A DNA stretch of 64,000 nt from Clostridia bacterium. GTDB taxonomy: Bacteria; Bacillota; Clostridia; Christensenellales; CAG-138. The stretch lies in NCBI GenBank assembly GCA_017524445.1, contig JAFXVP010000045.1:33676-97675 (forward strand), read 5' to 3'. Position numbers and translations under genes: made by a program. Shown in pieces: positions 1-64,000 of this stretch. The notes below the pieces were generated by a model. That model worked only from the letters and a program-made list of their open reading frames with translations. It was not told where the DNA came from and searched no databases. Each line of letters begins with the position of its first letter. The stretch's first letter is position 1.

Positions 1-245
1 TCGGCGTTCAGCCGTCGCGCGACAGTTTCCGATTGCAGCGCCGAGAGCACAACGTGTCCGCTGTCCATGACGAGCACGGCGCGTGTCTTGCGGCCGCAGC
101 TTGCGTCGATCAGAAGACGGCGTTCCCGCGCGTCCTGAATGAGACGCTTGACGGGCGCCGAATCCGGCGTAACGACCGCGATGATGCGGGCGCCGGAAAC
201 GATGTTTCCGAACCCGACCGAAACGAGTGCAGAATTGTCCGTCAT
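1..245 (-). CDS. remA: RemA (DUF370) regulator, C-terminus cut by window edge
   Basis: Small DNA-binding regulator of the RemA/DUF370 family, which in Bacillus activates extracellular-matrix and osmoprotection genes. The minus strand starts at an ATG at 245-243 and reads [18 protein letters not shown], followed by a stretch ending in [20 protein letters not shown]. The family hallmarks [18 protein letters not shown] and [14 protein letters not shown] are all present. It lies 5 nt downstream of yicC, the usual Firmicute order yicC-remA-gmk. About 81 codons are visible and only the last few residues are missing off the left edge. Confidence 0.9.
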
Positions 246-250
246 GCCGC

Positions 251-1126
251 TCACTCCACGTTCTGGATCTGTTCGCGGAGCTTTTCGATCTCCGCTTTGC
301 AGGCAAGCACCGCTTTGGTCAGCGCGGCGTCATTTGCCTTGCTGCCGATCGTGTTGCACTCGCGGTTCATTTCCTGCACGATGAAATCCATATTCTTTCC
401 GATCGGTTCTTTCGAATCGAGATAGATGCGGAACTGCGCAATGTGGCTTTTCAGCCGGACAAGCTCCTCGTCGATGCAGCAGCGATCCGCAAACAGCGCG
501 ACCTCCGTTGCAAGCCGCGTGCGGTCGATCTCGCTGCTTGAAAGCACCGATTCGATCCTTTCGTTCAGCTTTTTGCGGTAATCCTCCGAAACGAACGGCG
601 CGCGCGCAAGGATCTCCTCACGATACGCGTCCATTGCATTGACACCGGAAAGCAGCGCGGCGCGAAGTCGGGTTCCTTCCGCGGCGCGCATCTCGATCAA
701 ACCGTTCAGCGCAAGGCCCGTCGCTTCCTTTGCAAGCGCAATGAGCGCGTCCGTGTCCTCGTCGGCGGGAACGATCTCCGTCACGTCCGGAAGACGCAGC
801 ACATTCGAAAGCGTCAGATCATAGGTAAGATTCAGCTTTTCGTTCGCTTCACATGCACGGACAATATAGGCAAGAAGCAAGTTTTCATCGATGCGCACGT
901 CTTTCGCGTCGTCGCGCGTATTGCGATAGTTCACGAATACGTCAACGTGCCCGCGCGAAAGCCGTGCGGCGATCGTCTGACGGATCGGATCCTCAATACA
1001 TGAAAGCACGCGCGGAAGACGCATCGAAACGTCAAGGAACCGATGGTTCACACTCTTGAGTTCGACGGTCAGTTCGCGTCCGTCGTTGGACGCGACGCCT
1101 TTTCCGTATCCGGTCATGCTTTTCAT
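251..1126 (-). CDS. yicC: YicC/YloC family endoribonuclease
   Basis: YicC-family protein of 291 aa, the normal family length. E. coli YicC is an endoribonuclease implicated in small-RNA decay, and the Bacillus homologue is YloC. The N-terminus [10 protein letters not shown] is the family signature. The C-terminal DUF1732 region contains [20 protein letters not shown] and ends [22 protein letters not shown] ribosome binding site precedes the ATG. It heads a yicC-remA operon. Confidence 0.93.
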
Positions 1127-1148
1127 ACACTTACCTCCGCAAATCCAC

Positions 1149-1157
1149 AGTATACCA
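1149..1157 (-). promoter_or_regulatory. Extended -10 promoter for yicC
   Basis: On the minus strand TGg-TATACT lies about 25 nt upstream of the yicC start, with only a weak -35 (TGTGTT) 17 nt upstream. This suggests yicC has its own start separate from the gene upstream. Confidence 0.45.
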
Positions 1158-1210
1158 CATTCCGTTCCGAAAACACAAGTGCGGAACCGGATTTTTTCAT
1201 GAAATTCGGC

Positions 1211-2173
1211 TTAAAACAGCCGATACAGCTCGTCCGCGCCGGGCGGATCGAGCGGCGAACCGTCCGCAAAGCGGAAATCACCCTCGGTCACGCGCCCGAT
1301 GACCGCGGCGGGAATGCCTGTTTCGCGTAATGCCGCTACCATATCCGATCCGTTTTCGCACGCGATCAGCATGGAGCCGCTTGCCATCAGCCGGTACGGA
1401 TCGAGACCGACAGCGTCGGAAATCACCTTGATCTCCGAAAGGATCGGGATCGCGCCCCGATCGACGATCGCGCCGAGGCGCTCCTGCATCGCAAGCTCCC
1501 AGACCGCGCCGAGCACGCCGCCTTCGGTGACGTCGTGCATGGCGTGCGCGCCGTGTTGTATCGCGATCCGGCTGTCCGGCACAACGGATAAATACCGCGA
1601 CAGAGACTTCGCGCGTTCGATCATATCCGCGGGCACGGAAGCAAGCCGATCCGCGTGATCGGACGCGATCAGCATGGCGCCTTCAAGACCGGCCCATTTG
1701 GTCATGACGATCGCATCGCCGACCTTTGCGCCGCAGAGCATCTTTGCCTTCGGCGTCCGTGCGATCACTGTGGTGCAGGTCGTGACGCGCGTCACCGCGT
1801 CGGTCACCTCGGTATGTCCGCCGATGATATCGACGCCCGCAAGCTCCGCGGCTTGCTGCAGATCCTTTGCGATCATGGCGACCGTTTCCTCGGTTTCGGA
1901 AGGTGGGAGGAGGAGCGTCACCAGAAGCGCGACCGGCTCCGCACCGCCCGCCGCCGCGTCGTTGCAGTTGACATGCACGGACAGCGCGCCGACGTGCTTT
2001 GCATCCGCGCTCGTGATGGGATCGCAGCTACACACGATCAGATCGCCGTCAAAATCCAGCATCGCACAGTCCATGCCGATGCGCGGCGCGCCGAACGATT
2101 CGGGACGCGTATGACGGAACCGATCAAGGATCAGCCGCTCCAATGTATCGTTGTCAAGTTTTCCGAGTTTCAT
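1211..2173 (-). CDS. AIR synthase-related protein (HypE/ThiL-like fold)
   Basis: A 320-aa member of the AIR synthase superfamily (PurM, ThiL, HypE, SelD), whose members use ATP to activate an oxygen or carboxamide group. The N-terminal half carries the nucleotide-binding region, with IGMDCAMLDFDG and NDAAAGGAEPVALLVTLLLP. The C-terminal half has the glycine-rich EGGVLGAVWELA segment. No hyp hydrogenase or thiamine genes flank it, so the substrate cannot be assigned. Its ATG overlaps the ligA stop by 4 nt, so the two are probably translationally coupled. Confidence 0.8.
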   Translation of the reverse strand: MKLGKLDNDTLERLILDRFRHTRPESFGAPRIGMDCAMLDFDGDLIVCSCDPITSADAKHVGALSVHVNCNDAAAGGAEPVALLVTLLLPPSETEETVAMIAKDLQQAAELAGVDIIGGHTEVTDAVTRVTTCTTVIARTPKAKMLCGAKVGDAIVMTKWAGLEGAMLIASDHADRLASVPADMIERAKSLSRYLSVVPDSRIAIQHGAHAMHDVTEGGVLGAVWELAMQERLGAIVDRGAIPILSEIKVISDAVGLDPYRLMASGSMLIACENGSDMVAALRETGIPAAVIGRVTEGDFRFADGSPLDPPGADELYRLF

Positions 2174-4128
2174 TTTCCGATCCGCTTCAAAAATTCTTCT
2201 TCGGTCAGCATGGGGATGCCGAGCGCCTGCGCATTGTCCGCCTTGCTGCCCGCGTTTTCGCCGACGATGACGAACGAGGTGTTCTTCGAAACGCTTCCGG
2301 CCGCCTTGCCGCCGTTGTTTTCTACAAGCGCTTCAGCGTCACGCCGCGAAAGCGTCGCCAAAGTTCCTGTAATGACGACGGTGAGTCCCGCAAGCGGCAG
2401 GGGACCGTCGGCGGCTTTCACCGCTTCCTCCGGCTGCACGCCGAGCGCGAGGAGGCGGTCGATCTGGTCCGCGATCCGCGCGTCCGCAAAGAACGAGACG
2501 ATCCCGTCCGCAACGATATCGCCGACGTCGTCGATCGCGGCAAGCTCTTCACGGGTCGCATGCCGCACAGCATCCAAAGTTCCGAAGTGCCGCGCAAGAT
2601 CCTTTGCGGTCTTCACGCCGACGTTCGGAATGCCGAGCGCGTAGAGGAACGACGCGAGCGGGCGGTGCTTGCTGGCTTCGAGCGCGTCCAGGAGGTTCTG
2701 CGCTTTCTTGTGCCCGAAGCGTTCAAGCGCGGAAAGCTGCTCGTGCGAGAGCGCGTACAGTTCGGGAATTGTGCTGATACCGAACGCGTCGATGAGCTGC
2801 TCGGCGGTCTTGCCCGCGAACGTGTCGATGTCCATGGCGTCGCGGGACGCATAGTGCGAAAGCCGCGCCGCGATCTGCGGACGGCAGGAAAGCGAGTTCG
2901 TGCAGAAGAGGTGCGCGCCGCGCATTTCGACGTGCGCGCCGCACTGCGGGCAGACCGTTGGCTTTTCGACGGGGCGGATCGGCTGATCGTCCGGCACCGC
3001 GCCGAGGATCTCCGGGATTACGTCGTTGCTTCTGCGGATAAACACGCGCGATCCGATGCCGACACGCTTCCGCTGCACGTCGTCCCAGTTGTTCAGCGTC
3101 GCTTTTTTGACTGTCACGCCGGAGAATTCGACCGGTTCGATGTGCGCAAGCGGCGTGAGTTTGCCGGTCCTGCCAACCTCCCAGGTCACGTCGAGGACCG
3201 TTGCGGTCAGCTCTTCGGCGGCAAACTTATACGCCATCGCCCAACGCGGGAACTTCTCGGTCGCGCCGAGCTCTTCACGCAGCGCAAAGTCCGTGACCTT
3301 CACCACCATGCCGTCGATCAGAAAATCGAGCGTGTCGCGGCGCTGCTCGGCAAGATCGATCTCCGCCATGATCTCGTCGGGCGTTTTGAGCCAGCGAACG
3401 AAGGGACAGACGGGCAGCCCGTTCTCCTGGAGGAAATCGAGCATTTCCTTCTGATCGCGCAGCTCTTTCCCCTCGATATAGCCGACGTTGTAGCAGAACA
3501 CGTCGAGCTTCCGCGCCGCCGTAATCGCGGGATCGAGATTGCGCAGCGCGCCTGCCGCGGCGTTGCGCGCGTTTTTCAGCGGTTCGTCCGCCGTTTTGTT
3601 GTATGCGTCGAGCACGGAAAGCCGCATGATGCATTCGCCCTGTACCTCCATGCGTCCCTTGAACGGAATGGTCAGCGGCACGTTGCGGATCGTCCGGATC
3701 TGCGGCAGGATCGCTTCGCCGACGACGCCGTTGCCGCGCGTCGCGCCCTGCACGAGCACTCCGTTGTCGTAAGTCAGATTGACGGTCAGCCCGTCGAACT
3801 TGTATTCGAGCGCAAACAGCGGCGGCACGGGCGAAGCCGCGGTGACCTTGCGCACAAAATCCATCAGCCCTTCGCGCGTGCGGACCTTGTCAAGACTCCA
3901 AAGCCGCCCGAGATGGACGTGCTCTTCAAAGCTCTTGAGAGGCGCGCCGCCGACGCGCAGGGTAGGGCTCGAAGGAAGGACCTCGCCGCTTTCCGCCTCA
4001 AGCGCCAGAAGCTCGTCGTACAGCCTGTCGTATTCCGCGTCGGACACGAGCGGCGCGTCCTGCTCGTAGTACGCCGCCGCATAGCGATTCAGGATCGCAA
4101 CCAATTCTTTCTGCCGTTCCGTAACCAT
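2170..4128 (-). CDS. ligA: NAD-dependent DNA ligase LigA
   Basis: Seals nicks in replication and repair using NAD+. At 652 aa it has the normal family length and domain order. The adenylation domain carries the nucleotidyl-lysine motif KFDG within LEYKFDGLTVNL. The OB fold is followed by a Cys4 zinc finger (CPQC, then two further cysteines), helix-hairpin-helix repeats around IPNVGVKTAKDLARHFG, and a C-terminal BRCT domain beginning LAGLTVVITGTL. It sits 3 nt downstream of pcrA; pairing of pcrA with ligA is common in Firmicutes and fits a repair operon. Confidence 0.97.
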   Translation of the reverse strand: MVTERQKELVAILNRYAAAYYEQDAPLVSDAEYDRLYDELLALEAESGEVLPSSPTLRVGGAPLKSFEEHVHLGRLWSLDKVRTREGLMDFVRKVTAASPVPPLFALEYKFDGLTVNLTYDNGVLVQGATRGNGVVGEAILPQIRTIRNVPLTIPFKGRMEVQGECIMRLSVLDAYNKTADEPLKNARNAAAGALRNLDPAITAARKLDVFCYNVGYIEGKELRDQKEMLDFLQENGLPVCPFVRWLKTPDEIMAEIDLAEQRRDTLDFLIDGMVVKVTDFALREELGATEKFPRWAMAYKFAAEELTATVLDVTWEVGRTGKLTPLAHIEPVEFSGVTVKKATLNNWDDVQRKRVGIGSRVFIRRSNDVIPEILGAVPDDQPIRPVEKPTVCPQCGAHVEMRGAHLFCTNSLSCRPQIAARLSHYASRDAMDIDTFAGKTAEQLIDAFGISTIPELYALSHEQLSALERFGHKKAQNLLDALEASKHRPLASFLYALGIPNVGVKTAKDLARHFGTLDAVRHATREELAAIDDVGDIVADGIVSFFADARIADQIDRLLALGVQPEEAVKAADGPLPLAGLTVVITGTLATLSRRDAEALVENNGGKAAGSVSKNTSFVIVGENAGSKADNAQALGIPMLTEEEFLKRIGK

Positions 4129-4131
4129 ATT

Positions 4132-6354
4132 TCACTCCAGTATTTCGAGCGGCGCGAATCCCGCCGCCAGTTTTTTGACCGATCCGTTGTCGAATTGAAT
4201 TTGCACGATCATCGACGCGCCGCTGCCGGACGTTCCCGTGATCGCGCCGTCGCCGAACGTCTTGTGCCGGACGCGATCGCCGACCTTGCCCGAAAAGCTT
4301 GTCGCCTTCTTCGGCGGCTCGGGCTTTGTGCCGACGTCGACCTTCATCGGTTCCTTCGGCTTTCGTGCGATCGGCGCCGCGAAGAATGACGAAGCGCTGC
4401 CGCCGTCCCATCTGCGTTCCGGCGCGGGACGCTGCGCCCTGCGCGCGCCGGGAAGCTCGATCGTGTCGCCCATCTCGGTGAGAAACCGCGAGGGCAGCGC
4501 GGGCTCGGTGCGTCCGTAGATCATGCGCTCCTTTGCGTAGGACAGGAACAGCCGCTTTTTCGCGCGGGTCACGCCGACGTAGCAGAGGCGGCGCTCCTCC
4601 TCAAGCTTGTCGTCGTCGTAGGACGACTGCGCGGAGGGGAAGAGACCTTCCTCCATGCCGCACAGGAATACGTTCGGAAACTCCAGCCCCTTTGCGGCAT
4701 GCAGCGTCATCAGGTTTACGCAGCCGTTCGTTTCATCCACATTGTCCGCCTGCGAAAAGAGCGCGACGTTGGTCAAGAACGCCTGCAGCACGTTTCCGTC
4801 ATTTTCCGTATAGCTTTGTTCAAACTCCTCGATATAGCTCAAAAGCTCCTCGACGACCTCGGCGCGGACCTCGTAATTTTCTTTCTTATCATCCTTTAAA
4901 TACGCGTCATAACCGATGCGTTCCAATAGCTCTCTCGCAAAGTCCGCAAGCGGCATCGTATCCAGAAGCTCATAGAGCTTTTGGAACAGGTTCAGAAACG
5001 GCGTGAATTTCGCAGCGGTGCGCGGCGGAACGTCGTCCGGCGCGATCACGGCGCTCATCAGCGGAATACCGCGTCGGTGCGCGCTGTCACTTAAAACCGC
5101 AATGCTCTGCGCGCCGACGCCGCGCGGCGGTGTGTTGACCGCGCGCAGAAACGCCTCGTCGTCCGCGGGATTCAGGATGAGCCTGAGGTACGCCAGAATA
5201 TCCTTAACCTCCGCACGCGAGAAGAACGACACGCCGCCGTAGACGCGGTAGGGGATCAGGAAGCTTTTCAGCATCATTTCAAGGACGCGGCTTTGCGCGT
5301 GCGTGCGGTAGAGGATCGCAAAATCGTCGTACCGAGCGCCGCTTCGGACGCCGCCCGAGATCTTCGAACAGATATAGTACGCCTCGTCGCGTTCGTCGGT
5401 CGCCTCGTGCACGTCGATAGGCGCGCCGCCCTTTTCCGCGGTCCAGAGCTTCTTTTCCTTGCGTCCGCGGTTGTTGTGGATGACCGCATTCGCCGCGTCA
5501 AGGATCTTTTCGGTCGATCGGTAGTTCTGTTCGAGCCGGATGACCTTGCAGCCCTCGAAGTCCTTTTCGAATTCGAGGATGTTGCGGATGTCCGCGCCGC
5601 GCCAGGCATAGATGCTCTGATCGTCGTCGCCCACCACGCAGAGATTCCGATGCTGCTTTGCGAGCAGGTTCACGATGTGGTACTGCGCAAGGTTCGTGTC
5701 CTGGTACTCGTCGACGAGAATGTAGCGAAACCGCTGCTGCCACTTTTCGAGCACGTCGGGATTCTCCTCAAAGAGCCGGATTGTGCAAAGAAGCAGATCG
5801 TCGAAGTCAAGCGCGTTCGCGTCCTTCAGCCGTTTCTCATAGAGCTTGAACGCCTCGAGGATCTGCGTCGGCTGACCGGTTTCGCGTAAAAAGGCAAGCG
5901 GGGAAAGAGAGTGGTTCTTTGCGTGCGAAAAGATCCCCGCAAGCATGCGCTTTGTAAAGACCTTATCGTTCAGATTCATATCCTTGATGATATGGCCAAT
6001 CAGCGACTGCTGATCCTGCTCGTCGTAGATAATGAACGACTTGCCGTAGCCGAGCCGTTCGATCTCCATGGAAAGAAGACGTGCGCAAAAGCCGTGGAAC
6101 GTCGCGACCCAGATAGCATTCGCGTCGGTCTCCACGAGCGCGTCGACGCGCTCGCGCATTTCCTTCGCCGCCTTGTTCGTGAAGGTCAGCGCAAGAATGC
6201 GGTACGGCGATACGCCTTTTTCTTCTATTAAGTATGCGATACGGTGCGTCAGCACGCGCGTTTTTCCGCTGCCTGCGCCGGCAAGGATCAGAAGCGGTCC
6301 TTCCGTTGTCGTTACCGCTTCGCGCTGCGGCGGGTTGAGTTTTGATAAATCCAT
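4132..6354 (-). CDS. pcrA: ATP-dependent DNA helicase PcrA/UvrD
   Basis: Superfamily 1 3'-5' helicase for rolling-circle replication and excision repair. The ATG at 6354 (MDLSKLNPPQREAV) is chosen because the upstream in-frame extension is Arg-rich and overlaps the DUF4364 gene; this gives 740 aa, normal for PcrA. Visible motifs are Walker A GAGSGKT, Walker B VDEYQDTN, GDDDQSIYAWRGA, and LMTLHAAKGLEFPNVF with VTRAKKRLFLSYA. The C-terminus has the Tudor-like region with VGDRVRHKTFGDG. It is co-directional with ligA, 3 nt away. Confidence 0.96.
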   Translation of the reverse strand: MDLSKLNPPQREAVTTTEGPLLILAGAGSGKTRVLTHRIAYLIEEKGVSPYRILALTFTNKAAKEMRERVDALVETDANAIWVATFHGFCARLLSMEIERLGYGKSFIIYDEQDQQSLIGHIIKDMNLNDKVFTKRMLAGIFSHAKNHSLSPLAFLRETGQPTQILEAFKLYEKRLKDANALDFDDLLLCTIRLFEENPDVLEKWQQRFRYILVDEYQDTNLAQYHIVNLLAKQHRNLCVVGDDDQSIYAWRGADIRNILEFEKDFEGCKVIRLEQNYRSTEKILDAANAVIHNNRGRKEKKLWTAEKGGAPIDVHEATDERDEAYYICSKISGGVRSGARYDDFAILYRTHAQSRVLEMMLKSFLIPYRVYGGVSFFSRAEVKDILAYLRLILNPADDEAFLRAVNTPPRGVGAQSIAVLSDSAHRRGIPLMSAVIAPDDVPPRTAAKFTPFLNLFQKLYELLDTMPLADFARELLERIGYDAYLKDDKKENYEVRAEVVEELLSYIEEFEQSYTENDGNVLQAFLTNVALFSQADNVDETNGCVNLMTLHAAKGLEFPNVFLCGMEEGLFPSAQSSYDDDKLEEERRLCYVGVTRAKKRLFLSYAKERMIYGRTEPALPSRFLTEMGDTIELPGARRAQRPAPERRWDGGSASSFFAAPIARKPKEPMKVDVGTKPEPPKKATSFSGKVGDRVRHKTFGDGAITGTSGSGASMIVQIQFDNGSVKKLAAGFAPLEILE

Positions 6355-6361
6355 ATGCCCC

Positions 6362-6895
6362 TCAATGCTTCTGTTCCTTCGACAGAATGTCCCAGATGTA
6401 GTTATAGACCGGTTCGCCTGCGGTTTCCCAGCGGCTGCGCATCGCCATCGCCTGCTCCTCATTTGCCGCGGCAAGCGACACGGACAGGATCACGCGATCC
6501 GCTTCGGTGATGAAAAGATGCAGCATGACGCCGTTGTCCGATTTCTCAATACGGCTCGAAATCTGCGTTTCATGCAGAAAATCCGTCCGATGCGCCTCGA
6601 GGTATGCGTCGAGCTTTCGCCGCTCGTCCTGCGGGATGCTCTTTTCGAACATTGACAGCGCTTCGCGTCCGAGGTCGGTCACGCCGAGACAGTCGCCGAA
6701 CGCCTTAGGCACCTCGGTCAGGAGTCCGTCCTCGATGAGTTCGCCGAGCGCTTCCTCAAAGGCGAAGTATTCCATCTCGGAATTGAGGATCGCCGTGCGG
6801 TAGAGCTGCGCGCGCGTCGGGATCGCGTCCGCGTGAGCCGCGATATACAGCAGGATCAACTTGTTCTTGGTTTCACCGTGTGTAAAGTATGGCAT
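6362..6895 (-). CDS. DUF4364 family winged-helix-like protein
   Basis: A 177-aa protein that I recognise as DUF4364, a Clostridia-restricted family whose N-terminal half resembles a winged helix (MPYFTHGETKNKLILLYIAA, then an EEALGELIEDGLLTE segment). Function is unknown; a DNA-binding role is only inferred from the fold-like pattern. It is the first gene of the pcrA-ligA operon, ending 7 nt before pcrA, and has its own promoter divergent from pyrR. Confidence 0.85.
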   Translation of the reverse strand: MPYFTHGETKNKLILLYIAAHADAIPTRAQLYRTAILNSEMEYFAFEEALGELIEDGLLTEVPKAFGDCLGVTDLGREALSMFEKSIPQDERRKLDAYLEAHRTDFLHETQISSRIEKSDNGVMLHLFITEADRVILSVSLAAANEEQAMAMRSRWETAGEPVYNYIWDILSKEQKH

Positions 6896-6917
6896 TTCAT
6901 ACCTCCATAGATATCAT

Positions 6918-6946
6918 ATTTTACCATACGCCGCCCGTTTTCACAA
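6918..6946 (-). promoter_or_regulatory. Promoter of the DUF4364-pcrA-ligA operon
   Basis: Minus strand TTGTGA-N17-TAAAAT with a TGg extension before the -10. It lies just upstream of the GGAGGT ribosome binding site and ATG of the DUF4364 gene. Confidence 0.7.
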
Positions 6947-7001
6947 GGGCAAAAACCGGATTTATGAAAATATGAAATACAAAATATATACGGATTCCCT
7001 C

Positions 7002-7030
7002 TTTACAAATGCCATATCCTGTGGTATGAT
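7002..7030 (+). promoter_or_regulatory. pyrR promoter
   Basis: TTTACA-N17-TATGAT with an extended TGg. It sits directly upstream of the pyrR leader attenuator. Confidence 0.8.
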
Positions 7031-7039
7031 ATCAAAAAA

Positions 7040-7136
7040 TTAAAAGGATCCTTTAATTCGGTACGAGATGCCGGCAAGGTACATAGCCCACACGAAAGGT
7101 GTATTTTGTCCTGCCGCACGTACGGCAGGATTTTTT
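7040..7136 (+). promoter_or_regulatory. PyrR-dependent transcription attenuator
   Basis: The leader between the promoter and pyrR contains a PyrR binding-loop-like segment at about 7051-7080: CTTTAA, a small stem CGG...CCG around TACGAGAT, then GGCAAGG. It ends in a perfect 8-bp terminator hairpin. In known pyr operons UMP-bound PyrR stabilises the anti-antiterminator so that transcription stops here. The binding-loop match is by eye; the terminator is certain. Confidence 0.7.
7109..7136 (+). terminator. Leader terminator in front of pyrR
   Basis: Perfect inverted repeat TCCTGCCG / CGGCAGGA with a 6-nt loop, followed by six T. It ends 17 nt before the pyrR start, so it must be read through to express the gene. 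Confidence 0.85.
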
Positions 7137-7153
7137 GATGAAGGGAGGACGCG

Positions 7154-7690
7154 ATGGAACATATTCTGGTCGACGAAAAGGCGATGGACCGCATGCTGAT
7201 GCGTCTTTCCCATGAGATCATCGAAAAGAACGAGGGCGTCTCGGAGCTGTATCTCATCGGCATCCGCCGCCGCGGCGTTCCGCTTGCGCAGCGGATCAAG
7301 GCGAACGTGGAACGGTTTTCGGACATCAGGGTCGAACTCGGCGCACTGGACATCACGCTGTACCGCGACGATCTCAAAGAGCTGTTTCCGACGCCGCAGG
7401 TGCACGGAACGGACATCCCGTTCGACGTCAACGGCAAGGTGATCGTGCTCGTCGACGACGTGATCTACACTGGCCGCACCGCCCGCGCCGCGATGGAAGC
7501 GGTGATCCGGCTCGGCAGACCCGCCGCGATCCGGCTCTGCGTCGCGGTCGACCGCGGGCACCGGGAGCTTCCGATCGCCGCAAACTTCGTCGGAAAGAAC
7601 GTCCCGACCGCAAGGAACGAGTTCGTCAGCGTGCGGGTTTCGGAGATCGACGGCAAAAACGAAATCGCGCTGTCCAGACAGGACGCATAA
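7154..7690 (+). CDS. pyrR: PyrR bifunctional pyrimidine regulator / uracil phosphoribosyltransferase
   Basis: An RNA-binding attenuator protein of pyrimidine genes that also has weak uracil phosphoribosyltransferase activity. At 178 aa it is normal length. It has YLIGIRRRGVPLAQRI, the PRPP-binding loop VIVLVDDVIYTGRTARAA, and the family C-terminal half including CVAVDRGHRELPI. A strong AAGGGAGG ribosome binding site precedes the ATG. It is preceded by its own attenuator and followed by a uracil permease, a typical autoregulated pyrR-pyrP unit; the biosynthetic pyr genes are not in this window. Confidence 0.95.
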   Translation: MEHILVDEKAMDRMLMRLSHEIIEKNEGVSELYLIGIRRRGVPLAQRIKANVERFSDIRVELGALDITLYRDDLKELFPTPQVHGTDIPFDVNGKVIVLVDDVIYTGRTARAAMEAVIRLGRPAAIRLCVAVDRGHRELPIAANFVGKNVPTARNEFVSVRVSEIDGKNEIALSRQDA

Positions 7691-7759
7691 AGAGGAGACA
7701 AGCCGCAAAGCGGCTTCTCAATAGACACAGCATAATAAAAGGACACAGGGAGGTACATT

Positions 7760-9124
7760 ATGAATCTGGTCTACAACATCAAGGACAAACCAAAATTCGG
7801 TCAGACGCTGCTCTTCGCGCTGCAGCAGCTGCTCGCGATCATGGCGGCGACCATCGCGGTCCCGGCAGTCGTCAACGGTGCAACCGGCGCAACAATGAGT
7901 CAGACCGCCGCGCTGTTCGGCGCGGGCGTCGGCACGCTCGTCTATCTGCTCTTCACGAAGTTCAGAAGCCCGGTCTTCCTCGGAAGCTCCTTCGGCTTCC
8001 TCGGTTCCATGTTCGCGGCATTCGCAGGCGGTGTTTCGATGCAGCTCGGTTATCTCGGTCTGATCATCGGCGCATGCTTCGCAGGTCTCGTCTATGTGGC
8101 GATCGCGATCGCTGTCAAGTTCGCAGGCGTCAAATGGATCAACAAGCTGATGCCCGCGATCATCATTGGACCGACGGTCGCGATCATCGGACTTTCACTC
8201 GCGAGCAATGCAGTCGGCGACCTCATGGGCGGCGCAGTTTCCGCTTCTCCGTATGTCTGCATCATCTGCGGTCTTGTGACGCTGTTTGTTACGATCATCT
8301 GCTCAGTCTACGGCAAGAAGATGCTGAAAATGATCCCGTTCGTGATCGGTATCGTCGCGGGGTACATCGTTGCGGCGATCTTCACGCTCATCGGCAGCGC
8401 AACGCAGAACCCGGATCTGATCGTCATCAACTTCTCACTCTTCCAGAACATCCAGTGGCTTCCGGACTTCACGTTCCTCACCGCGTTCAAGGGCTTTGGC
8501 GAATTGACCGGCGGTTATATCGCTACGATCGCCGTTGCGTATATACCCGTTGCGTTCGTTGTGTTCGCGGAGCATCTTGCGGACCATAAGAACCTGTCTT
8601 CGATCATCGGCACGGATTTGACCGAGGATCCGGGTCTCCACCGCACGCTGCTCGGCGACGGCATCGGCTCGTTTGCAGGCGCGATCTTCGGCGGCGCCTG
8701 CAACACGACCTACGGCGAATCCATTGCCTGCGTCGCGATTTCCGGCAACGCATCCGTCAAGACGATCCTGTATACCGCGATCATGGCGATCGTCGTCAGC
8801 TTCATCGGACCGTTCGCAACGTTCCTCGCGACCATCCCCGGCTGTGTCATGGGCGGCGTCTGCTTCGCACTGTACGGCTTCATCGCGGTCTCCGGTCTCA
8901 AGATGATCCAGAAGGTTGACCTGAACAACAACCGCAACCTGTTCGTGGTCTCCATGATCCTCGTCGCGGGCGTCGGCGGTCTGTCCGTCAGCTTCGGCAA
9001 GGTCTCTCTTACGACCGTTGCCTGCGCGCTGATTCTCGGTATCCTTGCGAACCTTGTGCTCGGCGGCATGCGCAGGAAGAATGAGGAAGAAGTCGAAGAA
9101 AGCTCCGAAGAAACCGAAGAATAA
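7760..9124 (+). CDS. pyrP: Uracil permease (NCS2 family)
   Basis: A 454-aa multi-membrane-pass importer of the nucleobase-cation symporter 2 family. Residues matching substrate-binding positions of UraA are visible: LQQLLAIMAATI in the first segment, FAEHLADHKN, and CNTTYGESIACVAI. The TTYGE form favours uracil over xanthine, and the location after pyrR supports this. The C-terminal tail is Glu-rich. A GGGAGGT ribosome binding site is present, and a strong terminator follows. Confidence 0.92.
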   Translation: MNLVYNIKDKPKFGQTLLFALQQLLAIMAATIAVPAVVNGATGATMSQTAALFGAGVGTLVYLLFTKFRSPVFLGSSFGFLGSMFAAFAGGVSMQLGYLGLIIGACFAGLVYVAIAIAVKFAGVKWINKLMPAIIIGPTVAIIGLSLASNAVGDLMGGAVSASPYVCIICGLVTLFVTIICSVYGKKMLKMIPFVIGIVAGYIVAAIFTLIGSATQNPDLIVINFSLFQNIQWLPDFTFLTAFKGFGELTGGYIATIAVAYIPVAFVVFAEHLADHKNLSSIIGTDLTEDPGLHRTLLGDGIGSFAGAIFGGACNTTYGESIACVAISGNASVKTILYTAIMAIVVSFIGPFATFLATIPGCVMGGVCFALYGFIAVSGLKMIQKVDLNNNRNLFVVSMILVAGVGGLSVSFGKVSLTTVACALILGILANLVLGGMRRKNEEEVEESSEETEE

Positions 9125-9139
9125 TTCAAACCGACCCAA

Positions 9140-9166
9140 AGCCCGCTCTGCGTGAGCGGGCTTTTT
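9140..9166 (+). terminator. Terminator after the pyrR-pyrP operon
   Basis: A 9-bp perfect stem AGCCCGCTC / GAGCGGGCT with a 5-nt loop, running into TTTTT. Confidence 0.9.
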
Positions 9167-9222
9167 GCGTCTCATTTGTGACTACAGCGCATAAAATGGC
9201 AAAAACGGCGGAGGACAAGACG

Positions 9223-10491
9223 ATGCAGACGCTTCGATTCGGGGATACGGGACTCTTTGTACAATATTTGCAGACGGCGCTTTTGCGCGCGGGGGAGGAG
9301 CCGGGTGAAGTCGACGGGATCTTCGGACGGCGGACCGAGCGCGCGCTCATGCGATTGCAGAATCGGATGGGACTTCGGTCGGACGGGATCGCCGGACGGC
9401 TCTCATGGGCGGCGCTTTGGCCGTATCTGGTCGGATCGACGGTTGCCGTGATCGGGGTTGGCGAAACGGTCGAGACGATCGCGGCGCGTTACGGCACGAC
9501 GCCGGAAGCGATCCGCACGGCAAACCCGACCGCATTGTTCCGGACGGGCGAAACGGTCTCCGTGCCGCTCGGCTTTGACGTCACGTTTCCCGATCTTCCG
9601 TATTCCTCTTTTCTGACCACGTGCGTGCTCGAAGGGCTGACGCTGCGGTATCCGTTTCTCGTCAAATATCCGATCGGCAGAAGCGCCACGGGGCGGCGGA
9701 TGGAGGCGATCCGCATCGGCGCGGGGCCGCTGCGCGTCGGAGTCAACGCGTCGCATCACGCAAACGAGTGGATCACAACGCCGCTTGTGCTCATGTTTCT
9801 CGAACGCTATGCGAAGGCGTTTTCCGAAGGCGGCGGCGTCGGCGGCGTACCCGCAAGGTCGCTGTATGAAGCGTCGACGCTTACGCTCGTTCCCCTGGTC
9901 AACCCCGACGGCGTCGATCTCGTGACCGGCGCGCTTTCGGAGGGCGACAGCTTTTTTGAGAGCGCAAGAGCGCTGTCCGCGTTCTATCCGTCGATCCCGT
10001 TTCCCTCCGGGTGGAAGGCGAACATTTCCGGCGTCGATCTGAACCTCGGCTATCCCGCGGGTTGGGAGAACGCCCGCGCGATCAAGTTTGCGCAGGGGGT
10101 TACGCGACCCGGGCCGCGCGATTACGTCGGCACGCGTCCTTTGGAAGCGCCGGAGGACCGCGCCATGTACGAGCTTTCGATCCGGGAGCGCTACGACCGC
10201 GCGATCGCATACCACACGCAGGGCGGCGAGATCTACTGGGAGTTTCATGGCTATGCGCCTCAGGGCTCGCAAAGTCTTGCGGAACGGTTTGCCGCGGCGT
10301 CCGGCTATGCGGTCGTAAACGTTCCGTACGACAGCGGTTTTGCGGGCTACAAGGACTGGATGATCGACGCGCAGAACGCAAATGCGTTCACGGTCGAGGC
10401 GGGCAGGGGAGAGAACCCGCTGCCGATCTCCGACCTGCCGTCCATGTACGCAGAAAACGAGGGCGTTTTAGCGGCTTTGCTGACCCCTTGA
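9223..10491 (+). CDS. M14 zinc carboxypeptidase with peptidoglycan-binding and LysM domains
   Basis: Probable gamma-D-glutamyl-diamino acid endopeptidase acting on peptidoglycan stem peptides. The start MQTLRFGDTG is chosen for the GGAGGA ribosome binding site 7 nt upstream, giving 422 aa. An N-terminal peptidoglycan-binding repeat (DGIFGRRTERALMRLQ) is followed by a LysM-like segment (ETVETIAARYGTTPEAIRTA) and then the M14 domain. Zinc ligands fit HxxE in NASHHANEWITTPL and the later AYHTQGGEIYWEFH; the catalytic Glu fits FTVEAGRGENP. No classical signal peptide is seen, so export or spore localisation is unresolved. Confidence 0.88.
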   Translation: MQTLRFGDTGLFVQYLQTALLRAGEEPGEVDGIFGRRTERALMRLQNRMGLRSDGIAGRLSWAALWPYLVGSTVAVIGVGETVETIAARYGTTPEAIRTANPTALFRTGETVSVPLGFDVTFPDLPYSSFLTTCVLEGLTLRYPFLVKYPIGRSATGRRMEAIRIGAGPLRVGVNASHHANEWITTPLVLMFLERYAKAFSEGGGVGGVPARSLYEASTLTLVPLVNPDGVDLVTGALSEGDSFFESARALSAFYPSIPFPSGWKANISGVDLNLGYPAGWENARAIKFAQGVTRPGPRDYVGTRPLEAPEDRAMYELSIRERYDRAIAYHTQGGEIYWEFHGYAPQGSQSLAERFAAASGYAVVNVPYDSGFAGYKDWMIDAQNANAFTVEAGRGENPLPISDLPSMYAENEGVLAALLTP

Positions 10492-10516
10492 AAATCGGCT
10501 TCCCATCTGCTATACT
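10488..10516 (+). promoter_or_regulatory. Promoter placed for a leaderless SpoVB-like transcript
   Basis: TTGAAA-N17-TATACT with TGc before the -10. The -10 ends 6 nt before the ATG at 10523, so the predicted transcription start falls at the start codon. The -35 overlaps the stop codon of the preceding gene. Confidence 0.7.
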
Positions 10517-10522
10517 GAACGC

Positions 10523-12160
10523 ATGGAAAGCAATAAGAAGACATCGTTCATAAAAGGCGCGGCGATCCTGACCGTCGCAGGGCTTATCTGCAAGGTGATC
10601 GGCGTTCTGATCCGCATCTTTGCGGTCCGCATTCTCACGGAAGAAGGCATGTATTTCTACGAAAAGGTCTTCCCGACCTATTCGTGGCTGCTGATCATAT
10701 CAAGCTCCGGGCTTCCGACAGCGATCTCGCGCATGGTCGCCGAACGCGCCGCGACCGGCAACTACGACGGCGCGAAGCGGGTCTTCCGCCGCTCGCTGCT
10801 CCTGCTTCTTCTGATCGGTCTCGTCACCTCCGCGATCATGTTTTTCGGCGCGGACTGGATCGGATCGGTACTTCTGCAGGCAAAGAACGGCATATCGTAT
10901 TCGCTGATGGCGCTTGCGCCCGCGCTGCTGTTCGTTTCCCTGCTCTGCGCGTACCGCGGCTATCTGCAGGGGTTGCAGCGCATGACGGGGACGAGCGTTT
11001 CACAGCTTGCGGAGCAGGTGTTCAAGTTCATATTCGGACTGATCCTCGCGGCGTATCTATCCGGAAGGTATCAGAATACGGAGTACCGCTATGCCGCGGG
11101 CGCGGCGGGACTGCTTCTCGGCGTAACGATCTCCGAGATCCTCGCGCTCATCGTCATGATCGTCTTCTATCTGCGTACGAGCAAGGATTATAAAGCGCTG
11201 ATCGAGGACCCGGACCCGCACGCGAAGATCCTGGGGCCGATGCTTGTGATCGCGATCCCGATCACGCTCGGCGCGTCCATCCTGCCGCTCGCAAACATGC
11301 TCGACTCGTCCATGATCGAACAGCTTCTTCTGAAGGCAGGATTTACGAAGGAAGCAGCCGAACTCAGCTATACGTCGCTCTGCACCTATGTGCGCTCTAT
11401 CATCAATCTGCCCGCGACACTGACGGTCGGCATCTCCATGTCGATCGTTCCGGCGATCTCCGCGGCGCGTGTGCGGCAGGACCGCAGCGATATGCAGCAC
11501 CTTTCGCTGCTCAGTCTGAAGATCGCGATGGCGATCGGCATTCCCTGCGCGGTCGGCCTGTCCGTCCTCGCGGGACCGGTCATCAAGTTCCTGTATATGC
11601 GCGGCGACCCGAAGTTCTTCGACGCGCTCGCCATTGCCGAACCGCTGATGCACGTGGCGGCGTTCACCGTGATCTTCATTTCGCTCGTGCAGACCGCGAC
11701 CGGGGCGCTGCAGGGCGCGGGCAAGCACTGGCTGCCGATGATCTTTCTTCTGATCGGCGGCGTCACCAAGATCGTCGTCAATCTTGTCTTTATCCCGATG
11801 AAGGAGATCAACATCCTCGGCGCGGTGTTCTCGAACCTCGCCTGCTTCGGCATCGCCGGCATCCTCGATACGATCGCGCTTCTGCGTGTGACCAAAGCCA
11901 GACTGAACGTGCTCGATACGTTCCTGAAACCGATTGCGGCGTCGATTCTGATGGGCGGCGCGGCATGGGGCGTGCAATGGCTTCTCTCGCGCCTTTCGAT
12001 CTTTCAGGGCAGCGTGACGTCGCGCATTGCGACGCTCTTCGCGATCCTCGTCGCCGTCGCCGTTTACGCCGTGTGTACGGTACTGTTCGCCATGTTCACG
12101 AGGGAAGAACTCGCTTATATTCCGGGCGGCAGAAAGCTTGCCCGCTTTGCAAGGAGATAA
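10523..12160 (+). CDS. SpoVB/MurJ-like polysaccharide lipid-carrier flippase
   Basis: A 545-aa membrane protein of the MOP superfamily (Wzx/MurJ/SpoVB branch), expected to have about 14 transmembrane segments and to flip lipid-linked precursors for cell wall, cortex or polysaccharide. The N-terminus matches the family pattern (SFIKGAAILTVAGLICKVIG). No ribosome binding site precedes the ATG, and the -10 element is only 6 nt upstream, so the message is probably leaderless. It is followed 1 nt later by yabN/mazG, the same order as yabM-yabN in Bacillus, which favours this start and identity. Confidence 0.85.
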   Translation: MESNKKTSFIKGAAILTVAGLICKVIGVLIRIFAVRILTEEGMYFYEKVFPTYSWLLIISSSGLPTAISRMVAERAATGNYDGAKRVFRRSLLLLLLIGLVTSAIMFFGADWIGSVLLQAKNGISYSLMALAPALLFVSLLCAYRGYLQGLQRMTGTSVSQLAEQVFKFIFGLILAAYLSGRYQNTEYRYAAGAAGLLLGVTISEILALIVMIVFYLRTSKDYKALIEDPDPHAKILGPMLVIAIPITLGASILPLANMLDSSMIEQLLLKAGFTKEAAELSYTSLCTYVRSIINLPATLTVGISMSIVPAISAARVRQDRSDMQHLSLLSLKIAMAIGIPCAVGLSVLAGPVIKFLYMRGDPKFFDALAIAEPLMHVAAFTVIFISLVQTATGALQGAGKHWLPMIFLLIGGVTKIVVNLVFIPMKEINILGAVFSNLACFGIAGILDTIALLRVTKARLNVLDTFLKPIAASILMGGAAWGVQWLLSRLSIFQGSVTSRIATLFAILVAVAVYAVCTVLFAMFTREELAYIPGGRKLARFARR

Positions 12161-12161
12161 T

Positions 12162-13583
12162 ATGAAAACCATCACGATCGCACCGCTTTCCACGCCGAAA
12201 ACGCTGACCCGCGCCGCGTGGGACGCGATTTTGTGCGCAGAAACGCTGTATCTGCAGACGACCGAGCATCCGTCCGCAAAACCGGTCCTCGACGCCGGGC
12301 TTGCGTTCGTTTCGATGGACGATCTCTATGAGACCGCGGAAGACTTCGACGCGCTGAACGACGCGATCGCCGAAAGACTCACGTCCGGCGGCGGCTGCGT
12401 TTACGCCGTCATGGGCGACGGCTGCTTTGCGCAGCTTCCCGCCATCGGGAAAGCAGCGAAGAAAAGGGGCTTCCGCATCGACGTGCTGCCGGGCGTTTCG
12501 TATGCAAAGGCAGCGTTTCCCGCAGTGCAGGACGCGTTGGCTTGTACGGCACGCACGCTTCCGAAGCGCGTTGATCCTTCTGTGCCGCTGCTTGTGCAGG
12601 AACTTGACAGTCCGATCATTGCGGGGGAGGTGAAGCTCGCGCTTTCCGAGATCTGGCCGGACGAATGGCCTGTTACGCTTGCGACGCTGCAGCCGGACGG
12701 GCACTACGCGTTCCGCACATTCCCGCTTTCGGAGCTTGACCGGCGGCGTACGCTGTTCGCCGGATCGGTGCTGTACGTCAAACCCGCGTCATTTGAAGAA
12801 CGCACGCGCTACGGATATTACGATCTCGTCGCCGTGATGCGGCGGCTTCGCGCGCCGGGCGGATGCCCGTGGGACCGCGAGCAGACGCACGAGAGCCTGA
12901 AGGGCGATCTCATCGAAGAATGCTACGAGCTGAACGACGCGATCGACGAGCAGGACGACGCGCATATCGTCGAGGAACTCGGCGACGTGCTGATGGACGT
13001 CGTGTTTCATTCGACGATCGCGGACGAGCAGGGGCGGTTCAACGAGAACGACGTTGCGGACGGCATCGTCAAAAAGCTGGTCTACCGTCATCCGCACGTG
13101 TTCGGCACGGAACATGTTGACAGTACCGCCGACGTGCTTGTAAAGTGGGACGAGCTCAAACAGAAAGAAAAGAACCAAAAGACGCAGAAGGAAGTCCTCT
13201 GCGCGGTGCCGAAGCGCTTCCCGGCGCTGATGCGGTCGAGCAAGGTGCAGAAGCGCGCCCGCAAGGTCGGCTTCGACTGGAACAACGCGGACGAGGCAAT
13301 GCCAAAGGTCTATGAGGAGCTTGACGAACTGAAAACCGCCATGCAGGGGGACTGGAACCTCCCGGAGGAAGCGGGCGATCTTCTGTTTGCGGTCGTCAAC
13401 GTTGTGCGGCTGCTCGGGCTTGACTGCGAACAGATCCTGCACGACGCAACGGATAAGTTCATCACACGGTTCGGACGGATGGAGGAAATTGCCGCGGCGG
13501 ATGGCAAGGAGTTAAAGGACCTTCCGCTGTCGGAACAGGACAAGTACTGGGAAAAGGCTAAAAAATCCCTGTTTTCCGAGTAA
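12162..13583 (+). CDS. mazG: YabN-type fusion: divergent tetrapyrrole methylase domain plus MazG pyrophosphohydrolase
   Basis: A 473-aa bifunctional protein. The ATG follows AGGAGAT, and an upstream in-frame extension inside the flippase gene is rejected. Residues about 1-215 form the divergent SAM-dependent tetrapyrrole methylase-like domain seen in YabN. Residues 220-473 carry two MazG modules: APGGCPWDREQTHESLKGD followed by EECYELNDAIDEQD and EELGDVLMDVVFH, then a second set with EEAGDLLFAVVNVVR. MazG hydrolyses NTPs to NMP and pyrophosphate in nucleotide-pool sanitation. Confidence 0.9.
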   Translation: MKTITIAPLSTPKTLTRAAWDAILCAETLYLQTTEHPSAKPVLDAGLAFVSMDDLYETAEDFDALNDAIAERLTSGGGCVYAVMGDGCFAQLPAIGKAAKKRGFRIDVLPGVSYAKAAFPAVQDALACTARTLPKRVDPSVPLLVQELDSPIIAGEVKLALSEIWPDEWPVTLATLQPDGHYAFRTFPLSELDRRRTLFAGSVLYVKPASFEERTRYGYYDLVAVMRRLRAPGGCPWDREQTHESLKGDLIEECYELNDAIDEQDDAHIVEELGDVLMDVVFHSTIADEQGRFNENDVADGIVKKLVYRHPHVFGTEHVDSTADVLVKWDELKQKEKNQKTQKEVLCAVPKRFPALMRSSKVQKRARKVGFDWNNADEAMPKVYEELDELKTAMQGDWNLPEEAGDLLFAVVNVVRLLGLDCEQILHDATDKFITRFGRMEEIAAADGKELKDLPLSEQDKYWEKAKKSLFSE

Positions 13584-13599
13584 AAAAGCAAATTAGGGC

Positions 13600-13628
13600 T
13601 TGACGAACGGGGATTTGGTTGTTAAAAT
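13600..13628 (+). promoter_or_regulatory. hup promoter
   Basis: TTGACG-N17-TAAAAT, located between yabN/mazG and the HU gene. It looks strong, as expected for an abundant nucleoid protein. Confidence 0.85.
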
Positions 13629-13685
13629 AGGCTCTGCTCGTCAAGAGTACAAACACTTTTGAAAATCATTTACGGAGGAATAATC

Positions 13686-13958
13686 ATGAACAAGACTGAA
13701 CTCATCGCGGCAGTTGCAGAGAAGAGCGAACTGTCCAAGAAGGACGCAGAGAAGGCCGTCAACGCGGTCGTTACCACCATCGTCGAAGCGCTCAAGGCGA
13801 ACGAGAAGGTTTCCGTCGTCGGTTTCGGCTCCTTTGAGACCAAGACCCGTCCGGCACGCAAGGGCCACAACCCGGCAACCGGCAAGGAGATCGAGATCGC
13901 GGCGACCAAGGCGGCTGCGTTCAAGGCTGGCAAGGCTCTGAAGGACGCTCTCAACTGA
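13686..13958 (+). CDS. hup: Nucleoid-associated protein HU
   Basis: A 90-aa DNA-bending histone-like protein of standard length. It starts [20 protein letters not shown], has the dimer core, and the DNA-binding arm [20 protein letters not shown]. The ATG at 13686 follows GGAGGAA, and the in-frame ATG 27 nt upstream is rejected. It is monocistronic, with its own promoter and a downstream hairpin. The codon-biased sequence is consistent with high expression. Confidence 0.96.
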
Positions 13959-14028
13959 TCGAAACGATACACAAAAGGGATCGCAGGTTCCCCCACCACG
14001 GATATGGAAGGGGAATGGTGATAGATGT

Positions 14029-14060
14029 GGTGCAGCTTGGAAACGTGCTGCACCGTTTCA
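14029..14060 (+). terminator. Terminator after hup
   Basis: 8-bp stem GGTGCAGC / GCTGCACC with a 10-nt loop, followed by GTTTCATTTT. Confidence 0.75.
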
Positions 14061-14113
14061 TTTTATACAGTGCGCTTTTCACGTCGGAACGGACGTTGAA
14101 AAAGCTTTTTTGC

Positions 14114-14142
14114 TTGCGTCAGAACCGCGTCCGATATATAAT
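14114..14142 (+). promoter_or_regulatory. Promoter of small glycine-zipper gene
   Basis: TTGCGT-N17-TATAAT, 17 nt upstream of the proposed GTG start. Confidence 0.6.
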
Positions 14143-14159
14143 AAGCGGAAACCTTCGGG

Positions 14160-14366
14160 GTGGAAAGCGCGATCCGGGCAAGCAACAAGCTGGAGTACGA
14201 GCGCAGGAAGGCAGAAGCCCGGAAGGAAGCCGAACAGGCTATCGCCATGGGCACGATCGTCGGCGGCGCGGTCGGCGGGGCAGCGGGCGCGGTAGCCGGC
14301 GCGGCTATGGGCAAGCAACGTGCAGAGGAAATCATGGAAGATTTCCGGGAGCAAAACACCCCGTAA
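14160..14366 (+). CDS. Small glycine-zipper protein, unknown function
   Basis: Possible 68-aa protein from a GTG start. It has a charged N-terminal helix (RKAEARKEAEQA) and a central glycine zipper GTIVGGAVGGAAGAVAG that could span or insert in a membrane. It ends with a short charged tail. A promoter lies just upstream and a hairpin downstream, so a discrete transcript is likely. The ribosome binding site is poor, and the true start could be a later codon. I do not recognise the family. Confidence 0.5.
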   Translation: MESAIRASNKLEYERRKAEARKEAEQAIAMGTIVGGAVGGAAGAVAGAAMGKQRAEEIMEDFREQNTP

Positions 14367-14398
14367 ATCAAGCAAAGGGGTATATACAACCAACTGAA

Positions 14399-14430
14399 AA
14401 GAGCATCACGGAACCGTCCGTGGTGCTCTT
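14399..14430 (+). terminator. Hairpin after the glycine-zipper gene
   Basis: A 14-bp stem with one G-U pair and a 4-nt loop, followed by a weak T tract. It may act as a terminator. Confidence 0.55.
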
Positions 14431-14676
14431 CCGGTAAGTTTCTTTCCTTCCGCCTCATTTGTGCTCGTTTTGCATTTTTCCACATACAAAACTGAAGAAA
14501 TAGAATACAACATCATTCATGTTTACAAAAACGGCAGAAAAAAATCAGAGAGCATTCACTCCCTCCGAAACTTTTTGCCCTTACTGTGCACTCTGATATG
14601 TGCGCTTCCTTATCAGTGCGTCCAATTCGCGATCCTTTTTCATTTATTGACATATTGTTAACAGTGCGCAAAAATG
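14431..14676. other. AT-rich intergenic stretch, no gene seen
   Basis: About 250 nt of distinctly AT-rich sequence between the hairpin and the next promoter. Short open frames here have no ribosome binding site and no family resemblance. I see no tRNA, riboswitch or repeat in it. Confidence 0.5.
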
Positions 14677-14705
14677 TTTACCGGTCGAAATAAAGATGGT
14701 ATAAT
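14677..14705 (+). promoter_or_regulatory. Promoter of the secreted Big2 protein gene
   Basis: TTTACC-N17-TATAAT with extended TGg. A leader of about 55 nt precedes the ATG at 14766. Confidence 0.65.
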
Positions 14706-14765
14706 TTACTATCATACATAAAGCACGGGACAGCGGAATCACGTGCAGGAGAGTGAGGACATCGG

Positions 14766-16394
14766 ATGAAAAAAGCCTGCATGATCATACTTGTCGTATT
14801 GCTGATCGGGATATCGTTTCCCGTAAAGGCGGAGACGCGCGGCAGCGTGGGCATCGCGACGCGCGAGGAGCTCGAAAGGATCGCGGAGAATCCGGGCGGC
14901 GATTATTATCTGGCCGCGGATATCGACCTCGGCGGGGAGCCGTGGACGCCGATCCCGTTTTCCGGTACGCTGGACGGAAAAGAACATACGATCGGCAACC
15001 TGACCGTGGAAACGACCGGTGCGGAAACACGTCAGACCTACGACGGAAACACGGTATATTATGAGACGTCGTTTGCGGGACTGTTCTCGACCGTTACGGA
15101 TGCGAACATTCACGATCTGAATCTTCTGAACGCAAAGATCCTGATCGATACGGATCTCAACTGCTTTACGGGCGCGATTGCCGGGTATGCGTCCGCTTCC
15201 GTTTTCAAGGATTGCCGGGTGATGACGCGAAGCAAACTGACGATCACATCGAAATGCGCGGGCATCAGCGGCATGGTCGGCTTTGCCGAAAACTGCGTCA
15301 TGGATCAGTGCACGGTCGAAGCGGAGTTAAGCTTTATCGATACGAATCAAGACACAAGGTGCGAGGAGTTTCTCGGCGGCGTCTATGCGTCGGGATACAG
15401 CGAGGTCAAGAACTGCAGCGTATTTACGCGCGGGTATGCCGAAATCTACGGGTATGCGCATAACGGCGGTATCGTCGGCATGTACAAGATCGCGCGCGGG
15501 GTCACCGTTCGCGGGATGCTTGCCATACGCGATTCAAGCGTCGACGCGGAGATCCGCTTTTTTGAGGTCGTACCGGATAAGCGCGCGTACTGCGAGCCGC
15601 TGCTCGGCGAAAACCGCGGGTTCGACTGTTTCCTGTCGCACAACACCGTGCTGCATTTTGACTATACGTACGACGACACCGCAAAACCGGAACGTCCGGA
15701 GCTGTGCGAATCGCCGTCCTATCAAAAAGTCGTTGCGCAGCAGCCTTGCACGGAATGGGGCTATACGACCTATACGTGCGAACATTGCGGATACAGCTAT
15801 CGCGACGATTACACGCTCCCGCAGCATACCTATGAGGCGGAGAGAACGGAGCCGACCTGCACAAAAGACGGACAGGCGGTTTATACCTGTATTTACTGCG
15901 GAGATCAATATACCGAAAAGCTTCCCGCCACAGGGCACGTGCCCGGAGAGTGGACGGTCACAAAGGAACCCGAAAAGGGTACAGAGGGACAGGAGGAGAT
16001 CCTTTGCACGGTCTGCGGGACCGTGCTGGATACACGGCTGATCCCCGCTTTGATGGAGGAGCCGGAACCGACGGCGGCAGCCGAGCCGGTCATAGTCAGT
16101 ATAACGGCCATCGAGCTTCAGGAAACGGCGATCGAACTGCAGACAGGCGAGAGCGCGGCGCTGCATATTTCGATCGAGCCGTATGACGCGCCGCTTGATA
16201 TGATGCGGTTCGAAAGCTCCGATCCGAGCGTGGCCAGCGTCGACTATGAGGGACATATCAAAGGGCTGTATCCCGGGACTGCCGTGATCCACGCATACAC
16301 TTCGGACGGCGTTGAAGCGACCTGCTCCGTGATCGTGACGGCAGCGCCGAAGGAGGAGAAGCACGGGCTGTTCTCCTGGCTGCGCTGCGGATAA
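14766..16394 (+). CDS. Secreted protein with GLUG-like repeats, Cys-pair repeats and Big2 domain
   Basis: A 542-aa predicted surface or secreted protein. Residues 1-22 form a signal peptide (MKKACMIILVVLLIGISFPV, then KA). Residues about 25-270 resemble the GLUG/peptidase-M26-type beta-helical region of gut surface proteins, with PIPFSGTLDGKEHTIGNL. A segment with repeated CxxCG pairs follows (TCEHCGYSY, TCIYCGDQY, CTVCGTVLD). The C-terminus holds a Big2 immunoglobulin-like domain (FESSDPSVASVDYEGHIKGL). No LPxTG or transmembrane anchor is evident. It is probably an adhesin-like protein; no enzyme motif is seen. Confidence 0.75.
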   Translation: MKKACMIILVVLLIGISFPVKAETRGSVGIATREELERIAENPGGDYYLAADIDLGGEPWTPIPFSGTLDGKEHTIGNLTVETTGAETRQTYDGNTVYYETSFAGLFSTVTDANIHDLNLLNAKILIDTDLNCFTGAIAGYASASVFKDCRVMTRSKLTITSKCAGISGMVGFAENCVMDQCTVEAELSFIDTNQDTRCEEFLGGVYASGYSEVKNCSVFTRGYAEIYGYAHNGGIVGMYKIARGVTVRGMLAIRDSSVDAEIRFFEVVPDKRAYCEPLLGENRGFDCFLSHNTVLHFDYTYDDTAKPERPELCESPSYQKVVAQQPCTEWGYTTYTCEHCGYSYRDDYTLPQHTYEAERTEPTCTKDGQAVYTCIYCGDQYTEKLPATGHVPGEWTVTKEPEKGTEGQEEILCTVCGTVLDTRLIPALMEEPEPTAAAEPVIVSITAIELQETAIELQTGESAALHISIEPYDAPLDMMRFESSDPSVASVDYEGHIKGLYPGTAVIHAYTSDGVEATCSVIVTAAPKEEKHGLFSWLRCG

Positions 16395-16407
16395 CAGAGC
16401 GTATACG

Positions 16408-16440
16408 AAAAGACAGGCATTTTCCGTGCCCGTCTTTTTT
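16408..16440. terminator. Bidirectional terminator
   Basis: Imperfect stem AAAGAC-A-GGCA / TGCC-C-GTCTTT with T runs on both strands. It separates the secreted-protein gene from the convergent galM-galK-MFS operon. Confidence 0.7.
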
Positions 16441-16454
16441 CGTTCGTGCAATTA

Positions 16455-17771
16455 TTACGTTTGTACAATTATGCTGGCTCCGGATTTGTGCGTGCGGGAA
16501 AGCTCGATCCCGATCACGATCGCGATCGGCAAAAGGACGATGCCCGCCCAGAGGAAGATGTTCGCGTTCGGAATGAAGGAATACGTTCCGTCGTCGTTCA
16601 GAACCGTTTCCGCACCTTTTAAGACCAACTTTCCGATCTCGGGGCCGATCACACCGGGGATCAGCACCTGCGCGATGATGCGAAGCCCCTGAAACCGTCC
16701 CGCCATGCCGATCGGCGTACAGTCGCGGATGCGCGCGCCGAACACCGCCATGCCGCAAAGATACCCGCACATCATCAGAAGCGAACCGAGGAAAACGAGC
16801 GCCGTATGACGGAACAGGAACAGAACGGCATACCCGAGCAGCAGCACGAGCAGCGCCGGGATCAGCGTTTTCCGGTACCCAAGCTTGTCATACAGTCGCC
16901 CGTAGAACGCGGTCGCGATCGCCGCAAGGATGATCGCGGGCGCCATGATGAGCACGTAGTTGTCGAGGTGCAGCGCTTCGGTATAGTAGAGGATCAGATA
17001 CGGCATGAAGACCTGGATCGAAATGCCGAAGATCGTAAAGCAGATCAGCGAAAGATACAGGTCCGGGTTCTCGCGCATGACGCGCGGACGGAAGCCGTAA
17101 AAGAGCGTTTTAAAGTAGCCGTCCGGCTGCGGCTCGGGTTTTGCCGTTTCGTCGATCAGGAAGAAGCCGAGCGCGCCGGAAACGAGCACGATCGCGCCGA
17201 TCGCGATGAACAGGATCGTCCAGTGCGCGGGGTTTTTCTTGTCGATCCACATCGTTCCGCCGAAGACCGCGAGGATCGCCATCAGCGGCATCATGGCGTT
17301 GATGCCTTCCGCTTTGCCGCGATTCGTTTCGTCCGTGCTGTCGGTGAGCCACGCGTTGAAGCACGCGTCGTTCGCGGAAGACCCGAAGAACGTCATGACG
17401 CAGTCGAACACGATCACGAGCGTCACGCCGATCGCGGCGGCTTTTGCGGCGCCTTGCGCGGCGGAAGGGAAGAGCTTTGCGATCCAATCAACGCGCAGGA
17501 ACGCAAAGCACAGAATCGAAACGCCCCAAAGCAGATACCCGACCGTGATGAACGCCTTGCGCTTTCCGAGCCGGTCGGAGGCCGCGCCGACAAACAGCGT
17601 CGTCAGCGTCGCGGCGACGGCGCTTGCCTGTACCATCAGCGCGATATCGCTCTGCGACGCGTTGAACATGTGGTAGATAAAGACGTTGAAATACATGTTT
17701 TCAACGACCCACGCGATCTGTCCGATCAGGCTGAAAACGAACAGCGCGATCCAGAAGCGTTTATTTTTCAT
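16455..17771 (-). CDS. MFS transporter, likely sugar-linked
   Basis: A 438-aa major facilitator superfamily protein with about 12 transmembrane segments. The loop 2-3 signature is visible as GAASDRLGKRKAFI. It is the last gene of an apparent galM-galK-MFS operon, 3 nt downstream of galK. Galactose or another sugar is therefore a reasonable substrate guess from context, but sequence alone does not identify it. Confidence 0.78.
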   Translation of the reverse strand: MKNKRFWIALFVFSLIGQIAWVVENMYFNVFIYHMFNASQSDIALMVQASAVAATLTTLFVGAASDRLGKRKAFITVGYLLWGVSILCFAFLRVDWIAKLFPSAAQGAAKAAAIGVTLVIVFDCVMTFFGSSANDACFNAWLTDSTDETNRGKAEGINAMMPLMAILAVFGGTMWIDKKNPAHWTILFIAIGAIVLVSGALGFFLIDETAKPEPQPDGYFKTLFYGFRPRVMRENPDLYLSLICFTIFGISIQVFMPYLILYYTEALHLDNYVLIMAPAIILAAIATAFYGRLYDKLGYRKTLIPALLVLLLGYAVLFLFRHTALVFLGSLLMMCGYLCGMAVFGARIRDCTPIGMAGRFQGLRIIAQVLIPGVIGPEIGKLVLKGAETVLNDDGTYSFIPNANIFLWAGIVLLPIAIVIGIELSRTHKSGASIIVQT

Positions 17772-17774
17772 GCG

Positions 17775-18971
17775 TCAGTCCTCCAAAGTCAATTCATAGA
17801 CCCCGCGCCTGCGGACCGAGAGCGGATGGCACGCGCCGGGCGCAAGCACGCGGTCCATGCCTGCGCAGAAGTCGTCCAGCATGTCGTTCGGCACGATCGC
17901 AAGCACCGTTCCGGCAAACCCGCCGCCGTGCACACGCACCGCACCGTGTCCGTTCAGCAGTTTTTTCGCGTAGTTGATCGTAAACGCGACCGCCTGCGCG
18001 TTCTCGTGCCCATCGGCGATCACGTTCTGCAAAAGCGTATAGGACGATTCGCCGGATGCATTCAGCGCGGCGAGGAACGCGTCGAAATCGTTCCGCTCGA
18101 GCGCGGATTTGGCTTCGAGCACGCGCTTGTTCTCGTCAAAAACGTGCATCGCACGCAGCACCGCGCGGTCGCCGAACATGCGGCGAAGCACCGGCAGCGC
18201 TGCATAGAAATCGTTCTCGTTCACGTCGCGCAGCGCCGTCGCGCCGAAGAACGCGTCGATCGCGGAAAGCTCGCGAGGGATCGCGGCGTAGCAGTCGGTG
18301 AGGTTCGCGTGATCCGCGCCGGTGTCAATGATGACGAGGGCGTGACCGGAGGAGGCAAAGTCATAGTTGATGCGCACCGCAACGGGCACGGCAGGATCGG
18401 AGAAGTCGAAGAACTGAATGCCGCCCAACGCGCAGGCCATTTGATCGAGCAGACCGGAGGGCTTGCCGAAAAAGACGTTCTCCGCGCGCTGTCCGATCAT
18501 GGCAAGGCCTATCTCGTCGAGATCGCCGTCCAGATAGAATCCTTCCATCACGCCCGCAAGCAGCACCTCGATCGCCGCGGACGAGCTTAACCCACTGCCG
18601 GAAAGCACGTTGGACACGACGTAGATATCGAGCCCGAACGGGTTCGCGCCGCGCTGAACAATGCCGCTCAGAACCCCGCGCAGAAGCGCCGTCGTTGTGC
18701 CGTATTCATTCGGGTCCGGCGTCAGCGCGTCGAGCGCGACCGAGCAGGCGGGGAAACCCTTTGAAATGAGACGAATCTCTTCCCGGTCGTTTCTTGCGGC
18801 AAGCGCGACGGCGGACAGATTCACGCCGCAGGCGAGCACCAGCCCGTGCTGATGGTCGGTATGATTGCCGATGAGCTCGCTTCTTCCGCACGCGGTGAAC
18901 GCTCGCTTTGCGGGACGACCGAACGCCGCCTCAAATTCTTTGCGCATATTGTCGATGGATTCCATGTTCAA
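17775..18971 (-). CDS. galK: Galactokinase (GHMP kinase)
   Basis: Phosphorylates galactose at C1 in the Leloir pathway. The protein is 398 aa. The three GHMP motifs are present: GRSELIGNHTDHQHG near the N-terminus, the Gly/Ser-rich ATP loop VLSGSGLSSSAAIEVLL, and VHGGGFAGTVLAIVP near the C-terminus. The first motif is GRSELIGNHTDH rather than the textbook GRVNLIGEHTDY, a variant I associate with clostridial galactokinases, so a related sugar is possible. Its ATG overlaps the galM stop by 4 nt. Confidence 0.87.
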   Translation of the reverse strand: MNMESIDNMRKEFEAAFGRPAKRAFTACGRSELIGNHTDHQHGLVLACGVNLSAVALAARNDREEIRLISKGFPACSVALDALTPDPNEYGTTTALLRGVLSGIVQRGANPFGLDIYVVSNVLSGSGLSSSAAIEVLLAGVMEGFYLDGDLDEIGLAMIGQRAENVFFGKPSGLLDQMACALGGIQFFDFSDPAVPVAVRINYDFASSGHALVIIDTGADHANLTDCYAAIPRELSAIDAFFGATALRDVNENDFYAALPVLRRMFGDRAVLRAMHVFDENKRVLEAKSALERNDFDAFLAALNASGESSYTLLQNVIADGHENAQAVAFTINYAKKLLNGHGAVRVHGGGFAGTVLAIVPNDMLDDFCAGMDRVLAPGACHPLSVRRRGVYELTLED

Positions 18972-19951
18972 TTCTCCTTGTATAAAAACTGATATCTTGT
19001 TGTTCGTTCCGAAAGCACGCGTTGCGGCGTAAGCACGTTTTCTTCCGCAATCGGTTGGTTCGGCATTGCCTGTCGTCCCTCGGTCTCAAGACAGACCGCG
19101 CCGAACGGACGGTAGACCGCGCCGCCCTTGCCGGGGCGTTCCGAAAGATACTTTGCATTGTAGAACTGCACAGCCTTGCAGTCCGTTCCGATCTCCATCC
19201 CGATCCCGATGGTTCCGAAAAGCCGGAGGGTATCGCCGGAAAGCACGAAACTGTGATCGTACACATCCCCGATCTCGCGCACGGTCCGGAAATCGAATCG
19301 CGTACCTGCGACATCCGTCTCGCCGTTCGTCGGGATGGCGTCGGGTCCCACCGGCACGTAGCGGTCGGCGGGGATCAAAAGCCGGTGCTTTCGCGTATCG
19401 CCCGCGTCGTGCCCGTTCAGATTCCAGTACGCGTGATTGGTCGGGTTCCAAGCGGTCACGCGGTCCGACGCGCCGGTATACTCGATCGAAAGCGCATCGT
19501 CGGACAAGGTATAGATCGCAAAACAGCGGCACTCGCCGGGGAAGCCCTCCTCGCCGTCCGGCGAAACGATGGAAAACGTGACCGTATCGTCACCGACCGT
19601 CGCGTCCCAGACACGCTTGTCAAACCCGACGAGCCCGCCGTGCAGCTGATTCTTGCCCTCGTTTGCGGTGACGGGGAAGGCGTCGGTCCCGATCCGCAGA
19701 ACGGAATCCGGGATGCGTCCTGCAAACCGCCCGATCGACGCGCCGACGTACCCGTCGTTTTGCTCGTATTCCTCAACCGTATCGTAGCCGAGCGCGATAT
19801 CGATCCGTTCGCCTTTGTGCGGAAGCACGACCGACTGCAGCGTCGCGCCGTAATCAAGCAAGGTCACAGCGATCCCCTGATCATTTTCGATCGTGTACGC
19901 ATAAACGTCTTCGCCGTTCCTTGTCACTCCGAAATGTCTTTTCGTTACCAT
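18968..19951 (-). CDS. galM: Aldose 1-epimerase (galactose mutarotase)
   Basis: Interconverts the alpha and beta anomers of galactose or glucose before phosphorylation. At 327 aa the length is normal. The catalytic His region NPTNHAYWNLNGH and the catalytic Glu region GAVCLETEGRQAMPNQP are both present. It is the first gene of the galM-galK-MFS operon and has its own promoter. galT and galE are absent here. Confidence 0.92.
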   Translation of the reverse strand: MVTKRHFGVTRNGEDVYAYTIENDQGIAVTLLDYGATLQSVVLPHKGERIDIALGYDTVEEYEQNDGYVGASIGRFAGRIPDSVLRIGTDAFPVTANEGKNQLHGGLVGFDKRVWDATVGDDTVTFSIVSPDGEEGFPGECRCFAIYTLSDDALSIEYTGASDRVTAWNPTNHAYWNLNGHDAGDTRKHRLLIPADRYVPVGPDAIPTNGETDVAGTRFDFRTVREIGDVYDHSFVLSGDTLRLFGTIGIGMEIGTDCKAVQFYNAKYLSERPGKGGAVYRPFGAVCLETEGRQAMPNQPIAEENVLTPQRVLSERTTRYQFLYKEN

Positions 19952-19980
19952 GCATATATCTCCCCAATACAGATAATCAT

Positions 19981-20009
19981 ATTATACAGAACGCGCCGGT
20001 AAAACGCAA
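19981..20009 (-). promoter_or_regulatory. galM operon promoter
   Basis: Minus strand TTGCGT-N17-TATAAT, about 30 nt upstream of the galM start. No obvious operator was seen. Confidence 0.75.
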
Positions 20010-20021
20010 CGATTTCGGCGC

Positions 20022-20046
20022 AAAAAAGAGAACGCGTCACGCGTTC
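20022..20046 (-). terminator. Terminator of the glycosyltransferase-acyltransferase operon
   Basis: Read on the minus strand: GAACGCG / CGCGTTC with a 3-nt loop, followed by C and six T. It sits beyond the palindromic repeat that follows the acyltransferase gene. Confidence 0.75.
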
Positions 20047-20070
20047 CCATAGCATTTCGGACCTTTCATG

Positions 20071-20151
20071 TGTCATTCTGAGCGCAAGCGAAGGATCTTT
20101 TGCATTGCGTTGAACAAAGATCCTTCGTCGGATTCATCTCCCCGGATGACA
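20071..20151. repeat. MITE-like palindromic intergenic repeat
   Basis: An 81-bp element bounded by TGTCAT and ATGACA. It begins with the TGTCATTCTGAGCG motif, which I recognise as widespread in bacterial intergenic repeats. Internally AAGGATCTTT and AAAGATCCTT form a perfect inverted pair. It abuts the acyltransferase stop codon and encodes no protein. Confidence 0.75.
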
Positions 20152-20153
20152 GT

Positions 20154-20960
20154 TCAGGCGTTCTCGGTTTCTTCCGCCTTGCGGTAATCGTAATATTTGT
20201 AATCAGAATACGTGTCGAGCTTGTCCTTCAGGAACTCTTCGACCTGCTCCTGAAGCTTCCGCTGCGCTTCCTTCGGGGAAAGCGCTTCGTCCGGGAAAAA
20301 CGCATCGGAGATGAAAACCGTGCGCCTCGGCTTTTTCAGGAAAGGCAGCTTCCGCTGCTGATACGTCACCGCGACCGCTACGCTCGGTACGCCGAGATGG
20401 ACGGGGTAGCGGAACGAGCCGCTTTTGAACGGACGCAGGAACGTGCAGTAGTTCCACATGTGCGCCTCGGGGAACACGCTCACGCAGCACTTTTCCTCGG
20501 CGCGCAGCCGGATCGCGTTCAGAAACGACGGCATGCCCGAGAAGACGTCCGGGATCGGGATCGCGCCGACCATCTGTACGAAGCTTCTGAGACCTTTGAT
20601 GGAGACAGTATCGGGACCGACGATCACATACGCGCGCTTCGGGTACGCCACGATCGGCGCAAGGAACGCGTCGGTAAAATGCGAGTGGTTCGCATAGAGG
20701 AAGAATCCACCCTTGCGGACCTTTCGGATCGCTTTGCGGTTTTTCACACGGAAGCCGCAGAAGATATAGCAAATGACGAACACGATGGGGATCGCGATCA
20801 CGTAGTACGCGATGAACGCAAAGAATTTCCAGACCGGCCCGATCGGTGCGAACGGGAAATCCGCGCCGACGGACTTGGTGTCGATATTGGTGCCGGCGTA
20901 GTCTTCGTTTGCCGCGTCACGGTAGTAGATGACGCGTTTCGGTTCACGCTCTTTTTTCAT
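20154..20960 (-). CDS. 1-acyl-glycerol-3-phosphate acyltransferase-like (PlsC family)
   Basis: A 268-aa membrane-associated acyltransferase. There is a transmembrane segment at about residues 45-68. The catalytic HX4D motif is NHSHFTD, and the second block is FPEAH in place of the usual FPEGT. A charged C-terminal tail follows (KDKLDTYSDYKYYDYRKAEE). It acts in phospholipid or glycolipid synthesis at the membrane. It overlaps the upstream glycosyltransferase by 17 nt, suggesting a lipid-modifying pair. Confidence 0.85.
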   Translation of the reverse strand: MKKEREPKRVIYYRDAANEDYAGTNIDTKSVGADFPFAPIGPVWKFFAFIAYYVIAIPIVFVICYIFCGFRVKNRKAIRKVRKGGFFLYANHSHFTDAFLAPIVAYPKRAYVIVGPDTVSIKGLRSFVQMVGAIPIPDVFSGMPSFLNAIRLRAEEKCCVSVFPEAHMWNYCTFLRPFKSGSFRYPVHLGVPSVAVAVTYQQRKLPFLKKPRRTVFISDAFFPDEALSPKEAQRKLQEQVEEFLKDKLDTYSDYKYYDYRKAEETENA

Positions 20961-22098
20961 GCCGATGCTCCTTTACTGCGTCGGAAAGCATTTGTTCCAT
21001 GCGATCCATGCAATGTTCGTATTCGTGCTGCTCCACAAACCCTCTGTAACGCTCTGCGAGCGCTTTCTTTTCTTCCGGATGCTCGATCCAGTAGTCGATG
21101 CGCTTCGCAAGGTCCTTCGGATCCTTGTTGTGGAACAGATTGCGCTCGTCGATCGCGAAATAGTGCGTCGCGCTGCGCGGGGAGTTCGCGATAACCGGCA
21201 CAAGCCCGCACGCGATCGCCTCAAGACAGGAGATCGCTTCGATCTCGATCTCGGCGGGATGCACGTAGAGATCCGCCATGTTGAGCTGCTTTACAAGATC
21301 CTCCCGGGAAAAGAACCGGAATTCCGGTGCGTTCGGAAGTTTCCTCCCGCGCTTTTCGAGCTTGTCGTGGAGCGGTCCGATGCCCGCGAAGACGAGCTGT
21401 ATGCTGTCGCGGTACTTCGAAAGCGCGACCGCGTCGATCAGTACCTTATGCGTTTTTTCCTTGCTCAAGCGTCCGGTGAACTGGATAACGATCTTTCCGT
21501 CGTATTTCGGATCGCGCTCGACCGCTACGGGATGAAACGCCTTGTTCACGCCGTTACTGATGACGTAACCCGGCGTTTTGCGGCGGATCGTGTGTTCAAA
21601 CGTGTCGCGGATAAACTGCGTGGGGTAGTGGATGCAGGCGCAGTTGCGGTAGGCAAGCCCCCAGACGAAATGATAAAACAGGCGGTTGCTGATCTTCGCG
21701 TCCTTCAGAAAAAGATGCGACGTGAAATTTTCCGCCTGACAGTGGAAGCCGGCGGTCAGCGGGATATTCTTCTGCTTTGCAATACGGATCGCTTTGCGGG
21801 TCAGCGAAAAAGGTGTCATGAAATGCACGACGTCCGCGCCGTCGATCGCCTCGTCCATGATCTTCGTGACGGGACGCGCAAAGGAGACGCCGTTCTTCTT
21901 CAGATAATGATTGAGAATGGGGCCGAGATCGCGCGTCGGCACGATACAGAAGCCGTCCTGCCCTTTTCGCTCTTGATCGGAACAGACGACGCGCACGTTG
22001 TGCCCGCGTTCCTTCATCGAGCGTATCAGATTCAACGCAGCGATCGTCGTGCCGTTATTCGCTTCCCCGAGCACGTCGCATACTACGGTAATGTTCAT
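20944..22098 (-). CDS. Family 4 glycosyltransferase (diacylglycerol-type candidate)
   Basis: A 384-aa GT-B glycosyltransferase. The N-terminal Rossmann half begins MNITVVCDVLGEANNG. The C-terminal half has FTGRLSKEKTHKVLIDA and the E-x7-E donor site region AEIEIEAISCLEAIACGLVPV. It resembles glycosyltransferases that glucosylate diacylglycerol, and the coupled PlsC-like gene supports glycolipid synthesis; the acceptor is inferred, not shown. Confidence 0.85.
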   Translation of the reverse strand: MNITVVCDVLGEANNGTTIAALNLIRSMKERGHNVRVVCSDQERKGQDGFCIVPTRDLGPILNHYLKKNGVSFARPVTKIMDEAIDGADVVHFMTPFSLTRKAIRIAKQKNIPLTAGFHCQAENFTSHLFLKDAKISNRLFYHFVWGLAYRNCACIHYPTQFIRDTFEHTIRRKTPGYVISNGVNKAFHPVAVERDPKYDGKIVIQFTGRLSKEKTHKVLIDAVALSKYRDSIQLVFAGIGPLHDKLEKRGRKLPNAPEFRFFSREDLVKQLNMADLYVHPAEIEIEAISCLEAIACGLVPVIANSPRSATHYFAIDERNLFHNKDPKDLAKRIDYWIEHPEEKKALAERYRGFVEQHEYEHCMDRMEQMLSDAVKEHRHEKRA

Positions 22099-22133
22099 AC
22101 AAATTTACCCTCATTCATCCGCACAATATTACC

Positions 22134-22161
22134 ATTATAGCATCGAACGAGGATAATGCAA
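22134..22161 (-). promoter_or_regulatory. Promoter of the GT4-acyltransferase operon
   Basis: Minus strand TTGCAT-N16-TATAAT with TGc before the -10. Confidence 0.7.
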
Positions 22162-22208
22162 GTTATATATTATTATGATATTTGCGGGATATGCGAACGG
22201 AACCGTGA

Positions 22209-22700
22209 TCAAACCGTGCGGATCACGCGCCACGCTTCGACAAGACGGTCGATATTCCACGCCGCGTTGGCGGGACTGGAAGAGGGAAGCACGGCGGCTT
22301 CGCGTTGTAAATTCGGGTAAATATACCGGTAGTAACAGTCAAAGGATTGCTTTCCATTACAGAAGATCGCGGCGATCGGCGCGTTTTCCAAAATGATGGA
22401 AAGGTCGTTCGGCGCGACGTCGCGGATGGAGCTGTCCGAACTTCCCTCGATCGTACATTTGCCGATGCTGTCCCACAGAGCAATGCGGTTGCGCTCGAGA
22501 AACGCGCGCTTTTCCGGGATCGTGACGGGCGTATCGTCTTCAAATACCGCGGCGGTCACGCGCCAGAAGCGGTTTTGCGGATGCCCGTAAAAGAACAGCT
22601 GCTCACGGGATTTGACCGAAGGGAAGCTGCCGAGAATCAGAATATGCGAATCCGTCCGGTAAAACGGGGGAAAGGGATGTACGATCTCCGTTCTCTGCAT
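22209..22700 (-). CDS. DNA-deoxyinosine glycosylase (UDG superfamily)
   Basis: A base-excision repair enzyme of the hypoxanthine/uracil-DNA glycosylase superfamily, 163 aa from the ATG at 22700. Motifs are LILGSFPSVKSREQ followed by YGHPQNRFW in the N-terminal active-site region and LPSSSPANA in the C-terminal motif. A longer upstream frame through the repeat element and past the -10 is rejected. The -10 TATACT lies 6 nt before the ATG and no ribosome binding site exists, so the mRNA is probably leaderless. Confidence 0.85.
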   Translation of the reverse strand: MQRTEIVHPFPPFYRTDSHILILGSFPSVKSREQLFFYGHPQNRFWRVTAAVFEDDTPVTIPEKRAFLERNRIALWDSIGKCTIEGSSDSSIRDVAPNDLSIILENAPIAAIFCNGKQSFDCYYRYIYPNLQREAAVLPSSSPANAAWNIDRLVEAWRVIRTV

Positions 22701-22706
22701 AAGCGA

Positions 22707-22736
22707 AGTATAGCATACGATGAATGATTCAGACAA
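22707..22736 (-). promoter_or_regulatory. Promoter of the DNA glycosylase gene
   Basis: Minus strand TTGTCT-N18-TATACT with TGc. The predicted start point coincides with the ATG at 22700. Confidence 0.6.
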
Positions 22737-22744
22737 GTGTAAAA

Positions 22745-22886
22745 TGCGGCAGATGGGACTTCTTTGCGGCTGTGGATATCGGCGTCTCCCGCTTGCGCTC
22801 CGCGCTGCGCGTCCGCGCCTCGCCGCAAAGCCGCTTCGCTGCAAAACGACACACTGTGTCGTTTTGCGGGCGCTCAGTCAAGTCCC
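22745..22886 (-). repeat. tRNA-tail element copy 1 (downstream of tRNA-Leu GAG)
   Basis: A 142-nt element read on the minus strand. It starts with GGGACTTGA, the exact reverse complement of the T-loop and T-stem 3' strand of the adjacent tRNA-Leu. It ends with a 17-nt exact copy of that tRNA's 3' end without CCA (22745-22761). Predicted helices: outer GGGACTT/AAGTCCC; a perfect 12-bp hairpin with a 3-nt loop at 22841-22867; and CTTTGCGGC/GCCGCAAAG pairing 22822-22830 with 22762-22770. It shares its core with the elements at 48021 and 49314. Confidence 0.8.
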
Positions 22887-22899
22887 GACCTATTCATAT

Positions 22900-22942
22900 A
22901 AAAAATAATGAACCATCCGCAAGGGATGGTTCATTATTTTTT
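22900..22942 (-). terminator. Terminator after tRNA-Leu(GAG)
   Basis: A 15-bp perfect stem (22904-22918 with 22924-22938) followed by T-rich sequence on the minus strand. It lies between the tRNA and the repeat element. Confidence 0.85.
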
Positions 22943-22944
22943 GG

Positions 22945-23024
22945 TGCGGCAGATGGGACTTGAACCCATACGCCTGCGCACACGCACCTCAAACGTGCCT
23001 GTCTGCCAATTCCAGCACTGCCGC
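22945..23024 (-). tRNA. tRNA-Leu (anticodon GAG)
   Basis: An 80-nt cloverleaf on the minus strand: acceptor GCGGCAG/CTGCCGC plus discriminator A. The anticodon stem CACGT/GCGTG encloses the loop TTGAGGT, giving GAG. It has a leucine-type long variable arm and the T-arm GGG-TTCAAGT-CCC. A CC-A is present immediately 3' of the discriminator. Confidence 0.92.
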
Positions 23025-23033
23025 GCATCGTGT

Positions 23034-23062
23034 ATTATACGATGTGAAGATACGGTTGTCAA
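23034..23062 (-). promoter_or_regulatory. tRNA-Leu(GAG) promoter
   Basis: Minus strand consensus TTGACA-N17-TATAAT, ending 9 nt before the tRNA 5' end. Confidence 0.9.
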
Positions 23063-23130
23063 TACCTATTTTTCGGAAAATGCAGGCAGATTTTTTGAAG
23101 CCCGCAGGTTCCGGCTTTGCAAATAACAGA

Positions 23131-23622
23131 TCATTGTTCTTGCGTATTGTTTTCCGCGTTACGGGGATGCATCGCATGAAACAGCGCGTCGCGAACGTGT
23201 GCGCGATCCTCGGCAGACAGCATATCGAGGTCGCGGAACATCGGCTCAAAGTGACGCTTCAACACGCCCTTTGCGTAGTCCTCATACAGCTCGCGCCCGA
23301 GATCGTTCACGACCACGTTCAGATCGCGCCGGCTGCCGGGCACACGCACCTTTTCGACCAGACCTTTATTGCATAGCCTTGTGACAATCTTGGTGAAATT
23401 GCTCCGCGTGATGCCGAGACGGTGCGCGATCGCGGACATGTTGTCGTTCCGTTCTTCGTTCTCAAGAAGATACTCCAACACCTGTATCTGCGAATAGGAA
23501 TATGCGATTCCGTGGAAGCTCATCTTTTCGATCCGATAGACGCCCGCGTAAATGTTGCAGTAGTGGATCAGCGCTTCTACGATCTCCCGGTTTTGTCCCA
23601 TCCATTCAAGTTTCATAAACAT
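23131..23622 (-). CDS. MarR family transcriptional regulator
   Basis: A 163-aa winged-helix regulator. The DNA-binding region contains SQIQVLEYLLENEERND, AIAHRLGITRSNFTKIVTRL and CNKGLVEKVRVPGSRRD, where the wing normally lies. The ligand is unknown. It is divergent from the membrane hydrolase gene at 23832, and a near-perfect palindrome overlaps its own -10, so autorepression and control of the neighbour are likely. Confidence 0.88.
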   Translation of the reverse strand: MFMKLEWMGQNREIVEALIHYCNIYAGVYRIEKMSFHGIAYSYSQIQVLEYLLENEERNDNMSAIAHRLGITRSNFTKIVTRLCNKGLVEKVRVPGSRRDLNVVVNDLGRELYEDYAKGVLKRHFEPMFRDLDMLSAEDRAHVRDALFHAMHPRNAENNTQEQ

Positions 23623-23628
23623 TCCCCT

Positions 23629-23674
23629 TATAATACTATGATATGATTATAGCAAAGAAGCAAAGGACCTGCAA
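23629..23674 (-). promoter_or_regulatory. marR promoter with overlapping palindromic operator
   Basis: Minus strand TTGCAG-N17-TATAAT (-10 at 23646-23651). A 23-bp palindrome at 23629-23651, with outer arms TATAAT/ATTATA, covers the -10 and the start point. This is the size and AT-richness expected of a MarR dimer site. Confidence 0.65.
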
Positions 23675-23748
23675 CGTACAAATGCGGCGTTCTGTCCGTT
23701 TTGCGGAAACGAATTTGTAAACATTTCACATATTATATACAAAACACA

Positions 23749-23777
23749 TTGCATTTTCTCCCGCGTCCGTGTATACT
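23749..23777 (+). promoter_or_regulatory. Promoter of membrane hydrolase gene
   Basis: TTGCAT-N17-TATACT, about 55 nt upstream of the ATG at 23832 and divergent from marR. Confidence 0.7.
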
Positions 23778-23831
23778 GTGATCGTAAAGTTTCCATAGGA
23801 AACAATATTACGAAAAGAGGGAGGAAAGTAA

Positions 23832-25877
23832 ATGAAAAAGAGAGCATTGATCGCCATCTGCATCGGCCTTGCGCTGATCCTGATCGGCAGCATTTTTGCG
23901 TGCGTATTCAATTCGGGCGCAAAAGGGACGAAGGTGACGCGCATCACGTTCGATGCGGCAAACGGCAAGCTCAGCGGTCTTCTGTATATGCCGAAGGGGG
24001 CTTCGGAGGACAACCCGCGTCCGACGGTCATCGTCACGCACGGCTACCTGAATTCCGCGGAGATGCAGGACGCGAACGCCATCGAGCTTTCTCGCCGCGG
24101 CTACGTGGTATTGGCGCTTGACCAGTATGACCACGGTCATTCCGATCTGGACAACGCCGCTTACGAACCGTATGCGCCGTTCGGCGTGTTCCTGCAGGCA
24201 TGGGCGCCGTTCTGGGTCAATTCCATGCATGACGCGGTCGCATATATGTACGAGCAGCCGTACGTTCTGAAGGATGAAGCGGGCAACGGCATCATCGGCG
24301 TGACCGGTCACTCGATGGGAGGTTTTTCGAGCACGATGGCGCTTGCAATGGACGAACAGGAAGCGATGGCGACCGGCGTCCGCAAGATCTGCTGCGGACT
24401 GACCGAGGGCTCCGACTTCTCCTATACCGGCATTTTCCAGGTCGATGTAACGGCGGCAGACGCATTGGGCGGCGGACGCACGATGGGCAAGGTCGCCGCG
24501 CAGTACGACGAATTCTTCTTTAACGCGCCGGACGCGCCCGACGGCACGGTCCGCAAAAAGGACTACGTTTCCACGCCGGACGGTCTCGCGTTTTTGCAGC
24601 AGACCGAATCGGCGCAGGCAAACACGTGGTACGAGACCTCGGACGGCGGCAAGCGCATCATTTATGAGCCGGCGCAGACGCACCCGTGGAACCATTTCAG
24701 CAAGAACACGACGGCAAACGCGGTCGAGTTCTACACCGAAGCGTTCAAGGATTACAATCAGAACATCAACGCGATCGACGCGAACAGTCAGGTCTGGCAG
24801 CTCAAGGAGATCTTTGAGTGCGTCGCGCTCGTCGGCTTCGTATTCTTCATCATCGGCGTCGCTTCGCTGCTCGTCGAGCTCCCGTTCTTCAACAAGGTCA
24901 AGACGGAACTTGCTCCGCTGCCTTCGATCGAAGGTACCGGCTCCAAGATCGGCACGTTTGCGCTTCTGCTTTGCCTCATTCTGGTGCCGGGTATCTTCTT
25001 CTCGGCTCTGATGGACGGCGGCGCGGGATCGGAGATGGTCAACGTTCTCATGTTCGCGGGCTGCGCGTTCGCGGTCGCGGGACTCGTCGGCTTCATCTAT
25101 GCCCTCATCAAGAAGGAGAACCGCAAGGCGCTGCTCGTCGGCAGCATCTTCGTCATGTGCGCCGGTTCTCTGCTTGCGGTGATCGCGCATACGCCGATGT
25201 ATGAGACCGGCACGTTCTGGAATGCGCTCGGCGTCAACAGCATCGCATACTGGACCATCGCGTGCGCGGCGATCTCGCTGCTCGCCATGAGCGTCGTCTA
25301 CGTCGTCAGCAAGGCGGACAAGGGCGTCACGTTCAAACACTACGGCGTGATCTTCGACCCGGTCAAGATCCTGCTTTCGATCCTGATCGCGATCATCACC
25401 TACGTCGCCGCATATGCGGTCCTGTTCCTCGTCGATCTCATCTTCAAGACGGACTTCCGTATCTGGACCTTCGCGTTCAAGACCTTCGACTTCAACATCT
25501 TCCCGACGATCCTCAAGTACTTCCCGACGTTCCTCGCGTACTACATCGTCTCCACGGCGGCGATCACGATCAACACGAACACCGAGAAGCTGCAGGGCGT
25601 CAAGGGCTATCTGCTCGCAATGGCGCTCAACGCCGGCGGCGGCCTTCTCTGGCTGATCCGCCAGTACGGACTGCTCTTCACGACGGGCGTTGCGGCGCAT
25701 CCCGGCTCGGCGCTATCCGGCATCGTTCTGGTCGCCATGATCCCGACGCTCTCGATCGCCGCGATCATCTCGCGCAACCTCTACAAGAAGACCGGCAGCA
25801 TCTGGCTGCCCGCCGTCCTGAACGCGCTTCTCATGACAACCATGACAATCGCGAACACGATGGTCGCGTTCAAGTAA
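23832..25877 (+). CDS. Alpha/beta hydrolase fused to a polytopic membrane domain
   Basis: A 681-aa protein. Residues 1-26 form an N-terminal membrane anchor. Residues about 35-310 are an alpha/beta hydrolase domain with oxyanion strand VIVTHGYLN, nucleophile elbow GHSMGGF and a probable terminal His in PAQTHPWNHFS. From about residue 318 to the end there are 8-9 hydrophobic segments. The substrate is unknown; the divergent MarR gene suggests induction by a small molecule. The GC-rich antisense frame over most of the gene is a shadow. Confidence 0.8.
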   Translation: MKKRALIAICIGLALILIGSIFACVFNSGAKGTKVTRITFDAANGKLSGLLYMPKGASEDNPRPTVIVTHGYLNSAEMQDANAIELSRRGYVVLALDQYDHGHSDLDNAAYEPYAPFGVFLQAWAPFWVNSMHDAVAYMYEQPYVLKDEAGNGIIGVTGHSMGGFSSTMALAMDEQEAMATGVRKICCGLTEGSDFSYTGIFQVDVTAADALGGGRTMGKVAAQYDEFFFNAPDAPDGTVRKKDYVSTPDGLAFLQQTESAQANTWYETSDGGKRIIYEPAQTHPWNHFSKNTTANAVEFYTEAFKDYNQNINAIDANSQVWQLKEIFECVALVGFVFFIIGVASLLVELPFFNKVKTELAPLPSIEGTGSKIGTFALLLCLILVPGIFFSALMDGGAGSEMVNVLMFAGCAFAVAGLVGFIYALIKKENRKALLVGSIFVMCAGSLLAVIAHTPMYETGTFWNALGVNSIAYWTIACAAISLLAMSVVYVVSKADKGVTFKHYGVIFDPVKILLSILIAIITYVAAYAVLFLVDLIFKTDFRIWTFAFKTFDFNIFPTILKYFPTFLAYYIVSTAAITINTNTEKLQGVKGYLLAMALNAGGGLLWLIRQYGLLFTTGVAAHPGSALSGIVLVAMIPTLSIAAIISRNLYKKTGSIWLPAVLNALLMTTMTIANTMVAFK

Positions 25878-25890
25878 GCATCACGAACGA

Positions 25891-25925
25891 GACCTCTTCC
25901 CAAGACGGGAGGAGGTCTTTTCTTT
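25891..25925 (+). terminator. Terminator after the membrane hydrolase
   Basis: GACCTCTTCCC / GGGAGGAGGTC stem with one G-U pair, followed by TTTTCTTTT. Confidence 0.8.
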
Positions 25926-25937
25926 TGCGCGCGGATA

Positions 25938-25946
25938 TGTTATACT
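25938..25946 (+). promoter_or_regulatory. Extended -10 promoter for the rRNA methyltransferase gene
   Basis: TGt-TATACT about 30 nt upstream of the ATG. The -35 is weak. Confidence 0.45.
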
Positions 25947-25976
25947 CGATACAATCCAACAAAGGCGGGCAGACAC

Positions 25977-27212
25977 ATGAAAATACAACGGGAATTTCCG
26001 AAATGCACGATTACGGCAAAGGGCACGCGCTGGGTCGATGGCGGACATCCGTGGATCTATGAAGCGGAAGTGATCTCGATCGACGGCGAGCCGGAAAACG
26101 GCGCGCTCGTCGACGCGGTATCCGAGAAGGGTAAGTATCTCGGCACCGGCTTTTTAAGCAAAAACTCCAAGATCCGCATCCGGCTCGTCTCGCGCAACGC
26201 GAACGACAGGTTCGACGAGGCGTTCTGGAAGCGCCGCATCCGCTACGCGTGGGACTATCGCAAAGCGGTCATGGGCGAGGACGTCTCCTGCTGCCGCGTG
26301 ATCTTCGGTGAGGCGGACGCGTTTCCGGGACTGACCGCCGACCGGTTCGGCGACATCCTCGTGACGCAGACGCTTTCGATCGGGATCGAACGCATCAAGC
26401 ATATCCTGTTCCCGCTGCTTGTCGAAGTGCTGAACGAGGACGGCGCGGGGATAAAAGGCGTCTACGAGCGAAACGACGTCGCGATCCGTTCGCTCGAGGG
26501 CATGGAGCAGGGAAAGGGTTGGTTCCCGATTCCCGGGCTTCAGACGCCGGGCAGTGCCGTCACGACGATCGTCGAAAACGGCATCGAATACCTTGTCGAC
26601 GTGGAGAACGGGCAGAAGACAGGCTTCTTCCTCGATCAAAAGTACAACCGCCTTGCCGTCCGGCGCATCGCGAAGGATCGCAAGGTGCTCGACTGCTTTA
26701 CGCATACCGGCTCGTTTGCGCTGAACGCGGCGATGGGCGGCGCGGCGCACGTGACGGCGGTCGATATCTCCGAAACCGCGATCGGAATGGCAAGGGCAAA
26801 TGCCGAACGCAATGGTCTTTCAGACCGTATGGACTTTGTGACCGCGGATGTGTTCGACCTGCTGACACAGATGCTTGAAGCAGGCAAAAAACCATACGAT
26901 CTGATCATCCTCGATCCGCCCGCGTTCACCAAATCGCGCAAGACGGTGAACAGCGCCGAGCGCGGCTACCGCGAGATCAATTCCGCGGCGCTGAAGCTTC
27001 TTTCGCCCGGCGGCTACCTTGCGACGGCGTCGTGCAGTCATTTCATGCCGACCGAGCTTTTCGAGCGCATGCTTGAACGCGCGGCGTTTGACGCTGGCGT
27101 TCAGCTTAGGCAGATCGAGCAGCGGCAGCAGGCGCCGGACCATCCGATCCTCTGGAACGTGCCGGAAACGGATTATCTGAAGTTCTATCTGTTCCAGGTC
27201 GTCCGCAACTGA
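25977..27212 (+). CDS. rlmI: Class I rRNA methyltransferase, RlmI-like (m5C)
   Basis: A 411-aa protein of the COG1092 family, which includes RlmI (23S rRNA m5C1962). An N-terminal PUA-like domain (GHPWIYEAEV) precedes the Rossmann methyltransferase domain. SAM-binding motif I is KVLDCFTHTGSFALNAA, motif IV is LIILDPPAFTKSRK, and the catalytic Cys region is ATASCSHFM. It is separated from its neighbours by a terminator and its own promoter. The exact target nucleotide is inferred from the family. Confidence 0.87.
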   Translation: MKIQREFPKCTITAKGTRWVDGGHPWIYEAEVISIDGEPENGALVDAVSEKGKYLGTGFLSKNSKIRIRLVSRNANDRFDEAFWKRRIRYAWDYRKAVMGEDVSCCRVIFGEADAFPGLTADRFGDILVTQTLSIGIERIKHILFPLLVEVLNEDGAGIKGVYERNDVAIRSLEGMEQGKGWFPIPGLQTPGSAVTTIVENGIEYLVDVENGQKTGFFLDQKYNRLAVRRIAKDRKVLDCFTHTGSFALNAAMGGAAHVTAVDISETAIGMARANAERNGLSDRMDFVTADVFDLLTQMLEAGKKPYDLIILDPPAFTKSRKTVNSAERGYREINSAALKLLSPGGYLATASCSHFMPTELFERMLERAAFDAGVQLRQIEQRQQAPDHPILWNVPETDYLKFYLFQVVRN

Positions 27213-27256
27213 CCGGCACGAAACACGGCGTATTTCTACAAATTATACGGGATCTG

Positions 27257-27285
27257 TTGAAATACCTATATGCGCATGGTATGAT
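27257..27285 (+). promoter_or_regulatory. Promoter of glycosyltransferase gene
   Basis: TTGAAA-N17-TATGAT with extended TGg, followed by an AAGGAGG ribosome binding site and the ATG at 27309. Confidence 0.75.
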
Positions 27286-27308
27286 GAAACAAAAAGGAGG
27301 ATCGCGAG

Positions 27309-28469
27309 ATGATCATCGGTGAATTCAGCGAAAGCTACCCGCCGCACATCGACGGTGTCGGCATGGTAGTGCGCTCCTACTGCGAGGAATTGTCGAAGGC
27401 GGGGCATACGAGCTATTATATCGCGCCGAGAAACGCCGGCAGAGAGTATGAGAACGCCGCGCCGGAAACATTTCCGGTCATAAAATACGCGAGCGTCCCG
27501 ATCCCGAACGAGGCGTACAGCGTCGGACTTTCCGCATTCGATCTTTCATTTCAGCTCGACCTCAATCACATCCCGTTCGATATCGTGCACGCGCATACGC
27601 CGTTCGTCTCCGCGCTCGAAGCGACGCGCATCGCGCGCGAACGCCATATCCCGCTCGTCGCGACGCTGCATTCCAAGTATTACGACGATATCCTGATGAA
27701 AACGCACAGCGAGGTGATCGCAAAGGCAGTGGTGCAGCGCGTCGTGCAGTTTTTCAACAAGTGCGACGAGGTCTGGACGGTCAACGAGGCAACGGCGGAC
27801 GTGCTCCGCGGATACGGATTCGAAAAAGAGATCGTTGTCATGCCGAACGGCACGAACCTCTGGTATCCGACGTATGAGGACGCGAAGAAGGCGGAGCTGC
27901 GGTTCGATCTCGGAACAGGTCCCGTCTTCCTGTTCGTCGGACAGCAGAATTTCAAGAAAAACACCGACAGCATTCTTCGTGCAGCCGCCATCTATAAAAA
28001 GAACAGGGGATCGGACTTCCGCTTCGTCTTCGCGGGGCAAGGCCCGGATGCCGAGCAGATGCACCGGATGTCGGAGGAGCTCGGCCTTTCGGATGTTGCC
28101 GTCTTCACCGGACACATCGCGGACCGCGAGATCCTGAAAGGGCTTTACGCGCGCGCGAGTCTTTTCGTGTTCCCGTCGTTGTACGACAACGCGCCGATGG
28201 TTGTGCGCGAAGCAGCGGCGGCAGGCACGCCGAGCATTCTCATCCGCGGATCCTGCGCGGCGGACGGCGTAACAGACGGCGAGAACGGCTTTCTTTGCAA
28301 TAACACGCCGGAGGAGATCGCCGCCTGCATGGAACGGGCTTTACGCACCGCAAAGACGGTCGGAGAAAAAGCAAGGCAAACGATCCCGATCCCGTGGAAA
28401 GGGATCGCAAAGCAGGTCGCGGACCGATACGCCGCGCTGATCGACCGCAAAAAACACGAAAAAAGATAG
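27309..28469 (+). CDS. Family 4 glycosyltransferase
   Basis: A 386-aa GT-B glycosyltransferase. The N-terminus MIIGEFSESYPPHIDGVGMV is typical of GT4 enzymes acting on diacylglycerol or related lipids. HAHTPFVSALEA lies in the acceptor domain; FLFVGQQNFKKN and SLYDNAPMVVREAAAAGTP mark the nucleotide-sugar domain. It is distinct in sequence from the GT4 at 20944 and monocistronic, with a terminator downstream. The acceptor is not determinable. Confidence 0.87.
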   Translation: MIIGEFSESYPPHIDGVGMVVRSYCEELSKAGHTSYYIAPRNAGREYENAAPETFPVIKYASVPIPNEAYSVGLSAFDLSFQLDLNHIPFDIVHAHTPFVSALEATRIARERHIPLVATLHSKYYDDILMKTHSEVIAKAVVQRVVQFFNKCDEVWTVNEATADVLRGYGFEKEIVVMPNGTNLWYPTYEDAKKAELRFDLGTGPVFLFVGQQNFKKNTDSILRAAAIYKKNRGSDFRFVFAGQGPDAEQMHRMSEELGLSDVAVFTGHIADREILKGLYARASLFVFPSLYDNAPMVVREAAAAGTPSILIRGSCAADGVTDGENGFLCNNTPEEIAACMERALRTAKTVGEKARQTIPIPWKGIAKQVADRYAALIDRKKHEKR

Positions 28470-28488
28470 GATCAGCTGATCTGAATGC

Positions 28489-28518
28489 GGGTGGGAAATC
28501 TTTTCCGACCCGTTTTTA
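28489..28518 (+). terminator. Terminator after the GT4 gene
   Basis: CGGGTGGGAAA ... TTTCCGACCCG hairpin followed by TTTTTA. Confidence 0.75.
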
Positions 28519-28529
28519 TGAACAAAGTG

Positions 28530-28558
28530 TAGACAAAAAACGAAAGTTATGTTAATAT
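28530..28558 (+). promoter_or_regulatory. Promoter of DUF523 and two-component operon
   Basis: TAGACA-N17-TAATAT about 29 nt upstream of the DUF523 start. It may drive the whole DUF523-regulator-kinase-protease-mutS2 run. Confidence 0.6.
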
Positions 28559-28586
28559 GTATCTACCTATAGAAAGGTAACATGCA

Positions 28587-29000
28587 ATGATTATCGTCAG
28601 CGCCTGTCTTGCCGGATACCGTTGCAGGTACGACGGCAAAATCGTTCCGGATGAAGAGATCGTCGCCCTGGTAAAAAGCGGCGGTGCGATCCCGGTATGT
28701 CCGGAAATGATGGGCGGACTGCCGTGTCCGCGCGTGCCAGCGGAACGGACAAAGGACGGCTTGCGTGTTGTCACACGTGAGGGAAATGACGTGACCGAAG
28801 CGTTCACGTCGGGCGCTTTTGAAGCGCTTCGCATGGCAAAGCTGTACGGATGTGAAACAGCGATCCTGAAGGCAAAAAGCCCCTCCTGCGGATGCGGACA
28901 GATCTACGACGGGACGTTTTCGGGAACGCTTCGGGAAGGCGACGGCGTCACTGCGGAGCTGTTCAAAGAAAACGGCATAACGGTTCAAGTGAAAGATTGA
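28587..29000 (+). CDS. DUF523 protein (TudS-like thiouracil desulfidase family)
   Basis: A 137-aa member of DUF523, the family that includes the [4Fe-4S] enzyme TudS, which removes sulfur from thiouracil. Conserved features are the start SACLAGYRCRYDG, PVCPEMMGGLPCPR, and KSPSCGCGQIYDGTF. The Cys residues in these blocks are the expected cluster ligands. It is the first gene of a run ending at mutS2, 11 nt before the response regulator. The substrate in this organism is inferred from the family only. Confidence 0.85.
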   Translation: MIIVSACLAGYRCRYDGKIVPDEEIVALVKSGGAIPVCPEMMGGLPCPRVPAERTKDGLRVVTREGNDVTEAFTSGAFEALRMAKLYGCETAILKAKSPSCGCGQIYDGTFSGTLREGDGVTAELFKENGITVQVKD

Positions 29001-29011
29001 CGGAGGTATTC

Positions 29012-29695
29012 ATGGACAACAATACGATCTTGGTCATTGACGACGACAGAAACATTCTGGCGATCATCGAGTTATATCTTAAGAAAGCGGGCTTCTCGGT
29101 CGCGACGTGCACGACCGGCTACGAGGCGATGCAGGCGTTCAGGAACACGAAGCCGACGCTCGTCGTGCTCGACGTTATGCTGCCCGGCAAAGACGGCTGG
29201 ACGATCCTGCACGAGATCCGGCAGGAGAGCGCGACGCCGGTCATCATGCTGACGGCAAAGGGCGACACGGGCGAGCGCGTGCGCGGGCTGGAGCTCGGCG
29301 CGGACGACTATATCGCAAAGCCGTTCGATTCCAACGAGCTCGTCGCGCGCATCAAGGCGGTACTTCGCCGCTTCGCGCCCGCGGCGGAGAGCGAACGCAC
29401 GATCGTGCTGCCTGATCTCACCATTTCCCTCGAGAACTATTCGGTCACGCTGGACGGCGAAACGCTCGAAATGCCGCCTAAGGAGATCGAACTTCTGTAT
29501 TTCCTCGCGTCGCATTCCGGACGTGTGTTCACACGCGAGCAGCTCCTCGAACAGGTCTGGGGATTCGATTTCTTCGGCGATTCCCGCACGGTTGACGTCC
29601 ACGTAAAGCGCATCCGCGAAAAGCTCGGCGAGCGTGAAAGCTGGCAGCTTCGCACGGTCTGGGGCGTAGGGTATAAGTTCGACGTCCGCAGTTAA
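29012..29695 (+). CDS. OmpR/PhoB-family response regulator
   Basis: A 227-aa two-component regulator from the ATG after CGGAGG. The receiver domain has the acidic pair VIDDD, the phospho-acceptor Asp in VVLDVMLPGKDG, Thr in MLTAKG and Lys in YIAKPFD. The C-terminal winged helix includes TREQLLEQVWGFDFFGD and VDVHVKRIREKLG. The paired kinase starts 8 nt downstream. Targets are unknown. Confidence 0.93.
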   Translation: MDNNTILVIDDDRNILAIIELYLKKAGFSVATCTTGYEAMQAFRNTKPTLVVLDVMLPGKDGWTILHEIRQESATPVIMLTAKGDTGERVRGLELGADDYIAKPFDSNELVARIKAVLRRFAPAAESERTIVLPDLTISLENYSVTLDGETLEMPPKEIELLYFLASHSGRVFTREQLLEQVWGFDFFGDSRTVDVHVKRIREKLGERESWQLRTVWGVGYKFDVRS

Positions 29696-29703
29696 CAGGG
29701 TTC

Positions 29704-31161
29704 ATGCGCAGGAATCGGTTCCGCAGCATCTTTTCCCGCATGATGTTCATGCAGTGCGCGACCGTGGCGGCAGCGGTGCTGCTGGTCGGCGTCGTGCTGG
29801 CGATCATCGTATATGCGGGAAGGATCGGGGAGTACGGAACACAGTTGAATCGTTACGCGCAAAACGCGCGCGCCGTGATCGCTTCGGACGCGGGAAATGG
29901 CGAGACTCGTCTTAAAAACCTCGCCGCCGACAACGATCTTTTGATCGAGCGCGTCGTGGAGCATGACGAAGTCAGCGCGATCTATTCCGACAGCCGCTGG
30001 GAAGCGTACGCAAAGCAGTCGCTTTCGGAAACAGATTACAGCGGCGTTTCGGAGAACGCTTCTCCGGTCGGCGCAACGACGCGGCGGTACTATCAAAACG
30101 CGGGCTTTCCCATTCTGACCGTGTATTGCACAATCGGGAACGACCTGAAAAGCGGCGTGCTTCTCGTCAGCGGCGATCTCTCTCCGATGCGTTCCGCGCT
30201 CGGCAGCATGATCCTTTGGACCGTTCTCGTCAGCGCCTTCGTGCTCATCGGCTCCGGCGTCGTTTCTTACTATACCGCCTATCGCGTCATCAACCCCTTC
30301 GTTGAAATAAATCACGCCGTGCTGTGCTATTCGCGCGGGGATTTCTCGACGCGCATTCCCGTCGAAGGCAAGGATGAAGCGGCGCAGCTCGGCAAAAGCT
30401 TAAACGAGATGGCGGAGCAGCTTCGCGGCCTCGAGGACACGCGAAGAAGCTTTGTCGCAAACGTCAGTCACGAGCTCAGAAGCCCGCTGACGTCCATGAA
30501 GGGCTTTCTCGAGGCGATGCAGGACGGCACGATCCCGCCGGAAAACTATCCGGAATACATCGAGATCGTTCTCGATGAAACGCGCCGCATGGTCACGCTG
30601 GTCAACGACCTCCTCGATCTTGCCCGCATCGAATCCGGCACGATCCAGCTGAACTTCGAGGTGTTCGACGTCAACGAACTGATCCGGCGCACGCTTCTGA
30701 CGTTCGAGGCGCGGCTCATCGAAAACGAAATGGAGATGGAGGTGCACTTCGCGCAGGAGCAATGCATGGTCTATGCGGATCCGACGCAGATCGGGCAGGT
30801 GCTTCGGAACCTCATCGACAACGCGATCAAGTATTCGCCGAAAGGGCGTTCGCTGTCCGTCTCGACCTATTCGATGCGAAAGATCGTCTACGTCACGGTG
30901 CGCGACACCGGCATCGGCATCCCGCAGGAGGATGTGCCGCACGTGTTCGATCGCTTCTATAAGGTCGAAAAGGCGCACACGCCCACCCCGCAGATGGGAT
31001 CGGGCCTCGGCCTTTCGATCGTCAAGCGCATCATCGAAAGCCACGGACAGTCCATCACCGTGCGCAGCGCCAGAGGGCGCGGCACGCAGTTCACCTTTAC
31101 ACTGGAGCGCGCAAGCGCAGTGAAACGAGTACCCGACGGAGGTAAACACAATGTCTCATAA
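29704..31161 (+). CDS. Sensor histidine kinase
   Basis: A 485-aa membrane kinase. Transmembrane segments at about residues 13-36 and 166-190 flank an extracellular sensor domain. A HAMP domain follows, then the H-box NVSHELRSPLTSM, N-box NLIDNAIKYSPKG, and G-boxes DTGIGIPQEDV and GSGLGLSIVKRI. It is co-transcribed with the regulator upstream and overlaps the HtrA gene by 11 nt. The pairing with an HtrA-type protease suggests envelope-stress sensing. Confidence 0.92.
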   Translation: MRRNRFRSIFSRMMFMQCATVAAAVLLVGVVLAIIVYAGRIGEYGTQLNRYAQNARAVIASDAGNGETRLKNLAADNDLLIERVVEHDEVSAIYSDSRWEAYAKQSLSETDYSGVSENASPVGATTRRYYQNAGFPILTVYCTIGNDLKSGVLLVSGDLSPMRSALGSMILWTVLVSAFVLIGSGVVSYYTAYRVINPFVEINHAVLCYSRGDFSTRIPVEGKDEAAQLGKSLNEMAEQLRGLEDTRRSFVANVSHELRSPLTSMKGFLEAMQDGTIPPENYPEYIEIVLDETRRMVTLVNDLLDLARIESGTIQLNFEVFDVNELIRRTLLTFEARLIENEMEMEVHFAQEQCMVYADPTQIGQVLRNLIDNAIKYSPKGRSLSVSTYSMRKIVYVTVRDTGIGIPQEDVPHVFDRFYKVEKAHTPTPQMGSGLGLSIVKRIIESHGQSITVRSARGRGTQFTFTLERASAVKRVPDGGKHNVS

Positions 31162-32425
31162 ATTCTATCCGTATCCGACCGACTACAAAAATACGACCTC
31201 TTTGCGCCGTGCGCACCGCACAGGCAACACCTTTGTGATCATTCTGTGCGTCATCATCGCGTTGCTGCTCGGCGTGGGAACCTTCTTTGCCCTGACGAAC
31301 AACGGACAGGGCTGGGATCGGTTCACCGATTTCGTTATGAGCGGTACGTATCCCGATCAGCAGACACAGAGTACGTCGCCCGCCGCGGAACAGCAGCCCG
31401 CGACAAAGACGCCGACCGCACAGCCCGCGGCCGATCCGGACGTTGAGCCGTATCTTGCGCAGCCGTTCGATCCGACGACGCTTACGAGCATTCCGGACGT
31501 GGTCGACGCGGTATCGCCCGGCGTCGTCGGTATTCTGAATTACCAGAATAAGATCGGCAAAGCCGAACCGACCCTTGCGGGAAGCGGCTCCGGCTTCATC
31601 TATACCGAGAACGGCTACGTCATTACGAACCAGCACGTCGTCGAAGGCGCGGCCGCGCTCAAGGTTTCCATGTCGAACGGCGAAACGGTTGACGCAGTGC
31701 TCGTCGGCTCGGACGTGCAGACGGACGTCGCCGTGCTGAAAATCGAGGCGGAAGGGCTGAACGCGCTTCCGATCGGAGACTCCGCTTCGGCGCGCGTCGG
31801 TGAATTCGTGCTTGCGATCGGCGATCCGATCAGCGCGGAAGAGCTCTCCGGCTCCGTCACGTTCGGCATCGTCTCCGCACTTTCGCGCGAGATCAACATC
31901 GAGGGCTTCGTCAACGAATACCTGCAGACAGACGCGGCGGTCAACCCGGGCAACAGCGGCGGTCCGCTTATCAACATGCGCGGCGAAGTCATCGGCGTGA
32001 CGAGCGCGAAGTACACCTCCGCGGGCCTCGACGAGTACGGACAGAGCATCTCCTCCGAGGGCATCGGCTTTGCGCTGCCGATCAACAACGTCATGGAGAT
32101 CGTGCAGTCGATCATCAAGGAAGGCTCCAAGGTCCGCCCGGGTATCGGCGTGACCATCGTTACCTATCTCGAGGCGACCGAGACCGTCAAAATCCCCGGC
32201 GTGTATATCTACAGCCTGACCGAGGGCGGTCCTGCGGAAGCGGCGGGCGTCAAGGTCGGTGACCGTCTCGTCGCGCTGAACGGAATCGAGCTTACACAGG
32301 ATGAATTCGTCGAAGCGATCCGCGCGACATGCGTCGGTGATCAGGTCGTTCTGACGGTCGAGCGCAACGGCGTCACTCAGGATATCACCGTCGTCATCGG
32401 CGACATGAATCAGATGCATAAATGA
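31151..32425 (+). CDS. htrA: HtrA/DegP-like trypsin-fold serine protease with PDZ domain
   Basis: A 424-aa membrane-anchored quality-control protease. A cytoplasmic N-terminal tail precedes a transmembrane segment at about 25-48, then a Pro/Thr/Gln-rich linker. The trypsin domain has His in ITNQHVVEGA, Asp in QTDVAVLKI and Ser in NPGNSGGPLIN. A single PDZ domain follows (PGVYIYSLTEGGPAEAAGVK). A GGAGG ribosome binding site lies inside the end of the kinase gene. The stop overlaps the mutS2 ATG by 4 nt. Confidence 0.92.
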   Translation: MSHKFYPYPTDYKNTTSLRRAHRTGNTFVIILCVIIALLLGVGTFFALTNNGQGWDRFTDFVMSGTYPDQQTQSTSPAAEQQPATKTPTAQPAADPDVEPYLAQPFDPTTLTSIPDVVDAVSPGVVGILNYQNKIGKAEPTLAGSGSGFIYTENGYVITNQHVVEGAAALKVSMSNGETVDAVLVGSDVQTDVAVLKIEAEGLNALPIGDSASARVGEFVLAIGDPISAEELSGSVTFGIVSALSREINIEGFVNEYLQTDAAVNPGNSGGPLINMRGEVIGVTSAKYTSAGLDEYGQSISSEGIGFALPINNVMEIVQSIIKEGSKVRPGIGVTIVTYLEATETVKIPGVYIYSLTEGGPAEAAGVKVGDRLVALNGIELTQDEFVEAIRATCVGDQVVLTVERNGVTQDITVVIGDMNQMHK

Positions 32426-34776
32426 ACGAACGAGCATTAAGAAGTCTGGAATTTGACAAGATCCGCGCCCAATGTGCGACCCATACGGCGTCCGACATCG
32501 GGCGCGAATTCGTTGCGGCGCTGCATCCGACCGACGACCTTGAGCGCGCGGAACTTCTGCTGCGCGAAACGTGGGAAGCGGACGCGGTCTGCCGCCGCAT
32601 CGGAGGCTCTCCGGTCGACACGTTCCCGGACGCGCGAAATACGTTAAGCCGCGTGAAGGCGTCCTACGCGCTTTCTCCCGCGGAGCTATTGAACCTTGCC
32701 GCGTGCCTGAAAGCCAGCCGCAGAGCGCGGGAACGTCTGCTTGCGGGCGAAAACGAAGCGACGCTGCACCGGCTTGCCAACCCGCTTTCCTCACACGCCG
32801 AGATCGAAAGCGAGGTCGCGCGCTGCATCCTGACGGAGGACGAGATCGCGGACAACGCGTCCCCGGAACTGAACCGCATCCGCAGACAGATGCGTATCAC
32901 CTTGGAGCGCGTCAAGGAAAAACTCAACAGCTTTATCAAAAGCCCGACTTACCAAAAATATTTGCAGGAACCGATCGTCACGGTTCGCAACGGACGCTAC
33001 GCGATCCCCGTGAAAGCGGAGCACCGCGCGCAGATCGGCGGCCTCATCCACGACCAGAGCGGCAGCGGACAGACGGTCTTTATCGAACCGACCGCGGTGG
33101 TAGAGCTCGGCAACGCCTATAAGCAATTGCAGGCGGAGGAGAAGCGCGAGATCGAGCGCATCCTTGCGGGACTGACCGCGCTGATCGCGCCGTATGCGGA
33201 CGAGCTGTACCAGAGCCTGATGCTTTTGGGCAATCTCGACTGCATCTTTGCCCGCGCGATCCTTGCGCGCGACATGCGCGCGTACTGCCCGAAGCTGAAT
33301 CAAAGCGGGATCATTCATATCAAAAACGGCAGACATCCGCTGATCGACAAAAACGTCGTTGTGCCGATCTCCGTGTGGATCGGCGACGGCTACGACACGC
33401 TGATCGTGACCGGTCCGAACACGGGCGGCAAAACGGTCACGCTTAAAACCGTCGGCCTCTTTACGATCATGGCTTCGAGCGGCATGTTTATTCCCGCCGA
33501 CGAGTCAAGCGAGATCGCGGTCTTCCGCGAAGTCTTCGCGGACATCGGCGACGAGCAGTCGATCGAGCAGTCGCTGTCCACGTTCTCCGCGCATATGACG
33601 AACATCGTCGGCATCCTGAAAGACGCCGGAAGCGATACGCTTGTGCTGTTGGACGAGCTTGGCGCGGGTACGGACCCGAACGAGGGCGCGGCGCTTGCGC
33701 AGGCGATCCTGATGTTTCTGCAGCAAGCCGGTGCAACGACGTTTGCGACCACGCATTACAGCGAGATCAAGGCGTTTGCGCTGACGCACGAGGGCATGCA
33801 GAACGCGTCGATGGAATTCGACGTCGATAAGCTCTGCCCGACCTACAGGCTCTATATCGGCATCCCCGGCAAGTCCAACGCGTTTGAGATCAGCCGCAGA
33901 TTGGGCCTCGACGACGCGATCATCGAGCAGGCAAGGGAATACCTGAAGCGCGAGGACGTCGCGTTCGAGGACGTGCTTTCCGGCGCGGAGACGCAGCGGA
34001 AGCTTGCCGAACAGCAGGCAAACGAGCTCACCGAGGAGCTTTCCCGCGTGAAAGCGGAGCGCGAAGCGCTGGAAACCGAGCGCAAAAAGATGCGCGACGA
34101 CCGCGCCGCGATCCGTGAAAAGGCGAGGGAGGAGGCACGTTCCGTCGTCGCCGCCGCCAAACATGAGATGGACGCGCTGATCAGCGAGCTCCGGCAGGTC
34201 AAAAACATCGACACGCGCGCGCTCGACCGCGCGATCCAGACCGCGCGCGATAAGATGCGAGACGTACAAAATCGCCTTTCGGACAATCCGGAACCCGACG
34301 CGGCGGAGGGCGAGATCCCGTCGTCCGTCGTCCGCGGACAGACCGTGCGCGTGGTAAGCTTAAACAGCAACGCAACGGTGATCAAGCCGCAGGACGGCAA
34401 GGGACAGGTGCAGGTGCAGGCGGGACCGATCAAGGTCTTCGTGCCGCTAAGTGATCTTCGCCTTGTCACAAAAAAACAGGAGCAGCCGCGCGCCGTTACG
34501 CGTCCGCGCGAGATCATGACCGACATCAAGACCGTGAAGTATGAGCTCGACCTCAGAGGATACCTTGTCGACGACGCGATCCTTGAGATCGACGCATTCA
34601 TCGACGACTGCGTGCGCACCGGCAGGACTGAGTTCAACATCATCCACGGCAAGGGCACCGGCGCGCTGCGCGCGGGCGTACAGAACTACCTCAAGACCCA
34701 TCCGCGGGTCAAGAGCTTCCGCATCGGTGCGTACGGCGAGGGCGACGCGGGCGTGACGGTCGTGACACTGAAATGA
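32422..34776 (+). CDS. mutS2: MutS2 (Smr-domain ATPase/endonuclease)
   Basis: A 784-aa protein of usual length. It has MutS-like core and lever domains, a Walker A TGPNTGGKT, a signature region with DELGAGTDPNEGAAL, and THYSEIKAFA. A long coiled-coil insertion rich in Glu and Lys follows, then a KOW-like region and a C-terminal Smr domain with LDLRGYLVDDAI and HGKGTGALRAGV. MutS2 counters homologous recombination and rescues collided ribosomes in Bacillus. It is translationally coupled to htrA. Confidence 0.95.
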   Translation: MNERALRSLEFDKIRAQCATHTASDIGREFVAALHPTDDLERAELLLRETWEADAVCRRIGGSPVDTFPDARNTLSRVKASYALSPAELLNLAACLKASRRARERLLAGENEATLHRLANPLSSHAEIESEVARCILTEDEIADNASPELNRIRRQMRITLERVKEKLNSFIKSPTYQKYLQEPIVTVRNGRYAIPVKAEHRAQIGGLIHDQSGSGQTVFIEPTAVVELGNAYKQLQAEEKREIERILAGLTALIAPYADELYQSLMLLGNLDCIFARAILARDMRAYCPKLNQSGIIHIKNGRHPLIDKNVVVPISVWIGDGYDTLIVTGPNTGGKTVTLKTVGLFTIMASSGMFIPADESSEIAVFREVFADIGDEQSIEQSLSTFSAHMTNIVGILKDAGSDTLVLLDELGAGTDPNEGAALAQAILMFLQQAGATTFATTHYSEIKAFALTHEGMQNASMEFDVDKLCPTYRLYIGIPGKSNAFEISRRLGLDDAIIEQAREYLKREDVAFEDVLSGAETQRKLAEQQANELTEELSRVKAEREALETERKKMRDDRAAIREKAREEARSVVAAAKHEMDALISELRQVKNIDTRALDRAIQTARDKMRDVQNRLSDNPEPDAAEGEIPSSVVRGQTVRVVSLNSNATVIKPQDGKGQVQVQAGPIKVFVPLSDLRLVTKKQEQPRAVTRPREIMTDIKTVKYELDLRGYLVDDAILEIDAFIDDCVRTGRTEFNIIHGKGTGALRAGVQNYLKTHPRVKSFRIGAYGEGDAGVTVVTLK

Positions 34777-34784
34777 TGCGGGCA

Positions 34785-34813
34785 TTGACGGATCACGCCG
34801 AACGGTGTACCAT
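34785..34813 (+). promoter_or_regulatory. Promoter after mutS2
   Basis: TTGACG-N17-TACCAT in the short gap between mutS2 and the next gene. Confidence 0.5.
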
Positions 34814-34833
34814 AGGGTACGGAGGACTGGCTT

Positions 34834-35424
34834 ATGAAACGTAAGATCTTTTTCATCATACTCGCGCTTTTGTGCGTCGCGGGCGCAGTCGTGCTCGTCG
34901 TGGTCGGGATCAGGGCAACGTCGCATCCCGCCGTCATTCCGGGTCTCGAATCACTCGGCGAGGTCACACTGGAGGCGTACGAAGCGCGGCGCGGCGAAAG
35001 CACGGAGGACGAGCCGTACACGATCTATTACCGCTATATCGACCCGAAATACGGCGAGATCGTCTTTGCCAACGCCGTCAGCGACGAGGATTATTATTCC
35101 TTCCTGTACGATCGCATGCGCGCGGACGACGCGCAGGAAGGCGAGGTGCCGGAGGAGACCGACGAGATCACAAAGCCCACGACGATCAAGCGCTACGTCT
35201 ACGTCTATCCCGCGGACGGGCATTACGAAGCAGTGTTCGAGGATCGGTACATGGGCCTCACCGACGTATCCGATCTCATCGACCCGTCGCCGAAGGTCTC
35301 CGCAACGTATTACTATATCGTCGCGGGCATACTGTTGCTTGCGGGCGCGTATCTGCTGTTCCTCGCGTTTACGGGCGAGCGTACCCCGGAACGCGCGTCC
35401 CGCTCGGCACAAAACAGACGGTAA
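34834..35424 (+). CDS. Two-transmembrane protein of unknown function
   Basis: A 196-aa protein with a hydrophobic N-terminal helix at about 4-27 and a second at about 157-178 near the C-terminus. The acidic middle domain is presumably extracytoplasmic. The short Arg-rich tail (RTPERASRSAQNRR) would be cytoplasmic. No family was recognised. A GGAGG ribosome binding site is present. It is flanked by its own weak promoter and a strong terminator. Confidence 0.7.
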   Translation: MKRKIFFIILALLCVAGAVVLVVVGIRATSHPAVIPGLESLGEVTLEAYEARRGESTEDEPYTIYYRYIDPKYGEIVFANAVSDEDYYSFLYDRMRADDAQEGEVPEETDEITKPTTIKRYVYVYPADGHYEAVFEDRYMGLTDVSDLIDPSPKVSATYYYIVAGILLLAGAYLLFLAFTGERTPERASRSAQNRR

Positions 35425-35442
35425 CGAACCCAAAACAAAAAT

Positions 35443-35467
35443 CTGCCGAGTGATCGGCAGTTTTTTT
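35443..35467 (+). terminator. Terminator after the two-TM gene
   Basis: Perfect CTGCCGA / TCGGCAG stem with a GTGA loop and seven T. Confidence 0.9.
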
Positions 35468-35476
35468 ACGTTTCAG

Positions 35477-35573
35477 GTTATGCGTTCGCGATCAGCAGCA
35501 CCGCTGCAGTACATCTGTAGGGGAGGCCGACCCCGGCCTTCCGTGTGTTATGCGTTCGCGATCAGCAACACCG
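35477..35573. repeat. Duplicated vanZ 3' end flanking a GTAGGGG palindrome
   Basis: A 27-bp direct repeat (35477-35503 and 35547-35573, one mismatch) repeats the last codons of vanZ 70 bp apart. Between the copies lies a 27-bp palindrome (35517-35543) with arms GGCCG/CGGCC inside GTAGGGG...TTCCG. The distal copy is outside the reading frame and carries extra changes just beyond the repeat. This looks like insertion of a small palindromic element with target duplication. Confidence 0.75.
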
Positions 35574-36054
35574 CCGCGGCGAGCAGAAACAGCGCCGTAC
35601 CGACGCACATCACGACGTTCAGGACCGTGTTCAGCCGGTCGGGCCGCTTTGAAATGCGCCGCAGAAGCAGATAAAACCCTGCGCCGATCGCGGTTCCGAG
35701 CGTGTTCATAAGGAGATCGGTCACGTCCGCCGCGCCGATCGCAAGCACGAACTGAAGCGCCTCAAACAGAAGACTCAGACAAAATCCTAAAAGGATCGCT
35801 TTCCACGGCTTCATGCCGAGCATACTCGGGTACAGCCCGAGCGGCACAAACACGAGCGCGTTTAAAACAACCTCCTCAACGTGCGTACCGACCTCGAACT
35901 CGTAATGGAACGGAACGAGGTTTAGCGTCCGTTCGCAGGGCAGATACTTTAGTTCCGCGACCATCGACGCTTTCAGCAGCACGATCCAGATGAGGATCAG
36001 TCCGTAAACGGACAGAAGAACGATCGCAAAAATGCTGTTTCGTTTGCTGTTCAT
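35548..36054 (-). CDS. VanZ-family membrane protein
   Basis: A 168-aa VanZ-like protein with four to five transmembrane helices. Characteristic segments are ERTLNLVPFHYEFE, EEVVLNALVFVPLGLYPSML and SLLFEALQFVLAIGAADVTD. VanZ proteins confer low-level lipoglycopeptide resistance in some species, but most family members have no known role. Its 3' end is duplicated around a small palindromic insertion without altering the protein. Confidence 0.87.
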   Translation of the reverse strand: MNSKRNSIFAIVLLSVYGLILIWIVLLKASMVAELKYLPCERTLNLVPFHYEFEVGTHVEEVVLNALVFVPLGLYPSMLGMKPWKAILLGFCLSLLFEALQFVLAIGAADVTDLLMNTLGTAIGAGFYLLLRRISKRPDRLNTVLNVVMCVGTALFLLAAAVLLIANA

Positions 36055-36062
36055 AACTGTTT

Positions 36063-36108
36063 CAAAAAAGGACCTGCCGTCCCGCGCGCAAAAGCGCAGG
36101 ACGGCAGG
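36063..36108 (-). terminator. Terminator of the GntR-ABC operon
   Basis: Read on the minus strand: a 10-bp perfect stem CCTGCCGTCC / GGACGGCAGG with an inner GCGC pair, followed by a T-rich run (CCTTTTTTG). Confidence 0.85.
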
Positions 36109-36118
36109 GGAGGATCAT

Positions 36119-38266
36119 TTACAGATCCAATACTTCGAACGGGAATTCCTCGGTGGAATCTTCTGAGGCGATCCATAGCTCAATGTACGCAAGGAGCGTA
36201 TCGTCGACCGCAAAGCCGGCTGCGGCAATTTGCGTTTTGACCGAAGTCAGACTGCTCATTTCATAGCTGACTATCGAGAAAGTCACGCAATGCGACGGAT
36301 CGTCGGTCATCGGCGCTTCCGAAAGCGCTTTCAGAAGCATGTACTCGTCCGGATGCGCTTCCTTCGGCGTTGCGAATTTCTTCTGATCCTCGTAGTTCCA
36401 TAGATTCCATTGATCGACATACCGTGTTCCGACGTTGAACCGGTCAAATGCGGGATCGTTTTTCGGATGCTCCATCCATTCGACGAGCGTTTTCAGCTCC
36501 TTTTTGACCGTTTCCGCGTTGCGTGCGTTGAGGTATCCCAGCATTGCCTTCGCCGCGTTCGGCGTCAGCTCGTTGATCCGATACGTTGCTGTGTAGTTTT
36601 CAGTGCCGTAAGAGCCGTACAGTCCGATACTGAGCGCGATCGGACTCTTGCTCTGCACAACGTCGATCACGGTGCCGTACGATCCGATCAGCGACATGCG
36701 CTGTTCGTCCGTCAGCTTCTCATAGTCCTCGCGGAACAGCCGCCCGACTTCACGCGCTTCTGAAAGCGACAGCCCCTGCGCGTAATATGTGATCTGTCCC
36801 TTCGGATAGGCAGCGACCTTTTCCGTAAATGCCGGGTCATTTTTGCAGATCTTCAGAAACGCTTCCTTAAAGTTGATGAGCGAATAGGAATAGTCAGCAG
36901 GCAAATTGACCATCTTTCTGAATAGTCCGCCGTCGTTTACGATGATGCGCTCCATCCCGGTGATGTTGACTTCGTCGCCCTTCTGCTGGTTCTTGCAGTC
37001 TTCCTTCGACTGATTCGCGATCAGCGCGTTCGCTTTCGTGTCGCTGAACGTATGGTGATACAGCACGTAATCCGACCAGGTTTCGCTTCCCGAAATATTG
37101 GAGGGGATCAGGATGGTGGATTCGTTGCTGATCCTGAACGACTTGATCTTCTCCGCGCTGATCGGCGTAAGCGTTCTTGCCTTGCCGACCCAGAACGGCA
37201 CGAAGATAAAGAACGCAGAAAGCGCAAGGCAGAGAACGTACCCGGGCATCGCCTTCACGACCTTTTTCATCTTGCGCGACGAGATCAGCTCATACAGGCA
37301 ATAGAAGATGAAGCTGAACAGGATCGAGGTCATCACGAGCGGGATCAATATCTCACGCGGCATGAAATCTTCGTCCCAGCCGTAGCGCAGCCACACGTTC
37401 AGGATCACGGTGACCGACAATAGCTGCGGCATGCCGAACATCACGCGCGTCGCGGCCTGCAGCACCTTGCTTGCGTACGGGATCTCCGCAAGCTCGGACT
37501 TGCGCTTTCTGAACGCAACGCCGCCGAGCAGCAGCAGTCCTGTGCTCATCACGAGCGAATACAGCATCGCGAGCGGGTTCGCATAGTTGATACCGTAGAT
37601 CAGCGAATGGATCGGCGTCGCCGCAATGTTGTATTCCGGATTGAAGAATGGCAGGATCATCGAAAACGGCAGGGTAAAGCCGGAATCGACCTCTGTAAGG
37701 ATCCAGAACACCGTGAGAATGACGCGCGGCAGAAACAGCACCGCGATCGACTGGAAGAACGCCGTAAACCCCCTGCCGCAGAGCGACAGACCGATCGAAA
37801 ACGCCGCAACGATCTCGATCATCGCGATCAGCATGTTGACAAAGACGCAGAGGAACAGCAGCCAGTTGATCGGCAGACCGAACGCCGTGCGCAGGATCGC
37901 GTGCACGACGGCGTAGCTTCCGAGCGCGATACTAAGCCACAGAAAGATCGCCGCGGACGTCGTCGCGTAGATCTGTGTGCGGGTCAGCGGGATCGCGTGA
38001 TAGAAATCGCTTTCCACGCGCTTGTTCAGCCAGCGATACGCGCCGAACACCATGACCGGCACGAAGACGTACAGCATGATGAGCATCGGCGCCACCATCA
38101 GGCGCGCGTCAAAATGTCCGATCGACGCCTTGACGGGATCGCGGGTCAGATAGATGGAGAAGAAGACAAGGTTCAGCCCCGCGAGGATGAATGTCGCGAC
38201 AAGCCCCTTCCCGCGGAGCTGACGGAAGATCTCGCGGAAGAAACCGGGATGGATCAGCTTTTTCAT
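36119..38266 (-). CDS. ABC transporter permease (YtrC/D-like)
   Basis: A 715-aa membrane subunit with about ten predicted transmembrane segments, split by a large extracytoplasmic domain (about residues 350-650) before the C-terminus. It resembles ABC-2-type permeases found beside YtrA-like GntR regulators and probably handles cell-envelope stress or antibiotic efflux. It is the last gene of the operon, 1 nt after the ATPase. The substrate is unknown. Confidence 0.78.
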   Translation of the reverse strand: MKKLIHPGFFREIFRQLRGKGLVATFILAGLNLVFFSIYLTRDPVKASIGHFDARLMVAPMLIMLYVFVPVMVFGAYRWLNKRVESDFYHAIPLTRTQIYATTSAAIFLWLSIALGSYAVVHAILRTAFGLPINWLLFLCVFVNMLIAMIEIVAAFSIGLSLCGRGFTAFFQSIAVLFLPRVILTVFWILTEVDSGFTLPFSMILPFFNPEYNIAATPIHSLIYGINYANPLAMLYSLVMSTGLLLLGGVAFRKRKSELAEIPYASKVLQAATRVMFGMPQLLSVTVILNVWLRYGWDEDFMPREILIPLVMTSILFSFIFYCLYELISSRKMKKVVKAMPGYVLCLALSAFFIFVPFWVGKARTLTPISAEKIKSFRISNESTILIPSNISGSETWSDYVLYHHTFSDTKANALIANQSKEDCKNQQKGDEVNITGMERIIVNDGGLFRKMVNLPADYSYSLINFKEAFLKICKNDPAFTEKVAAYPKGQITYYAQGLSLSEAREVGRLFREDYEKLTDEQRMSLIGSYGTVIDVVQSKSPIALSIGLYGSYGTENYTATYRINELTPNAAKAMLGYLNARNAETVKKELKTLVEWMEHPKNDPAFDRFNVGTRYVDQWNLWNYEDQKKFATPKEAHPDEYMLLKALSEAPMTDDPSHCVTFSIVSYEMSSLTSVKTQIAAAGFAVDDTLLAYIELWIASEDSTEEFPFEVLDL

Positions 38267-38267
38267 G

Positions 38268-39179
38268 TTACTTCACCTCCTGCTTCAGCACTTCGGAGAA
38301 CTCGTATCCGCGCTGTCCCATTTCATACACGAAGACCTCCTCGAGCGAAAGGGGAAGGACCTCGAAGAGCACCGGAGCAAGCGCTTTGAGCTTTGCCTCG
38401 GTCTCACCGCGGTCGCCGCGCACGATCATCGTGGCGACACTGCCCTGTTTTTCATACGACAGCATTTCGACGCCGTCGAAGCGCTCCCTGCCGTAGTCGT
38501 CACTGAACGCGATCTGGACCTTGAAGAGCGAGGTCTTGAGATGGTCGACGTCGCTTTCAAAGATGATGCCGCCCTTGTGCAGAAGCGCAAGCTGGTCGCA
38601 GGTGTCCTCGAGCTCGCGCAGGGAATGGCTCGTCACGACCGCCGTCGCTTTACGCTCCATGACCTCGTTATAGAGGAGATTCTTGACGAGGTTACGCATG
38701 ACCGGATCGAGCCCGTCGAAAGTCTCGTCGAAGAGGATATAGTCCGCGCAGCACGAAAGCGCGAGGATCGTCGCCGCCTGCCGGCGCATGCCCTTTGAGA
38801 ACGTGTTGAGGGGCTTGTCGGGGTTCAGCGAAAATTCCTTGAGAAGCGTTTCAAAGCGCTCGAGCGAAAAGTGTTCGTAAACAGACGCGTAAAGCTGCTC
38901 CATGCGGCGCAGATTCGCGTGGGGGAGGAAATACAGCTCGTCGGGCACGAAGACGATGCGGTTCTTGACGGCGGGATTGTCGAAAACCTCCTGATCGTCG
39001 ATCGTAATCTTGCCCTCCTCGGGACGGTAGATGCCCGAGATCAGCCGCAGAAGCGTCGATTTGCCCGAGCCGTTCGAGCCGACCAGTCCGTAGACGCAGC
39101 CCTCCGGGATCGTGCAGTTCAGCTTCTGAAGCGCAACGGTATCGTCAAACCGTTTTGTGACAAATGACGCTGTGATCAT
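38268..39179 (-). CDS. ABC transporter ATP-binding protein (YtrB-like)
   Basis: A 303-aa nucleotide-binding subunit. Walker A is GSNGSGKST. The signature is a weak FSKGMRRQ variant of LSGGQ, common in YtrB/BcrA-type exporters. Walker B is YILFDETFDGLDP, and the switch His lies in VTSHSLREL. The stop overlaps nothing downstream (1-nt gap to the permease), while its ATG overlaps the GntR stop by 4 nt. Confidence 0.9.
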   Translation of the reverse strand: MITASFVTKRFDDTVALQKLNCTIPEGCVYGLVGSNGSGKSTLLRLISGIYRPEEGKITIDDQEVFDNPAVKNRIVFVPDELYFLPHANLRRMEQLYASVYEHFSLERFETLLKEFSLNPDKPLNTFSKGMRRQAATILALSCCADYILFDETFDGLDPVMRNLVKNLLYNEVMERKATAVVTSHSLRELEDTCDQLALLHKGGIIFESDVDHLKTSLFKVQIAFSDDYGRERFDGVEMLSYEKQGSVATMIVRGDRGETEAKLKALAPVLFEVLPLSLEEVFVYEMGQRGYEFSEVLKQEVK

Positions 39180-39565
39180 TGTTCGGTCTCCTTTCTTTCA
39201 TGAGATGCATAGACGGACGTGACGACATTCAGAAGTGCCGTCTTCGGAACGCCGCACTCGCGAAGCTTTTCGGCAAGCTCGGCAAATTCGTTGATCTTCA
39301 TCTCCGCTTCGGATCTGAGATGCAGGATCGCGTCCTTGGTGAGAAATCTGCCGCTGCCGGGCACGGAATAGCAGAGTCCGCGCCGTTCGATCTCGGCATA
39401 CGCGCGCTGCAGCGTGTTCGGATTGATGGTAAGCTTTTGCGACAGCTCGCGCACCGACGGCAGCTTTCCGTCCGGCGCAATCTCACCGGACAGGATCCCG
39501 TATTCAAACTGCGCGATCAGCTGTTCGTAGATCGGCGTGCGGGACAGTTTGTCAATGGTGAACAT
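39176..39565 (-). CDS. GntR-family regulator, YtrA subfamily
   Basis: A 129-aa repressor-type protein. The N-terminal winged helix contains PIYEQLIAQFEYGILSGEI, KLPSVRELSQKLTINPNTLQ and RAYAEIERRGL. The C-terminus is only a short helical dimerisation tail, as in YtrA. It leads the ABC operon and is translationally coupled to the ATPase. A triple 9-bp repeat in its promoter is the probable operator. Confidence 0.92.
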   Translation of the reverse strand: MFTIDKLSRTPIYEQLIAQFEYGILSGEIAPDGKLPSVRELSQKLTINPNTLQRAYAEIERRGLCYSVPGSGRFLTKDAILHLRSEAEMKINEFAELAEKLRECGVPKTALLNVVTSVYASHERKETEQ

Positions 39566-39590
39566 TGCCTTCTCCTTTCTGTATGAACTG

Positions 39591-39627
39591 TATTAACACT
39601 AATAACACACATAACACGATGTGTCAA
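39591..39627 (-). promoter_or_regulatory. GntR-ABC operon promoter with triple 9-bp repeat operator
   Basis: Minus strand TTGACA-N17-TATTAG. Overlapping the -10 and spacer are three tandem 9-mers, seen on the plus strand at 39591-39599, 39600-39608 and 39609-39617. Each ends in TAACAC. They are the obvious binding sites for the YtrA-type protein encoded next. Confidence 0.7.
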
Positions 39628-39703
39628 CCGATCCGGAGAAGAATTTACAATTCGATGCGCATTTTTACTATTAAGACGAATAAATCACGCAAAATGTGTC
39701 AAC

Positions 39704-39725
39704 AAAAAAGCACCTTGTCGGTGCT
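39704..39725 (-). terminator. Terminator of the PfkB kinase operon
   Basis: Minus strand AGCACC / GGTGCT with a 5-nt loop, then six T. The stem abuts the PfkB stop codon. Confidence 0.8.
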
Positions 39726-40684
39726 CATTCATGTACGGAAAGGAACGTGTCAAGCTCGGCGCGGGTGGGGGAACCGCGTCCGCTCGGCTTGGAAACGCAG
39801 ATCGCGGCGGCGGCGTTCGCGGTTTTCAGCGCGTCGGCGTCGGATGCGCCGGACAGGATCGCCGCGATAAACGCACCGTCGAAGGTGTCGCCCGCGCCGA
39901 CGGTATCGGCGACGGAGACGGGGAAGGCGGGGGAATGCAGCCGTGAATTTCCGCGGTAAAGGTCCGCGCCCTGATCGCCGCTTCGCGTGATGACGGCGGC
40001 GCTGTGTTCGGAAAGCTTTTTCGCGGCAAGCTCGGCGTCGTGCTCGTTCGCAAGCATCGGGATCTCGACGATCGCGGAGCCGAGAACATAGTCCGCGGCG
40101 TCCTTCGCCGCGTGCAGATTTTCAAAGAACGACGGGCTTTTCAGCGCTTCGACGCGCACGTTGATATCGAAGGAAACGGGAATGCCGGCGGCTTTGCAGC
40201 GTCGCATGAGCTCGAGCTGCGTCGACGCGGCGGGCTCCTCGCGCAGCATCATGCCGTTGACGTGCAGCCAAGAAATGCGTTCCGTGATATCGTCCGGGAT
40301 CTGTTCGGGCAGGATCGCGTGCTGCGAACCGAGATGCGCGGGGCAGGCGAACGCGGTGCGGTCACCCTGTTCGTTGAGCACCAAAAGCACGAGCTGCGTA
40401 GGCTTGTCCGCGTCCATTCTCAGAAGCGTCGTATCGACGCCCTCGCGCTCCAGCCCGCGCTTCAGCATCACGCCGTAGGCGTCGTTTCCGCATGTACCGC
40501 AGAAAATGACGGGGACGCCGAGCCGCGCGATCGCGCAGGCGGTGTTCGCGGCGCTGCCGCCCTCCGCGGGACGGACGTCGGCATTGAGGTACGACTTCGG
40601 ATCGCCGGCTTTCGCCTTCAGCGCGTCGGCGTACGGAATGATGAGATCGGCGCAGATATCGCCGAGACAGAGTACGGGCTTCAC
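39725..40684 (-). CDS. PfkB-family carbohydrate kinase
   Basis: A 319-aa ribokinase-fold kinase. N-terminal GDICADLIIPYADAL and the substrate-binding RPAEGGSAANTACAIARLG are present, as is the C-terminal PfkB signature DTVGAGDTFDGAFIA with the catalytic Asp. The sugar could be ribose, fructose, a nucleoside or a ketodeoxy acid; nothing in the sequence decides. Its start overlaps the stop of the upstream lipoprotein gene by 4 nt, an unusual pairing. Confidence 0.87.
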   Translation of the reverse strand: MKPVLCLGDICADLIIPYADALKAKAGDPKSYLNADVRPAEGGSAANTACAIARLGVPVIFCGTCGNDAYGVMLKRGLEREGVDTTLLRMDADKPTQLVLLVLNEQGDRTAFACPAHLGSQHAILPEQIPDDITERISWLHVNGMMLREEPAASTQLELMRRCKAAGIPVSFDINVRVEALKSPSFFENLHAAKDAADYVLGSAIVEIPMLANEHDAELAAKKLSEHSAAVITRSGDQGADLYRGNSRLHSPAFPVSVADTVGAGDTFDGAFIAAILSGASDADALKTANAAAAICVSKPSGRGSPTRAELDTFLSVHE

Positions 40685-41790
40685 GGGTTTGCTCCTTCCG
40701 GTTCATCCGTCGGATCCGGCTCCGCCGTCGGTTCCGGCGTGACCGTTCGATCGGGATAGGGGATGTAGAGAATGTCGGGCAGGGACCGGTTGCTGCCGGG
40801 ATGGTTGATGCGCTCCGAATGCCAGGTGAGCTGCGCGGTGATGCCGCCATCCAGATTGTAGGCGCATACACAGCCGAGCTCCTGCATAAGCTCGGCAAGC
40901 TCCGTAAGTGAAAGGCCCATCGAATAACCGTTCTGCCGTCCGTCGACGAGGACAAAACAGTAATGCCCGGGCTCGTAGTAACCGATCGCCGCGCGCGGGT
41001 TGCGCTCTCCGATCTGATCGGGCATGTTGAATGTGGTCAGCGGCGTGCCGTTTTCGTCCAAAAGCATAGGACCGAAGTTCCATGTCTGCCAGACGCCGCG
41101 TGCCTCGAGTGCGTCCACGGAAATATCCTTCGGAGAGCAGGTCTCCATTTCGCCGTTACGGAAGAGCACGCAGAGATCGCGGGTGAACGATCTGCTCTGG
41201 TGTACGACCTCGCCGTTGAAGACGACGTACGCATTCTCGGACGGATCACAGTGATCGCCGGACATCGCGACGATGGCGTTGTTCGCCTTGGACATCTGTT
41301 TGATCGGGGTATTGGTCAGAAGCTGGTACGAGTCTCCGCTGTATGCACGGCGGATGCTTTCGACGTTCTGCACATACACGTCAACAACGAAGTAAGTGAG
41401 TGTTTTTCCGGTACGCTCAGCCGTCTGGACACGCGTGACGGTGATGCAGTGCGTTTCGTCACAGTAGGTATCGTCCGTATCGACGACTTCGTCTGAGAAC
41501 TTTTCCGTAAGCTCGTACCGGATGATGCCGATCCGCTCGGGAACAGGCGTGGGGGTCGGCGTTGGATCCGGCGTCGGCGTGGGCGTTGGCGAGGGCGTCG
41601 GTACGGGTGGCAGAGTGACCTCCTCGGTCGGAGCCGAGGTAAGAAAAACGAGCGTCTCAGATTCGACGTCGGCAAGGGGGACCGGCGTCGGAGATGCTTC
41701 GACGCGATCGGTCGGATCACTGCCGCAGGAAACGACCGCGCACAAGAATGCGGCGGCAAGCAGCACGGAAAAGATGCGGATGTGTTTCAT
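40681..41790 (-). CDS. Lipoprotein with phosphodiester glycosidase (NAGPA-like) domain
   Basis: A 369-aa exported lipoprotein. The ATG at 41790 is preferred over the upstream TTG because AAAGG lies 9 nt before it. The signal peptide ends in the lipobox VVSCG. A Pro/Thr linker (PTPSPTPTPTPDPTPTPTP) precedes a phosphodiester glycosidase domain with VAMSGDHCD, NFGPMLLDENG, AIGYYEPGHYCFVLVDGRQ and YNLDGGITAQL. The human family member removes GlcNAc from a phosphodiester; the bacterial role probably concerns wall or exopolymer sugars. It is coupled to the PfkB kinase. Confidence 0.85.
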   Translation of the reverse strand: MKHIRIFSVLLAAAFLCAVVSCGSDPTDRVEASPTPVPLADVESETLVFLTSAPTEEVTLPPVPTPSPTPTPTPDPTPTPTPVPERIGIIRYELTEKFSDEVVDTDDTYCDETHCITVTRVQTAERTGKTLTYFVVDVYVQNVESIRRAYSGDSYQLLTNTPIKQMSKANNAIVAMSGDHCDPSENAYVVFNGEVVHQSRSFTRDLCVLFRNGEMETCSPKDISVDALEARGVWQTWNFGPMLLDENGTPLTTFNMPDQIGERNPRAAIGYYEPGHYCFVLVDGRQNGYSMGLSLTELAELMQELGCVCAYNLDGGITAQLTWHSERINHPGSNRSLPDILYIPYPDRTVTPEPTAEPDPTDEPEGANP

Positions 41791-41824
41791 GATCAAAAAC
41801 CTTTATTTATCAGTTACAATGTTC

Positions 41825-41853
41825 AATATACCACGATTCGACAGGATTGTCTA
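41825..41853 (-). promoter_or_regulatory. Promoter of the glycosidase-kinase operon
   Basis: Minus strand TAGACA-N17-TATATT with extended TGg, just after the CDF transporter stop. Confidence 0.65.
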
Positions 41854-41855
41854 TA

Positions 41856-43043
41856 TCAGACTTCCGAGCGGTCCACGGTCACGGCGGCGCGGCAGCCGGG
41901 GATCCCGTCCGCGATGGCCGCTTCGATCCGTTCCCGCAGCGCATCGTCCGCGCCGGCGTATGTGAACGGCACGGCGACGTCGAACAGCAGCATTTTCACT
42001 TGCGGACCGCGCGTGACGCGGAAATCGTGGATCGTAAACACGGCGTCGACCCGGGAAACGATCAGCTCGGCCTGTTCGCGAAGCTTGCCGGTCTCGGGAT
42101 CGTCGGTGATGATCGGGTCCATGTGGATCGTCGCGCTGCAATGGAATTGCTCGGAAAGGTATCGCTCGGCATTGTCGATGATCTCATGCACGTCGCGGAT
42201 GTCGGCGTCGGCGGGGACTTCCGCGTGCAGCGAGACGAACACGCGTCCGGGACCGTAGTCGTGCACGATGACGTCGTGTACGCCGCCGATGCCTTCAAAG
42301 GACAGCGTCGCTTGCTCGATCGATTTCACGAATGCCGGATCGGGGCGGCGGCCGAGCAGCGGCGCAGTCGTTTCGCGGATGGATTTCAAGCCCGTATACA
42401 GAATGAACAGCGCGACAAGGATGCCACTCCACGCGTCGGGACGTACCCAATCGGGCAGTACGAAAAAGTGTGTGACGAGCGCGGAAACGAGAACCGTGAA
42501 CGTCGCGACGGTGTCGGAAAGCGAATCGAACGCGACGGCCTTCAGCGCGGGGGAATCGAATCGTTTCGCGAGCGCGCGGTTATAATAAAACATGTAAAGC
42601 TTTACGAGGATCGAGACGCCCATGACGGCGATCGACGGCAGGAAGTGCGTCGTGTACGCAGGTTCGCCGCCGTGGATCACGATGTCAAGCGCGTTTTTGA
42701 ACAGCGTCCAACCCATGAGGATGATCGCGACCGAGACAAGCATGCCTGCAATATACTCGAAACGCCCGTGTCCGTACGGATGATCGCGGTCCGGCTTTTT
42801 GGCCGCGATGCGGAAGCCGAACAGCGCGATGACGGAGGAGCCCGCGTCGCCGAGGTTGTTGAAAGCGTCCGCCTCCAGCGAGACGGCGCGCGCAAGAAGA
42901 CCGAACACGAGCTTGATCGTAAATAAAATAAGGTTCAGAAAGATCCCGAAGCAGCCCGAAAGCACGCCGTACGCGCTTCGCATGCGCTCCGGCGGATCGG
43001 ATTCCTTCTCGCGTATGAACCATTTTGCAAGCAAACGAATCAT
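41856..43043 (-). CDS. Cation diffusion facilitator family transporter
   Basis: A 395-aa metal efflux protein (zinc, manganese or iron by family) with six transmembrane helices and a long C-terminal cytoplasmic domain. The metal site motif is DAFNNLGDAGSS in helix 2, followed by HPYGHGRFE. A second metal motif appears as SLSDTVATFTVL in helix 5. The ATG at 43043 is used since the in-frame GTG at 43049 would overlap the AGAGGT ribosome binding site. Metal specificity is not assignable. Confidence 0.9.
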   Translation of the reverse strand: MIRLLAKWFIREKESDPPERMRSAYGVLSGCFGIFLNLILFTIKLVFGLLARAVSLEADAFNNLGDAGSSVIALFGFRIAAKKPDRDHPYGHGRFEYIAGMLVSVAIILMGWTLFKNALDIVIHGGEPAYTTHFLPSIAVMGVSILVKLYMFYYNRALAKRFDSPALKAVAFDSLSDTVATFTVLVSALVTHFFVLPDWVRPDAWSGILVALFILYTGLKSIRETTAPLLGRRPDPAFVKSIEQATLSFEGIGGVHDVIVHDYGPGRVFVSLHAEVPADADIRDVHEIIDNAERYLSEQFHCSATIHMDPIITDDPETGKLREQAELIVSRVDAVFTIHDFRVTRGPQVKMLLFDVAVPFTYAGADDALRERIEAAIADGIPGCRAAVTVDRSEV

Positions 43044-43105
43044 TAGCACCTCTTATTTTGCGATTATAGCATAAATAGCGGCAGAAAACAAATATAAAAA
43101 AACAC

Positions 43106-43134
43106 TTTTCATCATGATAACCGTATGATATACT
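43106..43134 (+). promoter_or_regulatory. Promoter of the nfeD-floA operon
   Basis: TTTTCA-N17-TATACT with extended TGa. It lies 27 nt upstream of the nfeD ATG, with AAGGAGG between. Confidence 0.7.
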
Positions 43135-43161
43135 GTATGCAGAAAATAAGGAGGTAGTCAC

Positions 43162-43656
43162 ATGGCAACCGTATTCGGATCGCTTTGGGTCCCGTGCCTG
43201 ATCCTGAGCATACTGGGGATCGCATTCCTCATAGGCGAATTGTTCCTGCCCGGCTTCGGCGTATCGGGCATCTGCGGCGTTCTTTGCCTGATCGCAGTCT
43301 GTGTTATGCAGTTTATGACGGCGCCGCCGCTGGTCGCGACGCTCGTCACGATCGTGCTCGGTCTCATCCTGGTCGTGATGGTTATCATCTTCATGCGATC
43401 CATGAAAAACGGGCTTCTGTTCCGATCTCCGATCGTGCTGAAGGATCAGATTGAATCCGAGGCGATAAAGCTGCATGATACGACGCCCGAAACGCTGATC
43501 GGCAAGACCGGCGTTGCGCTGACGCCGCTTCGCCCGAGCGGGATCGCCCTGATCGACGGCAAACGCTATTCGGTCGAAACGCAGGCGACCTTTACCGAGA
43601 GAGACACGGAGATCACGGTCATCGCGGTCGACGGTCCCAAGATCACGGTACGATGA
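43162..43656 (+). CDS. NfeD-like membrane protein
   Basis: A 164-aa short NfeD family protein. Two or three transmembrane helices fill residues 8-90, with the GELFLPGFGVSGICGVLC segment. The C-terminal OB-fold domain includes LIGKTGVALTPLRPSGIALIDGK when read with flanking residues and ends EITVIAVDGPKITVR. NfeD proteins pair with flotillins in membrane-microdomain organisation, and floA lies two genes downstream. The stop overlaps the next ATG by 4 nt. Confidence 0.9.
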   Translation: MATVFGSLWVPCLILSILGIAFLIGELFLPGFGVSGICGVLCLIAVCVMQFMTAPPLVATLVTIVLGLILVVMVIIFMRSMKNGLLFRSPIVLKDQIESEAIKLHDTTPETLIGKTGVALTPLRPSGIALIDGKRYSVETQATFTERDTEITVIAVDGPKITVR

Positions 43657-43853
43657 AGTATTGTAAGCAATGCGGCGTTCTGTACACGACGGACGTTTGT
43701 CCGAAGTGCGGCGTCGCGACCCCGGACGAACAGGAGCCCGCCCCCCCCGCGGAGCCGAAGACCGTCCGGAACCAATGGATCGCGCTCGTCGTTGCGATCC
43801 CGGCGGCGATTCTGCTCATTATGGGCGTTTTGCACATATTACGACTATTTTAA
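43653..43853 (+). CDS. Small zinc-ribbon membrane protein between nfeD and floA
   Basis: A 66-aa protein. It begins with a zinc ribbon MKYCKQCGVLYTTDVCPKCG, followed by a Pro/Glu linker and a C-terminal transmembrane helix (ALVVAIPAAILLIMGVLHIL). It is translationally coupled to nfeD and 12 nt before floA. The position suggests an accessory of the NfeD-flotillin module. No family name is assigned. Confidence 0.8.
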   Translation: MKYCKQCGVLYTTDVCPKCGVATPDEQEPAPPAEPKTVRNQWIALVVAIPAAILLIMGVLHILRLF

Positions 43854-43865
43854 CAGGAGGAACTT

Positions 43866-44873
43866 ATGCAACCATTTATTCCCTGGATCATCGGCGCAGC
43901 AGTCGTCATCTTTCTGATCATCTTCTTTTCGTTCGTGCCCATCGGACTCTGGATCTCCGCAGCGGCGAGCGGCGTCAAGATCGGGCTCTTCGATCTCATC
44001 GGTATGCGCATCCGTAAGGTCAATGCCGCGGACATCGTCAACCCGATGATCAAGGCGACCAAAGCCGGTCTTAAGCTCCCGATGAACAAACTCGAGGCGC
44101 ACTACCTTGCAAAAGGCGGCAAATCAAACGGCAAGGCAAGCGTGAACCGCGTCGTCGATTCCCTGATCGCGGCGCAGCGCGCGGGCATTCCGCTTGACTT
44201 CGAGCGTTCCTGCGCGATCGACCTCGCAGGCCGCGACGTGCTGAACGCCGTGCAGATGAGCGTCAACCCGAAAGTCATCGAAACCCCGATCATCGCGGCG
44301 GTCGCGATGGACGGCATCGAGCTTCGCGCAAAGGCGAAGGTCACGGTTCGCGCGAACATCGACCGTCTCGTCGGCGGCGCTGGTGAGGAAACGATCATCG
44401 CGCGTGTCGGCGAGGGCATCGTCACCACCGTCGGTTCCGCAAAGAGCCACAAAGAAGTCCTTGAGAACCCGGATACCATCTCCCGCACCGTCCTTTCGAA
44501 GGGCCTTGACGCGGGCACCGCGTTCGAGATCCTCTCCATCGACATCGCGGACGTTGACGTCGGCAGAAACGTCGGCGCACAGCTGCAGATCGACCAGGCG
44601 GAAGCAGATAAGCGCATCGCGCAGGCAAAGGCGGAGGAACGCCGCGCCATGGCAGTCGCGCAGGAGCAGGAGAACATCGCGGAAGTCCAGCGCATGCGCG
44701 CCCGCGTCATCGAGGCGGAGGCAGAGGTCCCGCAGGCGATCTCCGCGGCGCTCAGAGACGGCAAGCTCGGCGTACTGGATTACTACAACATGAAGAACGT
44801 CATGTCCGATACCGAGATGCGCACCGCCATCGGCCGGTCGGCAGCACCCGCGACGGACAAGAAAGGAAACTGA
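43866..44873 (+). CDS. floA: Flotillin-like protein FloA
   Basis: A 335-aa flotillin (YqfA/FloA type) that scaffolds functional membrane microdomains. An N-terminal membrane hairpin lies at about 5-35, followed by a PHB/SPFH-like domain ([17 protein letters not shown] onward). The C-terminal coiled coil is rich in Ala/Glu/Gln ([20 protein letters not shown]). The end SRSAAP-like tail is short. It is the third gene of the nfeD-zinc ribbon-floA set, with a GGAGG ribosome binding site. Confidence 0.94.
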
Positions 44874-44876
44874 GCC

Positions 44877-45398
44877 ATGCCTTTCTTCCTTGTTTTGCCG
44901 TTCATCGTGATCGGTATCGTGATCGCGACTGTGAAGAAGACGGCGGAACAGAATAAGCGTGCAGAGGCGCAGCGGCGAACGGAGGAAATGCAGGCAAGTC
45001 TGAACAAGCAGACTGATCCGAAGCCGTACACGCCCGTGAGACCTTCCGTACAGGTTCCTCCTGTACGGGAGGCGGCTCCCACGCAGAGAACGACGCCGAC
45101 CGTTCAGACCGCGAGGACAGCGCCGAGGGTGACGACGCAGAAACAGACGCATCCGCAGCACGACGAGTGTTCGCTGCGTCCCGATCAAAAGACAGCGTCT
45201 AAGGCGCCGTGGCAGCATCCGCAGCATGATGAATGCTCGCTGGATGCCGAAACGGCCGCTAAGCCCGAAGCGTACACCGTACAGCGGCGTGCCGCCGCGC
45301 TTCATAACAGCGGCGCGGATCTGGAGCTGACGCCGGAGAACATCCTGCGGGGCGTCATCTTTTCCGAGGTCTTCGGCAGACCGAAAGCGTTGCGATAA
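44877..45398 (+). CDS. Unknown protein with N-terminal TM and two HPQHDECSL repeats
   Basis: A 173-aa protein 3 nt after floA. A transmembrane helix at about 3-19 is followed by a charged stretch and a Pro/Thr/Gln-rich linker. Two copies of HPQHDECSL lie about 27 residues apart, a possible metal or thiol motif. A C-terminal helical part is LTPENILRGVIFSEVFGRP. The start is MPFFLVLPFIVIGIVIATV. No family was recognised; the operon context suggests microdomain function. Confidence 0.75.
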   Translation: MPFFLVLPFIVIGIVIATVKKTAEQNKRAEAQRRTEEMQASLNKQTDPKPYTPVRPSVQVPPVREAAPTQRTTPTVQTARTAPRVTTQKQTHPQHDECSLRPDQKTASKAPWQHPQHDECSLDAETAAKPEAYTVQRRAAALHNSGADLELTPENILRGVIFSEVFGRPKALR

Positions 45399-45401
45399 TC
45401 C

Positions 45402-46733
45402 GTGCGAAAAAGAAGCATTGCAGAACTTTTCATACAGATCAGCGTATTGACCGTATTAGGGATCCTGTACGGTCTTTCGTTGTTGCAGAGACCGCCCGTC
45501 TATCTCGAGACCGTGACGGTCTCCGCTGTTCTCGTGCTTCTCTTCGGCGCGGGATGCGTACGGCTCGTTCCGACGCTCATGTCGATGCTGACGGGGGAGG
45601 AGCCGCACATGAAGCGCGAAGGCGACCGAACCTTCCGACGCTGCGGCACGCGCGAGCTTACAAAGCTCTTTCTCATCGTGCTTGCCGTGCGGCTTCTGGA
45701 ATTCCCGCTGACGTACATCGTGCATTACGCGCTGTTCGGATTTACGGGTACGTTTTTCGAGGTGCAGCGGCTCTGGCTCGATTTTTATCATGCGGAGACC
45801 GCGTTCCCGCTGTACGGATACCTTTCCAACATCTTCTGGATCATCACCGTCAACTTCAACCACGCGCGATTCATCGGCTCGTACTTCTTTACGGCGCTTG
45901 CCGCGGTCGCGCTCTATTACCTCGTTCAGCTCGATTTCGACCGCCGCGTCGCGCGGCGTACCGTCCGTTATTTTCTGCTGATGCCGTACGCGCTGACACT
46001 GATGGGCACCGTGCCGGACGGGCTGTTTTTGCTGTTCTCCGTGCTCACGCTGCTGTTTTTGCGGCGGAACAAGTTCCCGCTCGCGACGCTGTTCGCGTTC
46101 CTTGCGGTGCTCACGCACGCGCTCGGCGCGCTGCTGTTTTTCCCGGTCGTCGCAAGCTACGTGTCGTATCTGTACGGCAATGTACGCAGCAACCGCGTGG
46201 TCGAGAAGGGCTTTATCATCCGGCAGATCCTGAACACGCTTTCGATCCTTTTGATCCCGCTCGGGATCGGGCTTGTCATGCTGTACAGCCGCCTTCGTTT
46301 CGGCGACGCGATGTGGCTCTATGATCTCGCGCTCGGCAGGACCGGCGAAGGCGCCGCTGCGCTGCTTAACTGGCTCGATTCCGGTTTCTCTCTCGTTCGG
46401 ACGGTCGGCGGAAACAGCACCGCGGTCCTGTTCGGAACGTATGCCGCGCAGTTTGTCTACATGCTCTTTGCGCTTGTCATGTTCCTGCTTGCGTGTAAAA
46501 CGATCCCGTCTTCGTTTACGCTGCTGATGGCGGTCACGATCCCGATGATCGCTTTGACCGGACACGTTCCGGATACCGCCCGCGCCGTCACAATGACCGC
46601 GCCGTTTGTCATCACGCTTGCCGCGCGCGTCAAAAACCGCATCGTCGACGCGATCATCACCGTTGTACTGTTTGCGGGCTGGCTTGCATATTTCTTCGCG
46701 TTTATCGCGGGGTATACGGGAGGCGGGCTATGA
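45402..46733 (+). CDS. Polytopic membrane protein, mannosyltransferase-like (PIG-V/GT-C type candidate)
   Basis: A 443-aa protein with about ten transmembrane segments from a GTG start 3 nt after the previous gene. The pattern of a first-loop acidic region (FYHAETAFPLYGYLSN), aromatic loops and GTVPDGLFLLFSVLTLL resembles GT-C glycosyltransferases of the PIG-V/ArnT type that use lipid-linked sugars. This is a weak resemblance. It overlaps the next gene by 4 nt. Confidence 0.7.
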   Translation: MRKRSIAELFIQISVLTVLGILYGLSLLQRPPVYLETVTVSAVLVLLFGAGCVRLVPTLMSMLTGEEPHMKREGDRTFRRCGTRELTKLFLIVLAVRLLEFPLTYIVHYALFGFTGTFFEVQRLWLDFYHAETAFPLYGYLSNIFWIITVNFNHARFIGSYFFTALAAVALYYLVQLDFDRRVARRTVRYFLLMPYALTLMGTVPDGLFLLFSVLTLLFLRRNKFPLATLFAFLAVLTHALGALLFFPVVASYVSYLYGNVRSNRVVEKGFIIRQILNTLSILLIPLGIGLVMLYSRLRFGDAMWLYDLALGRTGEGAAALLNWLDSGFSLVRTVGGNSTAVLFGTYAAQFVYMLFALVMFLLACKTIPSSFTLLMAVTIPMIALTGHVPDTARAVTMTAPFVITLAARVKNRIVDAIITVVLFAGWLAYFFAFIAGYTGGGL

Positions 46734-47263
46734 GTCTCCGGAAACTGTATCTGATGTTTCTGAAGATCGGTTCGCTGATGATCGGCGGCGGATATTCCAT
46801 GCTGCCGCTTCTCATTCGCGAACTGGTAGAGCGTCATAAGATCATCACCGAGGACGAGCTGACCGACTATATGGCGGTCGCGCAGTGCACGCCCGGCGTG
46901 ATCGCGATCAATACCGCTACATTCGTGGGCTATAAGGTCCGCCGCGTTTTAGGCGCGATCGTCGCGTCGCTCGGCGTCATCACGGTACCGATGATCCTCA
47001 TCGCGCTGATCGCCGCCGTGCTGAAGCCGCTGATGGAGTACGAGATCGTCGCGCATATCTTCGCGGGGATCCGTCTTGCCGTGTGCGCGCTCATCACCGC
47101 CTCCGTCTTTAAGCTGTACAAAAAGACCGTGACCAACGTCACGACGTTCGCACTGTTTCTGCTCGCGTTCCTGTTCGTCACCGTCGGCGGGATCTCGCCT
47201 GTGTTCGTCGTGCTCGGCGCGGCGATCATCGGCCTCGCTTGGGGAGGGCTCAAAAAATGCTGA
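46730..47263 (+). CDS. chrA: Chromate transporter, N-terminal-type half
   Basis: A 177-aa ChrA-family half-protein with about six helices. Motifs are FLKIGSLMIGGGYSMLPLL and AQCTPGVIAINTATFVGYK. In short-chain ChrA systems two adjacent homologous halves form the transporter. Physiological substrates are probably oxyanions such as sulfate or chromate. It overlaps the second half by 7 nt. Confidence 0.9.
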   Translation: MSLRKLYLMFLKIGSLMIGGGYSMLPLLIRELVERHKIITEDELTDYMAVAQCTPGVIAINTATFVGYKVRRVLGAIVASLGVITVPMILIALIAAVLKPLMEYEIVAHIFAGIRLAVCALITASVFKLYKKTVTNVTTFALFLLAFLFVTVGGISPVFVVLGAAIIGLAWGGLKKC

Positions 47264-47844
47264 CCTTCCTCTATAAACTGCTGCTTCTTTTCGTCGAGTT
47301 TTTCAAAACGGGACTGTTCGCCGTAGGCGGCGGGCTTGCGACCGTGCCGTTCATCCGCGACATGGGCGCGACGTACGGCTGGATCACGGAATTTGAGCTT
47401 GCCAATATCATCGCGATCGCGGAATCCACGCCCGGTCCGATCGGCGTCAACACCGCGACGTACGTGGGCTATCTCGTCTGCGGGATCCCCGGCGCCATCC
47501 TCGCGACGCTCGGACTTGTCACGCCGTCCGTCATCATCATCATTCTTGTCGCGAAAGCGATCAGAAAGTATTCCGATTCGTACTTGGTCCGGAGCCTGTT
47601 CAGGGCGCTGCGTCCCGCGGCGATCGGGCTCATCACGGCGGCGGGCTTTTCTCTTCTGCTGACTTCGCTCGGCGTAAGCGCGAATTTCACGCGCTTTACG
47701 TTTTCGGCAAATTGGTACTCGCTTTTGAAGTTCGGTATCTACGGCGTGTTCACGTTCTTCGCGTTCTGGAAAAAGACCGCGAAGATCCATCCGCTGTTTT
47801 TCATCCTCGCCGGCGGCGCGATCGGCGCGATCCTTTCGCTTTGA
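47257..47844 (+). CDS. chrA: Chromate transporter, second half
   Basis: A 195-aa ChrA-family partner. The ATG at 47257 follows GGGGAGGG, and the longer frame from 47239 is rejected. Motifs are FFKTGLFAVGGGLATVPFI and AESTPGPIGVNTATYVGY, mirroring the first half. It forms a heterodimer-type pair. The tRNA-Leu promoter begins just after its stop codon, so the transcript end is very tight. Confidence 0.9.
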   Translation: MLTFLYKLLLLFVEFFKTGLFAVGGGLATVPFIRDMGATYGWITEFELANIIAIAESTPGPIGVNTATYVGYLVCGIPGAILATLGLVTPSVIIIILVAKAIRKYSDSYLVRSLFRALRPAAIGLITAAGFSLLLTSLGVSANFTRFTFSANWYSLLKFGIYGVFTFFAFWKKTAKIHPLFFILAGGAIGAILSL

Positions 47845-47847
47845 CGG

Positions 47848-47875
47848 TTGACAAACGCCGATTTGCGTGTAAAAT
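47848..47875 (+). promoter_or_regulatory. tRNA-Leu(UAA) promoter
   Basis: TTGACA-N16-TAAAAT, 9 nt before the tRNA 5' end and 3 nt after the chrA stop. Confidence 0.85.
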
Positions 47876-47884
47876 AATAACGAT

Positions 47885-47968
47885 GCGATTGTGGTGGAAT
47901 TGGCATACACAACAGACTTAAAATCTGTCGGGGAAACCTTGCGGGTTCGAATCCCGCCAATCGCACCA
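47885..47968 (+). tRNA. tRNA-Leu (anticodon UAA)
   Basis: An 84-nt cloverleaf including encoded CCA. Acceptor GCGATTG/CAATCGC. The anticodon loop CTTAAAA lies between ACAGA and TCTGT, giving UAA. A long variable arm (CGGGGAAACCTTG region) marks the leucine class. The T-arm is GCGGG-TTCGAAT-CCCGC. Confidence 0.95.
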
Positions 47969-48006
47969 AAGAAATGGCCACCCGCATGGGTGGTCATTTC
48001 TTTGGC
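47968..48006 (+). terminator. Terminator after tRNA-Leu(UAA)
   Basis: A long stem AAAGAAATG.CCACCC / GGGTGGTCATTTCTTT with a GCAT loop. It has only a short T tract, so termination may be partial. Confidence 0.7.
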
Positions 48007-48020
48007 TTGTGTAATCGGAA

Positions 48021-48161
48021 GGGATTCGACGAGCGACCGCAAAACGCCGCAGTGTGGCGTTTTGCAGCGAGGGGCTTTGCGGGCAGATGCGGACGCGCAA
48101 CGCGGAGCGTAAGCGGGAGACATCGATGGGTGCCCGCAAAGGAATCCCGCCAATCGCACCA
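48021..48161 (+). repeat. tRNA-tail element copy 2 (downstream of tRNA-Leu UAA)
   Basis: A 141-nt element. It starts GGGATTCGA, the reverse complement of this tRNA's T-arm 3' strand. It ends with a 20-nt exact copy of the tRNA's 3' end including CCA (48142-48161). Helices: GGGATTC/GAATCCC; a hairpin at 48039-48065 with an AGT loop; and an 11-bp pair 48075-48085 with 48131-48141. Compared with copy 1, paired positions change together. A second terminator follows directly. Confidence 0.85.
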
Positions 48162-48162
48162 C

Positions 48163-48201
48163 GTCGTCGCAAGCTCCGCTTGGCTTGCGACGACTTTTTT
48201 T
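48163..48201 (+). terminator. Terminator after tRNA-tail element copy 2
   Basis: A 12-bp perfect stem GTCGTCGCAAGC / GCTTGCGACGAC with an 8-nt loop and seven T. It starts 1 nt after the copied CCA. Confidence 0.9.
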
Positions 48202-48306
48202 GTTGCTCAAACAAGTCTTCGCTTCGCTTTACTTCGCCATCCACTTCACTTCGTTCCGTTACATAGGTGCCGTCGCGCGATTCCCGCGCGTCGCCATGTC
48301 TCCTTT
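48202..48306. other. Non-coding stretch rich in CTTCG repeats
   Basis: About 100 nt of short CTTCG/CTTCR reiterations followed by GCGCG-ATTCC-CGCGC. No ribosome binding site or family resemblance is seen. It probably belongs to the degenerate repeat that follows. Confidence 0.4.
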
Positions 48307-48463
48307 CCGCAAACGATTTCGCTCGGTTCGCTTGTTCGGTTGTAAACGCCCTCACAACGGCTCACTGTCGCTACCAATCGTTTGCGGGTATGACGCGTCT
48401 CACGACGCGCTTATCGCGCGCAGCGCGGATCACAAGCGGAAGACAACGATGGGGGCCGCAAAA
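48307..48463 (+). repeat. Degenerate relative of the tRNA-tail element
   Basis: The 3' half resembles copy 2: GCGCAGCGCGGA, then ACAAGCGGAAGACAACGATG and CCGCAAA. A 12-bp perfect pair joins CCGCAAACGATT at 48307-48318 with 48376-48387. It lacks an adjacent tRNA and any copied tRNA 3' end, so it may be a decayed or differently built copy. Confidence 0.5.
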
Positions 48464-48535
48464 AAACGTCAATCGTATATGCAAAGCAAAATAACTTTGC
48501 TGTTGTAACTATATTGTAAATTCTGCTGTCTTTTC

Positions 48536-48564
48536 TTGTTTTCCGAACACTTGCATGCTATATT
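48536..48564 (+). promoter_or_regulatory. Promoter of unknown gene at 48588
   Basis: TTGTTT-N17-TATATT with extended TGc, 23 nt before the ATG. Confidence 0.65.
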
Positions 48565-48587
48565 GTCAAAAAACAAGGAGAATACAT

Positions 48588-49130
48588 ATGCAAACAAAAG
48601 CTGAGAACCCCGGAAATGCAAAGTTTTCCTATCGTAAATATTATCCGATCCGAAAGCTGATCTTTCATTCTTTTTCCGAAAAGTATAATGCAGATATGCT
48701 GATCGAGTATGCAATGAAGATTCTGAAATACGGAGATACGCAACCTGCTTATGTTTGTTCGCTGGAACCTTTGACCGTGATCGCTTATTCTGATGAAATG
48801 GATGCAGTTGTTCGCCTGAAGTTTCCAAATGAACTGGCTGATAAATATGAACTGCGCGAAGGAACGCGTCTTGTCACGTCATGCGTATATTCGCCGAATG
48901 CATTCGATACAACCGCTAAGGATATTTTTCCCGGAGAGCATTTCACCGGCAATTACAGTGATTTCATTCCTGCGGTACAATTGTTTCTTTGTAAGCATGA
49001 TGAAAAGATCCGCGAACGTACCGCGCTGTTTCCGGAGGAACTTTGGGAACATGTCGCTTTTCTCGGAAAAGCATACATTGAGGCGCATCCGACGCTCATC
49101 CGCGACGGTTTTTCTTTCCTGAAGAAATAG
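48588..49130 (+). CDS. Unknown protein, AT-richer than its neighbours
   Basis: A 180-aa soluble protein from the ATG after AAGGAGAA; the upstream in-frame ATG precedes the promoter-proximal region and is rejected. No transmembrane segment. Recognisable stretches are YRKYYPIRKLIFHSFSEKY, an EPLTVIAYSDEMDAVVRLKF strand pattern and an acidic C-terminal helix region. Base composition is visibly lower in GC than flanking genes. It lies between two tRNA genes carrying repeat elements, so recent acquisition is possible. No family assigned. Confidence 0.75.
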   Translation: MQTKAENPGNAKFSYRKYYPIRKLIFHSFSEKYNADMLIEYAMKILKYGDTQPAYVCSLEPLTVIAYSDEMDAVVRLKFPNELADKYELREGTRLVTSCVYSPNAFDTTAKDIFPGEHFTGNYSDFIPAVQLFLCKHDEKIRERTALFPEELWEHVAFLGKAYIEAHPTLIRDGFSFLKK

Positions 49131-49151
49131 GATTCGGTATACATTTGCCAC

Positions 49152-49180
49152 TTGACAACCGCAGCCGGTTATTGTATTAT
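49152..49180 (+). promoter_or_regulatory. tRNA-Val promoter
   Basis: TTGACA-N17-TATTAT, 10 nt before the tRNA 5' end. Confidence 0.85.
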
Positions 49181-49190
49181 AATCGGGCAC

Positions 49191-49267
49191 GGGGATGTAG
49201 CTCAGCTGGTCAGAGCGCTGTGTTCACATCGCAGAGGTCTAGGGTTCGAGCCCCTACATCCCCACCA
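49191..49267 (+). tRNA. tRNA-Val (anticodon CAC)
   Basis: A 77-nt cloverleaf including CCA. Acceptor GGGGATG/CATCCCC with discriminator A. The anticodon stem CTGTG/CGCAG encloses TTCACAT, giving CAC. The T-arm is AGGG-TTCGAGC-CCCT with one extra pair. Confidence 0.93.
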
Positions 49268-49275
49268 AACAAAAG

Positions 49276-49297
49276 ACCGCCTTTACGGCGGTTTTTT
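49276..49297 (+). terminator. Terminator after tRNA-Val
   Basis: ACCGCC / GGCGGT stem with a 5-nt loop and six T. Confidence 0.85.
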
Positions 49298-49313
49298 GGT
49301 TACATTCATTCAA

Positions 49314-49458
49314 AGGGGCTCGACTGAACGCCCGCAAAGCCATCTGGTGGATGACTTTGCAGTGAAGCGGGTTTGCGGCAGGGCGGAATGCGCAGTTCGG
49401 AGAACAAGCATGACAGCCCGATATCCATCGCCGCAAACGAGCCCCTACATCCCCACCA
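49314..49458 (+). repeat. tRNA-tail element copy 3 (downstream of tRNA-Val)
   Basis: A 145-nt element. It starts AGGGGCTCGA, a 10-nt reverse complement of this tRNA's T-arm 3' strand. It ends with a 21-nt copy of the tRNA 3' end including CCA (49438-49458), and similarity continues 2 nt further. Helices: 9-bp outer pair 49314-49322 with 49438-49446; hairpin at 49334-49360; and GTTTGCGGC/GCCGCAAAC (49371-49379 with 49430-49438). The C-G to G-C swap relative to copy 1 keeps the pair. Confidence 0.85.
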
Positions 49459-49493
49459 AAACAAAGCCCACCATTCCGGTGGGTTTTGTTTTG
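49459..49493 (+). terminator. Terminator after tRNA-tail element copy 3
   Basis: AAACAAAG-CCCACC / GGTGGG-TTTTGTTTT hairpin beginning 1 nt after the copied CCA. Confidence 0.85.
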
Positions 49494-49524
49494 TCATCCG
49501 ATCATGAAACTTTTCCCGTGCCTC

Positions 49525-49553
49525 TTTTCAATTCCGCAATTCTTTGTTATAAT
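49525..49553 (+). promoter_or_regulatory. Promoter of the Lgt-like gene
   Basis: TTTTCA-N17-TATAAT, followed by CGGAGGT and the ATG at 49576. Confidence 0.65.
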
Positions 49554-49575
49554 AAATAAAATCGGAGGTATCGCT

Positions 49576-50538
49576 ATGAACTCGCTCAACATTGCTTTTT
49601 CCGCCGGAAACGCCGCGCTGACGTGGAACGCGATCATGCTCGCGCTCGGCATCCTCGTCGCCGTCGTCGTTTCCGGGATCCTTGTCAAAAAACGCGGCGC
49701 GTATAAGGATCTTGCGTTGGACGCCTGTATCATCGGCATTCCGGCAGGGCTCATCGGCGGCAGACTGTTTTCCGCGCTCTCCGGCAAGATCGCGTTTTCC
49801 GCGTTCTTCGACCTCACACAGAACGGACTGAACCTGCCCGGTGCGCTGCTGTTCGTCGGCGTGGGGATCGTCGTCTGGCTGCGCATCAAAAAGATCCCGA
49901 TCGAGGGAGCGCTTGATCTTCTCATGCCGGGCGCGTTCTTCGGCCTTGCGGTCGGACGCTGGTCGGATTTCTTCCTCTGCGACGGGCTCGGCGCCGAGGT
50001 CGGCGCGAACGTGCCGAAATTCTTTCCGCTTGCGACGTTCACGCCGCAGTACTTTACGGATCACGCGACCGTTGCGTACGCCGTCTTTTTCCTTGATTTT
50101 CTCGTCTGCCTCGCGCTCGGCGTCACAGCCCTTCTGATGAAAAATCAAAAGAGCGGCCGCACGTTCCGACTCACGGTCATCCTGTACCTGTTCGCGGAAT
50201 TCATCCTCGAATGGCTTCGCGTCGAGTGGCCGGACGTCGGCGTCACGCGCGAGATCGTGTTCGGCGAGGTCCGCTTCAATCAGCTCGTGTGGATGGCGCT
50301 GCTTCTGTTCTTTGCGGGACTTTCGCTGTACCGTGCAAAGCATCCCGTGACTGCGGCGGTACCCGAACCGGACGAGGAAGAACCCGAAGAAGCGGAGGAG
50401 CAGCCGGAAGAAACACACGCCGAACCCTCTGATTTGGAAACGGTGCATCCGGAGCAAGCGTCGGACGCCGAATCCTCGGAAGAAGCGGTGGAACACCCGG
50501 AGAAAGCGGCGGACGGCGCGGAAGGGAACGCGGAATGA
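49576..50538 (+). CDS. Lgt-like membrane protein with degenerate catalytic motif
   Basis: A 320-aa protein whose topology and segment order resemble prolipoprotein diacylglyceryl transferase. The N-terminal helix is WNAIMLALGILVAVVVSGI; a later segment is GRWSDFFLCDGLG where genuine Lgt has GRxGNFxNxE. The usual HGGL loop is also replaced (NLPGALLFVGVGIV). A Glu/Pro-rich tail of about 70 residues follows the last helix. The key residues are missing, so it is probably not an active Lgt. It is coupled to a lipoprotein gene downstream by a 4-nt overlap. Confidence 0.75.
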   Translation: MNSLNIAFSAGNAALTWNAIMLALGILVAVVVSGILVKKRGAYKDLALDACIIGIPAGLIGGRLFSALSGKIAFSAFFDLTQNGLNLPGALLFVGVGIVVWLRIKKIPIEGALDLLMPGAFFGLAVGRWSDFFLCDGLGAEVGANVPKFFPLATFTPQYFTDHATVAYAVFFLDFLVCLALGVTALLMKNQKSGRTFRLTVILYLFAEFILEWLRVEWPDVGVTREIVFGEVRFNQLVWMALLLFFAGLSLYRAKHPVTAAVPEPDEEEPEEAEEQPEETHAEPSDLETVHPEQASDAESSEEAVEHPEKAADGAEGNAE

Positions 50539-51047
50539 GACGGCTTTTACCGCTGCTGTTCGCGCTGCTTTTGATCGGATGCAGCGCGCAGAGCGCGCAC
50601 CTCATCTATCTGCCGGAGACGACGCCGACGCCGACCCCGATGTTTACGCCGACGCCGCCGCCGGAACCGATCCCGATCACCGTCGATCCGGTCACGGGCG
50701 AGGGCTTTACTACGGATGAGAACGGTATTCCGATCCTGAACGAAAAGTCGCATTATTACGAGTATTATCTTTCGATCTCGCAGATGCGCGTCTTCGAGGA
50801 GAACGGCGAAACGCTTCTTGACGCGGTGATTACGAACGACTATCCGAAAAAGCTTTCCGGCGGACTGCGCATCGTCTTTTCGGAAAACGGAGTGAAATAC
50901 GGCTATGCGGAGCTGAAAACGGCGTCGGGCGATCTCATCCTTCTGCCCGGTGAAAACCGTGTATACGCCGACGTTCTCACGGAGGTCGACGTGCAGATGA
51001 TGGATTACGCGATCGAAGTCTCAACGCCGTTTGTGCCGGTGCAATGA
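50535..51047 (+). CDS. Lipoprotein of unknown function
   Basis: A 170-aa exported lipoprotein: signal MRRLLPLLFALLLIGCS with a LIGC lipobox, followed by a PTPTPMFTPTPPPEPIP linker. The C-terminal domain of about 100 residues has alternating strands and no recognised family. It overlaps the Lgt-like gene by 4 nt, so the pair may function together. A terminator follows. Confidence 0.8.
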   Translation: MRRLLPLLFALLLIGCSAQSAHLIYLPETTPTPTPMFTPTPPPEPIPITVDPVTGEGFTTDENGIPILNEKSHYYEYYLSISQMRVFEENGETLLDAVITNDYPKKLSGGLRIVFSENGVKYGYAELKTASGDLILLPGENRVYADVLTEVDVQMMDYAIEVSTPFVPVQ

Positions 51048-51050
51048 AAT

Positions 51051-51076
51051 AAGGACCCATCCGGGTCCTTTCTTTT
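51051..51076. terminator. Terminator between convergent genes
   Basis: Perfect AAGGACCC / GGGTCCTT stem with an ATCC loop, then TCTTTT. It serves the lipoprotein gene and may also end the U32 gene. Confidence 0.85.
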
Positions 51077-52268
51077 ATGCCTTGATCCGCAATAAATCGC
51101 CCGGCGCAAGCGGAAGATCGGTTCGGATGCGCAGGATCTGCTGCACGCGGTTTGCGATTTCGACCGGAATGCCCTGCTCGTCGGTGATCTCGTTTGCGTA
51201 CAGCACCGCGCTTGTGAGCGTGGGGGAGACGACCTCCAATGCGTCGCCTTGCACGAACCGGTTCCGCTGCTGCACAACAGCATAGCCGTTTTCGCACGAA
51301 AGGACCGTGCCCGCAAAGCGGTGCGTCTGTGTATAGACGCCGGCGTTCGAATGATCCTGCGGCAGCTCGCCGTGATAAAACCCGGTCGTATACGGCCGGT
51401 GCGACACGGTGAGAAGCTCGCGCTGCGCGTCCTCGACGGTCATCGTGCCGTCCAGAACACGGCGGTAGGCGTTCGTGACCACCGCAACATAGTATTCCGT
51501 CTTCATGCGCCCCTCGATCTTCAAGGACGTGACGCCCGCGCCGATGAGCTCTTCCAGTAGCCCGATGCAGTTTAGGTCCCTGCTTGAAAGAATATAGCTC
51601 GAATTGCCTTCCTCAACGATCGGGAAGCTTTGGTTCGGCCGCGTTTCCTCGACGAGCGCGTATTTCCAGCGGCAGGGCTGCGCGCAGTCGCCGCGGTTGC
51701 CGGATCGGCCGAGAATGGCGGAGGACAAAAGACACCGACCGGAGTACGCCATGCACATAGCGCCGTGCACGAACGCCTCGAGTTCCAGATCGTCAGGGAT
51801 GTTCTTTTTTAGCTTTCGGATCTCGTCAACCGTCATCTCGCGGGCGAGCACAATGCGCTTTGCGCCGAGCTCATACCAAGTCAAAGCGGACGCATAGTTT
51901 GTACAGCTTGCCTGTGTGGAAACGTGCAGTTCGAGGTTTGGGCACGATTTGTGCAGCGTGGTGAGCACGCCGGGATCGCTTACGATCGCCGCGTCGACGC
52001 CGCAGTCTAAAAGCCGGTTTCCGTATGCCGGCAGAAGGTCGATCTCATCGTTCTTTGCAAGCGCGTTGACCGTCACATACAGCCGCTTGTCTTTCGCGTG
52101 AACAAGCTTTGCCGCTTCCATGATGTCGTCGAACGAAAACCCTGCGCTCTTTGCGCGAAGCTGCAGCAAAGGTCCGCCGAGGTACACCGCGTCCGCACCG
52201 AAGCGCAGCGCGGCCTTCAGCGCTTCCATCGAGCCCGCCGGGGCCAAAAGTTCCGTATGATTGTTCAT
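51075..52268 (-). CDS. U32 family peptidase-like protein (tRNA/rRNA hydroxylation family)
   Basis: A 397-aa member of peptidase family U32, which includes TrhP and RlhA, proteins needed for hydroxylation of tRNA and 23S rRNA. The PROSITE-type signature EAFVHGAMCMAYSGRCLLS is intact, and the later Cys run CAQPC fits the iron-sulfur ligands. N-terminus ELLAPAGSMEALKAALRFGA is typical. The start MNNHTELLAPAG at 52268 is used because the ATG 15 nt upstream has no ribosome binding site; neither is strong. Confidence 0.87.
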   Translation of the reverse strand: MNNHTELLAPAGSMEALKAALRFGADAVYLGGPLLQLRAKSAGFSFDDIMEAAKLVHAKDKRLYVTVNALAKNDEIDLLPAYGNRLLDCGVDAAIVSDPGVLTTLHKSCPNLELHVSTQASCTNYASALTWYELGAKRIVLAREMTVDEIRKLKKNIPDDLELEAFVHGAMCMAYSGRCLLSSAILGRSGNRGDCAQPCRWKYALVEETRPNQSFPIVEEGNSSYILSSRDLNCIGLLEELIGAGVTSLKIEGRMKTEYYVAVVTNAYRRVLDGTMTVEDAQRELLTVSHRPYTTGFYHGELPQDHSNAGVYTQTHRFAGTVLSCENGYAVVQQRNRFVQGDALEVVSPTLTSAVLYANEITDEQGIPVEIANRVQQILRIRTDLPLAPGDLLRIKA

Positions 52269-52300
52269 ATCTCGTCTCGTCATGAATTATTCTGTATGGT

Positions 52301-52663
52301 TCAGTTCAGATAACGGTTCTGATACCTGCAGCTATTGCAAAATGTTGCGGCATTTTCACGGTCGATCCGATACTGCGGTAAAACGGAAGCATCGATTGTT
52401 CCGTTTACGATCATTTGCAGATCACAGCAATCTCCGTCTTCTATGTATTCCTGCAGATATGCGCAGTAACGATACTCGGATTCGGCTTTGTTCCGAAAGA
52501 CATTGAATTCTTCCGTCAAACGGTTTGATTCGCAGTACGAATGACAATCCTGTATGGCTTCTTTATCGGACATTTCCGAGACCTTATGCATTCTGTATTG
52601 GAAGACATGATGCTTATGAAAGAAATCTCTCGAAATCCGTGCAAGCAATACTGAAGTATCCAT
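52301..52663 (-). CDS. Small cysteine-rich protein of unknown function
   Basis: A 120-aa protein with nine cysteines, including DCHSYCE, EDGDCCDL and FCNSCRYQN, suggesting metal binding. It has a good GGAGGG ribosome binding site 3 nt before the ATG. The N-terminal half is helical (LLARISRDFFHKHHVFQYRM). GC content is lower than neighbours. A perfect palindrome overlaps its -35 region, implying a dedicated repressor. No family recognised. Confidence 0.7.
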   Translation of the reverse strand: MDTSVLLARISRDFFHKHHVFQYRMHKVSEMSDKEAIQDCHSYCESNRLTEEFNVFRNKAESEYRYCAYLQEYIEDGDCCDLQMIVNGTIDASVLPQYRIDRENAATFCNSCRYQNRYLN

Positions 52664-52690
52664 ATTCCCTCCGAATGGGTTGATGTGTAA

Positions 52691-52719
52691 AGTATAGCAG
52701 TTGACGCGATACGCGTCAA
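52691..52719 (-). promoter_or_regulatory. Promoter with perfect palindrome over the -35
   Basis: Minus strand TTGACG-N17-TATACT. The -35 forms one arm of the 19-bp palindrome TTGACGCG-ATA-CGCGTCAA (52701-52719). A regulator bound here would block RNA polymerase. The palindrome starts 11 nt below the stop codon of the upstream P-loop gene. Confidence 0.75.
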
Positions 52720-52729
52720 TCTGACGGTG

Positions 52730-53200
52730 TCAGAATTCTTCCTCCGAAAACACTTTCTCCGGGTATGCGCGCAGGATCTTTTCGATCTCAACTGCGTTCT
52801 TTTCCCGATACCGATCCGCCCATTTCAACAGATCGCGCAGGGAGCGAAGCGTCTCTTTTTTCCCTTTCTCAATGCCGAGCTTTCGCCGTACAAACCGGCG
52901 GATGATGCGCCGCCGATACACGCGCGGCGGTACGTTCAGAAACCGGATGCTGTCCGCTTCCGCAAAACAGCGTCCGCACCATGCGTAATAGACGCCCTCG
53001 ATGATCCAGTTCTCCTTTTCGAGAATTTGATCCAGAAGCGCGTCGCGCGCCTCCGGGTCCCGCTTTGTGCCGTATGCCGCCGCTGTATTGTCCCAGAAGA
53101 GCTCGTCGAGGTCGTAACAGGGAATGCCGTACTGTTCGGAGAGCTTCTTTGCAAGGAATGTTTTGCCGCTTCCCGGACCGCCGATGATAAAGATCTTCAT
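52730..53200 (-). CDS. P-loop kinase-like protein (adenylate kinase/topology-modulation type)
   Basis: A 156-aa P-loop NTPase. It begins MKIFIIGGPGSGKTFLAKKL with Walker A GGPGSGKT. WIIEGVYYAW lies at the lid-proximal position, and basic helices RRRIIRRFVRRKLG follow. It resembles FlaR/topology-modulation proteins and small nucleotide kinases. The substrate is unknown. It has its own promoter and is transcribed toward the cysteine-rich gene. Confidence 0.8.
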   Translation of the reverse strand: MKIFIIGGPGSGKTFLAKKLSEQYGIPCYDLDELFWDNTAAAYGTKRDPEARDALLDQILEKENWIIEGVYYAWCGRCFAEADSIRFLNVPPRVYRRRIIRRFVRRKLGIEKGKKETLRSLRDLLKWADRYREKNAVEIEKILRAYPEKVFSEEEF

Positions 53201-53231
53201 ATTGCTTCATCCCGCATTTCAGATTGACACA

Positions 53232-53260
53232 AGTATATCAATTCGCACGCCGTCCGTCAA
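53232..53260 (-). promoter_or_regulatory. Promoter of the P-loop kinase gene
   Basis: Minus strand TTGACG-N17-TATACT about 32 nt upstream of the start. Confidence 0.75.
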
Positions 53261-53290
53261 TGCGTGTGAAATGTACGGAATACGAATACC

Positions 53291-53384
53291 CCTCATCAGT
53301 CACTTTCAGTGACAGCTTCCCCCCAGAGGAAGCCTCTGATCCTTGCCTTCTCCTTGAGGAGAAGGTGCCGTCAGGCGGATGAGG
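53291..53384. repeat. Imperfect palindromic intergenic repeat (CCTCATC...GATGAGG)
   Basis: A 94-bp element with ends CCTCATC and GATGAGG and several internal hairpins, including CCTTCTCC-TTGA-GGAGAAGG (53346-53365) and GTCAC/GTGAC. The CCTCATCAGTCAC start and GCGGATGAGG end match a repeat style I associate with Clostridia genomes. It encodes no gene. Confidence 0.75.
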
Positions 53385-53419
53385 TGTATGAATTGCGTTT
53401 TTGCGCATGAATTGTCCTA

Positions 53420-53448
53420 TGGACATGCATTCAAAACTATGCTACAAT
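53420..53448 (+). promoter_or_regulatory. nfo promoter
   Basis: TGGACA-N17-TACAAT with TGc before the -10, 43 nt upstream of the nfo start. Confidence 0.6.
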
Positions 53449-53490
53449 ACAGCATCATAAACTGCTTGATTATGGGCTTTGGGGGAAAAC

Positions 53491-54324
53491 ATGCTGCACA
53501 TCGGCTGTCATCTGTCTCCGTCGGACGGACTTCTCAAAATGGCAAAAACCGCGTCTTTACTCGGCGCGGATACGTTTCAGTTCTTTTCGAGAAATCCGCG
53601 AGGGAGCAAAGCAAAGCCATTGGACGAAGCGGACGCGGCGGCAATGCACGCATACCTCGGCGATAACGGCTTTGCGCCGGTGCTCGTGCACGCGCCGTAC
53701 ACGCTGAACCCGTGCGCGGAAAAGCCGGAAACGGCGCAGTTCGCGGAGCTTTGCATGCGGGACGATCTTGTACGCTGCACCGCGATGAAAACACCGTTCT
53801 ATAACTTCCACCCCGGCTCGCATGTCGGACAGGGGATCGGCGTCGGCATCGAAAAGACGACGGCGCTCTTAAACCGCATCCTCGACGATTCGACCGATAC
53901 GATCGTCCTCATCGAGACGATGGCGGGGCAGGGCAGCGAGATCGGAGGTACATTCGAGCAAGTGAAAGCGATCATCGACGGCGTCGAACGGAGCGCGCGC
54001 GTCGGCGTATGCCTCGACACCTGCCATGTATTCGCGGCGGGCTATAATATCGCAAACGACCCCGACGGCGTTTTGACGCAGTTCGACCGCGTGATCGGGC
54101 TCGACCGGCTTAAATTTATCCATCTGAACGATTCGAAGTTCGAATGCGGCGAGCACAAGGACCGCCACGCCGCGATCGGCGAGGGCTTTATCGGGCTCGA
54201 AGGCATGGGGCGCATCGTAAACCACCCCGCGCTGAAGGATCTGCCGTTCTGCCTCGAAACACCGCATGAAAAGCTTGATGAATACGCAGACGAGATACGG
54301 CTGGTAAGGGGGATGACCGAATGA
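53491..54324 (+). CDS. nfo: Endonuclease IV (AP endonuclease)
   Basis: A zinc-dependent AP endonuclease in base-excision repair, 277 aa from the ATG after GGGGG. Signature segments are LHIGCHLSPSDG at the N-terminus, NFHPGSHVG, IETMAGQGSEIG, CLDTCHVFAAGY and LNDSKFECGEHKDRHAAIGEG, which hold the zinc-ligand His, Glu and Asp residues. It overlaps the DUF362 gene by 4 nt. Confidence 0.95.
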   Translation: MLHIGCHLSPSDGLLKMAKTASLLGADTFQFFSRNPRGSKAKPLDEADAAAMHAYLGDNGFAPVLVHAPYTLNPCAEKPETAQFAELCMRDDLVRCTAMKTPFYNFHPGSHVGQGIGVGIEKTTALLNRILDDSTDTIVLIETMAGQGSEIGGTFEQVKAIIDGVERSARVGVCLDTCHVFAAGYNIANDPDGVLTQFDRVIGLDRLKFIHLNDSKFECGEHKDRHAAIGEGFIGLEGMGRIVNHPALKDLPFCLETPHEKLDEYADEIRLVRGMTE

Positions 54325-54842
54325 ATCCGAACCTCGTTTCGATCGTTGCGTGCGAGACCTATGCGCCGGACGTCTGTGAACAGGCGTTGATCGGCGTTCT
54401 CGCGCCGCTCGGCGGGCTCGATTGGGTCCGGCCCGGCATGCGCGTCGGTATCAAAGCAAACCTCGTCGCCGGTGCAAAGCCTGAAAAGGCGGTCACCACG
54501 CATCCGACGCTTCTTGCTGCTCTCAGCAGGCTTCTGAAAGAACGCGGTGCATCGGTCGTGATCGGCGACAGCCCGGGGAATCTGTATAACGCCTCTGTCC
54601 TGAATCACGTTTACGCGCTTTCCGGCCTAAAAGAAGCCGAACAAGCCGGCGCGGAGCTGAATCACGATTTTTCCGAAAAGGACGGCTATTTCGCGGACGC
54701 GGTGCAGGCAAAGCGCTTCACCTACACGGGCTGGCTCGACGGCTGCGATGCGGTCGTCAACTTCTGCAAGCTGAAATCGCACGGGATGATGTCGCTGTCC
54801 GCGGCGGCGAAGAACCTGTTCGGCACGATCCCGGCACGATGA
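54321..54842 (+). CDS. DUF362 protein, N-terminal part before a frameshift
   Basis: A 173-aa frame giving the N-terminal two thirds of a DUF362-type iron-sulfur protein: VGIKANLVAGAKPEKAVTTH, VIGDSPGN and VNFCKLKSHGMMSLSAAAKN. The frame ends abruptly after FGTIPAR, where intact relatives continue G-T-M-K-P. A single missing G in the CCCGG run near 54833-54836 would restore GTIPGTMKPEYH across both frames. It is either a true frameshift or a sequencing error. Confidence 0.75.
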   Translation: MNPNLVSIVACETYAPDVCEQALIGVLAPLGGLDWVRPGMRVGIKANLVAGAKPEKAVTTHPTLLAALSRLLKERGASVVIGDSPGNLYNASVLNHVYALSGLKEAEQAGAELNHDFSEKDGYFADAVQAKRFTYTGWLDGCDAVVNFCKLKSHGMMSLSAAAKNLFGTIPAR

Positions 54843-55489
54843 AGCCGGAGTATCACTACCGCTTTCCGAACCCGAACGACTTTGCGGACATGATCGTCGA
54901 CCTTGACGAGTACTGGAAACCCGTCCTGCACATCTGCGACGCGGTCACGGCGATGGAGGGCAACGGTCCCACGCAGGGCACGCCGAAGCACGTCGGCTGC
55001 CTCATCGCGTCGAAGAACCCGCACCGTCTCGACGTGCTCGCGGCGTCGCTGATCGGGCTTACACCTTCGGACGTACCGACGATCGCGGCGGCGGTCCGGC
55101 GCAATCTCACGCCGGAATCTGTGGACGAGATCGAGATCGCGGGCGACTGGAAGTCGTTTCTGCAGGAGGATTTCGAGTTAATCCGCAACCGCAATTCTCT
55201 GCTGTTCGTCGGCGGGAACAACGTGTTCGGCAGGACAGTACGCGGCGCGATGAACGCCTGCCTTGCATCCAAGCCGAAGGTGAAAACAAGCGCATGCGTG
55301 GGCTGCGGCAAGTGCCGCGACATCTGCCCGGCGCACACGATCGCGATCAAAAACAAGAAAGCGGTCATCGACCGCAGACATTGCATCAAATGCTTCTGCT
55401 GTCAGGAATTCTGCCCGGTCGGCGCGATGGGCGTGCACCGTTCGCCGGTGGCAAAGCTCCTCACACACGGAAAGGAGAGCTCGAAATGA
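54839..55489 (+). CDS. DUF362 protein, C-terminal part with two 4Fe-4S motifs
   Basis: A 216-aa frame continuing the DUF362 protein after the frameshift. It contains a bacterial ferredoxin domain with CVGCGKCRDICPA and CIKCFCCQEFCPV, each binding a 4Fe-4S cluster. The in-frame ATG (MKPEYHYRF) overlaps the upstream stop as ATGA, so it could be reinitiated, though intact homologues are single chains. It overlaps the znuA-like ATG by 4 nt. Confidence 0.75.
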   Translation: MKPEYHYRFPNPNDFADMIVDLDEYWKPVLHICDAVTAMEGNGPTQGTPKHVGCLIASKNPHRLDVLAASLIGLTPSDVPTIAAAVRRNLTPESVDEIEIAGDWKSFLQEDFELIRNRNSLLFVGGNNVFGRTVRGAMNACLASKPKVKTSACVGCGKCRDICPAHTIAIKNKKAVIDRRHCIKCFCCQEFCPVGAMGVHRSPVAKLLTHGKESSK

Positions 55490-56409
55490 AACGAACGCTT
55501 GCGCTTCTTATATGCATGGCGCTTCTTTTGTGCGCGCTCGCGTGCGGCAAACCGCAGTCGGACAACGGCAAGCCGACGGTCGTCTGCACGATCTTTCCGC
55601 AGTACGATTTTATCAGGCAAATCGCGGGCGACCGCGTAAACCTTGTCATGCTCGCAAAGCCCGGCAGCGAGGTGCACGGCTTCGATCCGACGCTTTCCGA
55701 GATGTCCATGATCCTCGAATGCGACCTGTTCGTCTACGTCGGCGGCGAGACCGACCGATGGGCGGAGGACCTTTTGCATAAGAACGGCAAGGATCTGAAC
55801 GCCGTCGCGCTCGTCGACCTTGTCGAGACCGTTGACGAGGAGCTTGCGCCCGGCATGCAGGGGGAGGCGGAGGAGGAGCCCGAAGCCGACGAGCACGTAT
55901 GGACAAGCCCGAAAAACGCGATCCGCATTGTCAACGGTCTGTGTGACGCGCTCTGCGACGTTTTGCCGGACGATACGGAAGCGATGAAGGCAAATGCCGA
56001 CGCGTACGTAAAGGAGCTTGAAAAGCTCGACAGCGACTATCACGCGGTCATGGCGTCCGCGCAGCGCAAAACGATCGTGTTTGCGGAGCGCTTCCCGTTC
56101 CGGTATCTCTGCGAAGAGCTTGGATTGACTTATTACGCGGCGCTGCCCGGCTGTTCCTCAAACGAGGAAGTTTCGCTTTCGACCGTGTCGTATCTCATCG
56201 AGCGCGTCCGGGACGAACAGCTTCCGGTCGTGTTCAAGATCGAGTTTTCGGACGGACGGATCGCCAAGACGATAGCGGACGCGACGGGATGCGAGGTGCT
56301 CGAGCTGCATTCGTGCCACAACCTGAGCCGCGAAGACTTCGACGCGGGCGTGACATACCTCGATCTGATGCGAAAGAATCTCGAAAGTTTGAAAAAGGCG
56401 GTGAATTGA
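55486..56409 (+). CDS. znuA: Zinc/manganese ABC transporter substrate-binding lipoprotein
   Basis: A 307-aa cluster A-I metal-binding lipoprotein. The signal peptide ends at the lipobox LACG. Metal-site residues are expected in EVHGFDPTLSE, EADEHVWTSPKNAI (His), FAERFPFRYL and the C-terminal region. Between the first two sites there is an acidic loop instead of the His-rich loop of E. coli ZnuA. The start follows AAAGGAG and overlaps the DUF362 stop. It is the first gene of the transporter. Confidence 0.88.
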   Translation: MKRTLALLICMALLLCALACGKPQSDNGKPTVVCTIFPQYDFIRQIAGDRVNLVMLAKPGSEVHGFDPTLSEMSMILECDLFVYVGGETDRWAEDLLHKNGKDLNAVALVDLVETVDEELAPGMQGEAEEEPEADEHVWTSPKNAIRIVNGLCDALCDVLPDDTEAMKANADAYVKELEKLDSDYHAVMASAQRKTIVFAERFPFRYLCEELGLTYYAALPGCSSNEEVSLSTVSYLIERVRDEQLPVVFKIEFSDGRIAKTIADATGCEVLELHSCHNLSREDFDAGVTYLDLMRKNLESLKKAVN

Positions 56410-57114
56410 ATGGCGTTGCTGACGTTTGAAAGCGTGGGGCTGTCCTACGGCGGCGACAACGTCGCGCACGACGTGAGCTTTTCCGTGCAGGCGGGGGAGT
56501 TCTGGGGCATCGTGGGAGAAAACGGCTCCGGCAAAACGACGCTGATGAAGGCGCTTCTTGGCCTTATCCCGTGCGCCTCGGGCAGGATCGTCATGGGCGA
56601 AGGACTAAAGCCCAACGAGATCGGCTATCTCCCGCAGCAGAGCGCGATCCAGAAGGATTTTCCGGCGTCGGTCGATGAGGTCGTGCTGTCCGGCACGATC
56701 GGCTGGCGCGGCATGAAGCCGTTTTACGGCAGACGCGAGCGTGAAACGGCGCGCGCGAACATGGAGATGCTCGGGATCCTTCCGATCGCAAAGCACAGCT
56801 ATCAGGAGCTGTCCGGCGGGCAGCAGCAGCGCGTTCTGCTTGCGAGGGCGCTCTGCGCGACGCGCAAGTGCCTCGTGCTCGACGAGCCGACGACCGGGCT
56901 CGATCCCGTCGTCACCGCGGACTTTTACCGGCTGCTGAACGACATCAACAAGCGCGGTATGACGATCGTCATGGTCTCGCACGACATCGAGGAAGCGGTA
57001 AGAAGCTGCACGCACATCCTGCACCTATCTTGCCATCCGCTGTTTATCGGCACGGCGGCGGAGTATAAGAACAGTCCGATCGGACGGAAGTATCTCAAGG
57101 AGACCGCGGTATGA
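56410..57114 (+). CDS. znuC: Zinc/manganese ABC transporter ATP-binding protein
   Basis: A 234-aa ATPase. Walker A is GENGSGKTT, the signature is ELSGGQQQRVLLARAL, Walker B is CLVLDEPTTGLDP, and the switch His is in VMVSHDIEEA. The Q-loop segment is IGYLPQQSAI. It starts immediately after the znuA stop and overlaps the permease gene by 4 nt. Confidence 0.92.
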   Translation: MALLTFESVGLSYGGDNVAHDVSFSVQAGEFWGIVGENGSGKTTLMKALLGLIPCASGRIVMGEGLKPNEIGYLPQQSAIQKDFPASVDEVVLSGTIGWRGMKPFYGRRERETARANMEMLGILPIAKHSYQELSGGQQQRVLLARALCATRKCLVLDEPTTGLDPVVTADFYRLLNDINKRGMTIVMVSHDIEEAVRSCTHILHLSCHPLFIGTAAEYKNSPIGRKYLKETAV

Positions 57115-57995
57115 TCGCTTCGTATTTTCAGAATATGCCGGATATCATGATCCGCGCGCTCGTCGTCGGCACGCTCGTTTCGCTGTGCGCAAGTCTTTTG
57201 GGCGTTACGCTCGTTCTGAAGCGCTATTCGATGATCGGCGACGGTCTAAGCCACGTCGGCTTCGGCGCTTTGGCGATCGCAACGGTGCTGCACGTCGGGA
57301 ATGCTTCGATGGCGGTTTCGCTGCCGATCGTGATGGCGTCCGCGTTCATCCTGATGTGGCTGACCGAAAAACGCCGCATGTAGGGCGACGCGGCAATCGC
57401 GGTGCTTTCTACCGGCGCGATCGCGATCGGCACGCTGCTGTTCCGACTCTCGGACAACCAGTATCAGGATATCTGCAATTCCCTGTTCGGGACCGCGTCG
57501 ATGGCGCTGCTCTCGGATTCGGATATGTGGATCACGGTCGGCGTGTCCGTCGCGGTGCTGCTGCTCTTTATCCTGTTCTACACGCGCATTTTCACAGTCA
57601 CGTTCGACACGAACTTCGCGAAAGCGACCGGCGTGCACGTCGGCGTGTACAGCATGATGCTCGCGGCGCTGACCGCCGTGACGGTCGTGATCGGCATGAA
57701 GATGGTCGGCGCGATCATGGTCTCGGGACTGATCATTTTCCCGGCGCTTTCCGCCATGCGCGTTGCGAAGCAGTTCCGGTCCGTCATGATCACGTCCGCC
57801 GTGCTGTCGCTCGCCTGCTTCTTTGCGGGCTTCTTCCTTTCGCTTCTCATCGAGGCGCAGCCGGGCCCCGCGATCATCGCGGTCCACGTGCTGTCGTTTC
57901 TCATCTGTACGCTGATCGGTTTTCTCAAAAACCGCATTCGCGTGCGCAAAAACCGCTCGATCGTCGTCGAGCCGCCGTGCAAGGCGGGGCAATGA
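57111..57995 (+). pseudogene. znuB: Zinc/manganese ABC permease interrupted by an in-frame TAG
   Basis: The full frame would encode about 294 residues of a ZnuB-type permease with eight or so helices. Codon 91 is TAG (57381-57383), within MWLTEKRRM-stop-GDAAIAV, and the same frame then stays open to 57995 with normal family sequence (SMMLAALTAVTVVIGMKMVG). TAG serves as a normal stop elsewhere in the window (28467-28469). The transporter is therefore broken, unless the codon is read through, suppressed or an error. Confidence 0.85.
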
Positions 57996-58002
57996 GTCCC
58001 GT

Positions 58003-58087
58003 CACGATATAAATCCCCGCGTGCTTTGCGATATGCCCCGAGAGGTACGATATGCTTGCGGGCGTGAGGGATTTATATCATATCGTG
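58003..58087. repeat. Palindromic CGATAT-rich intergenic repeat
   Basis: An 85-bp element with arms CACGATATAAATCCC and its complement interrupted by three nucleotides (GGGATTTATATCATATCGTG). Two direct CGATATG copies lie in the middle. It begins 8 nt after the znuB stop. Confidence 0.7.
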
Positions 58088-58112
58088 CAGCTTTACAGAA
58101 CACACATCTCTA

Positions 58113-58147
58113 CATTCTGCATTCTGCATTCCGCATTCCGCATTTTC
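58113..58147. repeat. Five-unit heptamer tandem repeat
   Basis: CATTCTG, CATTCTG, CATTCCG, CATTCCG, CATTTTC in tandem, upstream of the mscL promoter. The simple repeat could vary in copy number. Confidence 0.8.
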
Positions 58148-58150
58148 CTG

Positions 58151-58179
58151 TTGCCCTTTTGCATCCTTGGTGTTATAAT
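58151..58179 (+). promoter_or_regulatory. mscL promoter
   Basis: TTGCCC-N17-TATAAT, then AAGGAGG and the ATG at 58210. Confidence 0.75.
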
Positions 58180-58209
58180 ATATTCTGTAATACATAAGGA
58201 GGTTCAAAC

Positions 58210-58686
58210 ATGAAAAAGTTCTTTTCCGAATTCAAAGCGTTTGCTCTGAAGGGCAACGTGGTCGACATGGCGGTCGGCGTCATCATCGGCGGCGCATTCG
58301 GCGCGATCGTGACGTCGCTCATCAACGACATCATCATGCCGCTATTGGGTCTCATCATCAAGGTGGACTTCACAAGCTGGGGCAAGGTCTTAAGCGACAA
58401 TCCCGAAAATCTGTCCGCGGCGGAAGCGGCGGAGCAGGGCCTGTCCGTTCTCTATTACGGCAAGTTCATCTCTGCGATCGTGTACTTCATCCTGATTGCG
58501 CTCTGCATCTTCATCGTGATCCGCGCGCTCCGCAAGGCGGAGGAGAAGGCAAAGGAAGCCAAGAAGAAGGACGAGCCCGCGCCCGAACCCGAAAAGGAAC
58601 CGCGTCTCTGCCCGTTTTGCAAGCAGCCCGTGGCCGACGACGCGACCCGCTGCCCGCACTGCACCAGCGAGCTTCCGGAAGCATAA
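58210..58686 (+). CDS. mscL: Large-conductance mechanosensitive channel with C-terminal zinc ribbon
   Basis: A 158-aa channel that releases solutes on hypo-osmotic shock. The core is standard: FKAFALKGNVVDMAVGVIIG in TM1 and FISAIVYFILIALCIFIVIR in TM2. After the cytoplasmic helix (ALRKAEEKAKEAKKKDE), a Pro/Glu linker leads to CPFCKQPVADDATRCPHC, a zinc ribbon that is absent from classical MscL. It is monocistronic, with a strong terminator. Confidence 0.93.
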   Translation: MKKFFSEFKAFALKGNVVDMAVGVIIGGAFGAIVTSLINDIIMPLLGLIIKVDFTSWGKVLSDNPENLSAAEAAEQGLSVLYYGKFISAIVYFILIALCIFIVIRALRKAEEKAKEAKKKDEPAPEPEKEPRLCPFCKQPVADDATRCPHCTSELPEA

Positions 58687-58704
58687 TCGCATTCTGACAA
58701 CAAC

Positions 58705-58740
58705 AGAGGGGTCCTTCGCCATGAAGGATCCCTCTTGTTT
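58705..58740 (+). terminator. mscL terminator
   Basis: AGAGGG-GTCCTTC / GAAGGAT-CCCTCT stem with a 5-nt loop, followed by TGTTTT. Confidence 0.85.
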
Positions 58741-58851
58741 TATCCGGTTTGCCGAAAAGGTGCGCTGAAAAAACGGCTTAAACCCAACTATTGACATTGA
58801 GCCGAAAAAAAGTATCGCCGCAAGCGGTCCGGCTCCTTTTGCGACAGCCTG

Positions 58852-60147
58852 CTATGCTTTCTCACCCATATAGTGACCGGACCCGCCGCCGTCCGACTGC
58901 CCGTAATAGAACCAATACGCATGCCCGTCGTAGCGCAGTTTCTTTGACGACCATGACGCGCCGTCGATGGTCTCGCCGCCCCGGATCTCTTCGACAAATC
59001 CGTACCGCTTCCGAAGCGCATCGTTGAACTTCATGTCCAATTGACAAAGCGCTTTGCCGTCATAGCCGTCGGAGGTCCTTGCCGCTTTGATCTGCGGCTG
59101 CACGATCGCGTCCATTTTCGCGTTGATCGTTTCCGTGCAAGCGCCGCGTTCGGAGAGAAGGGAATAGAGATAAAACAACAGCTTTTCGTCGCTTTGCTGC
59201 TCATACAGGCGGACAAGGTGCGCCGTATCGAGCGAGGTGAACATCGGCGCTGCATTGACGCCGCGCGTAAGGAACAGCTTCACGCGGATGTCGTCCGGAC
59301 AGTCCTCGGGACACAGATGCTCGGCAACCGTGATCTGATCGAATTTTGCCTTCCGCAGCGAGTACAGCTCCAATAGCTGTTCTGTACGCATCAGGTCAAG
59401 ACCCTTTATAAACATGAGGTCCTTGACGCGGGCGTAATAAGCGAACAGCCGATCGCGCTGCGCGTCGGAAAGGGGGATCGCCAGATCGCCGGTACAGAGC
59501 TCTGCGATCTTGTTTTCGGCGTCTTTCTGCAGGGAAAGCGCCGTCGCGTTCTGCATGACGCAAAGCAGCGGATCGACGTTCCGATTTTGCTTCGCAAGCT
59601 CGGCAAGCCGATTGAGAGCGTCGTCTGCGATTTTGCCGGCGGACGCGTTCAGCACCACGCGCAAAAGCTGCTGTTCGTCCCGGATCATAGACAGAGCGTC
59701 CGTATAACAAACGATCAACTTGCCGCGGCACAAAAGATCCGCAAGGCGTTTTGCATCGCCGCCGGTCTCATTTATCTGCTTCTGCTCCAGCACGGCAAGG
59801 TGTTCGGAAGCGCGCTTGCGGGAAGCTTCCAGAAGCCATTTCTCTTTGCTCCAAACGATATCAAGGACGCGCAGAAGCATCTCACGATCGTCCTTGAACC
59901 GGTCGATGGCGGCGACGCGGGATTCTGACGTCGGCGCTTCGGTGGCGATCCGATACAGCGCTTCCGTGTCGGTAATTTTCCCGATTGCCTGAAGCGCAAA
60001 GGGCTTCTTTTCATTGGCGCAGCAGCTCATCGCGCACAGCGTCAGCTCCTCGTCGGTTTTGAGACTTTTGAACAGCATTCTCGTGCCGAGCCCGAGCTTC
60101 TTCCATCCGAAGGCGTCCCGTATCTTTTCCTCGCGCTTTGTGTCCAC
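58852..60147 (-). CDS. Helical-repeat (HEAT-like) protein of unknown function
   Basis: A 431-aa protein. The GTG at 60147 is used because GGGAGGA lies 7 nt upstream; the longer frame up to 60387 overlaps the divergent yigZ promoter and is rejected. Repeating helical segments (DTEALYRIATEAPTSESRVA, DALNRLAELAKQNRNVDPLL) suggest an alpha-solenoid. The C-terminus is Gly/Tyr-rich (AYWFYYGQSDGGGSGHYMG). No catalytic motif was seen. A protein-protein scaffold role is only an inference. Confidence 0.75.
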   Translation of the reverse strand: MDTKREEKIRDAFGWKKLGLGTRMLFKSLKTDEELTLCAMSCCANEKKPFALQAIGKITDTEALYRIATEAPTSESRVAAIDRFKDDREMLLRVLDIVWSKEKWLLEASRKRASEHLAVLEQKQINETGGDAKRLADLLCRGKLIVCYTDALSMIRDEQQLLRVVLNASAGKIADDALNRLAELAKQNRNVDPLLCVMQNATALSLQKDAENKIAELCTGDLAIPLSDAQRDRLFAYYARVKDLMFIKGLDLMRTEQLLELYSLRKAKFDQITVAEHLCPEDCPDDIRVKLFLTRGVNAAPMFTSLDTAHLVRLYEQQSDEKLLFYLYSLLSERGACTETINAKMDAIVQPQIKAARTSDGYDGKALCQLDMKFNDALRKRYGFVEEIRGGETIDGASWSSKKLRYDGHAYWFYYGQSDGGGSGHYMGEKA

Positions 60148-60175
60148 GGTTTGATCCTCCCGTATCTTTTTATAC

Positions 60176-60204
60176 AGTTTATCATAGATCCCATAGAGAT
60201 GCAA
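60176..60204 (-). promoter_or_regulatory. Promoter of the helical-repeat gene
   Basis: Minus strand TTGCAT-N17-TAAACT, about 29 nt upstream of the GTG start. Confidence 0.55.
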
Positions 60205-60256
60205 CGTGTTCCATGCGTCCGAAATGCATCCGTTCTGTGAACGATTCCGGCATCGC

Positions 60257-60285
60257 TTGCAAACGGACGCGGAGTTTGCTATAAT
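60257..60285 (+). promoter_or_regulatory. yigZ promoter
   Basis: TTGCAA-N17-TATAAT with extended TGc. It is divergent from the helical-repeat gene promoter. Confidence 0.75.
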
Positions 60286-60319
60286 ACAATCGAAAATCTG
60301 TACGGAGAAATACACGCCT

Positions 60320-60967
60320 TTGGAACCGACCGCATTAAAGCCGTTCCGAACCGTCGCGTCGGCGTCGGAAACCGAATACGTCGTCAATCGCTCGCGCTTT
60401 ATCGGGCGCTGCTTTCCCGTGACGGACGAAGCGGAAGCGCTTCAGATCCTCGAACGCATCCGCAAGCAGCACTGGGACGCGACGCATAACTGCTTTGCGT
60501 ACCGGCTGAAAAGCGGCGCGGCGCGGTTTTCTGACGACGGCGAGCCGCAGGGCACGGCGGGACTTCCGATGATGGAGGTGCTCAGTAAGCGCGATGTGTA
60601 CGATCTGCTCGTCGTGAGCACGCGCTATTTCGGCGGGATCCTGCTCGGCGCAGGCGGGCTTGTGCGGGCGTACACGCGATCTGCGTCGGACGCGGTCGAA
60701 GCCGCAGGGCTCGTTTCCATGGAGCCTTGCACGACGTTCCGCGCCGTGCTGCCGTATCCGTACCGGAACGCGGTCTTCGGCGTGTTCGAGCGCTTCGGCG
60801 TGATCGAATCGACCGACTACGGCGCGGATATCACCTGCATGTTCCGCTGCCGTTCCGCAGAATCCGAGGCTTTTTTGAAAGCGCTCCGTGACCGCACGGA
60901 GGGCCGCATCACAGCAGAAGCGGTCGGCGAGGGCTATTTCGGCTTTCCGCTCAACGAACAGAACTGA
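60320..60967 (+). CDS. yigZ: YigZ/IMPACT family protein
   Basis: A 215-aa protein of the YigZ/IMPACT family. The TTG at 60320 is chosen since the promoter ends at 60285, so earlier in-frame codons would not be transcribed; ACGGAGA lies 11 nt upstream. Family blocks are SRFIGRCFPV, HWDATHNCFAYRL, FSDDGEPQGTAGLPMMEVL and TRYFGGILLGAGGLVRAY. The C-terminal DUF1949-like domain follows. The precise role is unknown; eukaryotic IMPACT regulates translation. Confidence 0.88.
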   Translation: MEPTALKPFRTVASASETEYVVNRSRFIGRCFPVTDEAEALQILERIRKQHWDATHNCFAYRLKSGAARFSDDGEPQGTAGLPMMEVLSKRDVYDLLVVSTRYFGGILLGAGGLVRAYTRSASDAVEAAGLVSMEPCTTFRAVLPYPYRNAVFGVFERFGVIESTDYGADITCMFRCRSAESEAFLKALRDRTEGRITAEAVGEGYFGFPLNEQN

Positions 60968-60985
60968 TCCCGAATGGAGAACATG

Positions 60986-63900
60986 ATGAAGCGTATCGTA
61001 TCCATGATCCTGCTTTTCGCGCTGCTGTTCACAGGGCTTTCTTTCCCTGCGCAAAGCGTTGCCGACAGCGATCATCCGATCACGCTCACGATCACGTGCG
61101 ATCCCGCGCCGGAGCTCGAAGGCGAGGGTACGATCCCGGATCTTCTGTTTACGATCCGAAACACCGGAAGCGAAGATTACACCCTGTATGACGCAAAGCT
61201 GTTCGGCGGTTTCGAGGACGATGAAAAGGACATCGGCGACTCTTCGTTTACCGTGCTTGCCGGCAGCTCAAAGGAGTTTCATCTGACCGACGTACCGGTA
61301 TCTGAGGATCAGCTCGACCGCGAGATCGTGTACCGACTGACGTGGAACGAGCTTGAAACGCTCATCGACGAGGAGACCGGCGAAGCGACGTTTATCAACC
61401 ATGCGCGAGAGGCGACCGCATCGATCACGATCGAACGCTTTGTGATCCCCGAGCTGACCGTCACCGCAAGCTGCGCGGAACCGTATGTTCGCGCGGACGA
61501 GACCTTCACCGTCACATATACGATCTCGAACAATACCGCTTTCGACATCACGGGTATCCGGCTGTATGACCCTGAACAGAGCATGCAGACGATCCCGTTG
61601 CCGTCAAATGAGCTTTTGTCCGGCGAATCGATGACGGTTGACGCCGAATACAAAATGGGGACCGAGAACATGACGTTCTGTCCCTGCATCGAGTACCTTT
61701 CCCGCCGCCGCGAAATGAAAACGACCGCCGCCGAAACGCTGACGGTCGAGAACGTATCGGTCGATCTTCTGGTCGAAACGGAGCTCCGTTCCGCAACGGC
61801 AAAAGGGAACGTGTTTGCGGTCATGATCACCAACCGCGGCAACCGTCCCGTGACCGATATCCGCGTGTTCGACGAGATCAATACGCAGATCGAGGAGCCG
61901 TTTTCTCTCGAACCGGATGAGAACTATACCGTCGTCTGCATCATAATGCCCGCCGTTTCGGCCGACGTCGTGCGTACCGTCCGTTTCCACGTGACGGCGA
62001 CCGATTACTTCGGCAAAGAGATCCGGGTCGACGACCCCGGACAATATCGGGTCGTGCCGTACGTGGAGCCGGATTCGGTCCGCCTCGTGCTTTCCGCCGT
62101 GCTCCAGTCCCCGTATTACAACGAAGACGGCAAGCTCTGCGCGTCGGTCCAGTTCATCATCCGCAACAACGGAGACGTCAAGATCCATAACGCCGTGCTG
62201 CAGGAGCTGACGCTGTTCGGCGAGGTCAAGACCTACGATGAGCTGCTCGAAGGCGACACGTATCTGATGAAGGTCTATCAGCTCGACGGCGTGAAGGAGC
62301 TTCGGTTTCAGGTAACCGCGGTCGATCCCGCAGGCGAACCGTGCAGCTCCGATATTATACGGCTCGACCTCTCGGGACTTAAGGAGCTTGCCGATCAGAA
62401 GGATGACGCCGTCCTCGTATACACCCAGAACGATTACATGCAGGATATCGGCACGCGTTACACCGGCGTTCTCCGAATGGCAACGATCATCGGTCTGTCC
62501 GTCGCCGCTCTTTGCGCGATCATCTGCATCATCCTGTACGCGGTCGAGATCCGCATCCGCAGCAAGCTGCCCGCCGAATTCGAGGACGAAATGGAGCGCG
62601 TGCTGCGTTCCACCAAACGCCGCACGCCGAAACAGCTGTTTACCGACGCGCCAACCGAACAGTTCGGTTACGTTGCGCCGATCAAGCTTCGAAACTACGG
62701 CGAGCTGACGGAGGAGGAAGCGAAGGAACGCCGCGCGCTGTACGCCAGAAGGCTCGAAGAGAATATCCGCAAAGAGGACGCAAAACCAAACGCAAGACCG
62801 CAAACGCCCGCAAATGCGCGTATCGACGACGACGGCACACGCGTGATCCCGGTCGCCCGCAGAACGACGCCGGAACCGAATAAAACACCGGCGCAGACGG
62901 TCGGCGGCACGCAGGCTGTCCCGGTCGTTCGCCGCTTAGCGTCCGAACCGGAGCACATACCGGAGAAAAAGCCCGGCGGCACACAAGCCATTCCGGTTGT
63001 TCGCCGTACAACATCCGTACCGGAGCATATATCGGAGAAAAAGTCCGACGGCACGAGGATCATTCCGACCGTTCATCCGAAAGCGACGGTACCGATGTCT
63101 GACGGCACGCGGGCTATCCCCGTGGTTCGCCGCACAGCGTCCGAACCGGAGCATATATCTGAGAAAAAACCCGACGGCACATGGATCATTCCGACCGTTC
63201 ATCCGAAAGCGACGGAACCGATGTCTGACGGCACGCGGGCTATCCCCGTGGTTCGCCGCACAGCGTCCGAACCTGAGCATATATCTGAGAAAAAACCCGA
63301 CGGCACGCAGGCCATTCCGGTTGTTCATCCGAAGGAAACTGAACCGAAAACTGACGGCACACGGATCATTCCGACTGTTCATCCGAAAGCGACGGAACCG
63401 AAGCCCGACGGCACACAGACTATCCCTGTAGCTCGTCGCACAGCGTCCGAACCTGAGCATATACCGGAGAAAAGGCACGAAGGCACGCGGATCATTCCGA
63501 CCGTTCATCCGAAAGCGACGGAACCGAAACCTGACGGCACACAGTCTATCCCCGTGGTTCGCCGCACAGCGTCCGAACCGGAGCATATACCGGAGAAAAG
63601 GCCCGAAGGCACGCGGATCATTCCGACTGTTCATCCGAAAGCGACGGAACCGATGTCTGACGGCACGCGGGTCATCCGGACCGTTTGGACAAAAGAATCC
63701 GACCCAATACCCGAATCAGTACCCAATCTGAAGCCGGAACGCAACCCTGCAAATACGATCGTAGGGGACGTCGTCCTCGACGTCCCGCCCAAGCCGGAAC
63801 CGATACCCGAACCGTCCATGGAGACCGAACCGGAACCCATTCCCGGACCGGAACCGGAACCTGAACAGGAATCCGAGTTCGTAAATACGATCGTAGGGGA

Positions 63901-64000
63901 CGTCGACCTCGACGTCCCGCCTAAGCCGGAACCGATACCCGAACCGTACATGGAGCCCGAACCCGAACCGGACAACCCTCCCGACTCGCTACGCGAGCCA
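60986..64000 (+). CDS. Large membrane protein with beta-domain repeats and tandem DGT repeats, cut by the right edge
   Basis: The frame stays open from 60986 to the window end (1005 codons). The ATG follows GGAGA at 5 nt. Residues 1-27 are a signal peptide ([20 protein letters not shown]). Residues about 30-490 contain repeated CARDB-like beta domains ([40 protein letters not shown]). One transmembrane helix lies at about 497-519 ([20 protein letters not shown]). The predicted cytoplasmic tail has tandem DGT-type repeats, then a Pro/Glu-rich part encoding two copies of a GTAGGGG palindrome. The C-terminus is missing. Confidence 0.8.
62824..63690 (+). repeat. Alternating tandem repeats inside the large membrane protein
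   Basis: Two related units alternate. Unit A (24 aa) runs [19 protein letters not shown] then xEKxx. Unit B (18 aa) runs [18 protein letters not shown]. About a dozen units are visible, with strong nucleotide identity between distant copies, implying recent duplication or conversion. Length variation between strains is expected. Confidence 0.85.
63761..63787. repeat. GTAGGGG palindrome, in-frame copy 1
   Basis: 27 bp with perfect arms GGACGTCG / CGACGTCC and a TCCT loop, within the membrane protein frame. It encodes VGDVVLDVP. Confidence 0.8.
63893..63919. repeat. GTAGGGG palindrome, in-frame copy 2
   Basis: 27 bp with perfect arms GGACGTCG / CGACGTCC and an ACCT loop. It encodes VGDVDLDVP. 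It lies 132 bp after copy 1 in a larger duplicated segment. Confidence 0.8.

What the first reader, a model, noticed from the sequence alone, without database searches (positions are those of the whole stretch)
47885..48201. tRNA-Leu(UAA) is followed by an element that copies the tRNA 3' end and starts with its reverse complement
The tRNA, a hairpin, a 141-nt element and a terminator lie in a row. The last 20 nt of the element are identical to the tRNA 3' end including CCA, 193 nt after the original. The first 9 nt (GGGATTCGA) are the reverse complement of the tRNA T-arm 3' strand. Direct copies of a tRNA 3' end are what tRNA-targeted integration leaves behind, but the matched inverted copy at the other end is not part of that model. 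This could be a minimal integrative satellite or a tRNA-templated RNA element.
Basis: partly seen in the sequence, partly recalled or inferred. Interest (0 to 1): 0.9.

Follow-up and report, generated by a model that had tools for sequence, protein, structure and literature searches.

The report
tRNA-addressed palindromic insertion elements
In this gut bacterium several tRNA genes are followed by a short palindromic DNA element that carries a mirror copy of that same tRNA's T-arm and ends in a second copy of the tRNA's 3' end; it is likely a mobile insertion that would use the mirror copy as an address label for tRNA genes.

Summary
The element after tRNA-Leu(UAA) is one of three full copies in this window (the others follow tRNA-Leu(GAG) and tRNA-Val(CAC)). 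A covariance model of the core alone, ends left out, finds 56 matches in 21 of 23 genus genomes and matches 57 of 103 family genomes. In nearly all copies beside a tRNA, the left end mirrors that tRNA's T-arm: own 9-mer after 85 of 158 tRNAs, other tRNAs' 9-mers in 11 of 4740 trials, 0 of 112 in a phylum control; 22 isoacceptors. The mirror copy spans the insertion junction. One orthologous locus exists filled, truncated and empty; arrays are tandem; near-identical cores sit at different tRNAs with switched ends. Core hairpins show no G-U preference (4 GT, 5 AC), unlike tRNA stems (55, 3) and the hairpins after tRNAs (45, 4), so the fold seems kept as DNA. I read it as a non-autonomous, tRNA-addressed DNA insertion element. 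The enzyme is unknown: Cas1, reverse transcriptase and Y1 transposase genes do not track it. Rfam, phage and plasmid records and ten paper searches showed nothing like it.

The parts
47885..47968 (+). tRNA-Leu(UAA), host of element 1; its 47949-47968 (R57 to CCA) is the left copy of the direct repeat
47969..48005 (+). hairpin P0 directly after CCA (A-tract and T-tract in the arms, terminator type)
   Evidence: I1; wobble pattern of hairpins after tRNAs
48021..48029 (+). inverted copy ('guide') GGGATTCGA, complementary to T55-C63 of tRNA-Leu(UAA)
48030..48141 (+). palindromic core: P2 hairpin (arms 48039-48051/48053-48065) and P3 stem (48075-48084 with 48132-48141)
48142..48161 (+). right copy of the tRNA 3' end, R57 to CCA, 20/20
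48162..48201 (+). hairpin and T-run after the right copy; the same type of sequence follows some tRNAs without element in relatives (L010, L049, L133, L136), so read as the native terminator
49191..49267 (+). tRNA-Val(CAC), host of element 2
49315..49323 (+). guide GGGGCTCGA of element 2, complementary to T55-C63 of tRNA-Val(CAC)
49324..49438 (+). core of element 2
49439..49458 (+). right copy of tRNA-Val 3' end, 20/20
22942..23024 (-). tRNA-Leu(GAG), host of element 3
22878..22886 (-). guide GGGACTTGA of element 3
22762..22877 (-). core of element 3
22745..22761 (-). right copy of tRNA-Leu(GAG) 3' end, 17 nt, CCA missing

Best explanation
The sequence after tRNA-Leu(UAA) belongs to a large family of short, gene-less palindromic DNA elements that sit in the T-loop of tRNA genes, and it is likely a non-autonomous mobile element whose inverted T-arm copy would act as a base-pairing guide for the insertion site. 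Shown: the unit is [tRNA 3' end copy, hairpin P0, spacer, guide, core] between C56 and R57 of the tRNA; the guide is complementary to the adjacent tRNA across that junction; the right copy starts at or one base before R57; filled, truncated and empty alleles and arrays exist, and related cores occur at different tRNAs; core hairpins covary without a G-U preference. Inferred: while single-stranded, the element folds (P2, P3), the guide pairs with TTC|RANYCCC of the target, and an unidentified trans-acting recombinase cuts there and inserts the unit, leaving a 14-20 bp copy so that the tRNA stays whole and gains a new terminator. New units would enter next to the tRNA; older internal hairpins decay. 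After a jump to another tRNA the guide would be brought into register by selection or by DNA template switching.
For: Core-only model (ends excluded) finds 56 matches in 21 of 23 genus genomes; 46 of 56 have a recognised tRNA within 450 nt upstream. Own-tRNA 9-mer guide after 85 of 158 distinct tRNAs against 11 of 4740 for other tRNAs' 9-mers; 0 of 112 tRNAs in a phylum sample. 84 of 85 guides have a right copy. Outside 54-63 the guide match is near chance (position 64 matched in 29 of 84, 65 in 26, 53 in 16; position 66 in 45, about what base composition gives). Tracking of variable positions: R57 G/A in tRNA-Leu(UAA), C55 of tRNA-Thr, which lies outside the right copy, and a shifted class in tRNA-Arg with guide 51-61 and copy from 59. 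Filled, truncated and empty alleles with shared upstream reading frames; insertion between tRNA-Phe and tRNA-Gly. Arrays of different cores with one guide. Cores 92.6% identical at tRNA-Gln and tRNA-Glu of one genome with their own guides; at least 46 changes of tRNA on a tree of 83 cores, 56 or more in 100 label shuffles. Wobble test: P2 GT 4, AC 5 of 913 pairs; tRNA stems GT 55, AC 3; hairpins after tRNAs GT 45, AC 4.
Against: No enzyme found: Cas1 in only 3 of 23 genus genomes; Y1 transposase genes in 12 of 23, and those whose flanks I read lie among other repeats where any are seen; reverse transcriptase absent from G100 and G101, which have the most copies. No circle, no excision event and no transcript data. 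10 of 56 genus matches lack a recognised upstream tRNA. Right copies often lack CCA (kept in about 60 of 84), which a simple 20-bp duplication does not predict without later decay. The base before R57 also equals C56 in 43 of 84 right copies, so the junction could be 55|56 in part of them. Guide/right-copy pairs show a mild wobble excess (GT 13, AC 4). Five of 89 tRNAs with a right copy have a guide with three or more mismatches. The tree of about 115-nt cores is weak evidence on jumps, and labels are more clustered than in shuffles, so much inheritance is in place.
Confidence: 0.55

Rival explanations
1. Classical minimal integrative satellites: each is an attL/attR-bounded remnant or attP-only element moved by a tyrosine or serine recombinase that carries its own tRNA 3' end; the inverted copy is part of the recombinase's site.
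For: Direct copy of the tRNA 3' end from the T-loop on, restoring the tRNA; filled and empty sites.
Against: 22 tRNA isoacceptors carry guides of this kind, and cores about 88-93% identical carry different tRNA 3' ends and guides, which one att site cannot do; no gene in the element; the inverted copy changes with the tRNA.
Confidence: 0.2
2. A structured RNA: the guide pairs with the T-arm of the upstream tRNA or with the right copy (like P1/P10 of an intron, or a read-through control element) and acts on tRNA maturation.
For: 15 of 33 core pairs change on both sides and stay paired; the guide aligns both sides of the junction; one copy lies between tRNA-Phe and tRNA-Gly and would be transcribed if they form one operon; guide/right-copy pairs have GT 13 against AC 4.
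Against: Core hairpins show no G-U preference (GT 91 against AC 75 of 3097 cells); a terminator-type hairpin stands before the guide in most copies printed; no Rfam family above its cut-off but tRNA; the copied acceptor end and CCA have no role in the predicted fold.
Confidence: 0.12
3. The element is an insertion, but the guide has no function: DNA template switching between inverted repeats (quasi-palindrome correction) keeps rewriting the 9-10 nt into the mirror image of the tRNA.
For: Core palindromes look homogenised as DNA; one guide is extended to 18 nt (L207).
Against: Guide edges are sharp in nearly all copies and the guide sits across the junction in two classes with different junctions, as a functional address would.
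Confidence: 0.13

Closest known systems
IS200/IS605 family (IS608), Y1 transposase with base-pairing guides
   Same: Insertion site chosen by base pairing of a guide located 5' of a hairpin's base; retargeted by changing the guide (PMC5934647, passages seen)
   Different: IS608 guides are tetranucleotides and insertion is 3' to TTAC; here the guide is 9-11 nt, spans the junction, occurs with 22 tRNA isoacceptors, and a tRNA 3' end is duplicated; no Y1 gene tracks the element
REP sequences with TnpA-REP (RAYT)
   Same: Short dispersed palindromes, proposed to be moved in trans (PMC8266576, start of abstract seen)
   Different: The RAYT-like genes whose flanks I read lie among other repeats where any are seen; I recall no REP that copies a tRNA
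Integron cassette arrays (attI/attC)
   Same: Head-to-tail arrays at one fixed site; attC sites are recognised as folded single strands (PMC6393395, start of abstract seen)
   Different: Attachment site is a tRNA T-loop; the units seen are gene-less (two doubtful exceptions); ends change with the tRNA; intI was not searched for
Casposons (Cas1-solo)
   Same: Target duplications (14-nt TSD) and tRNA-Leu-related insertion sites (PMC10359463, passages seen)
   Different: Casposons carry cas1 and terminal inverted repeats; Cas1 is absent from 20 of 23 genus genomes
tRNA-targeted genomic islands and prophages
   Same: Direct copy of the tRNA 3' end (recalled as the usual mark)
   Different: No integrase, unit of 177-262 bp (median 195), inverted T-arm copy, many tRNA types per family

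Membership tests
IS200/IS605 (and derived non-autonomous elements) | Y1 transposase encoded by, or reliably linked to, the element | tested here: not met
   PF01797 in 41 of 103 family genomes and 12 of 23 genus genomes; flanks of 13 Y1 genes read, without the element; R2 in 18 Y1 loci gave 3 matches, best 23.4 bits about 2 kb from the gene in L319
IS200/IS605 (and derived non-autonomous elements) | No target duplication; constant short left flank (recalled) | tested here: not met
   tRNA 3' end present on both sides in 84 of 85
IS200/IS605 (and derived non-autonomous elements) | Guide 5' of hairpin pairs with cleavage site | tested here: inconclusive
   Guide sits 5' of P2 and is complementary to the junction; cleavage itself not testable
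Casposon | Cas1-solo gene and terminal inverted repeats | tested here: not met
   Cas1 in 30 of 103 family genomes, 3 of 23 genus genomes; element has no constant inverted ends
Tyrosine/serine integrase island | Integrase gene in the element | tested here: not met
   unit of 177-262 bp, no room for a gene
Integron | intI gene and attI beside the array | not tested
   intI not searched; the attI position is taken by the tRNA
Structured RNA (Rfam-like) | Helices maintained with G-U pairs allowed on one strand | tested here: not met
   P2 GT 4, AC 5; tRNA control GT 55, AC 3
Retroelement moved by a reverse transcriptase | Reverse transcriptase in genomes with many copies | tested here: inconclusive
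   RVT_1 in 33 of 103 genomes; absent from own genome and from G100, G101, but assemblies are incomplete

The most novel reading that the evidence does not exclude
A new kind of mobile DNA: gene-less folded cassettes that carry a rewritable 9-11 nt address spanning the cut site, which lets one family colonise the T-loops of more than twenty kinds of tRNA gene, stack in arrays there like integron cassettes or CRISPR units, and rebuild each tRNA as they enter.
Probability: 0.4. Interest if true: 0.92.

Novelty: categorically new. Interest (0 to 1): 0.82.

Why it matters
tRNA genes are common landing sites of mobile DNA in bacteria, yet the elements I know of are tied to one tRNA by a fixed attachment site. 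Here one family carries an address that changes with the tRNA. If the address is used, it is a natural retargetable base-pair-guided insertion system; if it is only rewritten by replication, it is a clean natural record of template switching. Both can be tested on the many gut and rumen genomes at hand. It also exposes a repeat class in gut Clostridia that Rfam does not hold.

Tried and rejected
Rfam: only tRNA above the cut-offs (on the window; on 11 and 8 loci). Below them, Collinsella-1 (15.6 bits, cut-off 35) covers one element end to end in L192, and BASRCI153 (35.4 bits, cut-off 137) hits L180; both treated as chance.

Termite-leu (recalled name) was looked up; the passages seen of the paper hold one table line on it and no Termite-leu match appeared.

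Enzyme hunt: Y1 transposase, its neighbourhoods, Cas1, reverse transcriptase. None tracks the element. Reverse transcriptase is frequent in genera g48 and g9, which have copies, but missing in the g47 genomes with the most copies.

Cargo-cassette idea: L241 (ArsR-type and SdpI-type genes by Pfam, between two copies) and L273 (one 158-aa frame between tRNA-Ser and a copy) looked like loaded cassettes; other orphan copies turned out to sit behind truncated tRNA 3' parts, so I do not claim cargo.

Viral contigs: one exact motif match (L356); R2 confirms the copy, which lies behind a serine recombinase gene (Pfam Resolvase and Recombinase) and a tRNA-Met-like 3' end, read as host DNA beside a prophage. 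Phage and plasmid records: no match to the Leu(UAA) copy.

Genome-contig motif scan: 50 loci; 19 of the 50 have a tRNA upstream, 18 of these with its own guide. 17 of the 19 are titled Clostridia or Clostridiales, one 'bacterium', one Christensenella. Further Clostridia loci had no tRNA in reach; matches in Thauera, Chloroflexota, Actinomycetes and other groups have no tRNA and are taken as chance.

One of the 56 genus matches (G002:C115, 29.7 bits) shows neither guide nor right copy and is probably chance.

Papers: ten searches run, seen as listings; one search listed none. No listed title or abstract start describes this element. Subscription journals are mostly not held.

Full report
Check of the observation. 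tRNA-Leu(UAA) lies at 47885-47968. Its last 20 nt recur exactly 193 nt later at 48142-48161, GGGATTCGA at 48021-48029 is the reverse complement of the T-arm's TCGAATCCC, and the two hairpins are present.

It is a family, and the left end follows the tRNA. A DNA search of the window's own genome gave related copies after tRNA-Leu(GAG) in this window and on contig C47. The copy at tRNA-Leu(GAG) starts with GGGACTTGA, the mirror of that tRNA's T-arm, and ends with that tRNA's 3' end. A third copy in the window follows tRNA-Val(CAC) with GGGGCTCGA. I aligned 12 cores with both ends cut off; 15 of 33 predicted pairs have compensatory changes. The model R1 from this alignment found 56 matches in 21 of 23 genus genomes. 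46 of the 56 have a recognised tRNA within 450 nt upstream; 10 do not. In the family R1 matched 57 of 103 genomes and 12 of 26 genera. A wider model R2 matched 22 of 396 genomes of the order; one of these is outside the family, and that copy (L300, tRNA-Ser(CGA)) has guide, right copy and the start of a second unit. A core motif scan of named genomes gave 50 loci, 19 with a tRNA upstream and 18 of these with its own guide; 17 of the 19 are titled Clostridia or Clostridiales, many from ruminants, one 'bacterium' and one Christensenella.

Numbers for the guide. Over 158 distinct CCA-ending tRNAs in the loci held at that point, the reverse complement of the tRNA's own T55-C63 lies 15-95 nt downstream in 85; the 9-mers of other tRNAs are found there in 11 of 4740 trials. 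The 158 are enriched for element loci because many were fetched through the core (and some, through searches that included the ends), so the fair comparison is own against other. In 112 distinct tRNAs from 30 loci of a phylum sample the count is 0. The 85 cover 22 isoacceptors of 12 amino acids. 84 of the 85 have a right copy of at least 11 of 20 matches when aligned from R57 (the placing favours the first 12 bases). Seen from the right copy, 89 of the 158 have one of at least 12 of 14; their guide is perfect in 75, has one mismatch in 9 and three or more in 5. Five of the nine belong to the shifted Arg class.

The guide spans the junction. In the main class the right copy matches from R57 on (78 to 84 of 84 at positions 57-69); the base before it equals C56 in 43 of 84 and TC in 5 of 84, and in many copies that base belongs to the P3 stem. 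The guide covers T55-C63, or T54-C63 in 58 of 84, so 7 nt can pair with the right copy and 2-3 nt only with the tRNA itself. tRNA-Thr(GGT), whose T-loop has C55, has a guide with G at that place although the right copy does not include position 55. In tRNA-Arg(CCG) of this genus a different core has guide 51-61 (or 51-60) and a right copy from 59. Outside the guide the match is near chance: 29 of 84 at position 64, 26 at 65, 16 at 53; 45 at 66, where base composition alone predicts about 40 of 85. The right copy falls to about 60 of 84 at CCA.

Insertion. At the tRNA-Leu(UAA) locus with shared upstream reading frames the element is present in G000, G003, G013, G020 and G021, truncated in G001 and absent in G006, G017 and G018. 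G010 has shared upstream frames too; there the tRNA is followed by the native-type terminator and copies lie 263 and 1138 nt further on. G002, G015 and G022 lack the element but their neighbours differ, so I do not use them; G005 and G011 carry it near contig ends. In G033 a copy sits between tRNA-Phe and tRNA-Gly, which are 4 nt apart in the own genome; the same 4-nt spacing follows its right copy, and its hairpin there runs TTTT to AAAA, unlike a terminator. Arrays occur: R1 finds several units in L159, L161, L170, L173, L183 and L199, and in those read (L161, L173, L183) one guide is shared, with at most single-base changes, by differing cores; in L161 and L183 the hairpins of inner units have lost their 5' arm. 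Cores up to 92.6% identical sit at different tRNAs of one genome (Gln(CTG) L172, Glu(CTC) L197), each with its own guide; the right copy of L197 is degraded. A tree of 83 cores needs at least 46 changes of tRNA; 100 label shuffles need 56 or more. So copies are partly inherited in place and partly moved.

DNA, not RNA. With an arm finder that treats G-T and A-C alike as mismatches, P2 hairpins (83) contain 4 GT and 5 AC in 913 pairs. Hairpins right after tRNAs, with or without an element (126), contain 45 GT and 4 AC in 1835 pairs. tRNA acceptor and T stems (98 tRNAs) contain 55 GT and 3 AC in 1176 pairs. On the model alignment the core gives 91 GT and 75 AC of 3097 cells; two poorly aligned pairs supply 31 of the GT and 26 of the AC. 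Real RNA helices on the sense strand show the wobble excess and the core does not, so its palindromes seem to be kept or homogenised as DNA. The guide/right-copy helix shows a mild excess (GT 13, AC 4), which speaks the other way.

Enzyme. Y1 transposase genes occur in 12 of 23 genus genomes; of 18 Y1 loci fetched I read the flanks of 13 genes, and the element was not among them; where repeats are seen they are of other types (GTAGGG, or TGGGGACGGTTCTC and variants). R2 gave one hit of 23.4 bits about 2 kb from the gene in L319. Cas1 occurs in 3 of 23 genus genomes. Reverse transcriptase occurs in 33 of 103 family genomes but not in G100 and G101, which have 18 and 14 copies. These assemblies are incomplete, so absence is soft. 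intI and other tyrosine recombinases were not searched for. The enzyme remains unknown.

Copies without a tRNA. Several carry, just upstream, only the 3' part of a tRNA, as left by an island inserted into it (L190, L195, L206). A viral contig shows the same beside a serine recombinase gene.

Known systems. The closest working model is IS608, whose insertion is chosen by pairing of a guide placed 5' of a hairpin and can be re-programmed by changing it (PMC5934647, passages). Integron attC folding (PMC6393395, start of abstract in the listing) and casposon target duplication (PMC10359463, passages) share single features. The defining features that I could test are not met or inconclusive. I call it categorically new on present evidence; finding the enzyme could bring it back into a known kind.

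Judgement. That this is a family of tRNA T-loop insertion elements with tRNA-matched inverted ends I hold at about 0.85. That the inverted end works as an address I hold at about 0.55.

Noticed in passing
window 48162-48470: After the right copy comes a hairpin of the type CGTCGTCGC...GCGACGAC plus a second palindromic stretch (CCGCAAACGATT...AATCGTTTGCGG); similar sequences follow other tRNAs or arrays (L010, L049, L096, L183), so this looks like another repeat family.
   Followed up: partly
L241:1850-4200 and L273:3730-5000: Genes lie between a tRNA or first copy and a further copy (ArsR-type regulator and SdpI-type protein by Pfam; a 158-aa frame that looks like an acetyltransferase by eye), as loaded cassettes would look.
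   Followed up: partly
L010 and L136 against L082 and L108 (also L192, another genus): tRNA-Thr(GGT) with the element has T-arm ATGGGTCCGACTCCCAT; the gene without it in the same genus has a quite different T-arm but the same acceptor end.
   Followed up: no
L311, L317, L319, L320: RAYT-like genes of about 250 aa are flanked by repeats with the core TGGGGACGGTTCTC or a variant, probably their own REP family.
   Followed up: partly
L356 (IMGVR_UViG_3300027985_001696): A viral contig carries a large serine recombinase gene, a tRNA-Met-like 3' end and one element copy at one end: likely a prophage in tRNA-Met with host DNA attached.
   Followed up: partly
family genomes g48 and g9: One reverse transcriptase of about 400-470 aa per genome in most listed members of these two genera; type not determined.
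   Followed up: no
L099, after the tRNA-Leu(GAG) copy: The right copy is followed by short tandem repeats of itself (GGAAGAAGTCCCATCTGCCG).
   Followed up: no
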